From Flavobacterium hibernum (GTDB lineage Bacteria > Bacteroidota > Bacteroidia > Flavobacteriales > Flavobacteriaceae): a DNA stretch of 64,000 bases. A program made the translations under genes and the position numbers. The first letter of the stretch is position 1, and each line of letters begins with the position of its first letter. Where the stretch lies: the NCBI RefSeq assembly GCF_000832125.1, contig NZ_JPRK01000023.1, forward strand, positions 1-64,000, in the 5' to 3' direction. Of the stretch, positions 1 to 64,000 are shown piece after piece. A model generated the notes under the pieces. It saw nothing but the letters and a program-made list of their open reading frames with translations, searched no databases and was not told the origin of the DNA.

Positions 1-1317
1 GGCATAGAAAATGTCGAATTACCCACTCGCATTGTTAATTACCTCAAACTTGGAACTCTGGTAATAGATCGTTATAAAATGCCGGGACTTAATGCTAAAG
101 GAACAGATGTTGCCGAAGATATGTGTTATGGCACTGGATACAAAAAAGAAAAGCCAATTTACCAACCTGAAATTGTACAAAAGTATAAAAATCAATATCA
201 AACTTTTGGTTTCGATAATTTTACGCATCGCTTATTCTCAAACGATGACAATAGTAGTTTATATGAAAAATTAGTAGAAGATGAAACTCCTAACACCGGA
301 ACGAAACTTGAAGAATTATCAAAAACTAAAATTGACAAACTTAAAATTGATATGCCAAATGCTGTTTCTTATAAAAAAGCACTGCAACAACGCAACAAAA
401 ACAAAAAAGCATATTACTCGACCCAAGAGTGTTACAATACATTTTATTCTCCACAATTTAAAATTCCCTGGACAGATTTTTCCTTTAAAGTTCCAGTATA
501 TAATTCAGGTTTAGATGTGAGATTATTTGATAATATATCAGATGAATTGTTGTTTTTTACATTTAAAAATACTGCTGAGTTATATTTTGCAAGAGGCGAA
601 ATGCAAGACAATCTCGACCAGCTTATTGCAAAATTTAAAAGAAGCGAAGGCGGTATTTTCGAAAGCCCAATAATGACCAAACATGCATTAGCACGAAGCG
701 AAACCGATGAATATTGTCAGAAGGTAGAAGATTATATTGCTGAACAGTTAAAAAATAATCTTTCTAAGCTGGAAGAAGTTGAAGATGTTGAGCCATATTT
801 TGCAAAAAAAATTGGTGTAGAAAATCTTTTTTTTAATTCAAAAGGCGAACGAAGCAAAAGAAACAAAATTTTCAGCAAACCGACTTATTCTTATGGAGCT
901 TTACATGAAGCGCCTATAAAAGCCACGGATGGGCTAACCATTGCACTAAATGACATTTGGGCTGCCGAAGTTCTATTAAAAGAGTTGCTTTTTGAAGGTA
1001 ACAATTATACAGCAAAATACGAGGTTATTTTGTGGGATCATTTTGGACTGGATTTACCTGATATGGAAAAGATTTTTAATATTATTCCTAGTGTAAACGA
1101 AACCTTTATATCTTGGTTTGTATTACAACATTTACGTGGTTACAAGCCTTTCTTAACCAAAATTAAATTTCAAAAAGAATTTCAAGGGAGCTTACTAGAA
1201 GGAATAGATGAAAAAACAAAATTAAGAGATGAGTTAGCTACAGAAAAAAGAGAACAAAAAGCCAAAGAATTAAATCAAAAAATGCGAGATGATTTGTGGC
1301 TTGAACCTAAATTTTAA
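1..1317 (+). CDS. DUF3289-like C-terminal effector/toxin candidate, 5' truncated by window
   Basis: The reading frame is open from the first base, so this is the last 438 codons of a longer gene; the ATG at 79 is internal. I see no signal peptide or membrane helix. The C-terminal third carries a block resembling DUF3289 proteins: a LNDIWAAEV segment, then YEVILWDHFGLDLPDM, then ISWFVLQHLRGYKPFLTKI. That assignment is from memory of the family pattern and is moderate. The tail is basic and charged and ends NQKMRDDLWLEPKF. Five bases downstream begins the first of four paralogous lipoprotein genes, and fragments of related toxins (this tail and the WDHFGLDLP core) recur between and after them. 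That context suggests a polymorphic effector with cognate immunity proteins, perhaps exported by a type VI or similar system; the N-terminal delivery domain would lie outside the window. The toxic activity is unknown. Confidence 0.6.
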   Translation, partial: GIENVELPTRIVNYLKLGTLVIDRYKMPGLNAKGTDVAEDMCYGTGYKKEKPIYQPEIVQKYKNQYQTFGFDNFTHRLFSNDDNSSLYEKLVEDETPNTGTKLEELSKTKIDKLKIDMPNAVSYKKALQQRNKNKKAYYSTQECYNTFYSPQFKIPWTDFSFKVPVYNSGLDVRLFDNISDELLFFTFKNTAELYFARGEMQDNLDQLIAKFKRSEGGIFESPIMTKHALARSETDEYCQKVEDYIAEQLKNNLSKLEEVEDVEPYFAKKIGVENLFFNSKGERSKRNKIFSKPTYSYGALHEAPIKATDGLTIALNDIWAAEVLLKELLFEGNNYTAKYEVILWDHFGLDLPDMEKIFNIIPSVNETFISWFVLQHLRGYKPFLTKIKFQKEFQGSLLEGIDEKTKLRDELATEKREQKAKELNQKMRDDLWLEPKF

Positions 1318-1321
1318 ATTT

Positions 1322-1756
1322 ATGAAAAAGATAATATTGATATTATTTATATTAATAATAATTTCTTGCGGAGAAAAGAAAACAGAGATTATCAAATCCA
1401 ATATTTATTCAACGCTTTTTTTATTAAAGGATCTTCCAGAAGATGATTCTTTAGTAAAAAAAATGATAGTTAATTTTTTGCTAAAAAATCCCCCCGAAGT
1501 GAAAAACAAATTTGGTCATGCTAATTTTTATAAATATACATCTGATACAAAATATTTCTTAAACAATAAAGAAGATGATCCAACTGGGCTAAGTTTGGGA
1601 GAAGAACAACTAAGTTTTTATAATGATGAAAAAATAGCCTATTTTGTTATCTCACAATGTAAAGATGATTCTACAAAATTAGTTGGTGAATTAAAATTTT
1701 ATAATCAATGGGGGAATTTTTTTAAATCAGACACAATAATTTATAAATGTAAATAA
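1322..1756 (+). CDS. Lipoprotein, candidate immunity protein (paralogue 1)
   Basis: This 144-residue protein starts with a lipoprotein signal (MKKIILILFILIIISCGEK, lipobox IISC), so the mature protein should be anchored in an envelope membrane facing the periplasm. I start it at 1322, five bases after the effector stop, because the signal begins there; an upstream in-frame start would add an implausible N-terminus. Shared features with the three following paralogues are KTExIxS after the Cys, LFLLKDxPxxDSLVKK, FYKYTSDTKYFL, an ISxCKxDxTK segment and the C-terminus DTIIYKCK. The family is not one I can name. Tight coupling to the toxin-like gene and the repeated paralogues fit an immunity protein neutralising a periplasm-acting toxin; this is inference. 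Confidence 0.7.
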   Translation: MKKIILILFILIIISCGEKKTEIIKSNIYSTLFLLKDLPEDDSLVKKMIVNFLLKNPPEVKNKFGHANFYKYTSDTKYFLNNKEDDPTGLSLGEEQLSFYNDEKIAYFVISQCKDDSTKLVGELKFYNQWGNFFKSDTIIYKCK

Positions 1757-1821
1757 TTATTGAAGCTGAAGGAGTAAATCAAAAAATGCGTGATGATTTA
1801 TGGCGTGAACCTAAAATTTAA
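1756..1821 (+). pseudogene. Toxin 3'-end scar, copy 1
   Basis: These 66 bases read in one frame as EGVNQKMRDDLWREPKI and stop, matching the last residues of the effector at 1-1317 (NQKMRDDLWLEPKF). The fragment has no start and lies between immunity paralogues 1 and 2, just as the real toxin end lies before paralogue 1. It looks like what remains of a duplicated toxin-immunity module after the toxin body was lost. WREPKI instead of WLEPKF shows it came from a related allele rather than this exact gene. Confidence 0.75.
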
Positions 1822-1824
1822 AAG

Positions 1825-2180
1825 ATGAAGAAAACAATATTACTAGTAATGATTTTTATATTTTGTATTTCTTGCGAAAGAAAAACGGAATTTGTACAAT
1901 CTAAAGTACGATTAAATCTTTTTTTAGTAAAAAATCCTCCCAAAAAAAATAGTTTTTCAAAAATGTTTTATAAATATACTTCCAATACCAAGTATTTTTT
2001 GGATAATAGAGAAGATCCTGGGGTTTTTTAAGTGAAGAAATATCAATGTACGATCATGAAGCAAAATTAGCAACTTTTTTTATTTCAAAATGTGAAAATG
2101 ATACAACAAAAACATCTGGTATATTAAGTTTTTATAATAAACCAGGTAGCTCTGATATTGTTCTTTATAAGTGTGATTAA
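1825..2180 (+). pseudogene. Frameshifted immunity-like lipoprotein (paralogue 2)
   Basis: The first 68 codons (MKKTILLVMIFIFCISCER, lipobox CISC, then KTEFVQS, LFLVKNPP, FYKYTSNTKYFLDN) match the neighbouring paralogues and then hit a stop at 2029-2031, in the tract GGGGTTTTTTAAG. In another frame the homology continues to 2180 (SEEISMYDHEAKLATFFISKC, ending VLYKCD), which aligns with the C-terminal half of the paralogues. A one-step change in the T tract would restore about 118 residues, shorter than the 140-144 of its relatives. It could be a decaying copy, a slippage-prone gene, or a sequencing error in the homopolymer. Confidence 0.75.
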
Positions 2181-2190
2181 ATTTTAAAAT

Positions 2191-2625
2191 ATGAAAAAGA
2201 CATTAATTATAATTACAATTATGCTATTATTTTTTTCTTGTACGAAGAAAACAGAATTTATAAAATCTAAAACAATAGCAGATTTATTTTTGCTAAAAAA
2301 TCCTCCGCAAGAAGATTCTTTGGTAAAAAAACTAGTAAAAGATTTTTTACTAAAGAATCCTCCAAAATATAAAAATAAAATAAATAGAATAGATTTTTAT
2401 ATTTATAATTCAGATACTAAATATTTTTTGGATCATGGAGAAGACAATCCTTCTGGTTTAAGTTTAGGAGAACAACAACTAAATTTTTATAATAATTATA
2501 GGATTGCAATCTTTTCAATTTCCAAATGTAAAAACAATGAGAAAAGACTAGTTGGAGAATTACAATTTGATAATAAATACGGGGATTTTTACAAACCAGA
2601 TACTATAATTTATAAATGTAAATAA
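2191..2625 (+). CDS. Lipoprotein, candidate immunity protein (paralogue 3)
   Basis: An intact 144-residue paralogue of the 1322-1756 gene with the same architecture: a short hydrophobic signal with lipobox FFSC, KTEFIKS, two copies of a LLKNPP phrase around a DSLVKKLVKDF segment, YNSDTKYFLDHGEDNPSGLSLGEQQL, and the C-terminus DTIIYKCK. Of the set it is closest to paralogue 1, sharing the SGLSLGEQQL-type phrase. It is followed without a gap by another toxin-tail scar. Role inferred from context: envelope-anchored immunity protein, possibly against a foreign version of the effector. Confidence 0.7.
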   Translation: MKKTLIIITIMLLFFSCTKKTEFIKSKTIADLFLLKNPPQEDSLVKKLVKDFLLKNPPKYKNKINRIDFYIYNSDTKYFLDHGEDNPSGLSLGEQQLNFYNNYRIAIFSISKCKNNEKRLVGELQFDNKYGDFYKPDTIIYKCK

Positions 2626-2690
2626 TTATTGAAGCTAAAGGAGTAAATCAAAGAATGCGTGATGATTTATGGCGTGAACCTAAAATTTAA
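2625..2690 (+). pseudogene. Toxin 3'-end scar, copy 2
   Basis: A second 66-base fragment reading EAKGVNQRMRDDLWREPKI plus stop, nearly identical to the scar at 1756-1821 (two residue differences) and homologous to the effector C-terminus. It begins on the last base of paralogue 3 and ends three bases before paralogue 4, so the spacing scar-AAG-ATG is the same in both copies. This marks the repeat unit as one immunity gene plus one toxin tail. Confidence 0.75.
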
Positions 2691-2693
2691 AAG

Positions 2694-3116
2694 ATGAAGA
2701 AAACAATATTGCTATTATTGACTTTTATATTTTGTATTTCTTGTGAAAGAAAAACAGAATTTATACAATCGAATGTTTATCCTAGCCTTTTTTTATTAAA
2801 GGATCCTCCAAAAGATGATTCTTTAATAAAAAAGGAGATTATTTTATTTTTAATAAAGAATCCTTCAAAAATTAAAAAAAGGGAATATTATATTGATTTC
2901 TACAAATATACCTCAAATACAAAATATTTTTTAGAAAATGAAGAATATGATGGTTTTGGAGCTCAAGTACTTTCCATGTATAACAAGGATTTGATAGCTT
3001 CATTCAGTTTATCTCATTGTAAAACTGATTCAACAAAATGGGTAGGTAAATTACGTCTATACAATGAATGGGGAGATCATTTTAAACCAGATACTATAAT
3101 CTACAAATGTAATTAG
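2694..3116 (+). CDS. Lipoprotein, candidate immunity protein (paralogue 4)
   Basis: A 140-residue intact paralogue with lipobox CISC after MKKTILLLLTFIF, then KTEFIQSNVYPSLFLLKDPP, DFYKYTSNTKYFLEN, LSHCKTDSTKWVGKL and the shared C-terminus DTIIYKCN. Its signal peptide is almost the same as that of the broken paralogue 2. Downstream, instead of the toxin tail, comes a fragment from the toxin core (3117-3183). The four copies differ enough that each may have answered a different toxin allele. Confidence 0.7.
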   Translation: MKKTILLLLTFIFCISCERKTEFIQSNVYPSLFLLKDPPKDDSLIKKEIILFLIKNPSKIKKREYYIDFYKYTSNTKYFLENEEYDGFGAQVLSMYNKDLIASFSLSHCKTDSTKWVGKLRLYNEWGDHFKPDTIIYKCN

Positions 3117-3183
3117 TTAAAGAAGATCATTATATAGCAAAATATGATGTGATTTTGTGGGATCACTTTGGGCTTGATTTGCC
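3117..3183 (+). pseudogene. Toxin core fragment cut by an inverted-repeat element
   Basis: One frame reads EDHYIAKYDVILWDHFGLDLP, matching NYTAKYEVILWDHFGLDLP of the effector at about 1004-1062. Homology ends abruptly where the 25-bp inverted repeat at 3184 starts, so the continuation expected from the effector was lost or displaced there. This is a third toxin remnant, from a different part of the toxin than the two tail scars. Confidence 0.7.
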
Positions 3184-3345
3184 CCCGCTCCCGCACGAAT
3201 CCTTTCGTATGGCGATATGTAAGGTCAAATTCTAATTTTCTATATAAACGTTTAATGCATTACAAATGAGCAGAAATCATAAACTTAATATTTCTTTCAT
3301 CACTAATTAGGGTGTGCCACACGAAAGGATTCGTGCGGGAGCGGG
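3184..3345. repeat. Inverted-repeat element with 25-bp arms (MITE-like)
   Basis: Arms at 3184-3208 and 3321-3345 are exact reverse complements over 25 bases (outer end CCCGCTCCCGCACGAATCC), with a further TGGC match after one mismatch. They enclose 112 AT-rich bases with no ORF. The GC-rich arms stand out sharply from the surroundings. The structure fits a small non-autonomous mobile element or a long-range hairpin; I cannot see a clear target-site duplication, so mobility is unproven. Confidence 0.65.
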
Positions 3346-3450
3346 ACAATGAAAAAGGATGGAAGTTTTTTCTATGTAAGCAAAAAAATCGATTGGTAAA
3401 AGACTTTACAAAGTTTATCGCGCTAAAAAGCAGAATTTAAAATAATAATA
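3346..3450. other. Short stretch without an assignable gene
   Basis: Two short open frames pass through this spacer. One begins with an ATG at 3349 and gives 16 residues ending KKIDW; the other is a start-less frame ending DFTKFIALKSRI. Neither is long enough to call. Given the neighbouring toxin scars they may be further gene debris. Confidence 0.3.
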
Positions 3451-3484
3451 ATTCAGCAAAATATAGTACCATATTTTGCTGAAT
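3451..3484 (+). terminator. Perfect AT-rich hairpin upstream of the secreted-protein gene
   Basis: ATTCAGCAAAATAT (3451-3464) and its exact reverse complement (3471-3484) are separated by a 6-base loop, AGTACC. There is no clean T run after it, so it is either a weak terminator closing the array or a 5' leader structure of the gene that starts 20 bases later. Confidence 0.45.
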
Positions 3485-3503
3485 AAATTAAAGATTGAAA
3501 AAA

Positions 3504-4061
3504 ATGAAATTTATAATTGCCTTTGTGTTTTTAACACAACAGTTCGTTTTCTCTCAAGAAAAAAATATTGATTATTTACCTCTAAATAGAGAGAATTTTC
3601 AGGTTAGACCTAATTCAGTAACTTTTAAATTTTCGGTTTTAGCCACTAAATATAAAAACCGCTATGATCTTGCCCGAGACACAATATTAAAAGAAGGGAA
3701 TTATATAATTAAATACGATGATCTTTTTACAAAATTCTCAGTAAATAAGGCTGGCAAAATTGATGGAAAACTTGATGAAAAGTATTTAAAACGTGGTAAA
3801 ATTTTCACAACTAAATACCTCGTTAGAGATGGATTTATATATAAAGCTACTACATATGATTCAACAGACAATCTAATTACAGATAGTGATGTTTATTATT
3901 GCGGAGACATTATTGAAATAGTGATGATTACAGCAAATGGTGAGAAAAAAATAACAATTGAAACTCCCGATACTACGGAAATTAGAAAATATGATAAAAA
4001 TGGCGATTTTTTAGATGAAGAAATATGGAATAAAGCTGGAATAGGTGGTCCTGGTAAATAA
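3504..4061 (+). CDS. Secreted hypothetical protein with toxin-antitoxin YwqK-like strand repeats
   Basis: The protein has 185 residues from the ATG at 3504; a TTG three codons upstream (3495) is possible but less likely. The N-terminus (MKFIIAFVFLTQQFVFSQ) is a signal peptide with no lipobox Cys, so the product should be periplasmic or secreted. The body is rich in short beta-like phrases such as GKIDGKLDEKYLKRGKIFTTKY and IRKYDKNGDFLDEEIW, reminiscent of MORN/YwqK-type repeats. I do not recognise a family with certainty. It follows the effector-immunity array and could be another accessory envelope protein. Confidence 0.6.
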   Translation: MKFIIAFVFLTQQFVFSQEKNIDYLPLNRENFQVRPNSVTFKFSVLATKYKNRYDLARDTILKEGNYIIKYDDLFTKFSVNKAGKIDGKLDEKYLKRGKIFTTKYLVRDGFIYKATTYDSTDNLITDSDVYYCGDIIEIVMITANGEKKITIETPDTTEIRKYDKNGDFLDEEIWNKAGIGGPGK

Positions 4062-4187
4062 ACTACCAAGATTAAAAATAAAAATACTTGAACTCTAGTT
4101 TGATAACCTTTTCATGCTAGTAGATTAAAATAATAATGTGCTTGTAAACATGATGTTCACGCCAGCAAATGATATTAATAAAAAACA

Positions 4188-4546
4188 ATGATTACAGAGA
4201 GAGAAGTTAACATACTGAAAAAATCTATTCTACTTATTAATAGTTTTGAAGACAATGTGAATAATATAAATTCGGGAAAAGAATTTTTTTTTATTCACAA
4301 TCGCAATGTAGAAACTATTGAAAAGATAGCCACTGTTCGTAACTCAGAATATTTAGCTGCAAGACTAGCTGAATAACCGCTGCTCAAATAGACGAATATA
4401 TTAAAATTCAGAAAAATGAGGTTAGTCTATTAAATTTTTTGTTAGTCTTTCTGTTTGGAATCTTCATCGGCTTATATTATTTACTTTTTGAAAGATTTTT
4501 AAAAACAGGAAAAATTACTGCAAACAAATTAAATCCAAAGTGTTAA
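4188..4546 (+). pseudogene. Frameshifted small membrane protein
   Basis: The first frame gives 62 residues from 4188 (MITEREVNILKKSILLINSFED, later RNSEYLAARLAE) and stops at 4376. A second frame resumes at about the same point with AAQIDEYIKIQKNEVSLLNF, a clear transmembrane segment (LLVFLFGIFIGLYYLLF) and ends FERFLKTGKITANKLNPKC at 4546. Joined, they give roughly 119 residues with a charged, probably helical N-terminal part and one C-terminal helix. Function unknown. It continues the run of broken small genes in this region. Confidence 0.55.
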
Positions 4547-4775
4547 CAATAATAGAAGTTAATAAATATATCCTAGAGGTCGTAGAAAATCCATATATAG
4601 AAAAGTTGCGATTATAATGAAAGAAACTTATATTTTTCTTGCTAAAATAAACATATCCGACGCGGATTTGCAAATCCGCGCTATCTGATATCTGAGTTTT
4701 GGAATACTCATCTTGACATACAGGATTCTAAAACAAAAACCAAAATATTCACTTTATAAAAGATTTTTTTTTAAT
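4547..4775. repeat. Spacer with a 20-bp REP-like palindrome (4662-4681)
   Basis: CGCGGATTTGCAAATCCGCG is a perfect palindrome in otherwise AT-rich sequence, as expected of a REP-type intergenic element. A 25-codon open frame from a GTG at about 4540, ending IEKLRL, is also present but is too short to call. Nothing else is visible. Confidence 0.45.
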
Positions 4776-4811
4776 TTCTAAATAGAATTAGTCTTAATAA
4801 GTATAAATTTG
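4776..4811 (+). promoter_or_regulatory. Shared 14-bp element plus -7 box for the PepSY gene
   Basis: TTCTAAATAGAATT at 4776-4789 is identical to 44016-44029, upstream of the second PepSY-containing operon. It sits 14 bases before TAAATTTG (4804-4811), which matches the Bacteroidetes -7 consensus TAnnTTTG. No clear -33 TTG was found; the element occupies that position. An imperfect inverted repeat TTCTA/TAGAA in front of an iron-uptake-type gene is suggestive of a Fur-like operator, which is inference. Confidence 0.5.
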
Positions 4812-4887
4812 CAACCGATTCAAACTACGATTTTAGTTTCTATTTTAAAATTTCTATAATCGATCATAAAACATAAGTCCTCCTTGT

Positions 4888-5991
4888 ATGAAGAAAACAT
4901 TTAAAAAGAATATTGGCCTGTTGCACTTATGGTTAGGACTTGGGTCTGGTTTAATCGTTTTTATTGCCGCGCTTACAGGAAGTTTATTGGTTTTTGAAAA
5001 AGAAATTGATCAGTTAGTAAATCCAGAATTTTACAATGTTTCGACTATAGGAAACACAAAGAAAACTATTGATTTTTGTACTGATGTTCTCGAGAAACAA
5101 TATTCGATAAAAAAGATTACCCGCATTTATACTTTTAATGATCCTGCCCGAACAATACAGATTATTGCAAAAGATGCCGATAAAAAAGCGCAATTTTTTT
5201 CGTTTGATCCTTACACCGGAAAAGTTCTCGCAAATACGCCTCAGGAAAGCCGTTTTTTTGTTTTCCTTTTGTCTCTACACAGGCAATTATTGTTGGGAGA
5301 TTCAGGCAAAATAATCATGGGAACTTCTTGCTTGATTTTTGTTTTTATGCTCCTCTCGGGTATTGTTTTATGGTGGCCTAAAAAAATAAAAAACTTAAAA
5401 CAACGATTAACAGTAAAATGGAAAGCGTCTTTTAAAAGAGTCAATTGGGATTTTCATTCTACTTTTGGATTCTATAGTTTTTTAATTCTGTTAATCATTT
5501 CGTTAAGTGGCTTAAACTTTGCTTTTGATTGGTTCCAAAATGGTATAGTTTACCTTGCCGATGGCTCAAAACCAAAACTTTCTGCCAAAGTCAAAAATCC
5601 AACAAAAATAGATCCTAAGTTAGACAAAACTACTTTTTACCAAAGTATTTACGACAAAACAGATAGCATTTTTCCTTATACAGGAAATATACAAATTAGA
5701 ATGCCTATTGATACTATTAACAGCATTACGGTACTTAAAGAAAATTTAGAAAAAACAATTCCGTTTCAATCAAGCGCTGCTTATTTTGATAAATATACGG
5801 CCAAGAATATCGAAGTAAGACCTTACGAATCTTTTTCGAATGGAGATAAATTAAAGCGTTTAATGTACCCTATTCATACCGGTAGTATTTATGGTTACAC
5901 GACCAAAATAATTGCCTTTTTGGTCTGTCTTTTTGCTGTAACTTTACCTATTACCGGACTCTTGATCTGGTTAGGAAGAAAGAAAAAATAG
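4888..5991 (+). CDS. PepSY-associated transmembrane protein
   Basis: The protein has 367 residues with the layout of PepSY_TM proteins: an N-terminal helix (about 11-34, LHLWLGLGSGLIVFIAALTGSLLVFEKEI), a periplasmic PepSY-like stretch, two central helices (about 135-165 and 187-212, the first ending in LWWPKK, the second opening with NWDFHSTFGFYS), and a final helix (about 340-362, ending LLIWLGRKKK). Conserved His in LHLW, LSLHRQ, FHST and PIHTG are the usual haem- or metal-related positions of the family. Such proteins act in iron-siderophore reduction or periplasmic electron transfer. There is no receptor gene next to it, but its promoter shares a 14-bp element with the PepSY operon near 44 kb, so joint control with that locus is likely. 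Confidence 0.8.
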   Translation: MKKTFKKNIGLLHLWLGLGSGLIVFIAALTGSLLVFEKEIDQLVNPEFYNVSTIGNTKKTIDFCTDVLEKQYSIKKITRIYTFNDPARTIQIIAKDADKKAQFFSFDPYTGKVLANTPQESRFFVFLLSLHRQLLLGDSGKIIMGTSCLIFVFMLLSGIVLWWPKKIKNLKQRLTVKWKASFKRVNWDFHSTFGFYSFLILLIISLSGLNFAFDWFQNGIVYLADGSKPKLSAKVKNPTKIDPKLDKTTFYQSIYDKTDSIFPYTGNIQIRMPIDTINSITVLKENLEKTIPFQSSAAYFDKYTAKNIEVRPYESFSNGDKLKRLMYPIHTGSIYGYTTKIIAFLVCLFAVTLPITGLLIWLGRKKK

Positions 5992-6041
5992 TTGATACTC
6001 TACAATAAAAAAACTCTTTTAAGTTAGTTTTTAAAGCAATA

Positions 6042-6821
6042 TTACTTTTGCGGAATTAAAGTATCTAGGTCATTTAAAGTGTAGAATTTTAGATCATTTA
6101 GCTTCATGTATTTGCAAACAAACTCTAACGTTTCGATTTTAACTTCATAATTTTTAGATACATTTTTAACGGGTCTATGACCGCATAAAAGCAATATTTT
6201 ATTGTGTTTTTTTGCGTAATCCAGCAACTCTAAAACGTACGGAATACTAAAATGAATATGACTATTGTCGATATCAAATGCAAACACAATTTTTGAGTTA
6301 TTAAAATAACTGTCTTGTTTTTCAGGGATTTCACCGCCAAAAGCTCTACCTCTAATAATTTTAAATTTACTAGATAATGCATGGTCCAGAGCATCAGATC
6401 GCATTCCGTACGGATAGGCAAATGAAGTAACATTAAACCCTTTATTCTTCATCGAAGTAATCATTGGGTATATTTCCTGATTCATGTAAGCATCCAGTCC
6501 GTTCTTTTTTACAAACTTAACAGCATTGTAATGATGATAACCATGACCTGCAATTTCGTGACCTTCTTTTTGCATTTGAAGCAATTTTTTAATTTGAGGT
6601 TCACCAAGCGAATCTATCTTGCAAACATTAAAAGTAGCTTTCCATCCGTACTTTTTCAAAGCCTGATCGGCTTCAAACCACTCGTCTACATAAGCATCAT
6701 CAAAAGATAAAATTACTCCCGCTTTATAAGGTTTTGGTTCTTCCTTTTGCTTTTTAGTTTCGCATGAAAAAAAAGTCAGGAACATTAAAAACAACATTGT
6801 TTTAGTAAAAATTATCTTCAT
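6042..6821 (-). CDS. Polysaccharide deacetylase-like (NodB fold) lipoprotein
   Basis: The 259-residue protein has a lipoprotein signal ending FFSC near residue 20. Family motifs are visible: LSFDDAYVDE (motif 1 with the Asp pair), GHGYHHYN (motif 2, the metal-binding HxxxH) and TSFAYPYGMRSDA (motif 3, with Arg lost from the usual RxPxG form). LLLCGHRPV near the end fits the distal His motif. Members remove N- or O-acetyl groups from glycans using a divalent metal. As an envelope lipoprotein it would act on a periplasmic or surface polysaccharide. It stands alone between the PepSY gene (convergent) and the permease operon. Confidence 0.78.
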   Translation of the reverse strand: MKIIFTKTMLFLMFLTFFSCETKKQKEEPKPYKAGVILSFDDAYVDEWFEADQALKKYGWKATFNVCKIDSLGEPQIKKLLQMQKEGHEIAGHGYHHYNAVKFVKKNGLDAYMNQEIYPMITSMKNKGFNVTSFAYPYGMRSDALDHALSSKFKIIRGRAFGGEIPEKQDSYFNNSKIVFAFDIDNSHIHFSIPYVLELLDYAKKHNKILLLCGHRPVKNVSKNYEVKIETLEFVCKYMKLNDLKFYTLNDLDTLIPQK

Positions 6822-6978
6822 GAATTATTCCGTTTTTAAAGTACTAAGTTTATAATAAAATAAAGTGATATTAATTTTAAAGATAATTATTTATTAAGAA
6901 CTACAATTTATTTTATTAGTCAAAATTTACATTAAAAATTTCATTGCACAAAACATCCAAATCCTCTATAAAAGCAAA

Positions 6979-7010
6979 AAACCTCCAAAATAAAATCATC
7001 TTGGAGGTTT
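6979..7010 (-). terminator. Rho-independent terminator of the permease operon
   Basis: AAACCTCCAA (6979-6988) and TTGGAGGTTT (7001-7010) pair perfectly around a 12-base loop. On the minus strand the stem is followed by TTTTTT; on the plus strand a T run follows too, so it could work both ways. It lies 15 bases past the stop of the permease gene ending at 7026. Confidence 0.8.
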
Positions 7011-7025
7011 AGTTTTTTTTTTAAT

Positions 7026-9443
7026 CTATTCGTATTTCAAATACTGCAAAATATCCGATTTTGTTGCCACATATGCTCTGGACAATACAATTATTAATGT
7101 CAAAAACAATAGCACAACAAATCCTATAATAAACGGAAATAGTGAAATATCGATTCTAAAAGCGAAGTTTTCTAACCATTTGGTCAATAGATAATAAACA
7201 GGAAATACGGCAATTAAAAAACCTATTATACAATACAAAACATATTGTTTGGATAACTCTCTTAGCAAAACTTTTGTATCGGCTCCAAGAGTTTTTCTTA
7301 TCGCGATTTCTTTCATTCGCCTTTGTATAGAATACGATGCCAACGCTAATAAACCAAAAAGTGCTATTGCAATTACAACAATATTTAAAAGCGAAAACAA
7401 GCTTTTTTGCTTCGTATAAGTTTCATAAGTTCTTGCATATTCTTTGTCTACAAAATCATATTTAAACGGATATTCGGTATCGACTTTCGACCATAACTTT
7501 TCTATGTTCGCAATAGTGTTTCCAAGATCGTCTGATTTTAGTTTTGCATAAACTTTGTTAATGTTCTGTGTCATACCAAACATTTTTATATTGTAAAAAG
7601 CAATTGGCGGCACTTCTACTTCTGGACTTAATAAGTGGAAATCCTGAACAATACCAATTATTTTTACTTTCTGCTCTCGAATTAAAAGTTCCTTGCCAAT
7701 AGGATCTTTAATATTCATTAATTTTAATGCACTTTCGTTTATAATCACAGAATTTATAGTATCTGAAGCCAGTTTTCTGTCAAAATTTCTTCCCTTAATT
7801 ATTTTGATGTTCAACATTTCAAACATGCCAAAATCTAAAGGAATAACGCGTTGTTTAAAAAGTTCATTATTGTATAAAACCCCAGATATAGAATTGTCTG
7901 ATCCATCAAACGTAATAAGACCTGTCGAGACTTGTTCGACACCTTTAATTTTGCTGAGCTGCTGTTTTATGATGTTGTATTTGTTGTAAATGTTTTGAGC
8001 TGCATTTTCTCCCTGATAATCAACCGATGGAAAATTTAAAGAAACCGAAATTACCTGATCGCCCTTAAAACCTAAATCTTTATTCTGTAAAAATTTAATT
8101 TGCTGGTATACGATATTTGAGCCAATAATAAAAAAGGCAGCAATGGCGAACTGAAAAATAAGCATTCCGTTGCGCAGCCAGATACCATTTTTACTTCTTT
8201 CAAAATTTCCTTTCAAAACTTTAAAAGTTTCGAAATTGGATATATAAATAGCAGGAAATAAACCTGCAGTCAAAATTGTAATGATAAAAATCAATATCAA
8301 TTGCATGTAAAACTGACTGGCAAGAAGTACAATGTTTTTGTTTAAAAAATTGTTATAATACGGTAAAGTCAACTCTACAATTACTAGCGCCAGTAAAATA
8401 GAAAAAGTCGTGGTTAAAACCGTTTCAAAAAGAAACTGAGTTACAATATCGCCTTTTGATGCACCCGAAATTTTACGTACTCCAACTTCTTTTGCACGCT
8501 TTACAGCATTAGCAGTTGCGAGATTGATGTAATTAACAATCGACAAAACGAGAATCAAAAGAGACAGACCCATCATGATTATTAAAAACTGATAATTTCC
8601 TCGTGTTTCAGGATAACCATCTATTATCGAATGTAATCTGGCTTTTGATAAAGGTTCAAGAATAACCGTAAAATGACCTACTTTTTTAGCCATAACTTCG
8701 ACTGTAAAGCCTGCTTCTTTGGCAATTATCGCAATAAAATCGTGGTTATAAATTCTTTCGAGTCTTTGTCTTGTAAGATCAACTTTTGAGGGGTCCTTTA
8801 CTTTTAATAATAACTTTAAAACAAACGGGCCATTCAATCCGGCAGTTGTATATTGCTTCATTTTATTAATGATGACATTTGGCGCAATCGAAGAATTTCC
8901 TGGAATATGGTACACGGCCCTTACAGAAAACAGCTGGTCAAAACATTTTATTTGTTTTCCAATGGGGTTTTCATTTCCAAAAATCCTTTTAGCCGTAATA
9001 TCAGAAATAGCAATACTCGAATCATCTTTTATAGCCGAAACTGCATCACCTTTAATAATTTTGAAAGGAAAAAAAGAAAAGAAATTTTGTTCGACATTGA
9101 TAATTTTATCTACAAACTCCTTTTTTCCTTTGTAAATAATTTTATCATTTTGATACCAACTATCAGCATATAGTATCGATTTGACATTTGGATCTTGGTC
9201 TAAAGCCGGCTTCAGGAATACCGCACAATCTGACAGGGCGGGCATATCGCTTAGTTTAACCAAAACCTGATAAACATTCTCTTTTTCAGAATTCCATTCA
9301 TTGTAACTCTGCTCGTCGTTCCAATACAGCAAAGCAAAAATCAATCCTGAAATTCCGATTGACAATCCTAAAATATTAAGAAAAGAAAACAGTTTATTAT
9401 GCTTTAACTGGTAAATAAATATATTAATATAGTTTAGTATCAT
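7026..9443 (-). CDS. MacB/FtsX-type ABC transporter permease (third of triplet)
   Basis: This 805-residue protein has duplicated permease architecture: a first helix at about 20-40 (FLNILGLSIGISGLIFALLYW), a large extracytoplasmic MacB-type domain to about 280, three FtsX helices (about 285-395), another helix near 425-445 that opens a second periplasmic domain, and three C-terminal helices ending in YLKYE. The phrases NLATANAVKRAKEVGVRKISGAS and RRMKEIAIRKTLGA are the FtsX signature repeated in each half. Such permeases move substrates across, or transmit signals through, the inner membrane with a LolD/MacB-type ATPase. It is the last gene of a four-gene operon with two homologous permeases upstream; the 41-base gap to its neighbour is the largest inside the operon. 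Confidence 0.85.
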   Translation of the reverse strand: MILNYINIFIYQLKHNKLFSFLNILGLSIGISGLIFALLYWNDEQSYNEWNSEKENVYQVLVKLSDMPALSDCAVFLKPALDQDPNVKSILYADSWYQNDKIIYKGKKEFVDKIINVEQNFFSFFPFKIIKGDAVSAIKDDSSIAISDITAKRIFGNENPIGKQIKCFDQLFSVRAVYHIPGNSSIAPNVIINKMKQYTTAGLNGPFVLKLLLKVKDPSKVDLTRQRLERIYNHDFIAIIAKEAGFTVEVMAKKVGHFTVILEPLSKARLHSIIDGYPETRGNYQFLIIMMGLSLLILVLSIVNYINLATANAVKRAKEVGVRKISGASKGDIVTQFLFETVLTTTFSILLALVIVELTLPYYNNFLNKNIVLLASQFYMQLILIFIITILTAGLFPAIYISNFETFKVLKGNFERSKNGIWLRNGMLIFQFAIAAFFIIGSNIVYQQIKFLQNKDLGFKGDQVISVSLNFPSVDYQGENAAQNIYNKYNIIKQQLSKIKGVEQVSTGLITFDGSDNSISGVLYNNELFKQRVIPLDFGMFEMLNIKIIKGRNFDRKLASDTINSVIINESALKLMNIKDPIGKELLIREQKVKIIGIVQDFHLLSPEVEVPPIAFYNIKMFGMTQNINKVYAKLKSDDLGNTIANIEKLWSKVDTEYPFKYDFVDKEYARTYETYTKQKSLFSLLNIVVIAIALFGLLALASYSIQRRMKEIAIRKTLGADTKVLLRELSKQYVLYCIIGFLIAVFPVYYLLTKWLENFAFRIDISLFPFIIGFVVLLFLTLIIVLSRAYVATKSDILQYLKYE

Positions 9444-9484
9444 GGTTTTAGTTAATGGTTAATTTAAAATAGACATTACATCTT

Positions 9485-11896
9485 TTATTCATATTTGAGG
9501 TATTTTAAAACATCGATTTTGGTAACCTGATAAGCTTTTGCCAAAACAATTGTTAAGGTCAAAAACAATAAAAACACAAGCGCCACAAGAAAAGGAAGCA
9601 ACGGAATACCGATTCTAAAAGCAAAATCTTCAAGCCATTTTCGCAATAAAAGATAAGCCGGAATTATGCCGATAACAAAACCTATGAAACAGAACGCTAC
9701 ATATTGCTTTGACAATTCTTTTAATAAAACATTTGTCTCTGCTCCTAACGTTTTTCGAATCGCGATTTCACGAAATCTACGTTCCATTGAAAAAGAAGCC
9801 AAAGCAAATAATCCAAAAACAGCAATTAGAATTACAATCACGTTTAATAAAGAAAACAGATCTCTTTGACTCTCATATTTTTGATAATTTCTAGCGTAAT
9901 TTTTATCTACAAAATTGTATTCAAAAGGATATTCGGCATCTACTTTAGTGCTCCAAAATTTATCCAGATTGGCAATTGTTTTAGACATTTCTTCAGGAGC
10001 AATTTTAATCGAAATATTGTGCAACTCCTGGCTGTTTATTCCTTTTGCTGTTAAGTGAACAAAAATCATAGGGCTAATTTGGCTTTCCAATCCAAAATAA
10101 TTAAAGTCTTTTACAACTCCTACAACCTTATAATTTTTACCTTTCCAATTGATTGTTTTATCTATTGGGTTTTTCTCCTGCATTACTTTTACAGCTCTTT
10201 CATTTAATAAAACATTTGTTACTGTATCCGATGAAAACCGTTCGCTTAAATCTCTTCCTTTTACAATTTTAATTCCAAGCATATCCAATACACCAAAATC
10301 AACTCCCATACGCTGAATTAGCATTCCCTTATTATTTTTATAGGAATAACTATCCCAGGTATTTTCGTTACTTCCAATCGAAAATAATCCTGCCGAAACA
10401 GCCTCTACACCTTTTATTTTAAGCGCTTGCTCTTTGATTACTTTATATCTTGCATATTGATCTTTGCCTTCTTGCGGTTTAAAAACTACGTCAATAATTT
10501 GCGAACCATTAAATCCTAAATCCTTATCGATCATATATTTTACCTGTCGGTTTACGATAAACGAACCAATGATAAAAAAAGTAGTGATAGCAAATTGCAA
10601 AACCAGCATACCGTTTCTTAGCCAAATTCCGTTTTTGCTACGCGAAAAATTTCCTTTCAGTACCTTTAACGGTTCAAAATTAGAAACATAAATAGCGGGC
10701 AAAACTCCGGAAACAATAATGACAATTATAAAAATTACGATTAGCTGCAAATAAAACTGAGTTCCCTCCAGAATTAGATTTTTATGCAAAAGCGTGTTGT
10801 AAAATGGTAACGAAAGTTCAACAATTACCAATGCAAGTAAAAGTGAAAACAGTGTAATCAAAGCAGTTTCAAATACAAATTGTACGATGATTTGTTTTTT
10901 TCCTGCGCCAACAATTTTTCTTACTCCTACTTCTTTTGCTCTTTTTACCGCATTGGCTGTAGCCAAATTGATATAATTAACAATCGAAAGCAACAAGATT
11001 AGTACAGATAATCCCATCAGAATTTGCAAGAATCTCAAGTTTGCGCTTCCTTCCGGAAAAGGATCATTACCCAAATGCATTCTGGTATTAGGTAACGAAA
11101 GTAAACTTGCTTTTACAGGCTCGCCATACGTTTTTATGTACTCTTTTACCGTTAATCCTTCTTCTTTTGCAGATACTTTTAAACAGTTTTCCATAAAAAT
11201 ATGGTCCAGATCTTTTACAATTGCATCAGGATTACCTTGGTTCTTTAGCTTAATTATTAACCCATAATCATAACTCCACTTTCCTCTGTTCTTTTCTAAA
11301 TCTTCTTCGATTACAGTAGTAACCAAGTCCGGCATTACAGATGAAGTCTGATTTAATCGATAAACACCTCGCACTACAAATAACTTACTCAGGAAACGTA
11401 CTTGTTTGCCCATTGGATTTTCGTTTCCAAATAATCTGAAAGCTGTTTTTTCAGACAAGGCAATACTGTTAATATCCTTAAGCGCCGTTTTTCCGTTACC
11501 ATGAATAAATTCGTAAGGAAAAAATGTAAAAAAATTACTTTGTGCGGTGTAGATCTTGTCAAATAATTCCCTTTTACCTTTGTAGGCAACAGTTTCTTTG
11601 GTGTACAAACATTGCGTGTAACAATAACTATCAAGGTCTGATGAAACCATTTTTAATAATGGGGCGGTCGTTGTTGGATTTACAGTCCAAATATTCCCGC
11701 CACCAATATCATTCATGACCGAGTAAATTCTGTCTTTCTCAGGATTCCATTTGTCATACGAATGCTCTTCGTTCCAATACAGTGTCGCAAAAATTAATCC
11801 TGCAATTCCAATACTCAACCCCAAAACATTCAAAGCCGAAAAGAATTTGTTGTTCTTGATGTGGTATATAAATATGTTGGTCCAATTTTTCAGCAT
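9485..11896 (-). CDS. MacB/FtsX-type ABC transporter permease (second of triplet)
   Basis: 803 residues, collinear with its two neighbours. It has the N-terminus NIFIYHIKNNKFFSALNVL, a MacB-like periplasmic domain carrying SEKTAFRLFGNENPMGKQV, the FtsX block YINLATANAVKRAKEVGVRK, a second periplasmic domain, then RRFREIAIRKTLGAE and the C-terminus DVLKYLKYE. It ends 41 bases before the third permease and starts one base after the first permease's stop, so translation is probably coupled. The three permeases are related but clearly diverged in their extracytoplasmic domains, where substrate or signal specificity would lie. Confidence 0.85.
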   Translation of the reverse strand: MLKNWTNIFIYHIKNNKFFSALNVLGLSIGIAGLIFATLYWNEEHSYDKWNPEKDRIYSVMNDIGGGNIWTVNPTTTAPLLKMVSSDLDSYCYTQCLYTKETVAYKGKRELFDKIYTAQSNFFTFFPYEFIHGNGKTALKDINSIALSEKTAFRLFGNENPMGKQVRFLSKLFVVRGVYRLNQTSSVMPDLVTTVIEEDLEKNRGKWSYDYGLIIKLKNQGNPDAIVKDLDHIFMENCLKVSAKEEGLTVKEYIKTYGEPVKASLLSLPNTRMHLGNDPFPEGSANLRFLQILMGLSVLILLLSIVNYINLATANAVKRAKEVGVRKIVGAGKKQIIVQFVFETALITLFSLLLALVIVELSLPFYNTLLHKNLILEGTQFYLQLIVIFIIVIIVSGVLPAIYVSNFEPLKVLKGNFSRSKNGIWLRNGMLVLQFAITTFFIIGSFIVNRQVKYMIDKDLGFNGSQIIDVVFKPQEGKDQYARYKVIKEQALKIKGVEAVSAGLFSIGSNENTWDSYSYKNNKGMLIQRMGVDFGVLDMLGIKIVKGRDLSERFSSDTVTNVLLNERAVKVMQEKNPIDKTINWKGKNYKVVGVVKDFNYFGLESQISPMIFVHLTAKGINSQELHNISIKIAPEEMSKTIANLDKFWSTKVDAEYPFEYNFVDKNYARNYQKYESQRDLFSLLNVIVILIAVFGLFALASFSMERRFREIAIRKTLGAETNVLLKELSKQYVAFCFIGFVIGIIPAYLLLRKWLEDFAFRIGIPLLPFLVALVFLLFLTLTIVLAKAYQVTKIDVLKYLKYE

Positions 11897-11897
11897 C

Positions 11898-14324
11898 TTA
11901 TTCGTACTTTAAATACTTAAGAATATCAATTTTAGTCGCCTGATAAGCTCTTGTAAGCACAACAAAAAGTGTTAATACAAGTAAAGTTGTAAATCCAATT
12001 AAAAACGGATAAATAGAAATACTAATTCTGTACGAAAAGTTTTCCAGCCATTTGCTCAAGAAATAATAAGTAGGAAACAAAGCAAACAAAAATCCTATAA
12101 TACAATGCAATACATATTGCTTAGAAAGCTCTTTTAGTAAAATATTCGTCTCTGCTCCTAGTGTTTTTCTAATCGCGATTTCTTTCATTCTTCTTTCGAT
12201 AGAAAATGAAGCCAATGAAAACAAACCAAAAAGCGCAATGATAATCACAATTATATTCAATAATGAAAACAGCTCCTTTTGTTTAATATAATTGCTGTAT
12301 GATCTACTGTATTCTTTTTCGACAAAATCATACGTAAAAGGATAATCCTGATCGACATTTTTAGACCAAAACTTTTCGATATCAGCCAACGTTTGCTCTG
12401 TGTTCGACGCATCTACGTCAACATAAATATTGTTTAACGAATTTACAAACCAAGGAAATGTTTTGAAATGAAAAAATGACATTGGAGGAATTGGATCACC
12501 TGGATTTCCAAGGTTAAAATCTTTTACAACTCCAACAATTGTAACATCTTTGTCTCCCCATTTTATTACTTTACCTATAGGATCCTTTTCATTTAATTGT
12601 TTTAAAGCCGTTTCGTTAATTAGCATTGTACTTACGGTATCCTGAGCAAATTTTGGACTAAAATATCTCCCTTTTGCCATTTTAATATTCAGCATTTCCA
12701 AAAAGCCAAAATCAACTATAATGTTATTACCATCTACCTCGGTATCTTTATAGAGATAGCTTGTAGTCGAAACGCCGCCACCAAAAACGAATCCGCTTCC
12801 GGCTACTTTTTTAACGCCTTTAATATGCGACAATTCATTCTTAATCAATAAGTATTGATTGAATCTGTTTACTTTGGTTGTTTTATCATTGTCACTATAA
12901 GTATTTCGGTACGAAATATCCAGAATGTTACTGGCTTTAAAACCTAAATCCTTTTTGTTCATGTGCTCAATCTGACTGTACACGATATACGAACCAATAG
13001 TAAAAAATGAAGCTATCGTAAATTGAAGAATCAGCATTCCGTTGCGAAGCCAAATCCCTCTTTTACTGCGACCGAAATTCCCTTTTAAAACTTGTAAAAC
13101 CTCAAAATTTGAAACATAAATCGCTGGAATAATTCCTGCAACACCCACAGTTACAAAAAATATGATAATAAGTTGCATGTAAAACTGACTGCCTTCTATG
13201 GTTAATGTTTTTTCTAAAAAACTATTATAATAAGGCAATGATAGTTCTACAATTACAAGCGATATTAAAATGGCAAACAATACAATTAACACCGTTTCAA
13301 AAACAAACTGTTGTATAATATTTGTTTTTGATGCTCCAATAATTTTACGAACTCCCACTTCTTTTGCTCTTTTTATGGCATTCGCGGTGGCAGAATTGAT
13401 GTAATTTACTATCGAAAGAATTAGTATTAAAACAGATAAACCAAGCATTATCAACAGAAATTGATAATTCCCTTTTCCTTCGACTAAACCACCCGTTTTA
13501 GTATGCAAACGAAGCGACGCTAACGACTCTAAATGCGGTTTAGGAACACCATATTTTTTTACATATTCTTCCGGAGACATACCGTTGAATTTTGCAAAAC
13601 GTACGGTGAGATTGGTGTAATATAATTTATCAAGATTTCTGATTATATCAGAAATCGCATTGGCATTTCGAGCTTTAATTAATAAAACAAGCTGAAAATT
13701 TCCCCACTGCCCTAACGTTTCTCTTAAACCATAATCTACAAAGTTTACGACACACGACGGATTATAAGACGATTTTTTGTCTAATTTATAAACCCCTCTT
13801 ACCAGTAATTTTTTATTCTGTAAAACAACTTCTTTACCCAAAGCGCTTTCATTTCCAAAAAATTTTAAGGCCAGATCTTCAGATAAGCAAATGCTATTTT
13901 CGTCAGGCAATGCTTTTGCTCTATTTCCCTCGACAAAATCAAAAGGAAAAAATGTAAAGAAATTTTTCTGAGCGCTTACAATTTTGTCCGACTGTATTTT
14001 TTTATCTCTAAACCTGATAATCTCATTGGTATAATCACCAGTCAAATAGCAATAATCCTCAACTTCTGGAGTTTTCTCTTTTATCGCCGCGCCAGCAGGA
14101 GATGAACTTGATGCCCAAAATCTAGTTTCATCCATTTGGTTTACCAACAAAAAGATTCTGTCTTTATCAGGATTCCATTTGTCGTACGAATGTTCTTCGT
14201 TCCAATACAAAATCGCAAAAATTAATCCTGCGATTCCAATACTCAAACCCAAAACATTAAGCGCTGTAAAGAACTTATTGTTTTTGATATGGTATATAAA
14301 TATGTTAATCCAGTTTTTTAGCAT
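11898..14324 (-). CDS. MacB/FtsX-type ABC transporter permease (first of triplet)
   Basis: 808 residues with the same double FtsX layout: first helix within FTALNVLGLSIGIAGLIFAILYW, then SEDLALKFFGNESALGKEV in the first periplasmic domain, YINSATANAIKRAKEVGVRKIIGAS, a second periplasmic domain, RRMKEIAIRKTLGAE and the C-terminus DILKYLKYE. Its N-terminal 50 residues are nearly the same as those of the second permease, a sign of recent tandem duplication or gene conversion at that end. The start lies four bases from the stop of the ATPase gene. Confidence 0.85.
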   Translation of the reverse strand: MLKNWINIFIYHIKNNKFFTALNVLGLSIGIAGLIFAILYWNEEHSYDKWNPDKDRIFLLVNQMDETRFWASSSSPAGAAIKEKTPEVEDYCYLTGDYTNEIIRFRDKKIQSDKIVSAQKNFFTFFPFDFVEGNRAKALPDENSICLSEDLALKFFGNESALGKEVVLQNKKLLVRGVYKLDKKSSYNPSCVVNFVDYGLRETLGQWGNFQLVLLIKARNANAISDIIRNLDKLYYTNLTVRFAKFNGMSPEEYVKKYGVPKPHLESLASLRLHTKTGGLVEGKGNYQFLLIMLGLSVLILILSIVNYINSATANAIKRAKEVGVRKIIGASKTNIIQQFVFETVLIVLFAILISLVIVELSLPYYNSFLEKTLTIEGSQFYMQLIIIFFVTVGVAGIIPAIYVSNFEVLQVLKGNFGRSKRGIWLRNGMLILQFTIASFFTIGSYIVYSQIEHMNKKDLGFKASNILDISYRNTYSDNDKTTKVNRFNQYLLIKNELSHIKGVKKVAGSGFVFGGGVSTTSYLYKDTEVDGNNIIVDFGFLEMLNIKMAKGRYFSPKFAQDTVSTMLINETALKQLNEKDPIGKVIKWGDKDVTIVGVVKDFNLGNPGDPIPPMSFFHFKTFPWFVNSLNNIYVDVDASNTEQTLADIEKFWSKNVDQDYPFTYDFVEKEYSRSYSNYIKQKELFSLLNIIVIIIALFGLFSLASFSIERRMKEIAIRKTLGAETNILLKELSKQYVLHCIIGFLFALFPTYYFLSKWLENFSYRISISIYPFLIGFTTLLVLTLFVVLTRAYQATKIDILKYLKYE

Positions 14325-14328
14325 GATC

Positions 14329-15042
14329 TTAATTATTTAAGTTTGCTGCAAAAACGTCGACATTTCTATTATTTAATTTTTCCGAAAGAATAACCCCGTC
14401 TTTCATTAAAATTGTTTTTTGCGAAAACGAAGCATCATAATCAGAGTGCGTTACCATTAAAATTGTTGAACCACTAGCATGAAGATCTGTAAGTAATTCC
14501 ATTACCTCATTACCATTTTTACTATCAAGATTTCCTGTAGGCTCATCGGCAAGAATAATTTTTGGATCATTAATTAAAGCTCTAGCCACGGCCACACGTT
14601 GTTGCTGACCTCCCGAAAGTTGTTGCGGAAAATGTTTCAAACGATGCGAAATACCCAATATCTTTGCGATTTCCTCTACTTTTTTCTTTCTTTCAGATGA
14701 CGGAACATTATTGTAAATCAAAGGCAATTCGATATTGTCGAAAACCGAAAGTTCGTCAATCAAATTAAAATTCTGAAAAATAAAACCTATGTTTTCTTTT
14801 CTGGCTTTTGATTTTGCTTTCTCTTTGGTTCCAACCATTTCCTCGCCAAGTAACTTGTAACTGCCGCCAGAAGCACTGTCTAATAATCCAATAATATTTA
14901 ATAAAGTCGATTTTCCGCTTCCCGATGGTCCCATAATCGAAACGAAATCGCCCTGATTAATGGTTAATGAAATTTCGCTTAAAGCATTTGTTTCTATTTC
15001 TTCGGTTCTAAATACTTTCGAAAGTTTTTCAATTTTGATCAT
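14329..15042 (-). CDS. ABC transporter ATP-binding protein, LolD/MacB type
   Basis: The 237-residue ATPase has all motifs: Walker A GPSGSGKSTLL, Q-loop FIFQNFNL, signature LSGGQQQRVAVARAL, Walker B IILADEPTGNLDS and the switch His in MVTHSD. The DEPTGNLDS phrase is typical of the LolD/MacB/FtsE group that energises FtsX-type permeases. It is the first gene of the operon and the only ATPase for the three permeases downstream. Likely role: drives an envelope export, lipoprotein or antimicrobial-response system; the substrate is not evident. Confidence 0.9.
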   Translation of the reverse strand: MIKIEKLSKVFRTEEIETNALSEISLTINQGDFVSIMGPSGSGKSTLLNIIGLLDSASGGSYKLLGEEMVGTKEKAKSKARKENIGFIFQNFNLIDELSVFDNIELPLIYNNVPSSERKKKVEEIAKILGISHRLKHFPQQLSGGQQQRVAVARALINDPKIILADEPTGNLDSKNGNEVMELLTDLHASGSTILMVTHSDYDASFSQKTILMKDGVILSEKLNNRNVDVFAANLNN

Positions 15043-15204
15043 AATGATTGTTTTAAGATTGATGTTTTTAAATAATTTTTATTACCGATGGAAAAGAAAC
15101 TTATCTCGAAACGAAGATAATTAACAATATCGTTGTTAGATATCTATTTTTGTTACTTTTACCATCAATAATAAGATTCATGTTTGATGATTTACCAGTC
15201 ATAA

Positions 15205-15220
15205 TGTGATTTTCGTGCCA
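15205..15220 (-). promoter_or_regulatory. Candidate sigma54 (-24/-12) promoter for the permease operon
   Basis: On the minus strand the sequence TGGCACG-AAAA-TCACA matches the RpoN consensus TGGCACG-N4-TTGCA at the whole -24 half and at three of five -12 positions (the invariant GC is AC here). It lies about 165 bases upstream of the ATPase start and faces it. The divergent gene encodes an AAA+ activator of sigma54, which makes the match meaningful; the -12 deviation keeps confidence moderate. Confidence 0.5.
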
Positions 15221-15281
15221 AAAACTTAAAAACTGTAACAGCCTTATTTTTACGTTTTTATTTTTAAAAAGAAATTTAAAG

Positions 15282-15308
15282 TGTCCATAATTGGACAGCT
15301 TTCGTCCA
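15282..15308. promoter_or_regulatory. Candidate activator binding sites (TGTCCA inverted repeat plus half-site)
   Basis: TGTCCA-TAAT-TGGACA (15282-15297) is a perfect inverted repeat, followed by a third half-site GTCCA at 15304-15308. It lies 62-88 bases upstream of the candidate -24 element, the usual place for an enhancer-like activator site, and 14 bases before the activator's own start, so it could also serve autoregulation. Confidence 0.5.
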
Positions 15309-15321
15309 AAACCGAACAACA

Positions 15322-16671
15322 ATGAAAAAAACGAATGCCACAATTTTAATCATCGATGATCAGGAAGACATCCTTTTTGCGTCGAAAGTGTTCCTGAAAA
15401 AGTATTTTGAAGAGATTTATACGCTCAATAATCCAAAAAACATTGTCGAATTACTGTCAAAAAAAGCGATCGATGTTGTTTTGCTCGACATGAATTACAG
15501 AATTGGTTTTGAAGACGGACGAGAAGGTTTGTATTTATTAAAAGAAATAAAAACGCTTTCGCCAAAAACTGTTGTCATTTTAATGACGGCTTTTGGAAAA
15601 GTAGAAACGGCTGTTGAAGGTTTAAAAAATGGTGCTTTTGATTATATCTTAAAACCGTGGGAAAACAAAAAACTACTGGAATCTGTAAAACAAGCGGTCG
15701 ATAAAGCCAGAAAGGAACAGAAGAAAACGAAAAGTATTGAGGTTGAAAATGACTTTTTTGTTGGCTCGTCAGAAATTATAAAAAAAGCCTATTCTCTTGC
15801 CGATAAAGTTGCGAAAACTGATGCTAATGTTTTAATACTTGGAGAAAACGGAACCGGAAAGTTTGTTTTGGCACATCATATTTTTAGCCAGTCCGAAAGA
15901 AAAAATAGTCCTTTTGTTGCCGTCGATTTAGGTTCTTTAAATTCGAATATTTTCGAAAGCGAATTGTTTGGTTATGCCAAAGGCGCATTTACGGATGCTA
16001 AAATAGACACGCCGGGACGTTTTGAAATGGCTCAAAACGGAACTATATTTTTAGATGAAATTGGTAATGTTCCGCTTCACTTACAATCAAAACTTTTGCA
16101 GGTTATTCAAACAAAAACCGTAACACGGTTAGGAGAAACAAAAGCGAGACCTTTAAATGTTCGTATTATTACGGCAACCAATTTAAACTTGAAACTGGAA
16201 GTTGCAGATAAGAGTTTTAGAGAAGATTTATATTATCGTATTAATACAATGGAAATAGTTTTGCCGCCACTTCGAGAGCGCAATGAAGATAAAATTCCGT
16301 TGGCCGAATATCTTTTGGATAAAATGATTGAAAAGTATAGCAGAGACGAAATTACTTTTGATAAAAAAGTGCTGGAACAAATTGAAAAGCACGCATGGAA
16401 CGGAAACATTCGTGAAATGGAGAATAAAATTGAACGTGCGGTTATTCTTTGCGAAAACAACAAAATTACTGTTTCGGACTTAGATTTGGAAACGATAACT
16501 GCTTATGACGAAAACCCGGACGACATTCAGCTTTCATCTGTAGAAAAAGCTGCGGTTGAAAAAGCGTTGCTTAAAAACAATAATAATATTAGTAAAACTG
16601 CCGAAGAACTTGGCCTTTCAAGAGGTTCATTGTACCGACGTTTAGAAAAATATAATATTAGCATTAATTGA
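15322..16671 (+). CDS. NtrC-family sigma54-dependent response regulator
   Basis: The 449-residue protein has three domains. The receiver (1-125) has acidic D12/D13, phosphoacceptor D56 in VVLLDM and the conserved Lys in ILKPW. The AAA+ domain (about 145-380) has Walker A GENGTGK and Walker B GTIFLDEIGN. The C-terminal Fis-type helix-turn-helix carries NISKTAEELGLSRGSLYRRL. The sigma54-contact loop reads GAFTDA instead of the textbook GAFTGA, a variant I believe is common in Bacteroidetes regulators. It is divergent from the permease operon and two bases ahead of its histidine kinase, so it most likely activates the operon in response to an envelope signal. Confidence 0.9.
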   Translation: MKKTNATILIIDDQEDILFASKVFLKKYFEEIYTLNNPKNIVELLSKKAIDVVLLDMNYRIGFEDGREGLYLLKEIKTLSPKTVVILMTAFGKVETAVEGLKNGAFDYILKPWENKKLLESVKQAVDKARKEQKKTKSIEVENDFFVGSSEIIKKAYSLADKVAKTDANVLILGENGTGKFVLAHHIFSQSERKNSPFVAVDLGSLNSNIFESELFGYAKGAFTDAKIDTPGRFEMAQNGTIFLDEIGNVPLHLQSKLLQVIQTKTVTRLGETKARPLNVRIITATNLNLKLEVADKSFREDLYYRINTMEIVLPPLRERNEDKIPLAEYLLDKMIEKYSRDEITFDKKVLEQIEKHAWNGNIREMENKIERAVILCENNKITVSDLDLETITAYDENPDDIQLSSVEKAAVEKALLKNNNNISKTAEELGLSRGSLYRRLEKYNISIN

Positions 16672-16672
16672 T

Positions 16673-18007
16673 ATGTTTAAAGAACTTAAAACTTACAAAC
16701 TTATATTTCTGCGCTTAATCGCAATTGTGGTGGTTATCGAAATTTCTATTTACTTCTTTAAAATAGGATTGGCGTTTACGGGAGTATTTGGACTTTTTTT
16801 TGTTTTTCTGCTCATTCGCGAAATGTATTTTTATGTTCGCAATTTTATTTTGCTTTATGATAAAACGATTGCTTCAATCTTGCAAAACGATTTTACATCA
16901 GACTTTTCAAAACAGAACTTCAACAAGAGTTACGACCATTTGTTTCATTTGTATGATAATTTAAAGAACAAGCGAAACGAACAGGTTTCTAAAGATATTA
17001 TCTACCGTTCTATCCTTAATAATATTGAAACTGGAATTATTATTTTGCAAAAGCAGGAAAATGACTGGGATATTTTTTTGATGAACGATTATTTTTCGAG
17101 CCATTTTAGTGTGCCAAAAGTTTCAAAATGGAAATATCTTAAAAATCAATTGCCCGCATTATGCGAGATTATCGAAGAAGATAATTTTCAGGAAATAAAA
17201 ACAGCAGTAGAAATTCGTATTAATGAGCAAAATATGCAAACTTTTGTTTTGCAGGCATCACGAACAGAGATTTTAGAAAAAGATTATTTTATTGTTTTAC
17301 TCGATTCCATACAAAATGTAGTCGAGAAAAAAGAGAAAGATGCTTGGGTTAATTTAATGAAAGTGATTTCGCATGAACTTTTAAATTCCATAACACCCAT
17401 TCGTTCTATTTGCCAAAATCTACAAGATTTGGTCGAGCAGGACACATTATCGGCAGAAGATTTAGAAGATGTCAAAAATAGCGTCGAAACCATGCTAAGA
17501 CGAAGCGATCATTTACAAAAATTTGTCGAAGGGTATCGAAAACTGGCGATGCTTCCTTCTCCTAAAAAGGAAAAAATAGAACTACACGACCTCATCGATC
17601 TTACGATCGAGATCATGAATCCGTTGTTTAAAGAAAACCAGATTGAGGTAGTAAATGCGATTCCATTCAAACGATACATAAATGTCGATGCACAGCAAAT
17701 AGAACAGGTTTTAATCAATCTTTTAACCAATTGCATTTATGCGGTAAAAGATGCTTCCGAAAAAAAGATTTCAATTTCGGCGGAAGCAAAAGAAAACCGA
17801 ACTTTTATAAAAATTACAGATAACGGAACTGGAATTGAAAGTGAAATCGAAAACAAAATATTTCTGCCATTTTTCACGACCAGAACTGAAGGTGCCGGAA
17901 TTGGATTGACTTTATCTAAAAATATTATCGAAGCTCATGGCGGTTATATTACTTATAAACGCGAAAACGAAAAGACAACTTTTGAGATTTGTCTTCTTGA
18001 AGATTAA
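16673..18007 (+). CDS. Sensor histidine kinase partner of the NtrC-type regulator
   Basis: 444 residues. Two hydrophobic helices at the N-terminus (about 10-55, with almost no loop between them) suggest intramembrane or cytoplasmic sensing; a PAS-like region (about 110-215) follows. The dimerisation domain has SHELLNSITPI with phosphoacceptor H234. The ATPase domain shows the N box NLLTNCIYAVKDA, then DNGTGIESEI, FLPFFTTR and GAGIGLTLSKNIIEAHGG. It starts one base after the regulator's stop, so the two form an operon. The very small periplasmic part resembles kinases that sense through a partner ABC permease, which fits the divergent FtsX genes. Confidence 0.9.
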   Translation: MFKELKTYKLIFLRLIAIVVVIEISIYFFKIGLAFTGVFGLFFVFLLIREMYFYVRNFILLYDKTIASILQNDFTSDFSKQNFNKSYDHLFHLYDNLKNKRNEQVSKDIIYRSILNNIETGIIILQKQENDWDIFLMNDYFSSHFSVPKVSKWKYLKNQLPALCEIIEEDNFQEIKTAVEIRINEQNMQTFVLQASRTEILEKDYFIVLLDSIQNVVEKKEKDAWVNLMKVISHELLNSITPIRSICQNLQDLVEQDTLSAEDLEDVKNSVETMLRRSDHLQKFVEGYRKLAMLPSPKKEKIELHDLIDLTIEIMNPLFKENQIEVVNAIPFKRYINVDAQQIEQVLINLLTNCIYAVKDASEKKISISAEAKENRTFIKITDNGTGIESEIENKIFLPFFTTRTEGAGIGLTLSKNIIEAHGGYITYKRENEKTTFEICLLED

Positions 18008-18107
18008 CTTTTTGTTTGGGGAGAAAAATCATTTGTAATTTTTATGCATGTATTGCGTGAGGTCATACTTTTAATTACTTTTATAACATTAAATTTGATC
18101 ACTCCCA

Positions 18108-19025
18108 ATGATTATAAAGAAAAAGAATACCTGGTTTAAAATGCTCTTTGAATGGAGAGGTTCTGTTTTGCCGCAACTTCTTCCTCGCCTTTTGTTACTA
18201 CTCTTATTTTCGTTTTCAGTTGTTTATTTTAAGCCTTACTTAATAGCATATAATTTACATATAAATCCTGCTATTTTTACGCTTTTTGGCATTGCGCTTG
18301 CTATATTTTTGGGTTTTAGAAACAGCGTAAGTTATGACAGGTTTTGGGAAGGTCGAAAACTTTGGGGCGCATTGCTTAATGATACAAGATCTCTGGCCAG
18401 ACAAAGCATTACACTTATTAACGATCCTGATTACGATGCTAAACGTCAAGACTTTATTAATTTGCTCACAGCATTTGTTTACAGTTTAAAGCATCAACTT
18501 AGAGAAACGAATCCGGATCAGGATTTAAATCGATTATTACCAAAACAATTAGTTGAACAACTTAAAGATGTACAATATAAACCTATAATTATATTAAGAG
18601 AATTAGGGATTTGGGTAAAAAATGCAAAGGCAGAAAACAAAATAGACAGCATAACTCAATTGGCTTTTGAGGATAACCTCAACAAACTATCTGATATTGT
18701 AGGCGGATGCGAGCGAATCGCAAGTACTCCAATACCTTATACTTACAGTGTATTGTTACATCGAACCGTTTATATTTATTGTTTCTTACTCTCTTTTGGT
18801 TTTCTTGAAACTATGGGTTGGATTACACCTTTTATAATAGTATTTATTGCCTATACTTTTGTAGCTCTGGAAGCAATTGCCGATGAATTAGAAAATCCGT
18901 TTGGTTTACAGCCCAACGATCTTGCTCTGGATGCAATGTCTCAAATGATAGAGAATACACTACTGGAATTAAATGGTCAAAAAGTAACTTCAATACCAAA
19001 AACTTCTAACTATTGCATTACTTAA
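18108..19025 (+). CDS. Bestrophin-like anion channel protein (UPF0187)
   Basis: 305 residues with the bestrophin family pattern: two N-terminal helices (about 28-70, PRLLLLLLFSFSVVYF then FTLFGIALAIFLGFRN), directly followed by the conserved SYDRFWEGRKLWGALLNDTRSLARQ, and C-terminal helices at about 218-258 followed by ELENPFGLQPNDLALD, the family's acidic loop. Bacterial homologues form pentameric ion channels. A TAAATTTG -7-type box at 18090-18097 is just upstream of the ATG, implying a very short leader. The neighbours do not suggest a specific role. Confidence 0.85.
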   Translation: MIIKKKNTWFKMLFEWRGSVLPQLLPRLLLLLLFSFSVVYFKPYLIAYNLHINPAIFTLFGIALAIFLGFRNSVSYDRFWEGRKLWGALLNDTRSLARQSITLINDPDYDAKRQDFINLLTAFVYSLKHQLRETNPDQDLNRLLPKQLVEQLKDVQYKPIIILRELGIWVKNAKAENKIDSITQLAFEDNLNKLSDIVGGCERIASTPIPYTYSVLLHRTVYIYCFLLSFGFLETMGWITPFIIVFIAYTFVALEAIADELENPFGLQPNDLALDAMSQMIENTLLELNGQKVTSIPKTSNYCIT

Positions 19026-19056
19026 TTTATGATAAACACTTCAATTATATTCGGCT

Positions 19057-19743
19057 ATGAATAAAGTATTACTGGTTGAAGACGATCCAAGGGTCGCTTC
19101 TTTCATTACAAGAGGTCTTGAGGAAAATCTTTATGAAGTCAAAACTATTACAAAAGGTTTTGATGCAATTAAAGAGGTTATGGAAAATGAATATAGCATT
19201 ATTATTCTCGATATTATGCTTCCGGATATTACCGGATTTGAAGTTTGCGAAGTTTTAAGAAGTAGAAAAATAATTGTTCCCATACTTATTCTGAGTGCGC
19301 TCGATACGCCACACGAAAAAGTAAAAGGATTACAATCCGGTGCCGACGATTATTTGGCTAAACCTTTTTTGTTTGAAGAATTACTTGCCCGAATAAATGC
19401 TCAGCTTCGCCGTACGGAATTTAGCAACGGAATTTTGGATTTTCAATCTTATGCTGGTGTCGAAATTAATATGAAAGAACAAAGTGCTTCGCGAGATGGC
19501 AAAGAGCTTAATCTTTCGTCCAGAGAACTAAAGCTTTTGATCTTTTTTATGAAAAATCGCGAAAAAGCTTTATCCAGAATATCTATTGCACAAGCAGTTT
19601 GGAATATCGATTTTGAAACTACATCGAACACGGTTGACGTTTATATTAATTATTTGCGAAATAAAATCGACAAGAACTTCCCTACTCCGCTTATTCATAC
19701 GATAAAAGGAACGGGATATATGCTCAAAAACAAAGAGTCATGA
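19057..19743 (+). CDS. OmpR-family response regulator
   Basis: 228 residues. The receiver domain has D9/D10, phosphoacceptor D52 in IIILDIMLPD, a switch Ser in LILSALD and Lys in LAKPF. The C-terminal winged helix contains ELNLSSRELKLLIFFMKN and the recognition-helix region ETTSNTVDVYINYLRNKID. It overlaps its kinase by four bases (ATGA). The next gene beyond the kinase is the Oar-like receptor, a possible but unproven target. Confidence 0.92.
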   Translation: MNKVLLVEDDPRVASFITRGLEENLYEVKTITKGFDAIKEVMENEYSIIILDIMLPDITGFEVCEVLRSRKIIVPILILSALDTPHEKVKGLQSGADDYLAKPFLFEELLARINAQLRRTEFSNGILDFQSYAGVEINMKEQSASRDGKELNLSSRELKLLIFFMKNREKALSRISIAQAVWNIDFETTSNTVDVYINYLRNKIDKNFPTPLIHTIKGTGYMLKNKES

Positions 19744-21107
19744 ATCTAAAAAATAAGTTGTCTGTAAATTCTACATTGCTTTTTGCTTTTACAGTGGGAC
19801 TTCTTATGACTGGTGCTTTTCTTCTTTTTAGAAGTCATATGAAAGATCTTTATTTTGATAATCTCGAAGATCACGCTGTAACGGCTTCGCTTTTTCATTT
19901 TGAAAGAGATGAGATCAAAGACATTAACAGCGAACGATATCGTCAAATTGAAATTCAGTATAATAAAATCAATAATGAATCAATACGCGTTTACGATGCC
20001 AAAACTAAGAAGCTTTTTGTGCGCGATAATATTGATATTAATTTAGATGAACAGCATCTAAATGCGATAGTGAAAAATAAGATTCTTAATTTCACTATAG
20101 ACGGCAGACAGTTTGTTGGGCTTTTTTATAAAGATAACCAGGGAGATTTTATCATTGTGGTTTCTGGAATTGATCATGCTGGTAATAAACAGCTTGACGC
20201 TCTTGGTTTAATGTTTATTTTATTTTATTTGGTTGGAATCCCTTTAAATTTTTTCTTAGGAACATTTTTATCCAAACAAACTTTTCGTCCTTTTGAAGAA
20301 GTTATTGCAAAAGTAAATACGATAACGACCGAAAATCTTCATTCAAGATTAGAAGTGCCGCAAACAAGCGGAAAAGATGAAATTAAAGAACTCATTACAA
20401 CCTTTAATTATCTTTTAGAAAGGCTTGAAAGCGGAATCATGATTCAGAATAACTTTCTAAAAAATGCCTCGCACGAACTAAAAACTCCGCTTACTATTAT
20501 TATTGGCGATATTGACGTGTCACTACAACAACCTCGAACTAACGAACAATATGAAGAAATTTTAAGTTCACTAAAAAAAGATACTTTACATTTAAAATCT
20601 ACTTTAGAAGGACTTTTAGTTTTATCGGGACTGGAACTTTCAGAACCTCAACAAATGGAAACTGTTAGAATAGACGAAATATTATGGAATGTTCTGGAAA
20701 AGAAAGCTATTGAATATCCGAATAATAAAGTTTCGGTCAATTTTGATGCTATTGCTAATCGCGAAGATTTACTTTCTGTACATGCAAACAAACACATGCT
20801 TTTTATTGCACTCTACAATATATTAGATAATGCTATTAAATTTTCATCTCCTGCACCAGTAGAAATTTTTGCTTTATCTAAGAATGAAAAATTGCTGATA
20901 AAAATTGTAGATCATGGCCCCGGAATTTCTGACGACGATAAAAATTCAATTTTTGATCTCTTTTATAGAAGCGATCGTACACGACATATTCAAGGACAAG
21001 GCTTAGGACTTTTTATAACAATGCAAATACTCAAACTTCATAATATCACTTTAATTGTAGATTCTGAACTTGAAAAGGGAACTTCCTTTTCTTTGGTGTT
21101 TCCTTAA
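19740..21107 (+). CDS. Sensor histidine kinase partner of the OmpR-type regulator
   Basis: 455 residues: an N-terminal helix (about 10-30), a periplasmic domain (about 31-155), a second helix (about 156-180), HAMP-like ENLHSRLEVPQTSGKDEIKE, then NASHELKTPLTI with phosphoacceptor H245, the N box LYNILDNAIKFS, DHGPGIS and GQGLGLFITMQI. This is the classic architecture of an envelope sensor working with the overlapping upstream regulator gene. The signal is unknown. Confidence 0.9.
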   Translation: MNLKNKLSVNSTLLFAFTVGLLMTGAFLLFRSHMKDLYFDNLEDHAVTASLFHFERDEIKDINSERYRQIEIQYNKINNESIRVYDAKTKKLFVRDNIDINLDEQHLNAIVKNKILNFTIDGRQFVGLFYKDNQGDFIIVVSGIDHAGNKQLDALGLMFILFYLVGIPLNFFLGTFLSKQTFRPFEEVIAKVNTITTENLHSRLEVPQTSGKDEIKELITTFNYLLERLESGIMIQNNFLKNASHELKTPLTIIIGDIDVSLQQPRTNEQYEEILSSLKKDTLHLKSTLEGLLVLSGLELSEPQQMETVRIDEILWNVLEKKAIEYPNNKVSVNFDAIANREDLLSVHANKHMLFIALYNILDNAIKFSSPAPVEIFALSKNEKLLIKIVDHGPGISDDDKNSIFDLFYRSDRTRHIQGQGLGLFITMQILKLHNITLIVDSELEKGTSFSLVFP

Positions 21108-21161
21108 TATATATTTGGATTTTTTTTATGTCACGCAGATTTAGTCAAAGCTTAAGAAACG

Positions 21162-21205
21162 AAACCCGACAGTCCCGAAGCCTCGGGATAAAACCTGTCG
21201 GGTTT
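21162..21205. repeat. Nested hairpin, CCCGACAG type
   Basis: AAACCCGACAG (21162-21172) pairs with CTGTCGGGTTT (21195-21205). Inside, TCCCGAAG pairs with CCTCGGGA with one mismatch. The result is one long GC-rich stem-loop about 55 bases after the kinase stop. It could act as a terminator, but its resemblance to the hairpin at 63518-63550 suggests a dispersed repeat. Confidence 0.6.
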
Positions 21206-21236
21206 ACTATGCGCAAATAATCTTTACGCAACAATA

Positions 21237-21339
21237 TGTCATCCTGAGCGAAGTCGAAGGACACAAAGAAGCTCGACAAAGATTGGAGATTTCCTGTACG
21301 GAGTTACTTCTGTATCCTTCGACTTCGCTCAGGATGACA
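21237..21339. repeat. CTTCGACTTCGCTCA-family inverted repeat
   Basis: Two perfect 25-base arms (21237-21261 and 21315-21339; outer end TGTCATCCTGAGCGAAGTCG) flank 53 bases that include CTCGACAAAGATTGG, which recurs in inverted form in the repeats near 59 and 63 kb. The same arm motif is found at 36290-36378 and several times at 41410-41650. It has no ORF and behaves like a dispersed REP or MITE-type element. Confidence 0.75.
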
Positions 21340-21382
21340 AAAATGTGCTGATTTATTAATAACACAATGTTATTTGAATTGC

Positions 21383-21494
21383 CTCCAGCTTAAGCTGGAG
21401 AACAAAAATTGAATACAAAAAGGCTTTAGCCGAATAAGTAACACTTTGGCTAAAGCCTTTTTACTTTACTTTATTCTTCATTCAACTAAAGTTG
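21383..21494. terminator. Cluster of three hairpins with a strong bidirectional terminator
   Basis: CTCCAGCTTAAGCTGGAG (21383-21400) is a perfect palindrome. Next, AAAAAGGCTTTAGCC (21417-21431) pairs exactly with 21448-21462, with T runs on both strands, which is a good terminator. A smaller TTCAACTAAAGTTGAA follows at 21479-21494. Together they separate the two-component genes from the receptor gene. Confidence 0.6.
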
Positions 21495-21693
21495 AACGCT
21501 ATTCAATCCTATGTGAACTTTAAATCTATTGGAGACTTTAAACACAACATAATTACATTTTTTAAGTTGTTATATAAATCTCCAAGATTATCGTTTTTCC
21601 CTTTCGATAACATTTACATAACACTCTAATCTTTCTCTAATCTACTTTAAATTCAGCTTTAATTCTTTTATTTCTAACAACTTATGCAAAACA

Positions 21694-21721
21694 TTGATTT
21701 TAAAGAGCTAAACTATCTTTG
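21694..21721 (+). promoter_or_regulatory. Bacteroidetes-type promoter for the Oar-like receptor
   Basis: TTG (21694-21696), a 17-base spacer and TATCTTTG (21714-21721) match TTG-N17-19-TAnnTTTG. The box is 123 bases from the receptor's ATG, so a leader of about 115 bases is expected. The rest of the spacer 21495-21693 shows no gene. Confidence 0.65.
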
Positions 21722-21844
21722 CATAAAATACACATTCGTAATTCTAAGTTAACAATGTAAATTTTTATGATTTTAAGTTAACAAAAGCGTTAAATATGAT
21801 CGAAACAAACTGAGTTTCTTTGTCAAATAAAAACTAATAACAAC

Positions 21845-24800
21845 ATGACAAAACTAAAACTCTTTTTTACGGCATTAATGCTTCTTGTTATGGGGAACAT
21901 TTTTGCTCAAATTACAACCTCATCATTATCTGCCAAAGTTAACGATGGTACAAGCCCACTTATTGACGCTGAGGTTACTTTAACACATTTGCCTACAAAC
22001 TCACTTTATAAAGCTAAAACTGATAAACAAGGTAGATTTAGTTTCGAAAATTTAAATGCCGGTGGTCCTTACGAATTAGAAATTAAAAGTGCAGCCACTA
22101 AAGATTATTCTAATGCCCAAATACATTTAGCGCTTGGTGATAATGATTTACCAACAATTGCAGTAAGCAAAGCTGATAATAATGTTTTGGAAGAAGTTGT
22201 AATTACGAGTTCTAAACCCTCTTCTAAAAATAATGGAACTGGTATTAACGAAAAACAAATTAATGGCTTACCGGTAATTAACAGAGGAATACAAGATGTT
22301 ACTAAGTTAGTTCCACAAAGTTCTAATAACTCATTTGCAGGTACGAACTTTAGATATAACAACGTAACGATTGACGGTTCTATCAATAATGATGCAATTG
22401 GTTTTAGTCCATCATTAGGAGGTCAATCAGGAACTTCTGGAATGCCAGGAAGCAGTACGCGCTCGAACTCTATCAGTTTAGATGCTATACAGGATATTCA
22501 GGTTTATATTGCTCCTTATGATATTAAACTAGGAAACTTTTTAGGAGGAAGTGTAAATGCTGTTACTCGTAGCGGTACAAACACAGTAAGCGGATCTATT
22601 TACAGCTACGGAAGAAATGCTGCTATAACTGGACGAAATAATGCAGGTGACGGATCTAAAATGCCAAACTCTTTTGGTGATTATCAAATTGGTTTTAGAT
22701 TAGGTTTACCTATTGTAAAAGACAAATTGTTTTTCTTTACTAATATGGAATATGCTGAGAGAACTGACCCTTTGTTTTACAATGCAGGATCAACAGACTC
22801 TAGCGGAAAACTAACTTCATTGGTTGATAACGCTACTGCTCAACAAATTTCGAATTTTGTTAAAACAAACTACGGATTTGATCCTGGAACTTATGGTTCA
22901 TACAATAACTTTGCTAAGAGTCAAAAATTCTTCAACAAATTAGATTGGAAAATTAACGACAAAAACTCTCTTTCGTTAAGAAACAATACAGTAGTTTCTC
23001 AAGCTACAAATTTAGAGCGTGATGCAGCAAACTTTAGGTTCTCTAGTATGGATTTTACACAAAAAAATCAATCTATTAGTACCGTTTTAGAACTTAAAAG
23101 TCATTTTAACAGTCAATGGTCAAACTCATTTATTGCAAGTTATTCAGCCATTAAAGATTATCGTGATCCAAAATCAAGTAATACAATGTTTCCTCAAACA
23201 GAAATTGGTTACAATGGCGGAACAATTTTCTTAGGAAACGACCGTGAAGCAACTGTTTTTAACATGAAACAAAACACTGCCGAAATCACTGATAACCTTA
23301 CTTACAAAACAGGAAACCATACTTTATTATTTGGTACACACAACGAATTCTACGATATTAATTACGGTTTTGTAAATGCTCTTAACGGAAGGGTTTCATA
23401 CAAATCATTAGCAGACTTTTTTGGTAAATTACCTACTCGTGTTCGTGGAACTTATCCGTTTGATGGTTCAACAAGAGATGAGATTTTTAATAATCCATAT
23501 GCTAAATTCAAAATTAACTTATACAGCGTTTACGTACAAGATGAAATTAGAATTGGTAATAAATTAAAAATTACTCCTGGTGTGAGAGTTGATTATACTG
23601 ACTTGCCAAACAAACCAAAATTGAGCGCGCAAGTACAAAACTCTCCAAATGATCCAAACTATGGAACTACGTATACATACACTCCATTAAATCAAATCAA
23701 AAACAACTTTTTTAGTACAGCATTAGTTTCACCTAGAATTGGATTTACTTACAATGTAGACGAAGACAAAACCTTAGTTTTAAGAGGTGGATCTGGAGTA
23801 TTTACAGGTAGAATTCCGTTTGCATGGTTAGGATATGCTTATTACAATGATGGTGTTGGTTACGGAAGTTATGACAAAAACAATTTAACTCCTGCACAAG
23901 TTGCTGCGGCCGGAGATCCATTAGCAGCAAATGGTTTAAACGGATATCACGATGCTACTCCAAAAGTTCAGGCAGATTTAGTTGACAATAAATTTAAAAT
24001 GCCGGCTGTTTTAAGAAACTCTCTTGCTATAGATAAAATCTTCAACGGATATAAATTTACAACTGAAGCTATTTATACAAAAGTAATTCGTGATCTAGAA
24101 TTTCAACAAGTAAACAAGACAGATAACCCAACTTATTTCTCTTACGATACTAATCACCAAATGCCAATTTATGCAGCCAATATCAATTCTGCATTTTCAA
24201 ATGCTTATTTATTATCAAACACTAATAAAGGATACAGATATAGCATAACAGAGATGATTACAAAAACATACGATTTTGGTCTTAACTTTATGGTAGCGTA
24301 TACTTACGGAGATTCTAAAGATATTACAAACGGAATTCGTAACTCTATGGAAAGTAACTTCCAAATGAACCAATCATTAACACCAAATGATCCTCAATTG
24401 GCAACTTCTAACTTTAACATCAAACACAGAATTGTTTCGAATGTTGGATACGCTGTAAAAGTAGCAGATAATAATACTTTCTCTGCAAACGTATATTTTA
24501 ATGCTCAATCTGGAAATCCATTTTCTTGGGGATTTGTAAACTCTACAATTGCAGGAACAGGACAAGCAGCAGGATTAGCATATATTTTTAAAGATGCAAC
24601 AGAAGCTGCTAAATACATTGGAGTAAGTTCAGCAGGAGTTCCATCGGCTACAGCCGCACAACAAGTAGCAAATTACGAAGCTTTCATTAACGGAAATGAT
24701 TACTTGAAAAGCAGAAGAGGAAACTTTACAGAAAGAAATGGTGCCACTACACCATGGAACATTCAGGCAGATTTGAAAGTAATGGATGAAATTAGAATCG

Positions 24801-25060
24801 ATGAAGCAGGTACATTACAAATTTCATTTAGCATCGCAAATATTGGAAACTTAATCAATAAAGATTGGGGAAGAAGTTACTTCGTTCCAAATACATACAA
24901 TTCAACGGCTAATCTTGGGTTAACAAAATCTGGAAACATAGGCGGAGTTGCTACTGGTGATCCAACTTACACTTTCCAAAAACCTACGTCGACTCCTTAT
25001 ACTATAGATCAATTAGCTTCAAGATTCCAAGGACAGCTTGGACTTAGATATTCGTTCTAA
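21845..25060 (+). CDS. Oar-like TonB-dependent outer-membrane receptor
   Basis: 1071 residues: a signal peptide (about 1-21, ending NIFAQ), a carboxypeptidase-regulatory beta domain (about 25-100, with ARVNDG-like and TDKQGRFSFENL phrases), a plug domain with LEEVVITSS, NYNVTIDGS-like and NSISLDAIQDIQVYIAPYDI segments, and a long beta-barrel ending in LGLRYSF with C-terminal Phe. The plug phrase GGSVNAVTRSGTN is typical of Oar-type proteins. No SusD gene follows, which agrees with an Oar-like receptor rather than a SusC. Likely role: TonB-powered import, or a surface-assembly function; substrate unknown. It has its own promoter and terminator and follows an OmpR-type two-component pair. Confidence 0.88.
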   Translation: MTKLKLFFTALMLLVMGNIFAQITTSSLSAKVNDGTSPLIDAEVTLTHLPTNSLYKAKTDKQGRFSFENLNAGGPYELEIKSAATKDYSNAQIHLALGDNDLPTIAVSKADNNVLEEVVITSSKPSSKNNGTGINEKQINGLPVINRGIQDVTKLVPQSSNNSFAGTNFRYNNVTIDGSINNDAIGFSPSLGGQSGTSGMPGSSTRSNSISLDAIQDIQVYIAPYDIKLGNFLGGSVNAVTRSGTNTVSGSIYSYGRNAAITGRNNAGDGSKMPNSFGDYQIGFRLGLPIVKDKLFFFTNMEYAERTDPLFYNAGSTDSSGKLTSLVDNATAQQISNFVKTNYGFDPGTYGSYNNFAKSQKFFNKLDWKINDKNSLSLRNNTVVSQATNLERDAANFRFSSMDFTQKNQSISTVLELKSHFNSQWSNSFIASYSAIKDYRDPKSSNTMFPQTEIGYNGGTIFLGNDREATVFNMKQNTAEITDNLTYKTGNHTLLFGTHNEFYDINYGFVNALNGRVSYKSLADFFGKLPTRVRGTYPFDGSTRDEIFNNPYAKFKINLYSVYVQDEIRIGNKLKITPGVRVDYTDLPNKPKLSAQVQNSPNDPNYGTTYTYTPLNQIKNNFFSTALVSPRIGFTYNVDEDKTLVLRGGSGVFTGRIPFAWLGYAYYNDGVGYGSYDKNNLTPAQVAAAGDPLAANGLNGYHDATPKVQADLVDNKFKMPAVLRNSLAIDKIFNGYKFTTEAIYTKVIRDLEFQQVNKTDNPTYFSYDTNHQMPIYAANINSAFSNAYLLSNTNKGYRYSITEMITKTYDFGLNFMVAYTYGDSKDITNGIRNSMESNFQMNQSLTPNDPQLATSNFNIKHRIVSNVGYAVKVADNNTFSANVYFNAQSGNPFSWGFVNSTIAGTGQAAGLAYIFKDATEAAKYIGVSSAGVPSATAAQQVANYEAFINGNDYLKSRRGNFTERNGATTPWNIQADLKVMDEIRIDEAGTLQISFSIANIGNLINKDWGRSYFVPNTYNSTANLGLTKSGNIGGVATGDPTYTFQKPTSTPYTIDQLASRFQGQLGLRYSF

Positions 25061-25084
25061 AGATTGTGTTTTATTTTTTTTACT

Positions 25085-25128
25085 ATCTCCCAGTTTCACA
25101 CCTTATGAAACTGGGAGATTTTTTTTAG
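25085..25128 (+). terminator. Terminator of the Oar-like receptor gene
   Basis: ATCTCCCAGTTTCA (25085-25098) pairs perfectly with TGAAACTGGGAGAT (25106-25119) around a 7-base loop and runs into a long T tract, 24 bases past the stop. A textbook Rho-independent terminator. Confidence 0.9.
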
Positions 25129-25234
25129 TTATTCTCAAAATCTAATACTATTGAGCTCTCATTTTATTTTATTGAGATAAACTTAGTTTCCTCCCCTTAA
25201 ACATTATGTGAGATTTAATGACTAAATTAGTTAC

Positions 25235-26362
25235 ATGGAAACAAATCCCGATGTACTAATTATTGGCGGAGGACTTGCTGGCTTAACATCAGCTATACAT
25301 CTTTCTCAAAAAGGGTTAAAAGTAATCCTGATTGAGAAATCCGATTATCCCCGACACAAGGTTTGCGGAGAATACATCTCTAATGAAATTTTGCCTTATT
25401 TGTTATGGCTTGGTGCAGATGTTTCAAAACTCAATCCTACAAACATAACCCAATTCGAGTTTACTACAAATACAGGAAAAGTCGCTACGGCAAAACTTCC
25501 TCTTGGCGGATTTGGCATTAGCCGTTATGCACTAGATCATTTTTTATATCAAAAAGCACTAGAAAACAATTGTACAATTATTAAAGAAACCGTTACCAAT
25601 GTTTCTTTTGATAATGATGTTTTTACTGTTATAACTCCAAATAAAATTTTAACGACTAAAATAGTATTGGGTGCTTTTGGTAAACGTTCCAACATCGATC
25701 AGGTATTAGATCGAGATTTTATCCATAAAAAATCACCTTGGTTGGCCGTAAAAGCACATTATTCTGGTAATTTAGATAATGATCTTGTCGCACTCCATAA
25801 CTTTAATGGTGGTTATTGCGGTGTTTCTAAAGTCGAGAATAATAGTATAAACATTTGTTATTTGGCCGATTATGCTACCTTCAAACGTTATAAAAATATA
25901 GAAGATTATCAGCAAAACGTACTTTATAAAAACAAACATCTTAAAACTGTTTTTAAAAATAGTACACTTCTATTTGATAAACCCATCACCATAAGTCAAA
26001 TTTCTTTTGACAAAAAGCAACCTGTCGAAAACCATATTTTAATGATTGGCGATACCGCAGGACTTATTCATCCGCTTTGTGGCAACGGAATGGCAATGGC
26101 AATTCATAGTGCCAAAATAGCTTCAGAATTAGTTTTAGATTATTATTCGAATAAAAAAATGTCCCGTGAATCATTAGAAAAAAAATATACCAAAGAATGG
26201 AATATTCATTTTGGAAAAAGAATTTACATGGGCAGGATTCTGGCGCAAATCTTAACCAACAAAACCGTTACTAATACGCTTGTTTCAATAGTAGCATCAT
26301 TTCCAGGAATAATGCGCAGCATAATTAAGCAAACACATGGCAAAACTATAGCAATCAATTAA
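25235..26362 (+). CDS. FAD-dependent oxidoreductase of the type III PKS cluster
   Basis: 375 residues of the geranylgeranyl-reductase/aromatic-hydroxylase flavoprotein group. The N-terminal FAD-binding site is DVLIIGGGLAGLTSAIHLS, followed by EKSDYPRHKVCGEYIS (the RxKxCG phrase of this group), and the second FAD motif is MIGDTAGLIHPLCGNGMAMA near residue 275. It would hydroxylate or reduce the cluster's lipid or aromatic product, perhaps to a quinone as flavin hydroxylases do next to phenolic-lipid synthases. It directly abuts the methyltransferase gene (stop and ATG adjacent), so it heads an operon. Confidence 0.82.
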   Translation: METNPDVLIIGGGLAGLTSAIHLSQKGLKVILIEKSDYPRHKVCGEYISNEILPYLLWLGADVSKLNPTNITQFEFTTNTGKVATAKLPLGGFGISRYALDHFLYQKALENNCTIIKETVTNVSFDNDVFTVITPNKILTTKIVLGAFGKRSNIDQVLDRDFIHKKSPWLAVKAHYSGNLDNDLVALHNFNGGYCGVSKVENNSINICYLADYATFKRYKNIEDYQQNVLYKNKHLKTVFKNSTLLFDKPITISQISFDKKQPVENHILMIGDTAGLIHPLCGNGMAMAIHSAKIASELVLDYYSNKKMSRESLEKKYTKEWNIHFGKRIYMGRILAQILTNKTVTNTLVSIVASFPGIMRSIIKQTHGKTIAIN

Positions 26363-27076
26363 ATGGGAATAAACACGGATTATAGAACTCTGGAAACCGA
26401 AATAATGGACGATTTTTCTCTTGAAGGAGAAGAATTGCAAGAGGCATTAGATAAAATTGCCAGTATTAATCAGTTATTAGGCGGTAATAAACTTACGCTT
26501 CACGGTATAAAAAAATTATTAAATAACTCCAATACACATCAAACAATTGTAATTGCAGATATAGGTTGTGGCAATGGTGACATGTTGCGAATGCTGGCTA
26601 AATTTGGTCAAAAAAACAAACTCAATTTTAAACTTATAGGCATAGATGCTAATGAATTTACGATCAATTATGCTAAAACACTTTCGTCTGAATATTCGAA
26701 TATCGAATATCTATGTGTGGATATTTTTACCGAAGATTTTATCAATCTTAAATATGATATAGTTTTATGCACGCTCACCTTACACCATTTTACCAATGAA
26801 CAAATATTAAATATAATTACTACCTTTAATAACAATGCTACTATTGGCATTATTATTAACGATTTACATCGTAGTAAATTAGCTTACCGACTTTTTAAAA
26901 TCATAGGTGTTATTTTTAATCTAAACAAAATGTCGCGTGAAGATGGATTGGTGTCTATTTTAAGAGGATTTAAAAAAAAGGAACTAGAGGAATTCTCCCA
27001 AAAAACAAATTTAAAAAACTATACCATCAGCTGGAAATGGGCTTTTCGTTACCAATGGTTAATTGCTAAAACATGA
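26363..27076 (+). CDS. SAM-dependent methyltransferase of the type III PKS cluster
   Basis: 237 residues with a class I methyltransferase core: motif I VIADIGCGNGDMLRML (near residues 67-82), an acidic residue in LIGIDANEF, and DIVLCTLTLHHFTNEQ as the motif IV region. It abuts the FAD enzyme upstream and overlaps the type III PKS downstream by four bases. By analogy with methyltransferases paired with alkylresorcinol synthases, it may O- or C-methylate a phenolic product. Confidence 0.82.
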   Translation: MGINTDYRTLETEIMDDFSLEGEELQEALDKIASINQLLGGNKLTLHGIKKLLNNSNTHQTIVIADIGCGNGDMLRMLAKFGQKNKLNFKLIGIDANEFTINYAKTLSSEYSNIEYLCVDIFTEDFINLKYDIVLCTLTLHHFTNEQILNIITTFNNNATIGIIINDLHRSKLAYRLFKIIGVIFNLNKMSREDGLVSILRGFKKKELEEFSQKTNLKNYTISWKWAFRYQWLIAKT

Positions 27077-28125
27077 GTGTAAAAATAATAACTGTTGCCA
27101 AGCAACTACCAAAATATTCCCGTGAAACGGCAGATATACTCCCAATGTTGGAGGAATGGCTTCACGGACAAGACGACCGATTTATAAAAAAAGTAAAAAA
27201 GATATTTGAAGGTGCCGCTGTAGACAAACGATACTCGATCATGGATCCGGTCGAAGTTTTTACAGCCACTTCATTTCAAGACAAAAACGATATATATACT
27301 CGGGAAGTGATTATTCTAGGCGAACAAGTATTAGAAAAAGCACTTGCTAAAGCAAATTGGGATCCGCAAACACTCGATTACATAATCACGGTAAGTTGTA
27401 CCGGAATAATGATTCCGTCATTAGATGCCTATCTTATCAATAAAATGAAATTGAGGCAAGATATCGTGCGTCTTCCGGTTACCGAAATGGGTTGTGCTGC
27501 CGGAATTTCCGGAATTATTTATGCAAAGAACTTCTTAAAAGCCAATCCCGGTAAACGTGCCGCCGTAATAGCTGTAGAATCGCCAACAGCAACTTTTCAG
27601 CTAAATGATTTTTCGATGCCTAATATAGTTAGTGCAGCAATTTTTGGTGATGGAGCTGCTTGCTGTCTTTTATCCTCTTATGAAGAAGATTATGGCCCTG
27701 AAATACTTGATGAACAAATGTATCATTTTTATGATGCCGAACATATGATGGGCTTTAAACTCACCAATAGCGGTTTGCAAATGGTTTTGGATATCGAAGT
27801 TCCAGATACAATTGCATCGCACTTTGGTGATATTATCCATCCGTTCCTGCAAAAAAACAATTTAGAAATTAAAGACATCGAACACATGATCTTTCATCCC
27901 GGTGGAAAAAAGATCATTACAACCGTCGAAGCTCTTTTTTCGGGATTAGGGAAAAACATCAATGATACAAAAGAAGTTCTTAAACAATACGGCAATATGT
28001 CGAGTGCAACGGTCTTATATGTTTTAGAGCAAATTATGGATAGAAATCCAAAATCAGGAGAAAAAGGATTAATGTTAAGTTTTGGACCGGGATTTTCAGC
28101 GCAACGCGTTTTATTGCAATGGTAA
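27073..28125 (+). CDS. Type III polyketide synthase (chalcone/stilbene synthase family)
   Basis: 350 residues with the full catalytic triad in family context: C141 in MGCAAGI, H275 in FHPGGKK and N308 in YGNMSSAT. SCTGIMIPSLDAYL and LSFGPGFSAQRVLL are also family phrases. The enzyme condenses a starter acyl unit with malonyl-CoA and cyclises it, giving resorcinols, phloroglucinols or pyrones. The neighbouring FAD enzyme and methyltransferase match the accessory set seen with bacterial phenolic-lipid synthases; the ketosynthase, dehydratase and carrier protein 550 bases downstream suggest the starter is made or elongated on a dedicated ACP. Product not predictable. Confidence 0.9.
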   Translation: MSVKIITVAKQLPKYSRETADILPMLEEWLHGQDDRFIKKVKKIFEGAAVDKRYSIMDPVEVFTATSFQDKNDIYTREVIILGEQVLEKALAKANWDPQTLDYIITVSCTGIMIPSLDAYLINKMKLRQDIVRLPVTEMGCAAGISGIIYAKNFLKANPGKRAAVIAVESPTATFQLNDFSMPNIVSAAIFGDGAACCLLSSYEEDYGPEILDEQMYHFYDAEHMMGFKLTNSGLQMVLDIEVPDTIASHFGDIIHPFLQKNNLEIKDIEHMIFHPGGKKIITTVEALFSGLGKNINDTKEVLKQYGNMSSATVLYVLEQIMDRNPKSGEKGLMLSFGPGFSAQRVLLQW

Positions 28126-28135
28126 TAGATAGAAC

Positions 28136-28650
28136 GCAGATTAGACAGATTCGCTATCGCGAAAACGCGGATAAGAACAGATTTTTTTACGATTGAATCG
28201 TTGAAACATTTTACATCTTTAGACTAAAAAGATAAAATCCGTTTTTATCCGTGTCTTTACAAGTAAATCCGTTTCATCCGCGTTCAATTTGATTATTGTC
28301 ATGTATAATTTAGACACAGATTTTACAGATTCGCTATCGCGAAAACGCAGATAAGAACAGATTTTTTTACGATTGAATCGTTGAAACATTTTACATATTT
28401 AGACTAAAAAAATAAAATCAGTTTTAATCCGTGTCTTTACGAAGTAAATCCGTTTCATCCACGTTCAATTTGATTATTGTCATGTATAATTTAGACACGG
28501 ATCACACAGATTCGCTATCGCGAAGACGCGGATAAGAACAGATTTTTTACGATTGAATCGCTGAAACATTTTACATCTTTAGATTAAAAAGATAAAATCC
28601 GTTTTTATCCGTGTCTTTACGAAGTAAATCCGTTGCATCAGCGTTCAATT
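28136..28650. repeat. Three tandem ~180-bp non-coding direct repeats
   Basis: Three near-identical units begin around 28138, 28318 and 28499; the marker TTCGCTATCGCGAA starts at 28150, 28330 and 28511 (period 180-181). Each unit also contains CGGATAAGAACAG, CGATTGAATCG and TTATCCGTGTCTTTACGAAG, and the early GGATAA segment can pair with the later TTATCC segment, so each repeat can fold. The third copy is truncated at its end. There is no ORF. The block sits between the type III PKS gene and the dehydratase gene and fills the whole intergenic gap. Confidence 0.85.
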
Positions 28651-28680
28651 ACGCATCAACCTAATTAAACAAAACAAATT

Positions 28681-29118
28681 ATGGCATTCGAAAATATTAT
28701 TGCAAAGTTACCCTACAGCAAGCCTTTTCTATTTGTAGATGAATTGCTTCATGTAGACGAAAATAGCGCGATAGGAACCTATACTTATAATGAAGATTTG
28801 GATTTTTACAAAGGTCATTTTAAAGATAATCCTTTAACTCCAGGCGTAATCCTGACAGAAACCATGGCGCAAATAGGAATGGTTTGTCTTGGTATTTACT
28901 TATTGGGTGATACCTTTAATAAAGATACCGTAATAGCATTTACATCGGCAGATATGCAGTTTTTAAAACCTGTATATCCAAACGAAAAAGTAACAGTAAC
29001 CTCTCAAAAATCATTCTTTAGATTTGGCAAACTAAAATGTGATGTCATTATGAAAAACGAATCCGGACAAGAAGTTTGCAAAGGCATTTTGGCTGGTATG
29101 ATAACTAATAAGTTATGA
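28681..29118 (+). CDS. FabZ-like 3-hydroxyacyl-ACP dehydratase of the PKS cluster
   Basis: 145 residues with a hotdog fold and the FabZ active site: H46 in YKGHFKDNPLTPGVILTE and E60. It would dehydrate beta-hydroxyacyl chains on the cluster's carrier protein. It overlaps the ketosynthase by four bases. No ketoreductase gene is present in the cluster, so a housekeeping FabG would have to supply the hydroxyacyl substrate, or the enzyme has another role. Confidence 0.85.
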   Translation: MAFENIIAKLPYSKPFLFVDELLHVDENSAIGTYTYNEDLDFYKGHFKDNPLTPGVILTETMAQIGMVCLGIYLLGDTFNKDTVIAFTSADMQFLKPVYPNEKVTVTSQKSFFRFGKLKCDVIMKNESGQEVCKGILAGMITNKL

Positions 29119-30389
29119 ATAAACGAGCCGTAATAACAGGTTTAGGAGTTGCTGCTCCCAACGGAGTTGGCATTCCTGCATTTAGTCATGCCATAAAAAA
29201 TGGAATATCGGGAATTCGGCATGATGCGCAATTGCAGGAGTTACAATTTTCTTGTCAAATTGCGGGTCAGCCACAAATATCAGACGAACTTAAATTAGAA
29301 TATTTTACAGAACTCGAACTTCGGGGTTTTAACAGTACCGGTATTTTGTACGGCGTTATTGCAGGTATAGAAGCTTGGAAAAATGCAGGATTGCCAATAG
29401 AAAACAATGAAAATCCTGATTGGGATAGCGGAACTATTTTTGGCTCGGGAACATCTGGTATTGATAAATTCCGCGAAAGCATTTACAAAATAGACGAATT
29501 GCAAGTCCGAAAATTGGGTAGCACTGTAGTAGCACAAACCATGAATAGTGGTGTAAGTGCTTACCTTGGTGGTAAACTTGGACTCGGAAATCAGGTTACA
29601 ACAAATTCATCGGCCTGCGCAACAGGTACAGAAGCAATTTTAATGGCTTACGATCGTATACAAGCCGGACAAGCCAAACGCATACTAGCAGGAAGTACTG
29701 GTGATAGCGGTCCTTACATTTGGGCAGGATTTGATGCTTTGCGTGTTTGCAGTTCTAAATATAATGATAATCCGGAGCAAGGTTCTCGCCCAATGAGCGC
29801 CTCGGCAGCAGGATTTGTGCCTGGTAGTGGCGCTGGTGCTTTGGTTATAGAAGATTTAGAAAGCGCCTTAGAACGTGGCGCAACTATTTATGCCGAAATT
29901 TTGGGCGGAAATGTAAACTCTGGCGGACAAAGAGGAAACGGAAGTATGACTGCGCCAAATAGTACTGCCGTGCAAAAATGTATTACTACGGCACTAAACA
30001 ATGCAGGAATTTCTGCTTATGAAATTGATGCTATAAATGGTCATCTTACCGCAACTACAAAAGACAGTCTTGAAATTGAGAATTGGACAAAAGCTTTAGG
30101 AAGAAGCGCAAATGATTTCCCATACATTAACTCACTTAAAAATATGACTGGACATTGTTTAAGTGCAGCCGGAAGTGTCGAAAGTATTGCCACAATTTTA
30201 CAACTTCATGAAGGTTTTATATTTGGCAATATTAATTGTGATGATCTCCATCCTGAAATTACTGCGCTTATTGATCCAAACAAAATACCATTAAAAACAT
30301 TAAATATTCAACCCAATATAATTGCCAAAGCAAGTTTTGGTTTTGGCGATGTTAACGCCTGCATCATTTTTAAAAAATTTTTATTGTAA
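29115..30389 (+). CDS. Beta-ketoacyl-ACP synthase (KAS I/II type) of the PKS cluster
   Basis: 424 residues, thiolase fold. The catalytic triad is visible: C168 in SSACATGTEA, H310 in INGHLTATTKDSLE and H347 in KNMTGHCLSAAGSVE. The length is normal for FabF-type enzymes. The first His motif departs from the usual AHGTSTP, which suggests specialised rather than housekeeping use. It carries out decarboxylative condensation of malonyl-ACP on the adjacent ACP. It is translationally coupled to the dehydratase. Confidence 0.88.
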   Translation: MNKRAVITGLGVAAPNGVGIPAFSHAIKNGISGIRHDAQLQELQFSCQIAGQPQISDELKLEYFTELELRGFNSTGILYGVIAGIEAWKNAGLPIENNENPDWDSGTIFGSGTSGIDKFRESIYKIDELQVRKLGSTVVAQTMNSGVSAYLGGKLGLGNQVTTNSSACATGTEAILMAYDRIQAGQAKRILAGSTGDSGPYIWAGFDALRVCSSKYNDNPEQGSRPMSASAAGFVPGSGAGALVIEDLESALERGATIYAEILGGNVNSGGQRGNGSMTAPNSTAVQKCITTALNNAGISAYEIDAINGHLTATTKDSLEIENWTKALGRSANDFPYINSLKNMTGHCLSAAGSVESIATILQLHEGFIFGNINCDDLHPEITALIDPNKIPLKTLNIQPNIIAKASFGFGDVNACIIFKKFLL

Positions 30390-30443
30390 CCCACAACTAA
30401 TAATCCATAACTCTTAACTAATAACTCATAACTCATATCCCAA

Positions 30444-30698
30444 ATGAACAAAGAAGAACTTATCGCTCAATTAAAGGTAATTATAAAGCCATACACAACA
30501 AAAACAGAAGCTTTCGATAATCTTACAGAAGAAACTGATTTTATTAATGATTTAGGCATCAATTCGGCTAATTTGGTAGATATTGTACTTGATATCGAAG
30601 AAACTTTTAATGTCGTAATTGACAATACCGATATGGAACATATGCTCGACGTAAAAACCGCAGTAGAAATTATAACAACCAAACTTGCCGCAAAATGA
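30444..30698 (+). CDS. Acyl carrier protein of the PKS cluster
   Basis: 84 residues, acidic and helical, with the phosphopantetheine site S41 in DLGINSANLVDIV (N in place of the usual D of DSL). It carries acyl intermediates for the adjacent ketosynthase and dehydratase and possibly donates a starter to the type III PKS. It overlaps the phosphopantetheinyl transferase gene by four bases, which supports a dedicated activation pair. Confidence 0.88.
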   Translation: MNKEELIAQLKVIIKPYTTKTEAFDNLTEETDFINDLGINSANLVDIVLDIEETFNVVIDNTDMEHMLDVKTAVEIITTKLAAK

Positions 30699-31204
30699 TT
30701 GGTAATGATATCATAGATATTAAACAATCACGTCTCGAAAGCAATTGGCAACGCAAAGGTTTGGCGCAAAAAATCTTTGCACCCCAAGAACAACTATTAA
30801 TCTCAAATGCTCAAAATCCCGAAACAATGATTTGGATGCTTTGGAGCATGAAAGAAGCCGCTTATAAAATTTATAATCGAAAAACTAAACTGCGTAGATA
30901 TATACCACAACAATTCGCTTGTACAATAACTTCTCAAAATCAAGATTGTATTCTTGGGAAAGTAAATTGTGAAGAGAATGTTTATTATACCAAAACGATT
31001 CTCACTCAAGAAAGCATTAATACTATAGCCGTAAATTTTATCTCTGATTTTAAGAATGTAATTGAGATCGAAAATAAAAACATTATTAAAGATGAGAATG
31101 GTATTCCGTATGTGATAAATTCCTCATCAAATACAATTCAAGATGTATCCATTAGTCATCATGGTCGTTTTGAGAAAGTCGTTACAATTCATTTTAAAAG
31201 CTAA
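30695..31204 (+). CDS. 4'-phosphopantetheinyl transferase of the PKS cluster
   Basis: 169 residues. The N-terminal GNDIIDIKQSR carries the metal-binding Asp and WSMKEAAYKIYNRK is the WxxKEA motif of the superfamily. It transfers phosphopantetheine from CoA to the Ser of the ACP encoded just upstream. Having a private transferase points to a secondary-metabolite pathway rather than fatty acid synthesis. It is the last gene of the cluster. Confidence 0.85.
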   Translation: MIGNDIIDIKQSRLESNWQRKGLAQKIFAPQEQLLISNAQNPETMIWMLWSMKEAAYKIYNRKTKLRRYIPQQFACTITSQNQDCILGKVNCEENVYYTKTILTQESINTIAVNFISDFKNVIEIENKNIIKDENGIPYVINSSSNTIQDVSISHHGRFEKVVTIHFKS

Positions 31205-31252
31205 AAAATCACCAAATTGTTTTATCTTTAACAGACATTAAAAAAGAATAGA

Positions 31253-31822
31253 ATGTCTGATAATTTTCAAAAATATGGCAATTTGTTTCAAGTGGATCAG
31301 GAACATTTTGATGATCTTTTTTCCGTTTTAAAAAGCACTACACTTGAAAAATCAGATTTCTTTTTGCAACAAGACGAAAAATGCGAATATATTGGTTTTA
31401 TTAAAAACGGAACGCTAAGAAGTTTTCATAGTGGAGAAAACGGAAATGAGATAAGTTTTAATTTTCACTTTAACAATCAATTCTTCACGGACTACGAAAG
31501 TTTATTATTTGACAAAAAATCAAAATTAAACATACAAGCCATTCACAAATCAGAATTATTCCTATTACATAAAGATGATTTAAAAGCCTTATACAAAAAA
31601 GGAATTTATTGGCAGGAATTTGGTCGAAAAACAAAAGAAAAACTCTACATCGACGCCAAGAAACGAATAGAAGACTTACTATACTTTACGCCCGAAAAAC
31701 GGTACACGAATTTATTAAATGAAAACCCATTAATTTTTCAAGAAATCAATCAAAAGCACGTTGCAAGCTATTTAGGCATTACTCCACAATCTCTAAGCAG
31801 AATACGTAAACGCATTAGTTAA
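31253..31822 (+). CDS. Crp/Fnr-family transcriptional regulator
   Basis: 189 residues: an N-terminal cyclic-nucleotide-binding-like beta roll (about 10-115, ECKYIGFIKNGTLRSF-type strands) and a C-terminal helix-turn-helix with INQKHVASYLGITPQSLSRIRKRI. I see no conserved cAMP-binding Arg-Ser pair or Fnr cysteines, so the ligand is unclear, as for many Bacteroidetes members. It lies just upstream of the alpha/beta hydrolase gene, the likely target. Confidence 0.85.
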   Translation: MSDNFQKYGNLFQVDQEHFDDLFSVLKSTTLEKSDFFLQQDEKCEYIGFIKNGTLRSFHSGENGNEISFNFHFNNQFFTDYESLLFDKKSKLNIQAIHKSELFLLHKDDLKALYKKGIYWQEFGRKTKEKLYIDAKKRIEDLLYFTPEKRYTNLLNENPLIFQEINQKHVASYLGITPQSLSRIRKRIS

Positions 31823-31854
31823 CTTAAGTGAACGTCTATTGAATTTCTAGTGGG

Positions 31855-31862
31855 TAATTTTG
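31855..31862 (+). promoter_or_regulatory. Candidate -7 box for the alpha/beta hydrolase
   Basis: TAATTTTG fits TAnnTTTG and lies 29 bases before the hydrolase ATG. The only TTG upstream is at 13 bases, shorter than usual, as expected of a promoter that needs an activator such as the Crp-like protein encoded next to it. Confidence 0.4.
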
Positions 31863-31891
31863 TCTTATTAACAATTTAAAAAGTAAAAATT

Positions 31892-32581
31892 ATGGCAACA
31901 AAAGATTTGACAATTGTTTTAGTTCACGGTGCTTGGGGAGATGGTTCGCATTGGAGACATGTAATTCCGGCATTAGTAAAAGAAGGTTACAAAGTTCGTA
32001 GCGTTCAAAATCCGCTAACGTCTTTGCAAGATGATATCAATAAAACCAAAGATTTAATTGATGCTCAGGATGGAAAAGTTTTATTAGTAGGACATTCATA
32101 CGGAGGAGCCGTAATTTCTGGAGCAGGAAATCACGAAAAAGTAGCAGGATTAGTTTTCATCGCAGCATTTGCACCAGATGCAGGAGATAGTTTAGGTGCG
32201 CTTTTAGGCAAAAGACCAGGTTCAGGCGGTGCAAGTATTTATCCAGATTCAAAAGGTTTTTTATGGATTAAATACGATGAATTTCATGACGCTTTCTGTC
32301 AGGATTTAGATAATGAATCTTCATTGATATTGTCTTTATCACAAAAAGCCATACACGGACAATGTTTTGGAGACCAATCTGGTGAACCGGCATGGAAAAC
32401 AAAACCATCTTGGTATCAAATTTCGAACAACGACAATATGATTCCGCCACAAACTCAAAAAGAAATGGCAGAGAGAATAAACCCTAAAAAAACAATTCAT
32501 CTCGATTCAGGACATCTTTCTTTGGCAACACATCCAAAAGAAATAACCCACTTAATTTTAGAAGCCGCTGCAGCGCTCTAA
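31892..32581 (+). CDS. Alpha/beta hydrolase
   Basis: 229 residues of the alpha/beta-hydrolase fold: an oxyanion-hole phrase VHGAWGDGSHW, the nucleophile elbow GHSYGG with S69, and the C-terminal catalytic His in DSGHLSLATHPKE. No signal peptide, so it is cytoplasmic. The set resembles small esterases or lactonases of the salicylate-binding-protein type often paired with Crp-like regulators; substrate unknown. Confidence 0.82.
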   Translation: MATKDLTIVLVHGAWGDGSHWRHVIPALVKEGYKVRSVQNPLTSLQDDINKTKDLIDAQDGKVLLVGHSYGGAVISGAGNHEKVAGLVFIAAFAPDAGDSLGALLGKRPGSGGASIYPDSKGFLWIKYDEFHDAFCQDLDNESSLILSLSQKAIHGQCFGDQSGEPAWKTKPSWYQISNNDNMIPPQTQKEMAERINPKKTIHLDSGHLSLATHPKEITHLILEAAAAL

Positions 32582-32592
32582 TCAAATACAAA

Positions 32593-32618
32593 AAAACCGC
32601 CAAATTACTGGCGGTTTT
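32593..32618. terminator. Bidirectional terminator between hydrolase and metQ
   Basis: AAAACCGCCA (32593-32602) pairs with TGGCGGTTTT (32609-32618) around a 6-base loop. T tracts follow on both strands, so it can end both the hydrolase transcript and the convergent met operon. Confidence 0.85.
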
Positions 32619-32662
32619 ATTCTTTATACTAGAAAAGTAAACTGAATTGTAATACTACTTTA

Positions 32663-33475
32663 TTACCATCCTTTTACTGCTCCGCCTTTAAACTCGCGAA
32701 CGGCAGCCTGCTCTACTTCTGCTGATTGAAAAGCCTGCAAAAACTGTTTTACTTTCTCTTCGTTTTTATTGTCTTCTCTACTTACCACTAAGTTAACATA
32801 AGGAGAATCTTTATCCTCAACAAACAAAGCATCACGTGCCGGAACCAATCCTGCTTGCGAAGCAAAAGTATTGTTGATAATGGCAATCGTTACATTTTGA
32901 TCGTCTAACGCGCGTGGCAATTGTGGCGCTTCTAACTCTAATATTTTTAAGTTTTTAGGATTCGCTACTATATCTGTTACTTTAGGTAACAAACCAACAT
33001 TTGGACGAAGCTTTAATAAACCATTTTTCTCTAAAAGCAATAACGAACGTCCTCCATTTGTAGGATCGTTTGGAATGATTATAGTACTTTCATTTTTTAA
33101 TTCAGAAAGGTTTTTGATCTTTTTAGAATAAGCAGCGATTGGATAAACAAACGTTTTTCCGATAATTGCTAATTTGTAACCACGTTGTTTTGATTGTTCG
33201 TCAAGATAAGGTTTGTGCTGAAAAGCATTTGCATCAATATCGCCTTGACTTAAAGCTTCGTTTGGAATTACATAATCGTTAAAAGCAACCAATTCTACTT
33301 CTAATCCAAATTTTTCTTTTGCTACTTTTTTAGCCGCTTCCGCCACTTTTAATTCAGGTCCTGAAGCAACTCCAACTTTTATATAATGCGGATCATTATT
33401 TTTACTTTTTCCGCAATTTGATAAAACAAGCGCTAAAGCCAAAACTCCAGCAATTTTTAAAATATTCATTTTCAT
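32663..33475 (-). CDS. metQ: Methionine ABC transporter substrate-binding lipoprotein
   Basis: 270 residues with a lipoprotein signal (lipobox LSNC near residue 21) and the NlpA/MetQ family sequence: IKVGVASGPE, LVAFNDYVIPNEALSQGDIDANAFQHKPYLD and the C-terminus FKGGAVKGW. It binds D- or L-methionine in the periplasm and delivers it to MetI. It is the third gene of metN-metI-metQ, 43 bases after metI. Confidence 0.92.
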   Translation of the reverse strand: MKMNILKIAGVLALALVLSNCGKSKNNDPHYIKVGVASGPELKVAEAAKKVAKEKFGLEVELVAFNDYVIPNEALSQGDIDANAFQHKPYLDEQSKQRGYKLAIIGKTFVYPIAAYSKKIKNLSELKNESTIIIPNDPTNGGRSLLLLEKNGLLKLRPNVGLLPKVTDIVANPKNLKILELEAPQLPRALDDQNVTIAIINNTFASQAGLVPARDALFVEDKDSPYVNLVVSREDNKNEEKVKQFLQAFQSAEVEQAAVREFKGGAVKGW

Positions 33476-33518
33476 AACAATATTCTTTTACTTTTAATTC
33501 TTAATTTTTAATTGATAT

Positions 33519-34172
33519 TTATCTGTGGTCAAATCGTTTTGATAAAGCATCTCCGGCAAACTGAATTATGAATACCAAAAGTACCAGTAAAGCAAGTACC
33601 GAGTTCATCGTTACAGCATCATAACCAATATATCCGTATTGATAACCAACTTGTCCTAAACCTCCTGCTCCAACTGCTCCACCCATTGCAGAATAACCTA
33701 CAAGTGTAATTAATGTGATAGATGCCGCGTTGATTAAAGATGGTAAAGCTTCTGGAAGTAACACTTTATATACAATTTGCAAAGGCGTTGCTCCTAAAGC
33801 TCTTGCAGCTTCAATTAATCCTGAAGGTAAACCCAAAAGACTGTTCTCTACAAGCCTTGCAATAAAAGGTGCTGCACCAATACTTAACGGAACTAATGCT
33901 GCACTAACACCAATAGAAGTTCCTACTAAAGCACGTGTAAAAGGGATCATCCAAACAATTAATATGATGAATGGAATCGAACGGAAAATATTTACCAAAA
34001 CAGATAAAGTTCTATTTAAAACCGGTTGTTCTAATATTTGATTTTTTCGGGTCAGGAAAAGTAAAACTCCAGTTGGAAGTCCTAGTAAAAAGCCAAAAAA
34101 GCCCGATACAAAGGTCATTACAATGGTTTCTAAAGTTCCTTTTAATAATAATTCAATAATCGTTTCAGACAT
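33519..34172 (-). CDS. metI: Methionine ABC transporter permease
   Basis: 217 residues, about five membrane helices, with the family phrases [20 protein letters not shown] and the EAA loop [25 protein letters not shown] that contacts MetN. It overlaps metN by eight bases. It forms the methionine import channel with MetN dimers. Confidence 0.93.
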
Positions 34173-35196
34173 AACCTATGATTTCTGTTTTAATATGTTT
34201 AGAAATAAAATATTCGATTGCAGCTTCGTAATTTTCGCGTTTACCCGATAATTCGATTAACATTACGCCAAAATTAACATCTCCGGCCTGATCCATTTGC
34301 GCGCTGACAATTTTAAAGTCAGTATCAAATAATCGAGAAACTTCGGAGATTACAGGTTCATTAACTGATTTTCCTGTCATTTCGAGCCTTAGCAACGGAC
34401 ACAAACCTTCACCATCTACTTTTTGCAATCTTTCCTGATATACTCTTGGAATATCCAGATGCAATGACGATGCGATAAATTCTTTTGTTAATTCATGTTT
34501 TGGATCTGCAAAAATTTCTCCAACACTTCCCTGTTCTATTAACTTTCCATGACTAATTACGGCAACTTCATCGCAAATCGATTTAACGACTTCCATTTGG
34601 TGCGTAATCAACAAAACAGTAATGTTCAGGCGACGATTAATATCCTTCAATAAATTTAGAATCGATCGCGTAGTTGCAGGATCTAATGCACTTGTAGCTT
34701 CATCACACAACAATACTTTTGGATTATTCGCCAAAGTTCTGGCAATCGCAACTCTTTGTTTTTGACCTCCGGAAAGACTCGCCGGATAATCATTTGCTTT
34801 TTCTTTTAAACCTACTAAATCTAATAGTTCCAGAACTCGTGTCTTGATTTCGGATTTTGAAGTTCCAACAAGTTCTAAAGGAAAGGCTACGTTATCAAAA
34901 ACAGTACGTGATGAAAGTAAATTGAAATGCTGAAAAATCATCCCAATTTGTCTTCTTTCAATAGCAAGTTGCGCATTCGACAATTGCATTAACGATTTTC
35001 CGTCTACTATAATTTCTCCCGAAGTTGGTCTTTCGAGCAAGTTGACACATCGAATTAATGTGCTTTTCCCTGCTCCCGAAGTGCCAATTACACCAAAGAT
35101 TTTCCCTTGCGGAACTTTAAGTGAAACATCTGATAGAGCCGAAACAATTCGGTTTTTCTGATGAAAATTTTTGGTGACATTTTTTAATTCAATCAT
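34165..35196 (-). CDS. metN: Methionine ABC transporter ATP-binding protein
   Basis: 343 residues. The ATPase domain has Walker [13 protein letters not shown], signature [16 protein letters not shown], Walker [14 protein letters not shown] and the switch His in LITHQME. The C-terminal NIL domain (about 265-343) is the methionine-binding regulatory domain that allows feedback inhibition of transport. First gene of the operon; it is preceded by a terminator hairpin and a Met-containing leader ORF, which suggests attenuation control. Confidence 0.94.
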
Positions 35197-35272
35197 TTCT
35201 TTAATTCAAGTTAAGTCAGGAAAATTCGCCGACATAATTTTTATAGCTTCTGAAAATGTAAAATTTAAAATC

Positions 35273-35304
35273 AAAAAGCCTTTCAATTGATCATGAAAGG
35301 CTTT
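35273..35304 (-). terminator. Attenuator terminator upstream of metN
   Basis: On the minus strand AAAGCCTTTCA (35304-35294) pairs perfectly with TGAAAGGCTTT (35285-35275) and runs into TTTTT. It lies about 77 bases before the metN ATG and just after a 31-codon leader ORF. Because it stands between promoter and first gene, it can only make sense as a conditional terminator. Confidence 0.75.
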
Positions 35305-35325
35305 CGAAATAAATAATTTTACTTT

Positions 35326-35421
35326 CTATATATAAGCCAGTTCATACCATTGCATAATAGTATTACAACACATTATCATGTTGTTGCTAAAATGAATTGT
35401 ATACTGGTTATTGTTTTTCAT
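35326..35421 (-). CDS. Candidate Met/Cys leader peptide of metNIQ (31 codons)
   Basis: The minus-strand ORF starts at the ATG 35421-35419 and ends at TAG 35328-35326. Its middle reads NNMIMCCNTIM, with Met at 15, 17 and 23 and Cys at 18 and 19, dense for such rare residues. It starts within 10 bases of a -7 promoter box and ends 22 bases before a terminator stem. GGCTT in codons 28-30 (35338-35334) can pair with AAGCC of the terminator's first arm (35303-35299), so a ribosome stalled at the Met/Cys codons would leave it free to block the terminator, while one reaching the stop would cover it. This is the classical attenuation logic; no experiment is implied. Confidence 0.6.
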   Translation of the reverse strand: MKNNNQYTIHFSNNMIMCCNTIMQWYELAYI

Positions 35422-35429
35422 TGCTGCGG

Positions 35430-35437
35430 CAAATTTA
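35430..35437 (-). promoter_or_regulatory. Promoter -7 box for the met leader and operon
   Basis: On the minus strand TAAATTTG (35437-35430) matches TAnnTTTG and lies 8 bases before the leader ATG, so the transcript start falls almost at the leader codon. No good -33 TTG is visible. The rest of the gap to 35588 shows no gene. Confidence 0.55.
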
Positions 35438-35588
35438 AAGAGATATTTTGAATTTTAAAACAAAAAACATTAAATCTTTTATTATCCTATCAATATAATA
35501 GACTAATACATCTAAATTATTGACAAATATTTAGAGAATCCAAAAATACAACAGGCTGAATATTGTTTTCGATTTTTAGATTTAAAAG

Positions 35589-36155
35589 TTAGTTTTCGTA
35601 CATTTCTGGCGTAACAACATACTCTGTTAAAAATGCTCCATTTGAATCTGTATAATTGTATTTAATAGTAACTTCATTATCTCTGAACGATTTTAATTGC
35701 GGATTGTTTCTCACGTCTTCTAAAATACGCGGAAAAATATATTTTCGAACTGTATCTATTTTAACATCCGCTTTAGTGATTCCAACTAAAACATAATTAT
35801 ACTGAAGCGTTTTGTTTGGTAAAGCCACAGCATTTTTTAAAGTTGTATTCGCGTCAACATTCATCGGGCAATTTTTATTCACTTTATTTGCTGCTTGAAC
35901 TAATACCTTATCAACAGATGTGTCACTAGACGGTTTAAATGGAAGCTGCATTACAAAAAACATCACAATAAAACCAGCTACAAATCCTAAAAAGGTTTTC
36001 AAATTAAATTTTCTTTCAGGTTTATCAGCTTTCTTTTTCTCTATTGAAGAAGCTATAGCTTCCTTTTCTAAAACAGGCAATTTAAACCCACAGACAGAAC
36101 AATATTTTGAATTTATATCATTTTCTGCTTCACAATTTGAACATATTGTTTTCAT
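35589..36155 (-). CDS. Zinc-ribbon membrane protein
   Basis: 188 residues. The N-terminus is a zinc ribbon of the double-CxxC type (TICSNCEAENDINSKYCSVCG), then a charged linker, one transmembrane helix (about 53-70, FLGFVAGFIVMFFVMQL) and a C-terminal domain of about 115 residues. The ribbon should be cytoplasmic and the C-terminal part periplasmic. Function unknown. Monocistronic; faces away from the cupin/MDR genes by a repeat-containing spacer. Confidence 0.75.
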   Translation of the reverse strand: MKTICSNCEAENDINSKYCSVCGFKLPVLEKEAIASSIEKKKADKPERKFNLKTFLGFVAGFIVMFFVMQLPFKPSSDTSVDKVLVQAANKVNKNCPMNVDANTTLKNAVALPNKTLQYNYVLVGITKADVKIDTVRKYIFPRILEDVRNNPQLKSFRDNEVTIKYNYTDSNGAFLTEYVVTPEMYEN

Positions 36156-36289
36156 ACAACTTTGATTTCTAGTATTAATATTATTGATTTATTTATGATT
36201 TTAAGCTATTGGAGTTTATTAAATACAAGTCTTATTCAAGTATAAATATATGCAAAAATGTGAAACACCTTAAAAATCGCAAAACTAAA

Positions 36290-36378
36290 TGTCACCTTGA
36301 GCGAAGTCGAAGGGCACAATCAAAATCGATATTCTTTGTCGAATTACGTGATGCTCTTCGACTTCGCTCAGAGTGACA
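36290..36378. repeat. CTTCGACTTCGCTCA-family inverted repeat
   Basis: Arms 36290-36312 and 36356-36378 share GAGCGAAGTCGAAG and its complement with a few mismatches at the outer TGTCACC end. The internal TTTGTCGAATTACG segment resembles the interior of the other members. Same family as 21237-21339 and 41410-41650. Confidence 0.7.
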
Positions 36379-36453
36379 AGATTACGAATAGAAACAAATA
36401 AATAAGTATTATCAAAGTTTGTAAGTTATCAACTTTTATAAAGCTAGAGTTAG

Positions 36454-36930
36454 CTACTTCCTTTCTGAAGCATCAAGCAATATCGCCAGTTGAATACAAG
36501 GAAAATCAGATCGATTGCTCCAAGCATGATTTGTTCCTCTTTGTACAACAATATCTCCGGCTTGTAAAAGCGTTTCATCCTAATCAACAATAAGATAAAT
36601 TTCTCCCGAAAGAATTACAATATAATCGAGCGTATCGGTTTGATGCATTAAGGGATGCGGCTGACCTTCTTTAGCGACAATCCCAAGGGCAGAATCTGGC
36701 GGAATCTGAACATATCTAAAATAACTTCCGTTTACAGGGGTGTTTGGAAAAGCAGTATTTTCGATAACATTTTCAACATCCAACTTTACAGGTATACTAG
36801 CTGTTGACCAAATATCGGAAATTATTAAACCCGGAAAATGTTCTGAGACATTAGATACTATCGCATCATTTTCAATTATTGATTTTCCATTTCGTAATCC
36901 TGTTACGATTCTTCTCGGGATTGCTCTCAT
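36454..36930 (-). pseudogene. Cupin-domain protein interrupted by an in-frame amber codon
   Basis: A single frame of 158 sense positions runs from ATG 36930 to a TAG at 36456-36454 but has an internal TAG at 36582-36580. Before it is HQTDTLDYIVILSGEIYLIVD, after it DETLLQAGDIVVQRGTNHAW, together one normal cupin barrel (HxT...GE and the second-motif GD...H). The stop sits exactly where a Glu, Gln or Lys codon would be expected, so one base change broke the gene. The rest of the frame is intact, so the mutation looks recent, or it is a sequencing error. It sits four bases after the MDR oxidoreductase gene, in the same operon. Confidence 0.8.
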
Positions 36931-36934
36931 AAAT

Positions 36935-37927
36935 TTATTGTATTTGCATTATTAATTTCTTTCCATTCGTTTTATTCTCTCTAAGTATAGTGTGCGCTTT
37001 TAGAACAGTTTCTACTTCCAAATTACCAATTACCTCAATATCTGGCGGAGTAATAACTTTTTGATTCAATAAAGAAGCTAATTCGCTTAATCCGTTTTTA
37101 TAATAATCATATCTTTTTTCTTTCCCATATACATAGTTCGAGATATTCAAGATGGTTGCTCCTTTACTAAAAAGAATTTCACGAGAATCTGAAGTCGAAA
37201 AATTAGTTACGTCAACATAAGTTCCGTTAGCTTTTAAAAGTTTAGCGGCTACAACAGCAATTTCATTTCCAACCAAATCCACTACAAAATCAAAAGGTTT
37301 GTTGTTATTTAATGCCAAAGCCGTTTCGTAAACTGCAACATTTTTATAATTAATAATCTGCTCGTAGTTTATACCTATATGGAGCAACGACGCAATACTG
37401 CTCTCATTTCCGGCAGTAACAATTAGATTATGATATCCCTTTGCAAGTAATAATTTAAGAAGCATATTGCCTACTCCGCCAGCAGCTCCAGTTATAAAAA
37501 TAGAATCATTTACCTTAGCATTCATTCTATTAATAGACTGCAAAGCCGTAAGTCCAACCGAAGGTATTCCTGCGGCTTGTTGCAAAGAAATTGTTGCAGG
37601 CAATTGCATAATAATTGTTTCAGGAACACAAATATATTCTGCGTACGTGCCATTTGAACCCATGCTTCCGGAACCGCAAAAAACAGCATCTCCTATTTTA
37701 AAACTAGTTACAGCATTACCAACCGCCGATACGATTCCAGAAAATTCCCGACCTAATATTGGCGAATGCAATAACTTGCGTTCCATAGCATTCTCCGTCA
37801 TTTGATAATCTACGGGATTAAATCCTGAGGCACTTATTTTTACCTGTACCTCGTGGTTTTGAGGTTGTGGTACATTTATCTCTTCCAGATAAAATTCTCC
37901 ATTTTGATGTAAAACGATTGCTTTCAT
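36935..37927 (-). CDS. MDR-family NADPH:quinone-type oxidoreductase
   Basis: 330 residues of the zinc-independent medium-chain dehydrogenase/reductase family: ASGFNPVDYQM and GREFSGIVSAVG in the GroES-like domain, and the nucleotide site IFITGAAGGVGNMLLKL near residue 145-160. The cysteine and acidic ligands for structural zinc are missing, as in quinone oxidoreductases. Divergent from an HxlR regulator, with a palindromic operator between; likely derepressed by reactive electrophiles or quinones. Confidence 0.82.
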   Translation of the reverse strand: MKAIVLHQNGEFYLEEINVPQPQNHEVQVKISASGFNPVDYQMTENAMERKLLHSPILGREFSGIVSAVGNAVTSFKIGDAVFCGSGSMGSNGTYAEYICVPETIIMQLPATISLQQAAGIPSVGLTALQSINRMNAKVNDSIFITGAAGGVGNMLLKLLLAKGYHNLIVTAGNESSIASLLHIGINYEQIINYKNVAVYETALALNNNKPFDFVVDLVGNEIAVVAAKLLKANGTYVDVTNFSTSDSREILFSKGATILNISNYVYGKEKRYDYYKNGLSELASLLNQKVITPPDIEVIGNLEVETVLKAHTILRENKTNGKKLIMQIQ

Positions 37928-37968
37928 TTTTATTCTTTTAGGAGTACTAAATTAGAATAGAAATCTCT

Positions 37969-38006
37969 TATTTTTGCTATAGGTTAACCCGAGGTAACCG
38001 GTTACC
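37969..38006 (+). promoter_or_regulatory. HxlR promoter and palindromic operator
   Basis: TATTTTTG (37969-37976) fits the -7 consensus. Directly after it come GGTTAACC (37982-37989) and the perfect 14-bp palindrome GGTAACCGGTTACC (37993-38006), which ends 14 bases before the HxlR ATG. GC-containing palindromes at the start site of an otherwise AT-rich divergent gap are a strong operator candidate for the HxlR protein itself. Confidence 0.6.
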
Positions 38007-38020
38007 CAAGAGAAACTACT

Positions 38021-38398
38021 ATGGCAAAAATTAACGATAATGGTACGCTTAGAGAAGCCAATTGCTCCGAAGAATTAATGGCAATGCGTGATAGTCTGGA
38101 TGTTTTGGGCGGAAAATGGAAATTGATGATTTTGCGTTTCTTAACCAACAGAACACATCAAATTATTAATTTTAAGAAGATGCAACGCGAAATCGATGGT
38201 ATTTCTGCTAAGATGCTAAGCAAGGAATTAAAAGAGCTCGAAACCAATTTACTAATTTCCAGAACAGAACAGCAGACACGACCAATTACGGTTGTATATG
38301 CTATTACTGAATACGGGAAATCTGTACTTCCGGTTACTGAAACTCTGGTACAATGGGGTTTGAGCCATCGCGAAAAAATAATCGAATCTATTAAATAA
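38021..38398 (+). CDS. HxlR-family transcriptional regulator
   Basis: 125 residues with the HxlR winged helix: a conserved Cys near the N-terminus (C19 in EANCSEE), LDVLGGKWKLMILRFL, ISAKMLSKELKELETN as recognition region, and a wing with RPITVVYAITEYGKS. Many members sense aldehydes or quinones through this Cys. It is divergent from the MDR oxidoreductase and cupin genes, the probable targets. Confidence 0.88.
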   Translation: MAKINDNGTLREANCSEELMAMRDSLDVLGGKWKLMILRFLTNRTHQIINFKKMQREIDGISAKMLSKELKELETNLLISRTEQQTRPITVVYAITEYGKSVLPVTETLVQWGLSHREKIIESIK

Positions 38399-38415
38399 AC
38401 GATCCAAAAAATTCA

Positions 38416-38919
38416 TTAAACTGATTTTCTAAAATAAATGAGTTCTTTATGAGGTTCTTCACTAATGATTTCTTCAAAATCGAACGTCTTATAATTAAGA
38501 GATTGCAACACTTCGATTAAAGCGGCATCTATTGCAAGAACTTTTACCCAAATTAAATCATGTTTTCTTTGCGTTGCCACTTCTTCTGCACGTTTAAAAA
38601 GTGCTTCAGCTTCGTCTGGATTAAAGTAAACAATATGCTCGATACCAATTGCTTTATTGGCTCCAAGATTTTGATTTGAAAGTCTGGATGAATTCAGCTT
38701 CATAAAAGACAACGGATTATCTCCATCGTAAACCATTAACATTTCAACCGAAAAATCATTTTGGATTTTGAATAACTTTTGATGCGAAAGATATTCTTCA
38801 ACATATTTTTTGCCTAATGCTTTTTGACCAAATAAATCAGAATAAAACTGAATGGCTTTATTTTCCATCCACACCACATTATCATTAATGATAACTACAA
38901 ATTTTGCAACTTTAACCAT
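38416..38919 (-). CDS. GNAT-like acetyltransferase domain protein
   Basis: 167 residues without a signal peptide. The phrase IEHIVYFNPDEAEALFKRAEEVATQRKHD, followed by LIEVLQSLNYKTFDF, has the strand-helix order of the second half of GNAT proteins, but the acetyl-CoA pyrophosphate loop (Q/RxxGxG/A) is not clear (SNQNLGANKAIGIEHI is the nearest). Substrate unknown; the assignment is tentative. Confidence 0.55.
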   Translation of the reverse strand: MVKVAKFVVIINDNVVWMENKAIQFYSDLFGQKALGKKYVEEYLSHQKLFKIQNDFSVEMLMVYDGDNPLSFMKLNSSRLSNQNLGANKAIGIEHIVYFNPDEAEALFKRAEEVATQRKHDLIWVKVLAIDAALIEVLQSLNYKTFDFEEIISEEPHKELIYFRKSV

Positions 38920-38992
38920 GCTTTACTTTTTTAAGCAAAATTGGGCAGATTTTCATTTAAAGTAAAGAGCAAAATGTCGGCAACTTTGTTCA

Positions 38993-39859
38993 TTAAGTCG
39001 GAAGTTTTTTTCGGTATTCTAAAGGAGAAATACCTTCACGATTTTTAAAAAACCGACCAAAAATAGACTGATTCAAAAAATTTAAAATGTCGCTTATTTG
39101 GTTAATTGTCAAATCTTTGTTCTGCAACAAAACTTTAGCCTCAAGAATCACAATATCATCAATCCAATTACTCGCCGTTTTTCCACTGTTCGTTTTAATA
39201 ATTTCAGATAAATATTTACGGCTTACATTCAAAGAATCAGCATAATATTGTACAGATCTTTGACTTAAAAAATCTTTGAACAAAAGTTGTTTGAATCTTT
39301 CGAATATTGGATTCTGAACCTTTTCAGTAGAAAAGATTTGTTTAATTCCATCCAGTTCGTAAATCAATATATAAAGATAACTTCTTATAATAGCTGGTTT
39401 ATGATTCGCATTTGAGGTAAAAACTTCTTTAATCAAATTAAAAACCTGTTCGAATTTCTTTGTTTCTTTTTGCTCCAGGTTAAATACATGCATTTGGCTA
39501 TTTTCGAAAAACTCATATTGCGACAGAAAAAATATATTCGCCTGATTTTCGAGAAAAAACTGCTGCTTAAAAAATAGAATATCAAGTAAGATTTCGTCGC
39601 TATCTTTTGTAAAACTCCGAATCACCGAAGGGCTTAATGCAATAATTGCGGGAGCATGAATAACCGTTTTCTCCAATTGGGTTTGCATTACAATACTACC
39701 TTTTCTAAGAAACTCAACTGCATAACTTTCTGCTCTGTAAGGTTCACTAATATAAGGATGATCTTGCGCCTGAATATAAAAGTAATCCTCATCGTTCTCT
39801 ACGCCCGAAAACAAACTTTTATGATGTGTAAGCGAATATGTCGAAATGGTATTCTTCAA
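38993..39859 (-). CDS. AraC-family transcriptional regulator
   Basis: 288 residues: an N-terminal cupin-like sensing domain (about 20-160) and a C-terminal AraC DNA-binding domain with RSVQYYADSLNVSRKYLSEIIKTNSG (first helix-turn-helix) and LTINQISDILNFLNQSIFGRFFKNREGISPLEYR (second). The ligand is not visible. Its start faces the sugar dehydrogenase gene downstream of that gene's terminator, so it has its own promoter. Confidence 0.87.
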   Translation of the reverse strand: MKNTISTYSLTHHKSLFSGVENDEDYFYIQAQDHPYISEPYRAESYAVEFLRKGSIVMQTQLEKTVIHAPAIIALSPSVIRSFTKDSDEILLDILFFKQQFFLENQANIFFLSQYEFFENSQMHVFNLEQKETKKFEQVFNLIKEVFTSNANHKPAIIRSYLYILIYELDGIKQIFSTEKVQNPIFERFKQLLFKDFLSQRSVQYYADSLNVSRKYLSEIIKTNSGKTASNWIDDIVILEAKVLLQNKDLTINQISDILNFLNQSIFGRFFKNREGISPLEYRKKLPT

Positions 39860-39914
39860 ACGTTTTTATTATTTAATCTATTCAAATATAGTTAAACCGT
39901 TTTTCGCATAACAA

Positions 39915-39940
39915 AAAATGGCGCCAAATAGCGCCATTTT
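39915..39940 (-). terminator. Terminator of the sugar dehydrogenase gene
   Basis: AAAATGGCGC (39915-39924) pairs with GCGCCATTTT (39931-39940) around CAAATA. On the minus strand the stem runs into TTTT, 26 bases past the dehydrogenase stop at 39967. Confidence 0.85.
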
Positions 39941-39966
39941 ATTTCATTCAGATTAAATCCTGAAAA

Positions 39967-41193
39967 TTATTTCTTGTCAATTTTATACAATTTACCACCA
40001 TCAGTAATAGCGTATAAAGCTCCGTCGACACCTTGAGTAATATCTCTAAACCTTTGATTTTCTGAAGCCAAAAGTCTTTCCTCTCCCACTACTTTATTAT
40101 TCTCGATCGCAAGACGTACAATATGCATTCCGCTTAAAGCACCAATAAAAAGATTATTTTGCCATTCAGGAACACGATTACCGGTATAAAAAGTCATTCC
40201 GCTTGGCGAAACTACGGGATCCCAATAATAAACAGGCTGCTCCATACCATCTTGTTGCTGAATTCCTGCACCAATTTTTTCTCCGCTATATTCAATTCCG
40301 TACGTAATAATTGGCCAACCATAATTAGAACCGGGTTTTAAACGATTAATTTCGTCACCGCCACGTGGTCCGTGCTCGGCAAGCCAAATCTCTCCGTTAT
40401 TTGGGTTAAGTGCCAATCCTTGCGGATTTCTGTGTCCGTAAGTATACAATTCCGGTAAAGCACCCGTTACACCAAATGAAGGATTTCCAGGTGCAGGTTG
40501 TCCGTCTTTCGTAATTCTGACCACTTTTCCTAAACCAGATGTTAGTGATTGTGCCAAAGGTCGCGTTTCAAGAACAGAACGCTCTCCTGTACTTACTACA
40601 AGATTTCCTGTTTTGTCAAAAAGTATACGACCACCGTAGTGAAGCGTACTTGCATTGGCAGGAATTGCACGATAAATTACTGTTGCGCCTTCTATCGTTT
40701 TCTCATCGTTTGATAATTTACCTTTTGCTACAGCAGTATTATTTCCGCCTCCAACTACTTCAGAGAAAACCCAATAAATCATTCGGTTCGTGGCAAATTC
40801 AGGATCCAGACATAAACCTAATAAACCTCCCTGACCCGCAGAGTTAACAGCAGGAATACCTGTAATTGGATTACTTACTACTCCAGCAACAGTAACAATG
40901 CGCATAGTACCCGTTTTTTGAGTAACCAATAAACGTCCGTCCGGAAGCGCCTTTATTCCCCACGGACTTGTGAGCGCACTTGTAATTACATCTGCCTGAT
41001 AAGGTGTGGTTGTTTGAACACCATTTATACGAGTTTGTCCGGAAAAGGCAGGTTTATAAGTTGTATTTGCAGCAGTTCCTTCGACAGGATCCGTTACAGT
41101 TCCTGGATTAGTACCGGTTTCTTTGTCGTTTGAACAACTAAAGAATGCAAATAACAGACTTGGGAGAATAGCGATGTATTTTATTTTTCTCAT
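39967..41193 (-). CDS. PQQ-dependent sugar dehydrogenase family lipoprotein
   Basis: 408 residues with a lipoprotein signal (lipobox FFSC). The six-bladed propeller family motifs are present: LTSPWGIKALPDGRLLVTQK, GGLLGLCLDPEF, LPELYTYGHRNPQGLALNP, WLAEHGPRGGDEINRLKPGSNYGWP and VVSPSGMTFYTG. HGPRGGDE and HRNPQG hold the residues that bind calcium, PQQ and substrate in soluble glucose dehydrogenase. It likely oxidises an aldose at the outer face of the envelope, if PQQ is available. Single gene with its own terminator. Confidence 0.87.
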   Translation of the reverse strand: MRKIKYIAILPSLLFAFFSCSNDKETGTNPGTVTDPVEGTAANTTYKPAFSGQTRINGVQTTTPYQADVITSALTSPWGIKALPDGRLLVTQKTGTMRIVTVAGVVSNPITGIPAVNSAGQGGLLGLCLDPEFATNRMIYWVFSEVVGGGNNTAVAKGKLSNDEKTIEGATVIYRAIPANASTLHYGGRILFDKTGNLVVSTGERSVLETRPLAQSLTSGLGKVVRITKDGQPAPGNPSFGVTGALPELYTYGHRNPQGLALNPNNGEIWLAEHGPRGGDEINRLKPGSNYGWPIITYGIEYSGEKIGAGIQQQDGMEQPVYYWDPVVSPSGMTFYTGNRVPEWQNNLFIGALSGMHIVRLAIENNKVVGEERLLASENQRFRDITQGVDGALYAITDGGKLYKIDKK

Positions 41194-41409
41194 GTTTAGT
41201 AGATTTAAAATTAATAGTTGGGCATTTAAATCAAATTTCTAAAATTATAATTAAAAAATTTTATACAATTTATCTCAAAAGTTATACAATTACTTGAATT
41301 ATAAACAATTCTATGATCTGATTGTAGAAATTAAGCTTTGAGTGTTAGACTGAGTCTATTTCACTCTGTTCTAGCTAAACTTACTTGAAAGTACTTCAAA
41401 TAGGAACGG

Positions 41410-41650
41410 GTCTTCGACTTCGCTCAGACTGACATGCAAGACTTTAAAAACATAATTGATCTAGTTTGTCAGGCTGAGCGAAGTCGAAGCCCACGTTTGT
41501 TAAATTATTTTGCAAGACTACGAATTCACTCAGTCTGACGTACAATACTAAAAAAAATAATTGATCTGGTTTGTCAGGCTGAGCGAAGTCGAAGCCCACG
41601 TTCCAATAGCAGCGCCTTCTCCCGAAGTTTCGGGACGCTCAGGGTGACAT
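41410..41650. repeat. Cluster of CTTCGACTTCGCTCA-family repeats
   Basis: At least five arms occur here: 41410-41434 (plus sense), TGTCAGGCTGAGCGAAGTCG at 41467-41492, a decayed arm at 41511-41539, the same arm again at 41572-41600, and TCCCGAAGTTTCGGGACGCTCAGGGTGACA at about 41620-41649 (given by position only as a variant). Two of them share a longer direct repeat from AATTGATCT to CCCACGTT (41455 and 41560). Nested insertions of a small repeat element would explain this. The remaining spacer 41194-41409 and 41651-41805 shows no gene. Confidence 0.7.
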
Positions 41651-41805
41651 TATGTTTTAAAATATTTTATTTATAAATTAATTAAGCTCAAAAGATTTAT
41701 AGAATAATTTAAAATCTTATATAAATATGATCTTGTTTAAACTTACCTAAATTTACGCATCTTAAAAATAAATGATGCAAAAATTCATTTCATAAAATAA
41801 TTATC

Positions 41806-41833
41806 TATATTTGCAGTCATCAGATGATATGAC
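41806..41833 (+). promoter_or_regulatory. Promoter and operator of the FadR-type regulator
   Basis: TATATTTG (41806-41813) is a perfect -7 box. At 41819-41833, overlapping the expected start site, is ATCAGATGATATGAC, which matches 13 of 15 bases of the perfect palindromic site at 42517-42531. It ends two bases before the regulator's ATG, so binding should block its own transcription. Confidence 0.65.
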
Positions 41834-41835
41834 AA

Positions 41836-42501
41836 ATGAAAACCTTAATTCAAAAAAAATCTCTTGCTCAGGAAGTTGCTTCTAAAATAGAAGAGCAAAT
41901 TGCATTGGGGTATTACAAAATCAACGAAAAACTTCCAATTGAGGCAGCTCTTATGGAAAGTTTTGGTGTGGGACGCTCTTCCATTAGAGAAGCGATGAAG
42001 ATACTCGCCAATTCTGGTTTACTTCGCATTCAGCAAGGTGTTGGAACTTTTGTAGAGCAAATTAACAGCACTCAGGAACCGATGGACAAAAGACTGATGC
42101 GGGCAACTCTTCAGGATTTAGATGAGGTTAGGCAATTAATAGAATTAAAAATTGCTGAAAAAGCTGCGATTAACAGAACGGATGATGATATCCTTGTAAT
42201 GAAACAGCATTTGGCGGACCGAATGAAAGCTGCCAACGAAGGTTTACTTGAAGAATGTGTCGAAGCGGATATTCAATTTCACATCGCAATTGCCGAGGCT
42301 TCTAAAAATGAAATTTTATCTGATTTATATAAATCTGTATCAAAGCATTTAAAAAAAGAGTTTCTGCATCTTTATCCTGACACCAGAGTATTTCAAGAAA
42401 CGTATGATATACACGAACAACTTTTAACAAATATTATCGCAAAAGATCAAAAAGAAACCTGGAATACAGCCGCAAAAATCGTAGGACAGAGTAATTACTA
42501 A
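41836..42501 (+). CDS. GntR/FadR-family transcriptional regulator
   Basis: 221 residues: an N-terminal winged helix (about 10-75) with EKLPIEAALMESFGVGRSSIREAMKILANSGLLRIQQGVGTFV, and a helical FCD ligand domain with metal-binding His/Asp candidates in DIQFHIAIAEAS and YDIHEQLL. It controls itself and the adjacent transporter through a shared palindrome. Ligand probably a small carboxylate-type metabolite, by family. Confidence 0.88.
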   Translation: MKTLIQKKSLAQEVASKIEEQIALGYYKINEKLPIEAALMESFGVGRSSIREAMKILANSGLLRIQQGVGTFVEQINSTQEPMDKRLMRATLQDLDEVRQLIELKIAEKAAINRTDDDILVMKQHLADRMKAANEGLLEECVEADIQFHIAIAEASKNEILSDLYKSVSKHLKKEFLHLYPDTRVFQETYDIHEQLLTNIIAKDQKETWNTAAKIVGQSNY

Positions 42502-42516
42502 TTTTTAACCAAATTC

Positions 42517-42531
42517 ATCAGATGATCTGAT
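42517..42531 (+). promoter_or_regulatory. FadR-type operator before the MFS transporter
   Basis: ATCAGAT-G-ATCTGAT is a perfect 7-1-7 inverted repeat, 15 bases after the regulator's stop and 16 before the transporter's ATG. The near-identical site at 41819-41833 in front of the regulator identifies the likely ligand-controlled repressor. Confidence 0.7.
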
Positions 42532-42547
42532 TTTTTTTATTTTTATT

Positions 42548-43789
42548 ATGGAGACAAATACAAGCTCAACAAACAACATTAACCATTCGAAACAGTTGGC
42601 ACAACAAACTGTTTTTTCAATTTTATTTGCCATTAGTCTTTCGCATTTCATCAATGACTTATTACAAGCAGTTATTCCGGCAGTTTATCCTATTTTAAAA
42701 GATAAATTTAGTTTAACCTTTACCGAAATTGGATTAATTACCCTAACCTATCAACTTACAGCGTCAATTCTACAGCCCTTTATTGGTTTTTATACCGATA
42801 GAAAACCACGTCCATATTCATTGGCAATTGCGATGGCTTTTACATTAATTGGTTTAGCAGCGGTTTCTATCGCTTCTAGTTTTACAAATCTTTTATTTGC
42901 TGTAAGTTTAATTGGTATTGGATCGTCAATATTTCATCCGGAAGCTTCGAGAGTTGCGCATCTGGCCTCAGGAGGAAAAAAAGGATTAGCACAATCTATT
43001 TTTCAATTAGGAGGAAATGCAGGAAGTGCCGTTGGACCATTATTGGCAGCGTTAATTGTTGTTCCCTACGGACAGTTTAATATTATTTGGTTCTGTATTA
43101 TTGCTGTTCTAGGAATTGTAATTCTTTCCAGAATTGCAAAATGGTATCAAGAACATTTAAATCTAAGAGCGTTAAATAAATCTACTGTTACAGAAGAGAC
43201 TCATCATGCATTTTCTAAACAAAAAGTTATAATTTCATTGGGTATTTTATTGGTTCTAATATTTTCAAAATACTTTTATATGGCAAGTATGACAAGTTAT
43301 TATACTTTTTATTTAATTGATAAATTCCATTTGTCAGTACAAGAATCTCAAGTTTATCTTTTTGCATTTCTTGGTGCAGTAGCAGCAGGAACTTTATTTG
43401 GCGGACCATTAGGAGATCGTTTTGGTCGAAAATATATCATCTGGATTTCGATTTTAGGAGTTGCTCCGTTTACTTTATTATTACCTTACGCCAACCTTTT
43501 CTGGACAAGTATCTTATCTGTACTTATTGGTTTAATTATATCATCGGCTTTTTCGGCAATTTTGGTTTATGCAACAGAACTTGTGCCTGGTAAAGTTGGT
43601 TTAATTGCTGGACTTTTCTTCGGATTGGCTTTTGGTATGGGCGGATTAGGTTCTGCTATTCTAGGAAAACTAGCCGATACTACTAGTATAGAATATGTTT
43701 TTAAAATTTGTTCTTTCTTACCTTTAATTGGGGTTTTAACTGGTTTTCTACCTAATATTGAAGGAAGAAAAAAGACTCAAAAAAGTTAA
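42548..43789 (+). CDS. MFS transporter, fosmidomycin-resistance (Fsr) type
   Basis: 413 residues with twelve predicted helices. SHFINDLLQAVIPAVYPILK, GIGSSIFHPEASRVAHLASGG and SIFQLGGNAGSAVGPLLAA are hallmark phrases of the Fsr subfamily. Members export fosmidomycin or other small acidic compounds. The upstream FadR-type regulator and its operator suggest induction by the exported compound or a related metabolite. Confidence 0.85.
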   Translation: METNTSSTNNINHSKQLAQQTVFSILFAISLSHFINDLLQAVIPAVYPILKDKFSLTFTEIGLITLTYQLTASILQPFIGFYTDRKPRPYSLAIAMAFTLIGLAAVSIASSFTNLLFAVSLIGIGSSIFHPEASRVAHLASGGKKGLAQSIFQLGGNAGSAVGPLLAALIVVPYGQFNIIWFCIIAVLGIVILSRIAKWYQEHLNLRALNKSTVTEETHHAFSKQKVIISLGILLVLIFSKYFYMASMTSYYTFYLIDKFHLSVQESQVYLFAFLGAVAAGTLFGGPLGDRFGRKYIIWISILGVAPFTLLLPYANLFWTSILSVLIGLIISSAFSAILVYATELVPGKVGLIAGLFFGLAFGMGGLGSAILGKLADTTSIEYVFKICSFLPLIGVLTGFLPNIEGRKKTQKS

Positions 43790-43813
43790 GTCAATACTTT
43801 ACTAACTTCTAAT

Positions 43814-43857
43814 AAAAAGCCTGATACGAAAAATTATTTTTCGCATCAGGCTTTTTA
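43814..43857 (+). terminator. Terminator of the MFS gene
   Basis: AAAAAGCCTGAT (43814-43825) pairs with ATCAGGCTTTTT (43845-43856), extended inwards by CGAAAAA/TTTTTCG with one mismatch. T runs on both sides; 24 bases past the stop. Confidence 0.85.
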
Positions 43858-43970
43858 GCGTCTAAAAGTGACACAATTCTAAATAAAACATTTTACAGTA
43901 AAGTATAAGTGTAATTTTTACTCCAACATTAAAATTACGTTAGAATTGGCGTTTTCTTGACCAAATAAAC

Positions 43971-44037
43971 TTGATTTACTAATATTAATTTTTACATTTG
44001 CGTTATTTTTATTTATTCTAAATAGAATTCTATTCTA
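43971..44037 (+). promoter_or_regulatory. Promoter and shared 14-bp element of the ankyrin-DUF2271-PepSY-ApbE operon
   Basis: TTG (43971-43973), a 19-base gap and TACATTTG (43993-44000) fit the Bacteroidetes promoter. Just downstream, TTCTAAATAGAATT (44016-44029) is identical to 4776-4789 in front of the other PepSY gene; it overlaps the palindrome AATAGAATTCTATT (44021-44034) and another TTCTA half-site. Position over the start region suggests a repressor such as Fur. Confidence 0.6.
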
Positions 44038-44097
44038 AATTAAATCTATTACATTAAACAACCACAATAAACTCTCAAAAACAATAAATACCTAAAT

Positions 44098-45591
44098 ATG
44101 AAAAAGAATTTTTTTATCTCTTTAGCATTAGTCGCTTCTTTGTTTGTTAGTGCTCAGCAAAAAAACATCTTACTAGAACAATCTTTTTGGAAATCAGCAC
44201 CAGACGTCAATACAATTAAAGCAGAAATTGAAAAAGGAAATAATCCTGCTCAGCCAAATGCGAACGCTTTTGACCCTACTGTTATTGCTATTAATAATGA
44301 TGCTCCTTTAGCAAGTATCAAATTCTTGTTAGACCAACCGGGAAATCCACTTAATAAATCTACTCACGATAATCGTATTTATTTGCACTGGGCTGCTTAT
44401 AGAGGAAATACAGAATTGGTTCAATATTTAATTTCTAAAGGTTCAGATATTAATCTTGAAGACAGCCATGGAACTACTCCACTTGCTTTTGCTGCTTCTA
44501 GCGGACAAACCAATACGGCTCTTTATGATGCTTTTTTTAAAGCTGGTATAGATCCTAAGAAAAAATACGCTGATGGCGCTAACTTATTGTTAATGGCAAT
44601 CGCATCTGATAAAGATCTTACGCTTACTGATTATTTTATAACTAAAGGATTGTCTCTTAAAGACGTTGATGCTAACGGAAGTACGGCTTTTGATTATGCT
44701 GCAAGAACTGGAAACATCGCACTTTTAAAAAAGTTATTAGACAGAAAAGTAAAAGCTACAGATAATGCGCTTCTTATCGCTGCTCAAGGTTCACGTAGAG
44801 AAACTAATACGCTTGAAACGTACAAATATTTGGTTGAAGATGTAAAATTAAAACCTACAGCTACAAGCAAATCAGGAGATAATGTGCTTCATATTTTAGC
44901 AAATAAACCAAACCAAACTGAAATAATTAATTATTTCCTTGCAAAAGGTGTAGATGCAAATAAAGTAAACAATGACGGAAATACGCCGTTTATGATTGCT
45001 GCCGGAGCGAGAGAAAATGGTTCTTTAGAAAAATTACTTTCAGTAGCAAAAAACATCAATTTACAAAACCTTAAAGGAGAATCGGCATTGACAATGGCAG
45101 TACGATCAGGAACTCCAGAAGCAGTTTCAACTCTTTTAAGTAAAGGTGCAGATGTTAATGTTAAAGATAAAGACGGAAATAATTTAGGAGTTTATTTAGT
45201 ACAATCTTACCGTCCTGCGGGTCGTGGAGAAAATGCTGCAAAAGATCCTTTTGATGCTAAAGTAAAATTACTTCAGGAAAAAGGATTAAATCTTGCTGCT
45301 GCTCAAAAAGACGGAAGTACTTTATACCACTTTGCTATTGCTAAAAACGACTTGACTTTATTGAAAAAACTAGCAAGTTTAAATATCGATGTTAATGCTA
45401 AAAACAAAGATGGTTTAACGGCTTTACACAAAGCTGCAATGGTTGCAAAAGATGATGCAATTTTGAAATACCTAATTTCTATTGGTGCCAAAAAAGACAT
45501 TAATACTGAATTTGACGAAAGTGCTTATGCTTTGGCAAAAGAAAATGAGTCGTTAACTAAAAACAACATCTCTGTTGATTTTTTAAAATAA
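44098..45591 (+). CDS. Periplasmic ankyrin-repeat protein
   Basis: 497 residues with a signal peptide (about 1-20, ending VSAQ). Ankyrin repeats fill the protein, with typical phrases such as NRIYLHWAAYRGNTELVQYL, HGTTPLAFAASSGQ, GESALTMAVRSGTPEAVSTLL and DGLTALHKAAMVAKDDAILKYL, about ten to twelve units. Ankyrin repeats bind protein partners; here the partner may be one of the electron-transfer proteins of the same operon. First gene of the operon with DUF2271, PepSY-reductase and ApbE genes. Confidence 0.87.
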   Translation: MKKNFFISLALVASLFVSAQQKNILLEQSFWKSAPDVNTIKAEIEKGNNPAQPNANAFDPTVIAINNDAPLASIKFLLDQPGNPLNKSTHDNRIYLHWAAYRGNTELVQYLISKGSDINLEDSHGTTPLAFAASSGQTNTALYDAFFKAGIDPKKKYADGANLLLMAIASDKDLTLTDYFITKGLSLKDVDANGSTAFDYAARTGNIALLKKLLDRKVKATDNALLIAAQGSRRETNTLETYKYLVEDVKLKPTATSKSGDNVLHILANKPNQTEIINYFLAKGVDANKVNNDGNTPFMIAAGARENGSLEKLLSVAKNINLQNLKGESALTMAVRSGTPEAVSTLLSKGADVNVKDKDGNNLGVYLVQSYRPAGRGENAAKDPFDAKVKLLQEKGLNLAAAQKDGSTLYHFAIAKNDLTLLKKLASLNIDVNAKNKDGLTALHKAAMVAKDDAILKYLISIGAKKDINTEFDESAYALAKENESLTKNNISVDFLK

Positions 45592-45668
45592 TAATTAGAA
45601 ATTGCCAAGGATTAGAAATAGTCTTTGGCAATCATACATTTCACTAAAAAACAATTATAATTCTCTAT

Positions 45669-46148
45669 ATGAAATCAATATTTAAAATAGCCCTTACAGG
45701 CGCATTAATCTGTCTTATCTCATTTCAATCTTCAGCGCAAAGCAAATACAAATGTATGCTTCAAATGTCTAATTACATGGGAGAAGGTGCTTATATCGTT
45801 GTTTCGTTAATTAGTCCTAAAGGAGATTACGAAAAAACACTTTATGTAATGGGCGACGATAAAAAATGGTACAAATCATTGAAAGAATGGAATAAATTTC
45901 AAACGTCAAAACCAGCAGATATCAGCGCAAAAACGGGTGCATCTGTAACAGGTGGAGACCGTAGCATTACTACAATCGAAATTGACGATTCTAAAATCAA
46001 TAAAGGATACAAATTAAGATTTGAATCGGCAGTAGAAGATCAAAAATACTATGTTAGCGATCTTGAAATTCCTTTAACAACAGAAGGTTTAGCAGACAAA
46101 ACAGAAGGTAAAGGTTATATTAGATACGTACGATTAAATAAAATCTAA
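45669..46148 (+). CDS. DUF2271 protein with candidate flavinylation motif
   Basis: 159 residues, signal peptide about 1-23 (ending SSAQ). The family is DUF2271: YIVVSLISPKGDYEKTLYVMGDDKKWYKSLKEW, then KPADISAKTGASVTGGDRS. T89-G90-A91-S92 resembles the [ST]-G-A-[ST] acceptor site to which ApbE attaches FMN through a Ser/Thr hydroxyl, and an apbE gene is two genes downstream. It would then be a periplasmic flavin-carrying electron-transfer protein fed by the PepSY reductase. FMN attachment here is inference. Confidence 0.8.
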   Translation: MKSIFKIALTGALICLISFQSSAQSKYKCMLQMSNYMGEGAYIVVSLISPKGDYEKTLYVMGDDKKWYKSLKEWNKFQTSKPADISAKTGASVTGGDRSITTIEIDDSKINKGYKLRFESAVEDQKYYVSDLEIPLTTEGLADKTEGKGYIRYVRLNKI

Positions 46149-46185
46149 TACTTTATCATTCTTACCAAACTTTGACAAAGTTGCC

Positions 46186-46243
46186 ACAGATTAAAAAGAT
46201 TACACTGATTTTTTTGTACTCCAAAATAATCTTTTTAATCTGT
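46186..46243. repeat. CAGATTAAAAAGATTA inverted repeat
   Basis: Two perfect 17-base arms, ACAGATTAAAAAGATTA (46186-46202) and its reverse complement (46227-46243), 24 bases apart, lie between the DUF2271 and PepSY-reductase genes. The outer GCCACAG/CTGTAGC ends pair partly. It may be a dispersed repeat or an mRNA hairpin that adjusts expression inside the operon. Confidence 0.6.
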
Positions 46244-46283
46244 AGCAAAAACATCGCAATTACATTTCAATAGATTACACTCA

Positions 46284-48473
46284 ATGACTCTTTCTTTTTG
46301 GCGTTACACACACTTGGCTCTGGCTTTGTTCTCTTCTTTATTTTTAATATTAGCATCTGTAACCGGAATTATTCTGGCAGTTGATGCCATGCAAGAAAAA
46401 ACACTTCCGTACCGAGTAGAAAATTTCGACAAAATAAATTTGGGTGAAACCTTAACCGTTCTCAAAAAAAACTATCCTGAAATAACTGAATTAAGTGTCG
46501 ATAATAATAAGTTTGTAACCTTACAAGCAATCGATGACGACGGGAATGACATCAATTCTTATATTGATCCAAAAACCGGAAAAAAACTGGGTACACCCAT
46601 TAAAAAAAGCGAATTTATTCAATGGGTAACCGGTTTACATCGTTCATTATTTCTACATGAAACAGGCCGTTTTTTGGTTGGCGTTATTTCCTTTTTATTA
46701 CTATTAATTGCTATTTCGGGATTTGCTTTGGTTTTGAACCGACAAAGAGGAATTCGCAATTTTTTCTCTAAAGTAATCAAAGAGTATTTTGCACAATATT
46801 ATCACGTAGTTTTAGGAAGACTAGCTCTTATTCCTATTTTGATTATCGCGCTTTCCGGTACTTATTTATCATTGGAGAGATTTAACTTTTTCATGGGTAA
46901 AGAAAAAGAGAAAAAGGAAAAAACTGAAACTGTAGAAGCTCCAAAAGGAAAAACAACTTCAATCTTTGCCACTACTCTTTTGGCTGATGTAAAAAAAATA
47001 GAATTCCCTTTTACAGATGATCCCGAAGAATATTACATTATTCAATTAAAAGACAAAGAAATCGAGGTTAATCAGGTTACAGGAGCAATTGTTACTGAAA
47101 AACGTACTGCAATGACCGTTCAATTATCAGATTTAAGTCTTGATCTACACACCGGAAGAGCAAATGGAATTTGGGCTTTTATCCTGGCAATTGCAAGTAT
47201 TAATATTCTCTTTTTTATCTATTCTGGTTTTGCAATTACTTTAAAAAGAAGAGCAAGCCGTATTAAAAACAAATTCAAAGCCAATGAAAGCGAATTTATT
47301 TTGCTTGTAGGCTCAGAGAACGGAAGTTCGCTTCGATTTGCCAATGCAATTTTGAAACAATTAATTACCAACGGACAAAAAGCTTTTGTTTGCGAATTGA
47401 ACCGTTTTACCGCTTTTCCAAAGGCAAAACATATTATTGTTTTCTCCTCTACTCACGGATTAGGAGATGCGCCGTCTAACGGAAATAAATTTATTTCACT
47501 TTTAAAACCTGATGGTCAACAACAAAAAATTAATTATTCTGTAGTTGGCTTTGGTTCAAAAGCTTATCCTGATTTTTGTGGTTTTGCATATCAAATTGAT
47601 ACAGCATTAGACAATCAAAATTGGACAGAACGTTTCTTAGACGTACAAACTGTAAACGATAAATCGGCTGAGGAATTTGTAAATTGGATAAAATTATGGA
47701 GTGCCAAAACAGGAATTCCATTATCTACCACTCCATCATTGTACAACCACGTTCCAAAAGGTTTACAGAAATTAATGGTCTTGAATAAAACACTAATTTC
47801 TGAAACGGAACAAACTTTTATTGTGACGCTAAGAGCTAACATGAGAGCAAAATTCAATTCGGGAGATTTACTTGCCATTTATCCGGCAAACGACACCAGA
47901 GAACGCCTCTACTCTATTGGAAATCATTCCGGAAATATCCAATTGGTTGTAAAATTACATCCGCATGGTATAGGTTCTGAGTTTTTAAACAATCTGATTC
48001 CCGGAAATGTTATTAAAGCAAGAATCATCAATAATAAAGCATTTCATTTTCCTGAAAAAGCATCAAAAGTTGCGCTAATTTCAAACGGAACCGGTATTGC
48101 TCCTTTTCTTGGAATGATTGAGCAAAATAAAACTAAAACAGAAACTCATTTGTATGCTGGGTTTAGAATGGAAACAGAAACCGTTTTAGGTTATAAAGAG
48201 TTTACATCAGAAATGATGGAGAAGCAAAAACTTCAAAGTTTTCATTTGGCTTTATCACGACAAGCAGAACATTTTTATGTAATGGATTTGATTAAACGTG
48301 ATGCCGCATTTTTTATCGATTTATTGAAACAAGGTGGCGTAATCATGATTTGCGGATCATTGGCAATGCAAAAAGATGTTGAGTCAATTCTTGATCATTT
48401 ATGTTTAGAAAACGAAACCAAAAGCATTTTAGAGTATAAAAACAATGGTCAGTTATTAACGGATTGTTACTAA
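46284..48473 (+). CDS. PepSY membrane domain fused to flavodoxin and NAD(P)H-flavin reductase
   Basis: 729 residues. Residues 1-330 are a PepSY_TM unit with four helices (about 7-33, 130-153, 175-200 and 290-315) and His in YTHLAL, GLHRSLF, QYYHVV and DLHTGR. About 340-480 is a flavodoxin-like domain (LLVGSENGSSLRFANAIL, FSSTHGLGDAPSNG). About 500-729 is a ferredoxin-reductase module with RLYSIGNH (FAD), ISNGTGIAPFLGM (NAD(P)H) and the C-terminus LLTDCY. It should move electrons from cytosolic NAD(P)H across the membrane to periplasmic flavoproteins or ferric complexes. It sits between DUF2271 and apbE genes, which fits a flavinylated electron-transfer system. Confidence 0.87.
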   Translation: MTLSFWRYTHLALALFSSLFLILASVTGIILAVDAMQEKTLPYRVENFDKINLGETLTVLKKNYPEITELSVDNNKFVTLQAIDDDGNDINSYIDPKTGKKLGTPIKKSEFIQWVTGLHRSLFLHETGRFLVGVISFLLLLIAISGFALVLNRQRGIRNFFSKVIKEYFAQYYHVVLGRLALIPILIIALSGTYLSLERFNFFMGKEKEKKEKTETVEAPKGKTTSIFATTLLADVKKIEFPFTDDPEEYYIIQLKDKEIEVNQVTGAIVTEKRTAMTVQLSDLSLDLHTGRANGIWAFILAIASINILFFIYSGFAITLKRRASRIKNKFKANESEFILLVGSENGSSLRFANAILKQLITNGQKAFVCELNRFTAFPKAKHIIVFSSTHGLGDAPSNGNKFISLLKPDGQQQKINYSVVGFGSKAYPDFCGFAYQIDTALDNQNWTERFLDVQTVNDKSAEEFVNWIKLWSAKTGIPLSTTPSLYNHVPKGLQKLMVLNKTLISETEQTFIVTLRANMRAKFNSGDLLAIYPANDTRERLYSIGNHSGNIQLVVKLHPHGIGSEFLNNLIPGNVIKARIINNKAFHFPEKASKVALISNGTGIAPFLGMIEQNKTKTETHLYAGFRMETETVLGYKEFTSEMMEKQKLQSFHLALSRQAEHFYVMDLIKRDAAFFIDLLKQGGVIMICGSLAMQKDVESILDHLCLENETKSILEYKNNGQLLTDCY

Positions 48474-48563
48474 TTTTAGATTGAAGATTATAGATTTTAG
48501 ATTGGAATAAGAATCTGCATAATCTGCGAGAGAAAAAACGACACCCAAAAAGTTAAAAAAATT

Positions 48564-49574
48564 ATGTCACTTCAAAAATTAACTCTTAAACTCTTATTCA
48601 TTTTTGTAATAATGTGCAGCTTATCAAGTAACGCACAAGTTTTACGAAAAAGAACGACTTTGCTTATGGGAGGACGTTTTGACATAACCATTGTTGCAAA
48701 AGATTCACTTTCGGCAGAACAAAATATCGATGAGGTAATTGCCGAAATCACACGAATTGAAAATCTAATATCCGATTGGAAATCAACTTCTCAAGTTTCT
48801 GAAGTCAATCAGAATGCAGGAATTAAACCTGTAAAAGTAGATCGTGAAGTTTTTGAATTAGCACAAAGAGCAATACAGTTTTCTGAAGCTACAAAAGGTG
48901 GTTTTGACGTAAGCTTTGCGGCAATGGACAGAATCTGGAAATTTGATGGTTCGATGACCGAAATGCCTTCGGCGGAAGCCATCAAAAAATCTGTCGAAAA
49001 AGTAGGCTATAAAAATATCATTTTAGATTCTGTACAATCGACTATTTTCCTAAAATTAAAAGGAATGAAAATTGGATTTGGTGCTTTGGGCGAAGGATAT
49101 GCAACAGATAAATGCCGAAATATGATGCTGGCAAAAGGCATTAAAGCCGGAATCGTTAACGGATCCGGAGATATGACGGCTTGGGGAAAACAACCTAACG
49201 GCAAAGACTGGAATATTGGAATGACAAATCCTTTTCATCCTGATGATTTGTTTGCTGTAGTTCCTTTAAACAATGGAGCCGTAACAACATCTGGAAGTTA
49301 TGAAAAGTTTGTTGTTTTTAACGGAAAACGATATTCGCACATTATTAATCCTGCAACAGGCTACCCTGTCACAGGTTTATGCAGCGTATCTGTTTTTGGT
49401 CCAAATGCCGAAACTGCAAATGGTTTAAGCACTTCGCTTATGGTTTTAGGACAAACTCAAGGTTTGCTTTTACTTAAAAAATATCCCGAATACAGTTGTG
49501 TAATGATTACCGATAACGGAAAATTGGTGAAGTCAAAAAACTTTAAAATCAAGAAATTCAAAGCTAAACTTTAA
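48564..49574 (+). CDS. apbE: FAD:protein FMN transferase
   Basis: 336 residues with an N-terminal signal peptide (about 1-25, ending SSNAQ). ApbE motifs: LLMGGRFDITI, ISDWKSTSQVSEVNQNAG, GFGALGEGYATD, GIVNGSGDMTAWG and the catalytic region YSHIINPATGYPV. The enzyme transfers FMN from FAD to Ser/Thr of periplasmic proteins using magnesium. The adjacent DUF2271 protein with a TGAS motif is the obvious candidate substrate. Confidence 0.9.
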   Translation: MSLQKLTLKLLFIFVIMCSLSSNAQVLRKRTTLLMGGRFDITIVAKDSLSAEQNIDEVIAEITRIENLISDWKSTSQVSEVNQNAGIKPVKVDREVFELAQRAIQFSEATKGGFDVSFAAMDRIWKFDGSMTEMPSAEAIKKSVEKVGYKNIILDSVQSTIFLKLKGMKIGFGALGEGYATDKCRNMMLAKGIKAGIVNGSGDMTAWGKQPNGKDWNIGMTNPFHPDDLFAVVPLNNGAVTTSGSYEKFVVFNGKRYSHIINPATGYPVTGLCSVSVFGPNAETANGLSTSLMVLGQTQGLLLLKKYPEYSCVMITDNGKLVKSKNFKIKKFKAKL

Positions 49575-49579
49575 TCCTT

Positions 49580-50698
49580 TTATTGATACAATTTTTCGAA
49601 TGAAAAATCAGGATTAAGCATTTTTTCCTCATTCAAAGATGTTTCAAGTTGAGCCTCTTTTGCATACACAAACATTCTGTCTTCATAGTCTTTAATCGCT
49701 TCTTCAATGGTTCTGAACTTATCATTTGTAAGATTTTCAGACAAAATCAAAGCATCCATTAATCCAGTATTTACACCTTGTCCGGCAAAAGGCGGCATAA
49801 TGTGCGCGGCATCTCCAATAAGTGTTATAGGCAATAGTCGATTGGTTTTCCAAGATGTATCTAGTGTTATTTTTCTTGTTTTCCATGCCACAAATGATGC
49901 TGTCGAACGAAATAAATCCTTATAAGATTCACTCCAATCTGAAAATCTACTCAATAAAAAGGATTTAATGTTTTCTGTATTTCCAAAATCCAATCCCAAT
50001 GCTTCCTGATCTTTCAGAATAACGCTATAACTCAAAACACTTCCGTTCTTTGGGTTTGCAACAAGTAAATTACCGTCTTTTGCCACCATCAAGATGTTAT
50101 GGTTACACAATTGGTAAAAATCCTGACATGACGTTTCAGCCTCAATTACGTCGCCTTGCAAAATAAGCGTTCCGGTGTATTCAATCTCAGCATCAGTAAC
50201 ATATTTTCTGGCCTTAGACATTCCGCCATTGGCAACAATAACGAAATCAGCAATTGCTGTAAATTCATTATCAAAATGCAAAATCCACTTTCCGTTGTCT
50301 TCTCTAAAATCTTTAAATTTTCTGTCCCAAACAACCGTATCTTTTTCGAGGCTTTTAAGTAAAAGTTGTCGTAAATCGTTTCTGTTAATTTCAGGATTAT
50401 CATATTGATTTACGATTGTAGTTTCTTTAGAAAACAAAATTTCGGCCTGATCGTTAGCCACAATTCTTCCCATAGGCGTCGCCATTTCATAATAACGTTC
50501 CAGCAATCCAGCCTTTTTCATAGCTTCTTGTCCAGAACCTTTATGCAAATCGAGTGTTCCTCCCGTAATTCTTGTTTGAGCGTTTTTGTCTCTTTCGTAA
50601 ACCGTTACCTCGATTCCATTTTGTTGTAGTAATCTTGCCATTGTTAGACCAACTGGTCCTGCTCCAATAATGGCAATCTTTTTATTTTTTAATAACAT
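49580..50698 (-). CDS. Tet(X)-like FAD-dependent monooxygenase
   Basis: 372 residues. IAIIGAGPVGLTMARLLQQNG (FAD site; 21 long, core GAGPVGLTMA), GGTLDLHKGSGQEAMKKAG, NPEINRNDLRQLLL, VIVANGGMSKARK and LIGDAAHIMPPFAGQGVNTG are close to or identical with the corresponding segments of Tet(X) as I recall them. Of the reported tetracycline contacts, the Gln of FYQLCN is kept, but the positions of Arg213 and His234 appear as Ile and Ser (HNILMVAK, SVLSYSV), so tetracycline inactivation is doubtful. Cytoplasmic. It converges on apbE (five bases apart) and lies next to an AraC regulator. Confidence 0.82.
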   Translation of the reverse strand: MLLKNKKIAIIGAGPVGLTMARLLQQNGIEVTVYERDKNAQTRITGGTLDLHKGSGQEAMKKAGLLERYYEMATPMGRIVANDQAEILFSKETTIVNQYDNPEINRNDLRQLLLKSLEKDTVVWDRKFKDFREDNGKWILHFDNEFTAIADFVIVANGGMSKARKYVTDAEIEYTGTLILQGDVIEAETSCQDFYQLCNHNILMVAKDGNLLVANPKNGSVLSYSVILKDQEALGLDFGNTENIKSFLLSRFSDWSESYKDLFRSTASFVAWKTRKITLDTSWKTNRLLPITLIGDAAHIMPPFAGQGVNTGLMDALILSENLTNDKFRTIEEAIKDYEDRMFVYAKEAQLETSLNEEKMLNPDFSFEKLYQ

Positions 50699-50746
50699 TA
50701 TTTATACGTTTCATTTTGAAGTACAAAATTCTACAATGCTATTCGT

Positions 50747-51574
50747 TTAAGATTGTATAAATGCGACAAAATCAATGTTTGAAATTTCCTTTTTTGTCTT
50801 TCTTGCAAATGCCGCGGGCGTTGTGCCACTATAACGTTTAAATTCTCTGCTTAAATGAGATTGATCTGTATAGCCCAATTCATGAGCCAAAGCTGATATA
50901 TTCAAATCAGTATTCAGTAACAATTGATTACGTACTTGCTCAAAACGCATTAAACCCGAAACATCTTTTACGGTATAACCAGACGATTGTTTAAAATTGC
51001 GTTCTAGCGTACGAATCGTTGCGTGTGCAGCATTTGCTACCTGACTTACTGGTAACGTTCCGCCAGACTCTCGCATGGCAAGTCCGGCTTTATATAGCAT
51101 ACTATCGCTCGAAATTTGAGATTTAAGGTTCAAAAAACATTCCTTTACAACATCAATTGCTTCATCGATTTTACTCGCTTCAATCAATTCATTTAATACC
51201 ATTTGAAGTTTCCCTATTGGATGATCAAATATTTGTAATCCTGCTTTTCCAGATGGCAATCCAAGCAAATCAAATACCGCCCAGGGAAAACATCTGATGC
51301 CAATAATTTCTAAGCCTTTATCTGCCTTTATAGTAAAGGGCTGATTAAGCAAACCCATAATAAATGGCGACGACAAAATTTGAAAATCTCCATTGTAAGA
51401 AATACTCAATTCACTTCCAAAATAAAAAATAATTTCGGCATAACTATCCGGCAAAACCTCCAAACTCAACTGTTCCTTTTCGGGATTTCTTTTCTCGTAC
51501 CAAAAGCACTTTATTACATCTTGTAATTCTTCGGGAGGATCAAATTCGTTATGGAGTATTTTGTGTGAAAGCAT
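50747..51574 (-). CDS. AraC-family transcriptional regulator
   Basis: 275 residues: an N-terminal domain of the DUF6597 type (about 10-120, with LEVLPDSYAEIIFYFG), a linker, and a C-terminal AraC domain with LPVSQVANAAHATIRTLERNFKQ and LNISALAHELGYTDQSHLSREFKRYSGTTPAAF. It is immediately upstream of the Tet(X)-like gene in the same direction (48 bases), so the two probably form a regulator-enzyme pair. Confidence 0.85.
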   Translation of the reverse strand: MLSHKILHNEFDPPEELQDVIKCFWYEKRNPEKEQLSLEVLPDSYAEIIFYFGSELSISYNGDFQILSSPFIMGLLNQPFTIKADKGLEIIGIRCFPWAVFDLLGLPSGKAGLQIFDHPIGKLQMVLNELIEASKIDEAIDVVKECFLNLKSQISSDSMLYKAGLAMRESGGTLPVSQVANAAHATIRTLERNFKQSSGYTVKDVSGLMRFEQVRNQLLLNTDLNISALAHELGYTDQSHLSREFKRYSGTTPAAFARKTKKEISNIDFVAFIQS

Positions 51575-51802
51575 AATCGAGGTAAATTGAATTTTGGTCT
51601 CTAAAAAAAGTAATCTCAGACAATTTTAAACTGTGTTCTTAAAGCTAAAACTTCATCTATATAAAAACACTCTTTCATTAAACTACTAAATGTATTTGAT
51701 TAATAAAAACAACATATTTCACTACAATACAAACACTTGAATAAAGAAATAATTTAATTCAAAATTACTAAAATATTCCCCATAAAAGTTATAAAATCCA
51801 AC

Positions 51803-51839
51803 ATTAGAAATTCTAATGTAATTCTAATGATCTTCTAAT
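51803..51839 (+). promoter_or_regulatory. 7-1-7 inverted repeat and 11-bp-spaced TTCTAAT repeats before the TonB receptor
   Basis: ATTAGAA-A-TTCTAAT (51803-51817) is a perfect 7-1-7 inverted repeat, the layout of Fur-type sites. TTCTAAT recurs at 51822-51828 and 51833-51839, so three direct copies are spaced exactly 11 bases apart, one helical turn. The TTCTAA core is shared with the elements at 4776 and 44016. Confidence 0.55.
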
Positions 51840-51871
51840 TCGTTTATTTAGATTAAATATAAACAATGGTA

Positions 51872-51879
51872 TAAGTTTG
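51872..51879 (+). promoter_or_regulatory. -7 box for the TonB receptor gene
   Basis: TAAGTTTG fits TAnnTTTG and lies 26 bases before the ATG at 51906. It also argues against translation from the TTG at 51888, which would fall right at the transcript start. Confidence 0.5.
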
Positions 51880-51905
51880 CAATTCTATTGATAAGTAAAG
51901 TTGTT

Positions 51906-54308
51906 ATGAGGTTTTTATTATTTGTGTTCTTGTTCGTTTTTTTTCAAGGTTGGTCTCAAAATGGAAATATTACCGGAAAAGTAACTTTCGAAAATGCCGA
52001 GTCGGCTTTTGGAGCATCAGTTTTGATTTCAGGAACTCAAAATTTTGTAATTGTAGACAACGACGGTCAGTTTGAAATAAAAGGATTAGCATACGGAAAT
52101 TACGTTCTAGAAATTTCTTCCATAGAAGCCAAAACCAAAACGGTAAATGTACTTCTTAATAGTTCATCTCAACAAATAAATGTAATAATTGAGAAAAATT
52201 CACCTAAAGCTTTAAAAGAAGTAGTGATACAAAAGACATCTGTAAAAAAGGAGATTATCAATAAAGGTTTTGCAGTAAATGTTATTGAAACACAAGAAGC
52301 GGCAAAACGGAATTTACAAACCAATGATTTACTGGATCGCTCTGTTGGAGTTAGAATTCGTCAAAACGGAGGTTTAGGTTCTAGCGTTGATTATAACTTA
52401 AACGGAATGTCTGGCAACTCTGTTAGAATTTTTATTGATGGAATTCCAATTTCTACATATGGTTCTTCTTTTAATTTAAATAGTATTCCACCGGCTTTAA
52501 TCGAGCGTATCGAAGTGTACAAAGGGGTTATTCCTGCGCATTTGGCCGATGATGCTTTGGGTGGTGCAATTAATGTAATATTAAAAAAGGGAGCTAAAAA
52601 CATGCTAAACGCATCGGCATCATATGGTTCGTTTAATACTTTTCAATCTAATTTAAGCGCAACTTATAGAGGTGAATCTGGTTTTACTGTAAAAGGATCC
52701 GGTTTTTACAATTACTCTGATAATGACTACGAAGTTTGGGGAAAATTTGTGTACAATATCCTGCCGAATGGACGCTATGAATATGTTAGAGCCAAAAGAT
52801 TTAACGATGCTTACAGATCTTACGGAGCAAGAGTTGAAGCAGGTTTTACAGATGTAAAATGGGCAGATACTTTTTTAATTGGCTATAACGGATCTCAGGA
52901 TTATAACCAAATACAACACGGTCAATTTATGACAAAACCGTACAAAGGTCGTTTTACCGAATCTGAAGCAAATGTTTTGACTTTAAATTATAATAAAAAA
53001 GATTTTCTGATAAAAGGTCTTGACTTCAACTTAACGGGTGCATACAGCAAAAGAGAGCAAGTTGTAAATGATACTGTAAAATGGAATTATAACTGGAACG
53101 GAGAAAAAGCAATTGGACTTTATGGCGGACCAATTTTGTCTCCTCTTGGAGCTCAGCAAGGTGCGCCAACGATCAACCACATTCAAAGAAATATATTAAG
53201 TGTTAGAGGTGGATTTAATTATAATCTGGATCGTAATAACAAAATTATATTCAGTACCATGTTCAACACGGTAGACAGAGAGGATTACGATGAATTAAAA
53301 TCTGAATTGGAAAGAACGTTTCAGGAAACGCGAGATCTGCAAAAAATGGTTTCATCATTAGCCTATGAATTACAAGCGTTTGACTCTCGCCTTAGAACTA
53401 GTGTTTTTGGAAAATTCTACGAACAAAAGATTGAAAAAAGGGACCCTACTATTGTAACTGAAAATGGACAAAGCAAAGTTACTGAAACTGTTTTCTCAAA
53501 TACAACTACAACTTTTGGTTATGGAATGGCTGTTTCTTATGCGGTTCAACCCAAAATAATGTTATTGACATCGGCAGAAAAAGCAGTACGAATGCCTTCT
53601 GAAAATGAAGTTTTCGGTAGCCCGGGAGAAAACATAATTGCCAATCCTACTATAAAACCAGAGATCAGTAATAACCTGAATGTTGGTTTACGATTTGGTC
53701 CTTATATGATCAATGAACATAAAATTTCCTTTGCTCCTTCTGGGTTCTTAAGAGATACAAAAGATAAAATTGTTCGAACTACAAGTTCTCGTTTAAATGA
53801 TGCAATACAAACATTGCCTTTCGAAAATTTAGGAAAAGCACAATCTATTGGCTTTGAAGCTTCGGTAGATTATGTTTATAAAGACAAATTATTTGTGTCC
53901 TTTAATATGTCTAAGTTCAATTCGTTGTTCAAAATGCAATACGATAACAACGGAGGGCAACTAGATAATTATAACAAACAAATACCAAACGAGCCTTATT
54001 TTACTATAAATGCAAATGCACAATACAACTTTAAGAATCTGATACAAGAAAATTCTCAAATGAATGTATACTACAACTGTGGTTATGTAGATCCGTTTTA
54101 TACACTATGGCTTGAACTGGAAAGTTATAGAACTCCGGCACAATTTGTACAGGATTTAGGTTTGAGTTATGCATTTCCAAACAAACAATTTGTAGTCAGT
54201 TTTGATGCTAAAAACATACTGGACAAACAAATTTATGACAATTATGCCGTTCAAAAACCTGGACGCGCCTTTTACATAAAGTTGAATTATACCATAAATA
54301 ATTTATAA
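51906..54308 (+). CDS. TonB-dependent receptor, iron/siderophore type
   Basis: 800 residues from the ATG at 51906, where the signal peptide MRFLLFVFLFVFFQGWSQ begins. Then come a carboxypeptidase-regulatory domain (GNITGKVTFENAESAFGASVLISG), a plug with LKEVVIQKTS, SVGVRIRQNGGLGSSVDYNLNG and YKGVIPAHLADDALGGAINVILKKG, and a barrel with a C-terminus FYIKLNYTINNL. The size and plug are of siderophore- or haem-receptor type. The following DUF4374 gene and the upstream PepSY/ApbE operon support ferric-complex uptake. The promoter has Fur-like repeats. Confidence 0.87.
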   Translation: MRFLLFVFLFVFFQGWSQNGNITGKVTFENAESAFGASVLISGTQNFVIVDNDGQFEIKGLAYGNYVLEISSIEAKTKTVNVLLNSSSQQINVIIEKNSPKALKEVVIQKTSVKKEIINKGFAVNVIETQEAAKRNLQTNDLLDRSVGVRIRQNGGLGSSVDYNLNGMSGNSVRIFIDGIPISTYGSSFNLNSIPPALIERIEVYKGVIPAHLADDALGGAINVILKKGAKNMLNASASYGSFNTFQSNLSATYRGESGFTVKGSGFYNYSDNDYEVWGKFVYNILPNGRYEYVRAKRFNDAYRSYGARVEAGFTDVKWADTFLIGYNGSQDYNQIQHGQFMTKPYKGRFTESEANVLTLNYNKKDFLIKGLDFNLTGAYSKREQVVNDTVKWNYNWNGEKAIGLYGGPILSPLGAQQGAPTINHIQRNILSVRGGFNYNLDRNNKIIFSTMFNTVDREDYDELKSELERTFQETRDLQKMVSSLAYELQAFDSRLRTSVFGKFYEQKIEKRDPTIVTENGQSKVTETVFSNTTTTFGYGMAVSYAVQPKIMLLTSAEKAVRMPSENEVFGSPGENIIANPTIKPEISNNLNVGLRFGPYMINEHKISFAPSGFLRDTKDKIVRTTSSRLNDAIQTLPFENLGKAQSIGFEASVDYVYKDKLFVSFNMSKFNSLFKMQYDNNGGQLDNYNKQIPNEPYFTINANAQYNFKNLIQENSQMNVYYNCGYVDPFYTLWLELESYRTPAQFVQDLGLSYAFPNKQFVVSFDAKNILDKQIYDNYAVQKPGRAFYIKLNYTINNL

Positions 54309-54328
54309 TATCTAATTTTTTTAAAACA

Positions 54329-55666
54329 ATGAATATGAGAAAAAGTACTTTTAAACTACTTGCATGTGGTTTAGTTTTAGGCACATTGTCATTAACTACA
54401 GCTTGTAGCAGTAATGACGAAAAAGGTACAGATCCTGTAAATCCAGAAACACAAGATCGTTGGATTACGGTTTCGGGAGCATTGATGCAAGACGCACCAG
54501 GTGACGGAAACGGTGGAACTATGGTTTATGCTGTTACGAAGAAAAACGCAAAAGATCCTAACTTTTCTATTAATGTTTACGAAAGCGGAATGCCGGTTCA
54601 ATCTAACAGAACTGCTCGTTTGCAATCATCTGTAGACGGAAGTACTCTTTTTAATATTACTTATACGGGAAGTAACGGAGGAGAATTCATGACTTATAAA
54701 GTTAACGGAGCTAAGAGTTTTACTCAATCAGGAACAACAGTAAATATTTCGCAATATGCAGGAACGTCTCCAAGATGGGCAAAACTTTTTGACGGAGATA
54801 AAACAGGTGTAGCTGTAAACATTACTACTCCATTGGTTGTTACCAATGCAGATAAAACGTATAAATACACAAGAGGAAGCGCAACAGTTCTAGCATTAGA
54901 CCTAAAAAACATTTTAATTACAGGATTTAAACAATACGAACTTCCGTTAACAGCTCAGGAAGAAGCACAAGGACATCACCTATTTCGTTTAGATGCTCCA
55001 ACTTTGAACAAAGCAGGAAACAAATTGATTATTGGTACTTGGATGCGTAAAACGAATCCTGCAACAGGAGCACTTGAAACTACTTTCGATCGTTTAGGTT
55101 CTAAATCTGTAGTCGTTGATTATCCATCATTAGAGAATCCACAAATCATTACTTCTACAGTAGCTTTTGGAGATACAAGTGGTTTCCGTAGTTTTAATAG
55201 CTTCGTAGGGACTGATGGAAACATTTACCAAGCCACTCAAAGAGATACAAAAAATGGTTCTTACATTTTAAAAATCAACCAAAACAACCAATACGACAAC
55301 TCTTATGTTCTTAGTTTAGATACTGCTTTGGGCGTAAAAGGATCTTATATCGATGCTTGGAGATATGCTGGAAACGGAATTGCTTATGCACTTTATACTG
55401 CAACAGAAACAGGAGAACAAGGTTTTGTGGCTAGAATTGACTTAAATGCAAAAACAGTTACAAAAGTAGAAGGTATTGCTTATGATTCAGCTATTGATTT
55501 TGGTCAATACCAAGGTTTTGTAGTTGATGGAAATGATTTATACATCGCCGTTACACCAGTTGGAAAAGACGGAAACATTTATGTTATTGATATTCCAACA
55601 GGAGCAGTTACTAAAGGTGCTAAATTAGTAAACAAACCTGGAAACCATTACATTGGTGTATTCTAA
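54329..55666 (+). CDS. DUF4374 lipoprotein
   Basis: 445 residues with a lipoprotein signal (lipobox TTAC, then SSNDEKG); a start two codons later (54335) is equally possible. The sequence has propeller-like repeats (WITVSGALMQDAPGDGNGGTMVYAVTKK, YQGFVVDGNDLYIAVTPVGKDGNIYVIDI). DUF4374 proteins are typically encoded next to TonB receptors for iron complexes, as here (20 bases gap). Probable surface or periplasmic accessory to the receptor; molecular role unknown. Confidence 0.85.
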   Translation: MNMRKSTFKLLACGLVLGTLSLTTACSSNDEKGTDPVNPETQDRWITVSGALMQDAPGDGNGGTMVYAVTKKNAKDPNFSINVYESGMPVQSNRTARLQSSVDGSTLFNITYTGSNGGEFMTYKVNGAKSFTQSGTTVNISQYAGTSPRWAKLFDGDKTGVAVNITTPLVVTNADKTYKYTRGSATVLALDLKNILITGFKQYELPLTAQEEAQGHHLFRLDAPTLNKAGNKLIIGTWMRKTNPATGALETTFDRLGSKSVVVDYPSLENPQIITSTVAFGDTSGFRSFNSFVGTDGNIYQATQRDTKNGSYILKINQNNQYDNSYVLSLDTALGVKGSYIDAWRYAGNGIAYALYTATETGEQGFVARIDLNAKTVTKVEGIAYDSAIDFGQYQGFVVDGNDLYIAVTPVGKDGNIYVIDIPTGAVTKGAKLVNKPGNHYIGVF

Positions 55667-55731
55667 AAAATAACATTGTCAGAAATGACAACTATAATAA
55701 TTGTTATTACTTGGATTTTTTTTTTAATTAG

Positions 55732-55769
55732 ACATTCCGTTTCAGTTTTGAAGCGGAATGTTTTTTTTT
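55732..55769 (+). terminator. Terminator of the receptor-DUF4374 operon
   Basis: ACATTCCGTTTC (55732-55743) pairs with GAAGCGGAATGT (55750-55761), with one G-U pair, followed by a T8 run, 66 bases past the stop. Confidence 0.85.
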
Positions 55770-55854
55770 ATTTATTAAACAACAAAAATTAATTCTTTAC
55801 ATTTACTTTAAGCTATCGAAATAGATTAAATTCAACTAAGACATTAAACCGTAA

Positions 55855-56469
55855 ATGAAAAAAATAATTCTCTATACAATTATCATTTTTGCATTCTGCA
55901 ATTGTCAAAACAAAAAAGACAAAACCATCGTCGCTATTGAGCAAACTAAAGATATTAATGAAATTGTAGAAGCTATCATAATTCAAGATAGTTTAGATGT
56001 TTTTTCAAAAAGCGAAGATTCTATTATGTTTTGTAGTGAACTTAGAAAACTGAAAATATCTATTCCGCCTAAAAATAATAAAGATTTTATAGCACTTCCT
56101 CTTTCTGATGGTATTTATATTACTTTATTAATACCCAGTAAAATAAAAGGGCACACCTTTTTTTCATCTAAAGATTCTTTATATCTGTTAGAACAAAATT
56201 CAAATCCGGAAAAACTAAAAATTGGAAACTCTATAGTCGAAAAATTAAATACGACCACAATTGAAAAAACCAAAATTCCACGCAAAAAAGGGCAACGATT
56301 AAGATTTTATGAAATGACAATACCAATTCTCTCTGCTGACAAACAAAATGCTTATGTAGAACTAGATTACGAATGTGGCGGACGATGCGGAAGTGGACAA
56401 GCTATATTCTTAAAAAAGATAAACGGCAAATGGAAAATAATTGTACAATACCGAAACTGGATAAGTTAG
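55855..56469 (+). CDS. Hypothetical lipoprotein
   Basis: 204 residues; lipoprotein signal with lipobox FCNC (MKKIILYTIIIFAFCNCQNK). The C-terminal part has two Cys in YECGGRCGSGQAIFLKKINGKWKIIVQYRNW, a phrase I associate with small secreted proteins of unknown function in this phylum. It stands alone; it shows only general resemblance to the immunity-type lipoproteins at 1.3-3.1 kb (small, lipid-anchored) and is not a sequence relative. Confidence 0.65.
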   Translation: MKKIILYTIIIFAFCNCQNKKDKTIVAIEQTKDINEIVEAIIIQDSLDVFSKSEDSIMFCSELRKLKISIPPKNNKDFIALPLSDGIYITLLIPSKIKGHTFFSSKDSLYLLEQNSNPEKLKIGNSIVEKLNTTTIEKTKIPRKKGQRLRFYEMTIPILSADKQNAYVELDYECGGRCGSGQAIFLKKINGKWKIIVQYRNWIS

Positions 56470-56546
56470 TTCTAAAAAATAAAACCATATAAATTATACA
56501 AGTCCAATTAAGAAAAACTTAAATTAAGATTAATTCATCACAATTT

Positions 56547-56634
56547 TGTCATTTCGAGGAACGAGAAATCGCACTTGAGCTTACACAACACTTTATCGAA
56601 CAACGCGTGAGATTTCTCGTTCCTCGAAATGACA
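56547..56634. repeat. CTCGTTCCTCGAAATGAC-family inverted repeat
   Basis: Perfect 24-base arms at 56547-56570 and 56611-56634 (inner end ACGAGAAATC and complement) enclose 40 bases. The arm recurs at 59309-59332 and in several copies at 63.0-63.5 kb. Confidence 0.75.
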
Positions 56635-56646
56635 AACATTATGAAA

Positions 56647-56715
56647 AAACCCTTTGTTAAAGTTTAAAACTTTTACAAAGGGTTTGCTCTTTTAAAAGGG
56701 TTTGCTCTTTTAAAA
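56647..56715 (-). terminator. Terminator of the GH2 gene, with an 18-bp tandem duplication
   Basis: AAACCCTTTGTTAAAGTTT (56647-56665) pairs with 56667-56685 with a single mismatch; on the minus strand it runs into TTTTTT, so it closes the GH2 gene that stops at 56753. Immediately beside it GGGTTTGCTCTTTTAAAA is duplicated exactly in tandem (56680-56697 and 56698-56715). Confidence 0.7.
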
Positions 56716-56752
56716 GGATACTTTTTAAAGATAATCTATACTATAATTTTAA

Positions 56753-59182
56753 TTATTCAACTTTTATATTAAGAGAACCAACCGAAATTCCATTCCCTGT
56801 CGAAGCTTTCAACTGAATATTCTCTTTTTTTCCGTTCGATTGAATAATCGCAATACATTTACCACTAAACAATTTACAAGAATTGGCTTTAAAAGAATCT
56901 AAATTAGCCTGATAACCATTATCAACGCCAACTAATTTTCCTCCGCCAGTAACTTCAAAATTAATTAAATCGGTAGCATTCGGTAATACGTTTCCATCTT
57001 TGTCAACCGTAGAAACAGTTACATAAACCAAATCGTAAGTATCATTTTTGATGGTTATTTTATCTGCCTTTAAATCAATTTTTGAAGCTTCGCCTGCTGT
57101 ATGAATTTCCTTTTCGAGAACTACTTTACCGTCTTTTCTCGAAATCGCTTTTAAAGTTCCTGTCTCAAATTTCACTTTCCATGAAATATGAAGATCGTCG
57201 TTTTGCTTTGATTTTTTTCCGAGAGATTTTCCGTTTAAGAATAATTCGACTTCATCGGCATTATTGTAATACGCCCAAACATCAATTTCCTGACCGGCTT
57301 TACAGTTCCAATGCGGAAAAATATGCAAAACAGGTTTTGTTGTCCATTCACTTTGGTACATATAATAGACATCTTTTGGAAGTCCAGCCAAATCTACAAT
57401 TCCAAAATAAGAACTTCTCGCAGGAAACGGATACGGATCTGGTTCACCAATATAATCAAAACCTGTCCAGATAAAAGTTCCCGCCATGAAATCTTGTTTC
57501 TTAATCGTTTTCCAGTTCTCCTCGTGCGTTGCGCCCCAATACGATTTTACCTGATCGTAAGCCGAAACCGTCCAATCTGCATTTCCATCAAACGGAGCAC
57601 CATGTTTTACAGGCCAAGCTTTAATTCCGTCAGGAAAATCATAATGACCACGAGTTTCTAAAGCCGAAACACTTTCAGATGCCAATATTTTTTGTCCTTT
57701 AAATCGGGTTGGGAAATCTTTATAATCTTCATGTTTATAATTGAATCCTAAAAGATCTAAAGCACCGGATTGATATATAAAATTCTTCTCAATTATATTT
57801 TCGGTCAAAGCCGAAGTTACGGGACGTGTCGTATCTAATGATTTTACAATTTTAGCCAATTCTCTCGTAATCGCAATTCCTGTTGAATCAAATTGCTCTC
57901 TAATTTCGTTTCCAATACTCCACATCATTACCGAAGGGAAATTTCGATCTCTTTTAATAAAATCTTCTAAATCCTGTTTGTGCCAGGCATCCCAATCTTT
58001 GTGGTAATCGTTGGTTACTTTTTTCTTCTTCCAAACATCAAAAGCTTCGTCCTGAACAATAAATCCCATTTCGTCGCACAATTGCATCATTTCTAAAGAA
58101 TGAGGATTATGAGACATTCTAATAGCGTTTGCCCCCATTTCTTTCATCAACTTGAGTTTTCTTCTAACCGCATTAATGTTTTCAACCGCGCCCAAAGCTC
58201 CATTATCATGATGCAGACAAACTCCGTAAATTTTAGTTGGTTTTCCGTTTAATGAAAATCCTTTTTCAGCATCAAAATTAAAATAACGAAACCCAAGTGG
58301 CGTTTCGTAATTATCTACTAATTTCGATTTCTCGTAAATTTTGGTTATCACTTTATACAAGTACGGATTTTCTGTGCTCCACAATTTCGGCTGATTTAAA
58401 ACCAAATCATGAACTTTTTTTCCTGTTGTCTTCGCTCCTATTTTTTCTGTTGAAGAAAAATTAGCGACCTCAATATTCTTAGCATCTACAATCGAAGTTA
58501 CCAATTTGAATTCTTTCGCAGTAACATTGTCATTATCAATCGTAACTTCTAAATGTATTTTAGATTTTGTTTCCGAAACTTCCGGAGTCGTTACATAAGT
58601 TCCCCACTTCCCTACATGCAGTTTTTCACTTGCAACCAAACGTACATTTCTATAAATCCCGGAACCTGTGTACCATCGCGAATTGGGTTGTGCATCATTA
58701 TCGACTTTTACAGCAATAATATTCTCTTTGCCAAAATTCAAATACTGCGATAAATCGTAACCAAAAGAAATATATCCATTAGGGCGTATTCCCAAAGATT
58801 TTCCGTTTATAAATACTTCACTGTTTTTAAAAACACCATCAAACTCAACCGAAACCGTTTTGTTTTTCCAATTTGCAGGAACTGTAAAAACTTTACGATA
58901 CCAGCCTTTTCCTGCTGGCAAAAATCCTTGCGCTTGTTTGGTTTTACTGTCTTTGTCAAAAGCACCCTCAATACTCCAATCATGCGGAAGTTGCAACGTT
59001 CTCCAATCTTTTGCATCAAAATTAGATTGAATTGCCGTAGGATAATCTCCTAATTTGAAGTTCCAGTTTTTATTGAAATCTTCGACAATTCTGGCTTGTT
59101 TTTGTTGTGCAATAGATATCGATGAAAACAATAATATTGTTACAATTCCGATACTTTTTAAAATGTTTTTATGCTTAATCAT
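56753..59182 (-). CDS. Secreted GH2 beta-galactosidase-like enzyme
   Basis: 809 residues with a signal peptide (about 1-26, ending SIAQQ). The GH2 order is jelly-roll sugar-binding domain (about 30-210, LPHDWSIEGAF), an immunoglobulin-like domain (about 215-320), and a TIM barrel (about 320-600) with acid/base E426 in WSIGNEIRE and nucleophile E503 in LASESVS. A DUF4982-type and a further beta domain follow. Retaining exo-glycosidase acting on beta-galactosides or a related beta-linked sugar in the periplasm or outside. It lies next to a second, larger GH2 gene in the same direction, so the two probably act on the same glycan. Confidence 0.87.
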   Translation of the reverse strand: MIKHKNILKSIGIVTILLFSSISIAQQKQARIVEDFNKNWNFKLGDYPTAIQSNFDAKDWRTLQLPHDWSIEGAFDKDSKTKQAQGFLPAGKGWYRKVFTVPANWKNKTVSVEFDGVFKNSEVFINGKSLGIRPNGYISFGYDLSQYLNFGKENIIAVKVDNDAQPNSRWYTGSGIYRNVRLVASEKLHVGKWGTYVTTPEVSETKSKIHLEVTIDNDNVTAKEFKLVTSIVDAKNIEVANFSSTEKIGAKTTGKKVHDLVLNQPKLWSTENPYLYKVITKIYEKSKLVDNYETPLGFRYFNFDAEKGFSLNGKPTKIYGVCLHHDNGALGAVENINAVRRKLKLMKEMGANAIRMSHNPHSLEMMQLCDEMGFIVQDEAFDVWKKKKVTNDYHKDWDAWHKQDLEDFIKRDRNFPSVMMWSIGNEIREQFDSTGIAITRELAKIVKSLDTTRPVTSALTENIIEKNFIYQSGALDLLGFNYKHEDYKDFPTRFKGQKILASESVSALETRGHYDFPDGIKAWPVKHGAPFDGNADWTVSAYDQVKSYWGATHEENWKTIKKQDFMAGTFIWTGFDYIGEPDPYPFPARSSYFGIVDLAGLPKDVYYMYQSEWTTKPVLHIFPHWNCKAGQEIDVWAYYNNADEVELFLNGKSLGKKSKQNDDLHISWKVKFETGTLKAISRKDGKVVLEKEIHTAGEASKIDLKADKITIKNDTYDLVYVTVSTVDKDGNVLPNATDLINFEVTGGGKLVGVDNGYQANLDSFKANSCKLFSGKCIAIIQSNGKKENIQLKASTGNGISVGSLNIKVE

Positions 59183-59220
59183 AATATATCTTGATAAACT
59201 ATTTTCTATTTATACTGTAA

Positions 59221-59332
59221 TGTCATTTCGATCCCGAGGCTTTGGGATCGAAATGACAATAGTTACTCCGCTCCTAATAGTCGCCAATCTTTGTCGAGTT
59301 ACGCATGTGATTTCTCGTTCCTCGAAATGACA
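59221..59332. repeat. CTCGTTCCTCGAAATGAC-family repeat with inner hairpin
   Basis: TGTCATTTCGATCCC (59221-59235) pairs with 59244-59258, and a second copy of the GAAATGACA arm ends at 59332. The internal CCAATCTTTGTCGAGTTACG matches the interiors of the repeats near 21.3 and 63.1 kb. It occupies the spacer between the two GH2 genes. Just beyond, TGGATGGACAA is repeated twice. Confidence 0.7.
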
Positions 59333-59443
59333 AACTGGATGGACAATCTGGATGGACAATTGGAACGTAGACGCACTGCTGTGCGTCTCTACAGAAAAAC
59401 CTTTGTAACTCTGAACCTCTCAACCTTTGTAACTCAAAAAAAC

Positions 59444-62400
59444 CTATTGAAACTCAAAATTATCCAACATCAATCCTTTTAAATCTTCACCTTCTAATGT
59501 AATTTTATATGTTCCGGCATTAATATAACCTCCTGAAGTTGTGTTTAAAATCTTCCATTTTTCTGATGAAGGAAAGAATTCGATAGTATCATTTCGCATT
59601 AAAATTCCGTAGGCATCTTCCATTTTGAATTTTACTTTTAATGGTGTTTCGTTTTTGTTCATGAACCTAAAACGCATTAAATAAATTCCTGCAACGCCTG
59701 GTTTTACTTCAAATTCAATACTATTATTGGTCTTTTTTGTAAACTCAATATAATCGGCTTTTTTAAAGTTCCCTTTTTCGATTCCTGTTCCTGTAACTTT
59801 GGCATTTTCTGCTTCAATAAGTACTACAGGTCTCGAATCGTCTTTTTCTCCCATATCGTATGTTGGAATGATCGCAATTGTAGATATATTTTCACTATTA
59901 TCAAAAGAGATTTTTTCGCCTTTCTTTATTTTTTTAGTAAAAATTAAAAACTCAACACCATTGCTGTTTTTAGCTTTATCATCTAACTTTTTATAAGCTG
60001 AAAATTTCTCTAAATTCAAATTTTTATTATCTATAAAGAGATATAATTCAGAATCTTCTTTGGCAGAAAAAGTTCCTTTAATTTTAGAATGATCTGAAAA
60101 CTGCAAATAATCTGCACCAAAAACTTCTGAAGGCAATTCGGTAAAGACAATATCTGAATCTGAATATTGTTTTGAATTAATATCCATCCAGGAAGCTACA
60201 GTATTGCGGCTTTTATCATAAGTTGTCTGTTGATAATTTTCTATGTTTTTTGAAGATTCTTTTGCAGGTTTAATATTCTTGTCTTTTGTTGCAATAGCAA
60301 TTGCCGAAATAATTGCTTGCCCCGCTTTTACATTTGGAAACGAAATTTTAATTTTTCCATTTACGCTTTTTACAATAAACTTCTTTTTTAATGCTTTATC
60401 GTGTCCAACTTCTGTCCAAATATCAAAATCATTAAGAACTACATGGTCATTTACAGCAACATCAAACAAACGCCAACCTTTGCAATCTAGTCCACCTCCG
60501 GTTCCGTACCAAGGTTCTGTAAAATATAATTCTACCAAATATTCTCCGTTTGGCGCAGGAAATTCATAACTTAATTTATCAGTTCCATATCTAAAACTTT
60601 GAAAAAGAGCTTCATCTTTTGTGCCGTCAATTGGATCAAAAGTTGTTCTTTGGCTCGCATAAAAATCCGGAAGCTTCTCGAAATTATCTGTCCACGAAAG
60701 TGAACCCCAAGTATTCGCTCCACTTTTATGCGTGTCTGTCAACCAAACATTTCCAGACGAATCTGTTAATTCAGAACCGCCACAATTCACTCTGTACAAA
60801 TAATTATACCCTTTGTTAGCTTTTAAAATATCGGCTTGATTAGAGTATAAAGCTTTTAAGTTTGGTGCTTTTTGAAAATAAAAATCACTTAAAACAATAT
60901 AATCTTTGGCAACAGCTTTTCCGTTAACATAACCAACGGCGTACAAAACATTGTTTTGAATATTGACATTATTCCATTGAAAATGCTGTCCTTTTCCCGG
61001 ATTTTTCAATCGCCCTAAAGATACTTTATTGACATCATTAAACAATTCTACTTCATCACAATTGGAGTATACATCAATTCCGTTTTTTATTCCTGGTCTC
61101 TCCCAACGATTTGGCCAAGTATGCGAAACAATGTAAACCATTGGGTTTGTTTTATTCGAAACATAATTGGCGCGATACATATAAAATGCATCCAGAGGTT
61201 CTCCCCAAATGGTAAAAAGTCCTTTGTAGTTTACAGGTCCAACTTTATCGATATCTCTAAAACCTTCGCCGTTTTGAACGCGTCCCGGATTTTCGTGCGA
61301 TGCAAAAAGCCAATTGAATTGTCCTGCAATTTTATCTTTTACGGATTCGGCTTCGCGAACTTTGATTTCCATTAACTGAGAAAATCTATTTTCGCTTAAA
61401 ATTCCTTTTTGATCAAACTCGCCTTCTGTATGTAAATCTGCCGAACGCCATGCGCCATATTCGCCGTTTAATAACTGCGTAGACATTTCCAGATGGTATT
61501 TTAACGGATCACCGCCATACGTTCCTGACCAGTTTTGCACGACATTCCAGTCTGTTCCTTCTCCACCGTTACAAGTGGTTACAATACGTTGTGAAGCCGA
61601 CATTGGATCCATTTCGCGGATAATCTTTGTGCATTCTTCCGCAAATTCTTTTGGAATCGTACTTTCATTTTGCAATCCCCACATGACAACCGATGGACTA
61701 TTTCGACGTTCTTTAATCCATTCTCGCAATAAGGTTTTAAAATTCTCTTTGAACTCTGGCGTATCGTACCAAATATGTGCCGAAAACTGACTCCAAAATA
61801 AGATTCCGTTTTCGTCTAATGCTGCCTGATATTTTAAATTATGCGGTTGATGTGCCTCTCTAAAAGCATTAAATCCTCCTGCTTTTATTTGTTCGATTCT
61901 CGAATGAATCATTTCATCTGAAAATGAATGACTGTTTCCAATTAAATGTTCGTATTCGCAAGTTCCGTTGATAAATAATGGTTCGTCATTGATAAAAAAT
62001 CGATTGTCTTTTCCATCACGACTTACCGGCCAACTTACCCAACGAATTCCGTAAGATGTTGTTAACTGATCTATTACCTTTCCGTTTTCATAAATCGAAG
62101 TCACCAGTTTGTACAAATACGGATTTGATGGCGACCACAATTTTGGATTTAAAACTTCTGGTAATGTTTGCGCTATTTCTTTTGTCTCGCCTGCACTATT
62201 TTTAAGCTCTGATTTTGATGTCACAACTTTCTTTCCTGAAGCGTCAAAAAGGATATTTTCGATCGTTAAATTTCGATCTGAATTGCTGTAGTTTTTAATT
62301 TCTGTTGTAGTATGTAGAATCGCTTTTTGTTTAGATGTCGATTTATCATTCCAGATATGAACACCAAAAGGCTGTATTCTTACATCGTTTGTAATGATTA

Positions 62401-62983
62401 AAGAAACTGGTCTAAAAATCCCCATTGGCTGAGAACCTTCTGAGAATCCCCACTCTCCGGAACAACCACCACAAACCCACGGCAAATCGGCAATGAATGA
62501 TGGATGCGCCGCTTTGACTACAATATTATTTTCTTGATCAAAAACCACAAGATTGGTAATGTCGATTGTAAAAGTGGTTCTTCCGCCTTTGTGTTCTCCG
62601 GCTTTTTTACCATTTACCCAAACGGTAGCGTACGAACTTACTCCTTCAAAATATAAAAAAAGTCTTTTCCCTTTGGTGGCTTTATCAAGTTTTAAAGATT
62701 TTTGATACCACGCTGTTCCATGCAAATTACCATGTTTTGTTCTTCTAAAACCATAATACTGATCCCAATTATGTGGTACATTAACTTGTTTCCATTTTGC
62801 ATCAATTTTAAGATCGTTCACGAAGGCTTCTTCTTGTTTTGGAAGTTGATCTAAAACAATTGTTGACCAAGATGAATTCAGCGAAACTTCTTGACGAAAC
62901 TTCGCTGAACCACTGTTGCCCTGACTCCAAACAAGGCAAAAACTTGAACAAAAACAAAAAGTAAAAAATATTAATTTCTTCAT
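59444..62983 (-). CDS. Large secreted GH2 enzyme with malectin and carbohydrate-binding domains
   Basis: 1179 residues with a signal peptide (about 1-20, ending VWSQ). Domains in order: GH2 sugar-binding domain (about 30-205, VPHNWDQYYGFRR), Ig-like domain (210-315), TIM barrel (about 320-610) with acid/base E440 in GLQNEST and nucleophile E508 in LNGEYGAW, a DUF4982-type region (about 640-705), a malectin-like domain (about 730-905, RVNCGGSELTDSSGNVW and GLDCKGWRLFDVAVN), and a C-terminal CBM6/35-like module (about 1055-1179, VLIEAENAKVTG). The extra binding modules suggest a large or surface-bound polysaccharide as substrate. Unusual length for GH2 because of these modules. Likely partner of the downstream GH2 gene. 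Confidence 0.85.
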   Translation of the reverse strand: MKKLIFFTFCFCSSFCLVWSQGNSGSAKFRQEVSLNSSWSTIVLDQLPKQEEAFVNDLKIDAKWKQVNVPHNWDQYYGFRRTKHGNLHGTAWYQKSLKLDKATKGKRLFLYFEGVSSYATVWVNGKKAGEHKGGRTTFTIDITNLVVFDQENNIVVKAAHPSFIADLPWVCGGCSGEWGFSEGSQPMGIFRPVSLIITNDVRIQPFGVHIWNDKSTSKQKAILHTTTEIKNYSNSDRNLTIENILFDASGKKVVTSKSELKNSAGETKEIAQTLPEVLNPKLWSPSNPYLYKLVTSIYENGKVIDQLTTSYGIRWVSWPVSRDGKDNRFFINDEPLFINGTCEYEHLIGNSHSFSDEMIHSRIEQIKAGGFNAFREAHQPHNLKYQAALDENGILFWSQFSAHIWYDTPEFKENFKTLLREWIKERRNSPSVVMWGLQNESTIPKEFAEECTKIIREMDPMSASQRIVTTCNGGEGTDWNVVQNWSGTYGGDPLKYHLEMSTQLLNGEYGAWRSADLHTEGEFDQKGILSENRFSQLMEIKVREAESVKDKIAGQFNWLFASHENPGRVQNGEGFRDIDKVGPVNYKGLFTIWGEPLDAFYMYRANYVSNKTNPMVYIVSHTWPNRWERPGIKNGIDVYSNCDEVELFNDVNKVSLGRLKNPGKGQHFQWNNVNIQNNVLYAVGYVNGKAVAKDYIVLSDFYFQKAPNLKALYSNQADILKANKGYNYLYRVNCGGSELTDSSGNVWLTDTHKSGANTWGSLSWTDNFEKLPDFYASQRTTFDPIDGTKDEALFQSFRYGTDKLSYEFPAPNGEYLVELYFTEPWYGTGGGLDCKGWRLFDVAVNDHVVLNDFDIWTEVGHDKALKKKFIVKSVNGKIKISFPNVKAGQAIISAIAIATKDKNIKPAKESSKNIENYQQTTYDKSRNTVASWMDINSKQYSDSDIVFTELPSEVFGADYLQFSDHSKIKGTFSAKEDSELYLFIDNKNLNLEKFSAYKKLDDKAKNSNGVEFLIFTKKIKKGEKISFDNSENISTIAIIPTYDMGEKDDSRPVVLIEAENAKVTGTGIEKGNFKKADYIEFTKKTNNSIEFEVKPGVAGIYLMRFRFMNKNETPLKVKFKMEDAYGILMRNDTIEFFPSSEKWKILNTTSGGYINAGTYKITLEGEDLKGLMLDNFEFQ

Positions 62984-63019
62984 ATTTTATTAAACCATAT
63001 AAGTGATATAAGGTAATTT

Positions 63020-63490
63020 TAGTTTGATTTTCTTCTTGCGAAGATTCCTCGTTCCTCGGAATGACAAGATTGTGTTTGTACTGTCTTGTATTGTATTGTA
63101 ATCGTAATCTTTGTAATTTCGACATTAGGAGAAATCTTCGCAAGTAACTCCGTACAGAAATGTTACCAATCTTTGTCGAGCTTCTTGTGAAGATCCCTCG
63201 TTCCTCGAAATGACAAGATTGGGTTTGTATTCTCAAAGCAAACCTATTTGTTATCGTAATATTTGTCATTTCGACGTTAGGAGAAATCTTCGCAAGTAAC
63301 TCCGTACAGAAATGTTACCAATCTTTGTCGAGTTTCTTGTGGAGATCCCTCGTTCCTCGGGATGACAAGATTGGGTTTGTATTCTCAAAGAAAACCTGAC
63401 ACGTTTAATTCGATGTATTATTCAAACTCCTCATAGAAATGTCGTCAATCTTTGTCTAGCTTCTTGTGTGATCCCTCGTTCCTCGGGATG
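63020..63490. repeat. Array of three diverged ~150-bp CTCGTTCCTCG-family repeats
   Basis: The direct phrase GGAGAAATCTTCGCAAGTAA occurs at about 63128 and 63280 (period 152), each followed by CTCCGTACAGAAATGTTACC and CAATCTTTGTCGAG, then a CCCTCGTTCCTCG(A/G)(A/G)ATGACA arm. A third, shortened copy runs from about 63420 to 63490. The first arm of the family is at 63046-63065. The whole spacer between the GH2 gene and the next gene is made of these units. Confidence 0.75.
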
Positions 63491-63517
63491 ACAAGATTGT
63501 GTTTTTATTCTCAAAGC

Positions 63518-63550
63518 AAACCTGACGGGTTTTTAAAACCCGTCAGGTTT
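63518..63550 (-). terminator. Hairpin after the terminal partial gene
   Basis: AAACCTGACGGGTTTT (63518-63533) and its exact reverse complement (63535-63550) form a 16-bp stem with a one-base centre, 23 bases past the stop at 63574. T content after it on the minus strand is modest, so it is a terminator or a CCTGTCGGG-type dispersed hairpin like that at 21162-21205. Confidence 0.55.
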
Positions 63551-63573
63551 AACTCGAACCGATGTATTAAATT

Positions 63574-64000
63574 CTAATAAAACAACCAATCTATTGCGCC
63601 TTTTTCTCCTGCATCGATATAACCAACATCGCGTGGTGTAATGGTTTGATTTGCATCTATAAATCCTAAAATCAATACTCTTCCTTTGCCTAAATATAAT
63701 TTATTTTCGCCCGCCTCAAATGTGTAGGTATGAATATTTACACGTGGTAATTCTTTCAAATTCATTGCACTTGCCAAAATTACTTCGGCTTGACCGTGTG
63801 CATTTCCTGCTGCATCTGTTTCTAAACTTGGCGGAAACAAAAATCTTTTTTGATCTGAATTAAAATAGCCTACAACCAATTTTACGGCTTTAGTATTTTT
63901 GAATTTCAAGTGTGTTCCGTTCTCATTTTGAGAAGTTTCATCAAATGTAATTCCTTTCAGATTTTGCAGTTCCGGTGCTACTTTTGTAAGTTCAGAAATT
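63574..64000 (-). CDS. C-terminal part of an unidentified protein, truncated by window
   Basis: The frame is open to the window end (142 codons shown, no start); apparent starts inside it, such as TTG at 63909, are internal. The visible part is beta-rich, with LVVGYFNSDQKRFLFPPSLETDA, VNIHTYTFEAGENKLYLGKGRVLILGFID and the C-terminus GAIDWLFY, resembling a beta-sandwich accessory domain. It lies upstream of the two GH2 genes in the same direction, so a glycan-degradation enzyme is likely. I cannot name the family. Confidence 0.55.
   Translation of the reverse strand, partial: ISELTKVAPELQNLKGITFDETSQNENGTHLKFKNTKAVKLVVGYFNSDQKRFLFPPSLETDAAGNAHGQAEVILASAMNLKELPRVNIHTYTFEAGENKLYLGKGRVLILGFIDANQTITPRDVGYIDAGEKGAIDWLFY

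Follow-up and report, generated by a model that had tools for sequence, protein, structure and literature searches.

A probable Met/Cys transcription attenuator upstream of the methionine transporter operon metNIQ in Flavobacterium hibernum

The leader of the methionine transporter operon metNIQ in Flavobacterium hibernum is very probably a ribosome-mediated transcription attenuator, as suggested by comparison of related leaders and by RNA folding models. Here, we describe this leader in a window of 64,000 nucleotides (contig NZ_JPRK01000023.1, positions 1 to 64,000), in which a promoter box, a short open reading frame (ORF), an antiterminator, and a terminator lie in series on the minus strand, followed by metN-metI-metQ (Table 1). 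Sequence comparison revealed a conserved ORF with control codons, alternative pairings of three downstream segments (B:C and C:D), and a conserved position of the stop codon. Attenuation is known as a type of control and has hardly been described in this bacterial group or for methionine import; the full set of attenuator segments, found over 60 leaders, makes the device testable in a Flavobacterium.

Locus layout

The first-pass annotation of this DNA had placed a box, a 31-codon ORF, GGCTT, AAGCC, and a terminator in series before metN, and all of them were found at those positions, on the minus strand. The three transporter genes each exceeded their own NCBIfam cut-off. The terminator was the sole terminator-like site within 35150-35600 (shuffle mean, 0.0), and the fold of the metN-leader RNA beat all 200 shuffles (z = −3.83). 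The −7 box of F. psychrophilum is reported to span −12 to −5 (PMC9723704); by analogy, transcription of metNIQ would start at about 35425, approximately 4 nt before the ATG, leaving a 5′ untranslated region of 4 nt.

Table 1. Features of the metNIQ leader and operon in the window
Feature	Position	Strand	Basis
−7 promoter box TAAATTTG	35437-35430	minus	sequence
leader ORF MKNNNQYTIHFSNNMIMCCNTIMQWYELAYI, 31 codons plus stop TAG	35421-35326	minus	ATG at 35421
control codons ATG ATA ATG TGT TGT (MIMCC)	35379-35365	minus	conservation in 60 metN leaders
inner hairpin CAACA/TGTTG enclosing the control codons	35383-35366 (loop 35378-35371)	minus	stem kept in metN leaders
segment A, CCAG, protector arm	35407-35404	minus	predicted pairing with CTGG of B
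segment B, CTGGCTT, partner of A or C	35340-35334	minus	GGCTT = codons 28-30
segment C, AAGCCTTTCA, terminator 5′ arm	35303-35294	minus	AAGCC at 35303-35299
segment D, TGAAAGGCTT plus U tract, terminator 3′ arm	35285-35273	minus	sequence, alignment, terminator scan
terminator C:D	35305-35274	minus	terminator scan
metN	35196-34165	minus	TIGR02314, 546.8 bits (cut-off 499.7)
metI	34172-33519	minus	NF008049, 376.1 bits (cut-off 212)
metQ	33475-32663	minus	NF008285, 424.5 bits (cut-off 374)

Met and Cys codons of the leader ORF

The Met/Cys content of the 31-codon ORF was within chance when judged from the window alone: 676 of 5000 dinucleotide shuffles reached its Met+Cys count of 5, and an in-frame CC arose in 342 of 5000. 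The codon content of this single sequence is therefore not evidence, and we turned to relatives. MetN was detected (E ≤ 1e-110) in 26 of 150 Flavobacterium genomes, which were picked by the MetN protein alone; reading of the upstream DNA revealed the leader in 23 of these 26, a count that is independent of the ORF-containing covariance models used below. In the three genomes lacking it, MetN was only 65-75% identical, and the MetN of the window was 92-96% identical to that of named Flavobacterium records. Adding four of five named records to the 23 genomes brought the set to 27 loci, in which 25 leaders were distinct (L039, with only 30 bases upstream of metN, was left out, and L035 and L036 were dropped as duplicate leaders).

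These 25 leaders, with ORFs of 22-32 codons, contained 152 Met and Cys residues, whereas 300 shuffles averaged 85.5 (sd 6.8) and reached 102 at most. The 152 were found among 696 non-start residues in frame, whereas the other two frames gave 54 of 671 and 47 of 671. For a wider set, covariance model R1 found matches in 84 of the 398 genomes of the genus (E ≤ 0.001), with 62 strong matches (metN) and 66 weaker ones; 59 of the weaker matches and a second element of the F. hibernum genome were taken into the set, and seven weaker matches were left out. The R2-scored sources of 64 (including two named-record duplicates) and 60 were thereby reduced to 60 and 59 distinct elements. The first class lies before metN throughout and the 59 of the second lie before other genes, giving 119 distinct elements, across which Met and Cys made up 23% of non-start residues. 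The gap between box and ATG was 8 nt in all 25 metN leaders and in 112 of the 119 elements.

The short, near-leaderless ORF was kept in 118 of 119 elements (60/60 of the metN type), a figure partly built in because the models of the wider set include ORF sequence, and in all 27 of the Flavobacterium metN loci that carry the element; the reverse pattern, in which the structure is kept and the ORF lost, was absent. The motif TGYTGY, located without reference to the ORF, was in phase 0 in 106 elements, in phase 2 in four, and absent from nine, so that 106 of 110 elements with the motif have it in frame. The distance from ATG to Cys took five values between 42 and 54 nt (118 elements), and segment B occurred in all three phases. 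The 60 metN leaders carried Met at position −1 in 55 cases, the first Cys (position 0) in 58, and the second Cys (position +1) in 53. Losses in the core of this class struck Met and Cys equally, and the data favor neither as the key residue; core variants among the elements included NICC, NNCC, MMYC, MMCR, MMCW, and TMCCM.

Outside the core, a comparison of synonymous and non-synonymous changes in the real frame and two shifted frames revealed no visible selection at the protein level: synonymous changes were fewer in the real frame (440 synonymous/1997 non-synonymous) than in the shifted ones (798/1704 and 783/1817). The C-terminus of the leader varies in length and frame. Met/Cys codons were kept and their flanks were variable across relatives, as the first-pass annotation had predicted, and what is conserved seems, from these sequences, to be the arrival of a ribosome at the core rather than the peptide.

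RNA pairings and folding models

We examined the pairings in an alignment of 35 elements that was fitted to R1 and is thus biased to the terminator of R1; the B:C pairing lies outside that model. Each of the nine C:D terminator pairs can form in 24 to 35 of the 35 elements. GGC of segment B (GGU in three) can pair with GCC of segment C in 35/35 at each of the three positions, and the proposed antiterminator pairing is accordingly conserved. The protector pairing A:B (CCAG:CTGG) is present in the predicted fold of the window leader, and, of its two C-G columns, one pairs in all 35 elements and the other in 34; its two-sided covariation was not above control (355 of 500 shuffles reached it; for the covariation score, 9 of 500). 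Around the core, a perfect 5-bp stem was found in 54 of 60 metN leaders, compared with a mean of 47.5 and a maximum of 51 in 500 permutations of the Cys1 wobble base, a result that may be inflated by relatedness within the metN class; in the non-metN class, the same test gave 10/58, no better than permuted. In all 117 elements in which B was located, the position of the stop codon ranged from 10 nt ahead of segment B to 25 nt beyond it.

The switch between RNA states was seen only in folding models, in which the temperature was 28 °C and the ribosome masked the RNA up to 15 nt past the stalled codon or 12 nt past the stop (60 metN leaders and 57 other elements; L181 and L182 were left out). 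In the models of metN leaders, the probability of B:C exceeded 0.5 in 14 of 60 without a ribosome, in 58 when a ribosome occupied the first Cys codon, in 57 with a ribosome two codons earlier, and in none with a ribosome at the stop; the corresponding counts for the 57 other elements were 29, 55, 52, and 0. The zero at the stop is a matter of geometry, because the stop is near B in 117/117 and the mask covers B, as modeled in 60/60 metN leaders. A:B had a modeled probability above 0.5 in 45 of 60 metN leaders and 22 of 57 other elements. When segment D was present and the ribosome was absent, the terminator won in 60/60 metN leaders and 55/57 other elements in these equilibrium models; therefore, the antiterminated state would be kinetic.

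From this arrangement, we infer translation, stalling, termination, and a Met/Cys signal as follows. Starting about 4 nt before the ATG, RNA polymerase would presumably allow a ribosome to load immediately. When charged Met- and Cys-tRNA are ample, the ribosome would reach the stop on or beside B, B would be covered or re-paired with A, and the C:D terminator would form, keeping metNIQ off. When either charged tRNA is scarce, the ribosome would stall on MIMCC and open the core hairpin, leaving B free for C; with B:C formed, the terminator could not close and metNIQ would be transcribed. The stalled ribosome would presumably also break A:B, but the distance of approximately 25 nt by which segment A precedes the stall codons speaks against this scheme.

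Other target genes in Flavobacterium

Among the 59 non-metN elements, the downstream gene was a Glu/Leu/Phe/Val-type dehydrogenase in 47 by motif and in three more by eye, an EamA-family transporter in five, a CpeT-family gene in two, and an amino-acid permease in one; L182 had no readable leader at the place given by the model, and its target gene was ambiguous. The dehydrogenase and the EamA transporter were unexpected as further targets, and if the proposed control is true, both would be linked to sulfur amino acids. Past the terminator, 51 of 52 dehydrogenase and EamA cases had a second ORF containing four or more Met/Cys residues, a count made with no shuffle control.

At the dehydrogenase loci (L116, L167, L169-L171, and L222-L258), an ORF of the type MRSNRNTNIMMQCCLMKIPCC was observed between the terminator and the gene in 46 of 47, and its KIPCC end appears to be kept at the residue level. 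The EamA loci (L163, L164, L166, L168, and L172) carried two Met/Cys-rich leaders in series, with a second terminator recognized by eye in 5/5. At loose cut-offs, R1 and R2 gave 18 and 14 matches, respectively, in the F. hibernum genome; as candidates for further copies, eight loci in addition to the metN and dehydrogenase leaders were read, seven of which proved to be ordinary terminators without a Met/Cys leader. L117 likewise showed no such leader at the modeled position.

Leaders in Chryseobacterium and before ilvE

A Met/Cys leader with a terminator was found in 11/11 Chryseobacterium loci: in three it directly precedes metN, in seven it precedes an open EamA-type gene adjoining metN, and in one (L094) it precedes an apparently broken EamA gene. 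The EamA-type gene of L086 scored below the cut-off of the YedA model (172 of 270 bits), as did that of the Flavobacterium locus L163 (185 of 270 bits). In Chryseobacterium, the segments have other sequences than in Flavobacterium, an in-frame start first occurs 15-27 nt from the box, and the antiterminators were weak (−0.5 to −2.0 kcal/mol). The pairing of EamA and metN in Chryseobacterium makes the EamA targets of Flavobacterium less odd, but not the dehydrogenase.

Family-wide, R2 was matched in seven of 397 genomes. Three of these belong to the same genus and three to a different one; in the seventh (L187), no leader could be read at the hit. The matches in the different genus precede ilvE (the NCBIfam name in the case of L185), have cores such as MKSQNLNIISIISIVIMSR, and are followed by a second Ile-rich ORF and a terminator; their E-values of 8e-5 to 5e-4 apply to one genome and, over 397 genomes, are no proof of common descent. 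At L196 (same genus; 1100-1500), we observed tandem Ile-rich leaders, MKTNMNIIISIIIRSSE and MKTNMNIIIISIIIRSSG, each followed by a separate terminator, ahead of an ilvE-like gene whose product is an IlvE relative (53% identical).

The core codons follow the operon, with Ile before ilvE, and this match points to tRNA charging as the signal; if this is true, Ile-rich leaders of like design would be a natural codon-exchange control. It is conceivable, although on balance rather doubtful, that flavobacteria share one portable design with swapped control codons (Met/Cys for metNIQ, EamA, and the dehydrogenase; Ile for ilvE) and that the genus reads sulfur amino acids twice, through SAM riboswitches for synthesis and through the leader for uptake and nitrogen metabolism.

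Alternative explanations

The same RNA switch might be driven by the nascent peptide, a Met/Cys-rich chain that would arrest its ribosome on a ligand such as a metal, an oxidant, or free cysteine. Met/Cys-rich chains could bind metals, and neither the dehydrogenase nor the EamA transporter is an obvious Met/Cys starvation gene. However, the order and spacing of the core vary across elements, which is not a known trait of arrest peptides; moreover, flanks and spacings are different again in Chryseobacterium, and the core codons track the pathway, being Ile-rich in the like leaders before ilvE. We consider such a sensor improbable.

An intact small ORF with a terminator could belong to a small protein gene with unregulated readthrough into metNIQ, and metN might have another promoter. 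This is very improbable given the absence of protein-level conservation outside the core, the C-terminus that varies in length and frame, and the B:C pairing kept in 35/35.

At Rfam gathering scores, no family, T-box and SAM riboswitches included, was matched in the window or in eight further loci, and a search of the leader region with the threshold relaxed to E = 10 returned sub-threshold matches only. Two SAM-I riboswitches (RF00162; L197 and L198) were above the gathering score in the F. hibernum genome, on another contig (C5), one before metX (followed by an aspartokinase-like gene) and one before metH, both proteins being named from partial matches; SAM-II (RF00521) was matched neither in this genome nor in 14 control genomes, so that this negative is no evidence of absence. 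SAM riboswitches thus exist in the F. hibernum genome but not before metN. A non-coding riboswitch (e.g., for SAM or methionine) with an incidental ORF would suit the strong fold and the hairpin conserved in the metN class, but these Rfam results, the location of the SAM-I elements, and an ORF retained in nearly every element with length changes by whole codons leave it hardly credible. If the attenuator reading is true, methionine control would be split between the SAM riboswitch (metX and metH) and tRNA charging (metNIQ).

Comparison with known systems

Enteric attenuators of the trp and his type have control codons, four segments in mutually exclusive pairings, and a stop by the second segment. 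The metN leader shares the control codons, the mutually exclusive B:C and C:D pairings, the stop position, and possibly the protector pairing A:B, whereas it is near-leaderless, would govern uptake rather than synthesis, and recurs as the same element before dehydrogenase and EamA genes. Mycobacterial polycysteine leaderless short ORFs are reportedly cysteine-responsive attenuators, going by the title of a 2020 paper by Canestrari; they resemble the present case in being leaderless ORFs with Cys codons and would differ in using Cys only, compared with Met, Cys, and an intrinsic terminator here.

The first-pass annotation had called peptide attenuation of a methionine transporter notable. The reading as peptide attenuation is supported, but its novelty is tempered by Streptomyces lividans, for which a leaderless leader peptide, metL (MSTTSDRTPATEATTTPGARCMCRRMCAF), has already been predicted before metNIQ (PMC8079986). 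That paper highlights methionines and threonines and finds no typical Rho-independent terminator (PMC8079986); by our own reading of the printed peptide, Cys also clusters in it. The operon and the leaderless short ORF are thus alike, whereas the Flavobacterium leader has all attenuator segments, kept over 60 leaders.

Within the genus, leader peptides before amino-acid biosynthesis operons have been inferred among 64 structured 5′ regions of F. psychrophilum, in a study whose main text does not contain the word methionine (PMC9723704). In Lactobacillus sakei, a T-box precedes a methionine transporter and likewise provides control by uncharged tRNA through premature termination (PMC2965389). 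A T-box, however, reads the tRNA directly without translation, and the metN leader had no Rfam T-box match; SAM-I riboswitches also control methionine genes but sense SAM, again without translation. The same survey describes leader peptides, as of 2010, as known only from Proteobacteria, Actinobacteria, and a Firmicutes case of its own (PMC2965389), and an account of Actinobacteria gives cysteine leader peptides and no conserved RNA structure before methionine operons (PMC1262725). Our search of the open-access literature found no report of this metN leader in Bacteroidetes, and metL of S. lividans was the only methionine leader peptide found. The metN leader is a new, well-conserved case of a known control type, not a new mechanism.

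Other observations

Upstream of the promoter box, a motif like CTATTAnnTTGATAGGnnAATAAAAGTTTT (window 35475-35504) was found at the same place in other Flavobacterium metN loci, and a counterpart like GTCTACTTTTTTAGTGGACTAATAAAA was found upstream of the box in Chryseobacterium loci L084-L102. In sequence, both resemble a palindromic operator and perhaps represent a second layer of sulfur control. In addition, an intergenic inverted repeat with the arms TGTCACCTTGAGCGAAGTCGAAGGGC and GCTCTTCGACTTCGCTCAGAGTGACA occupies 36290-36378 of the window; it could represent a dispersed repeat or serve as a terminator in both directions.
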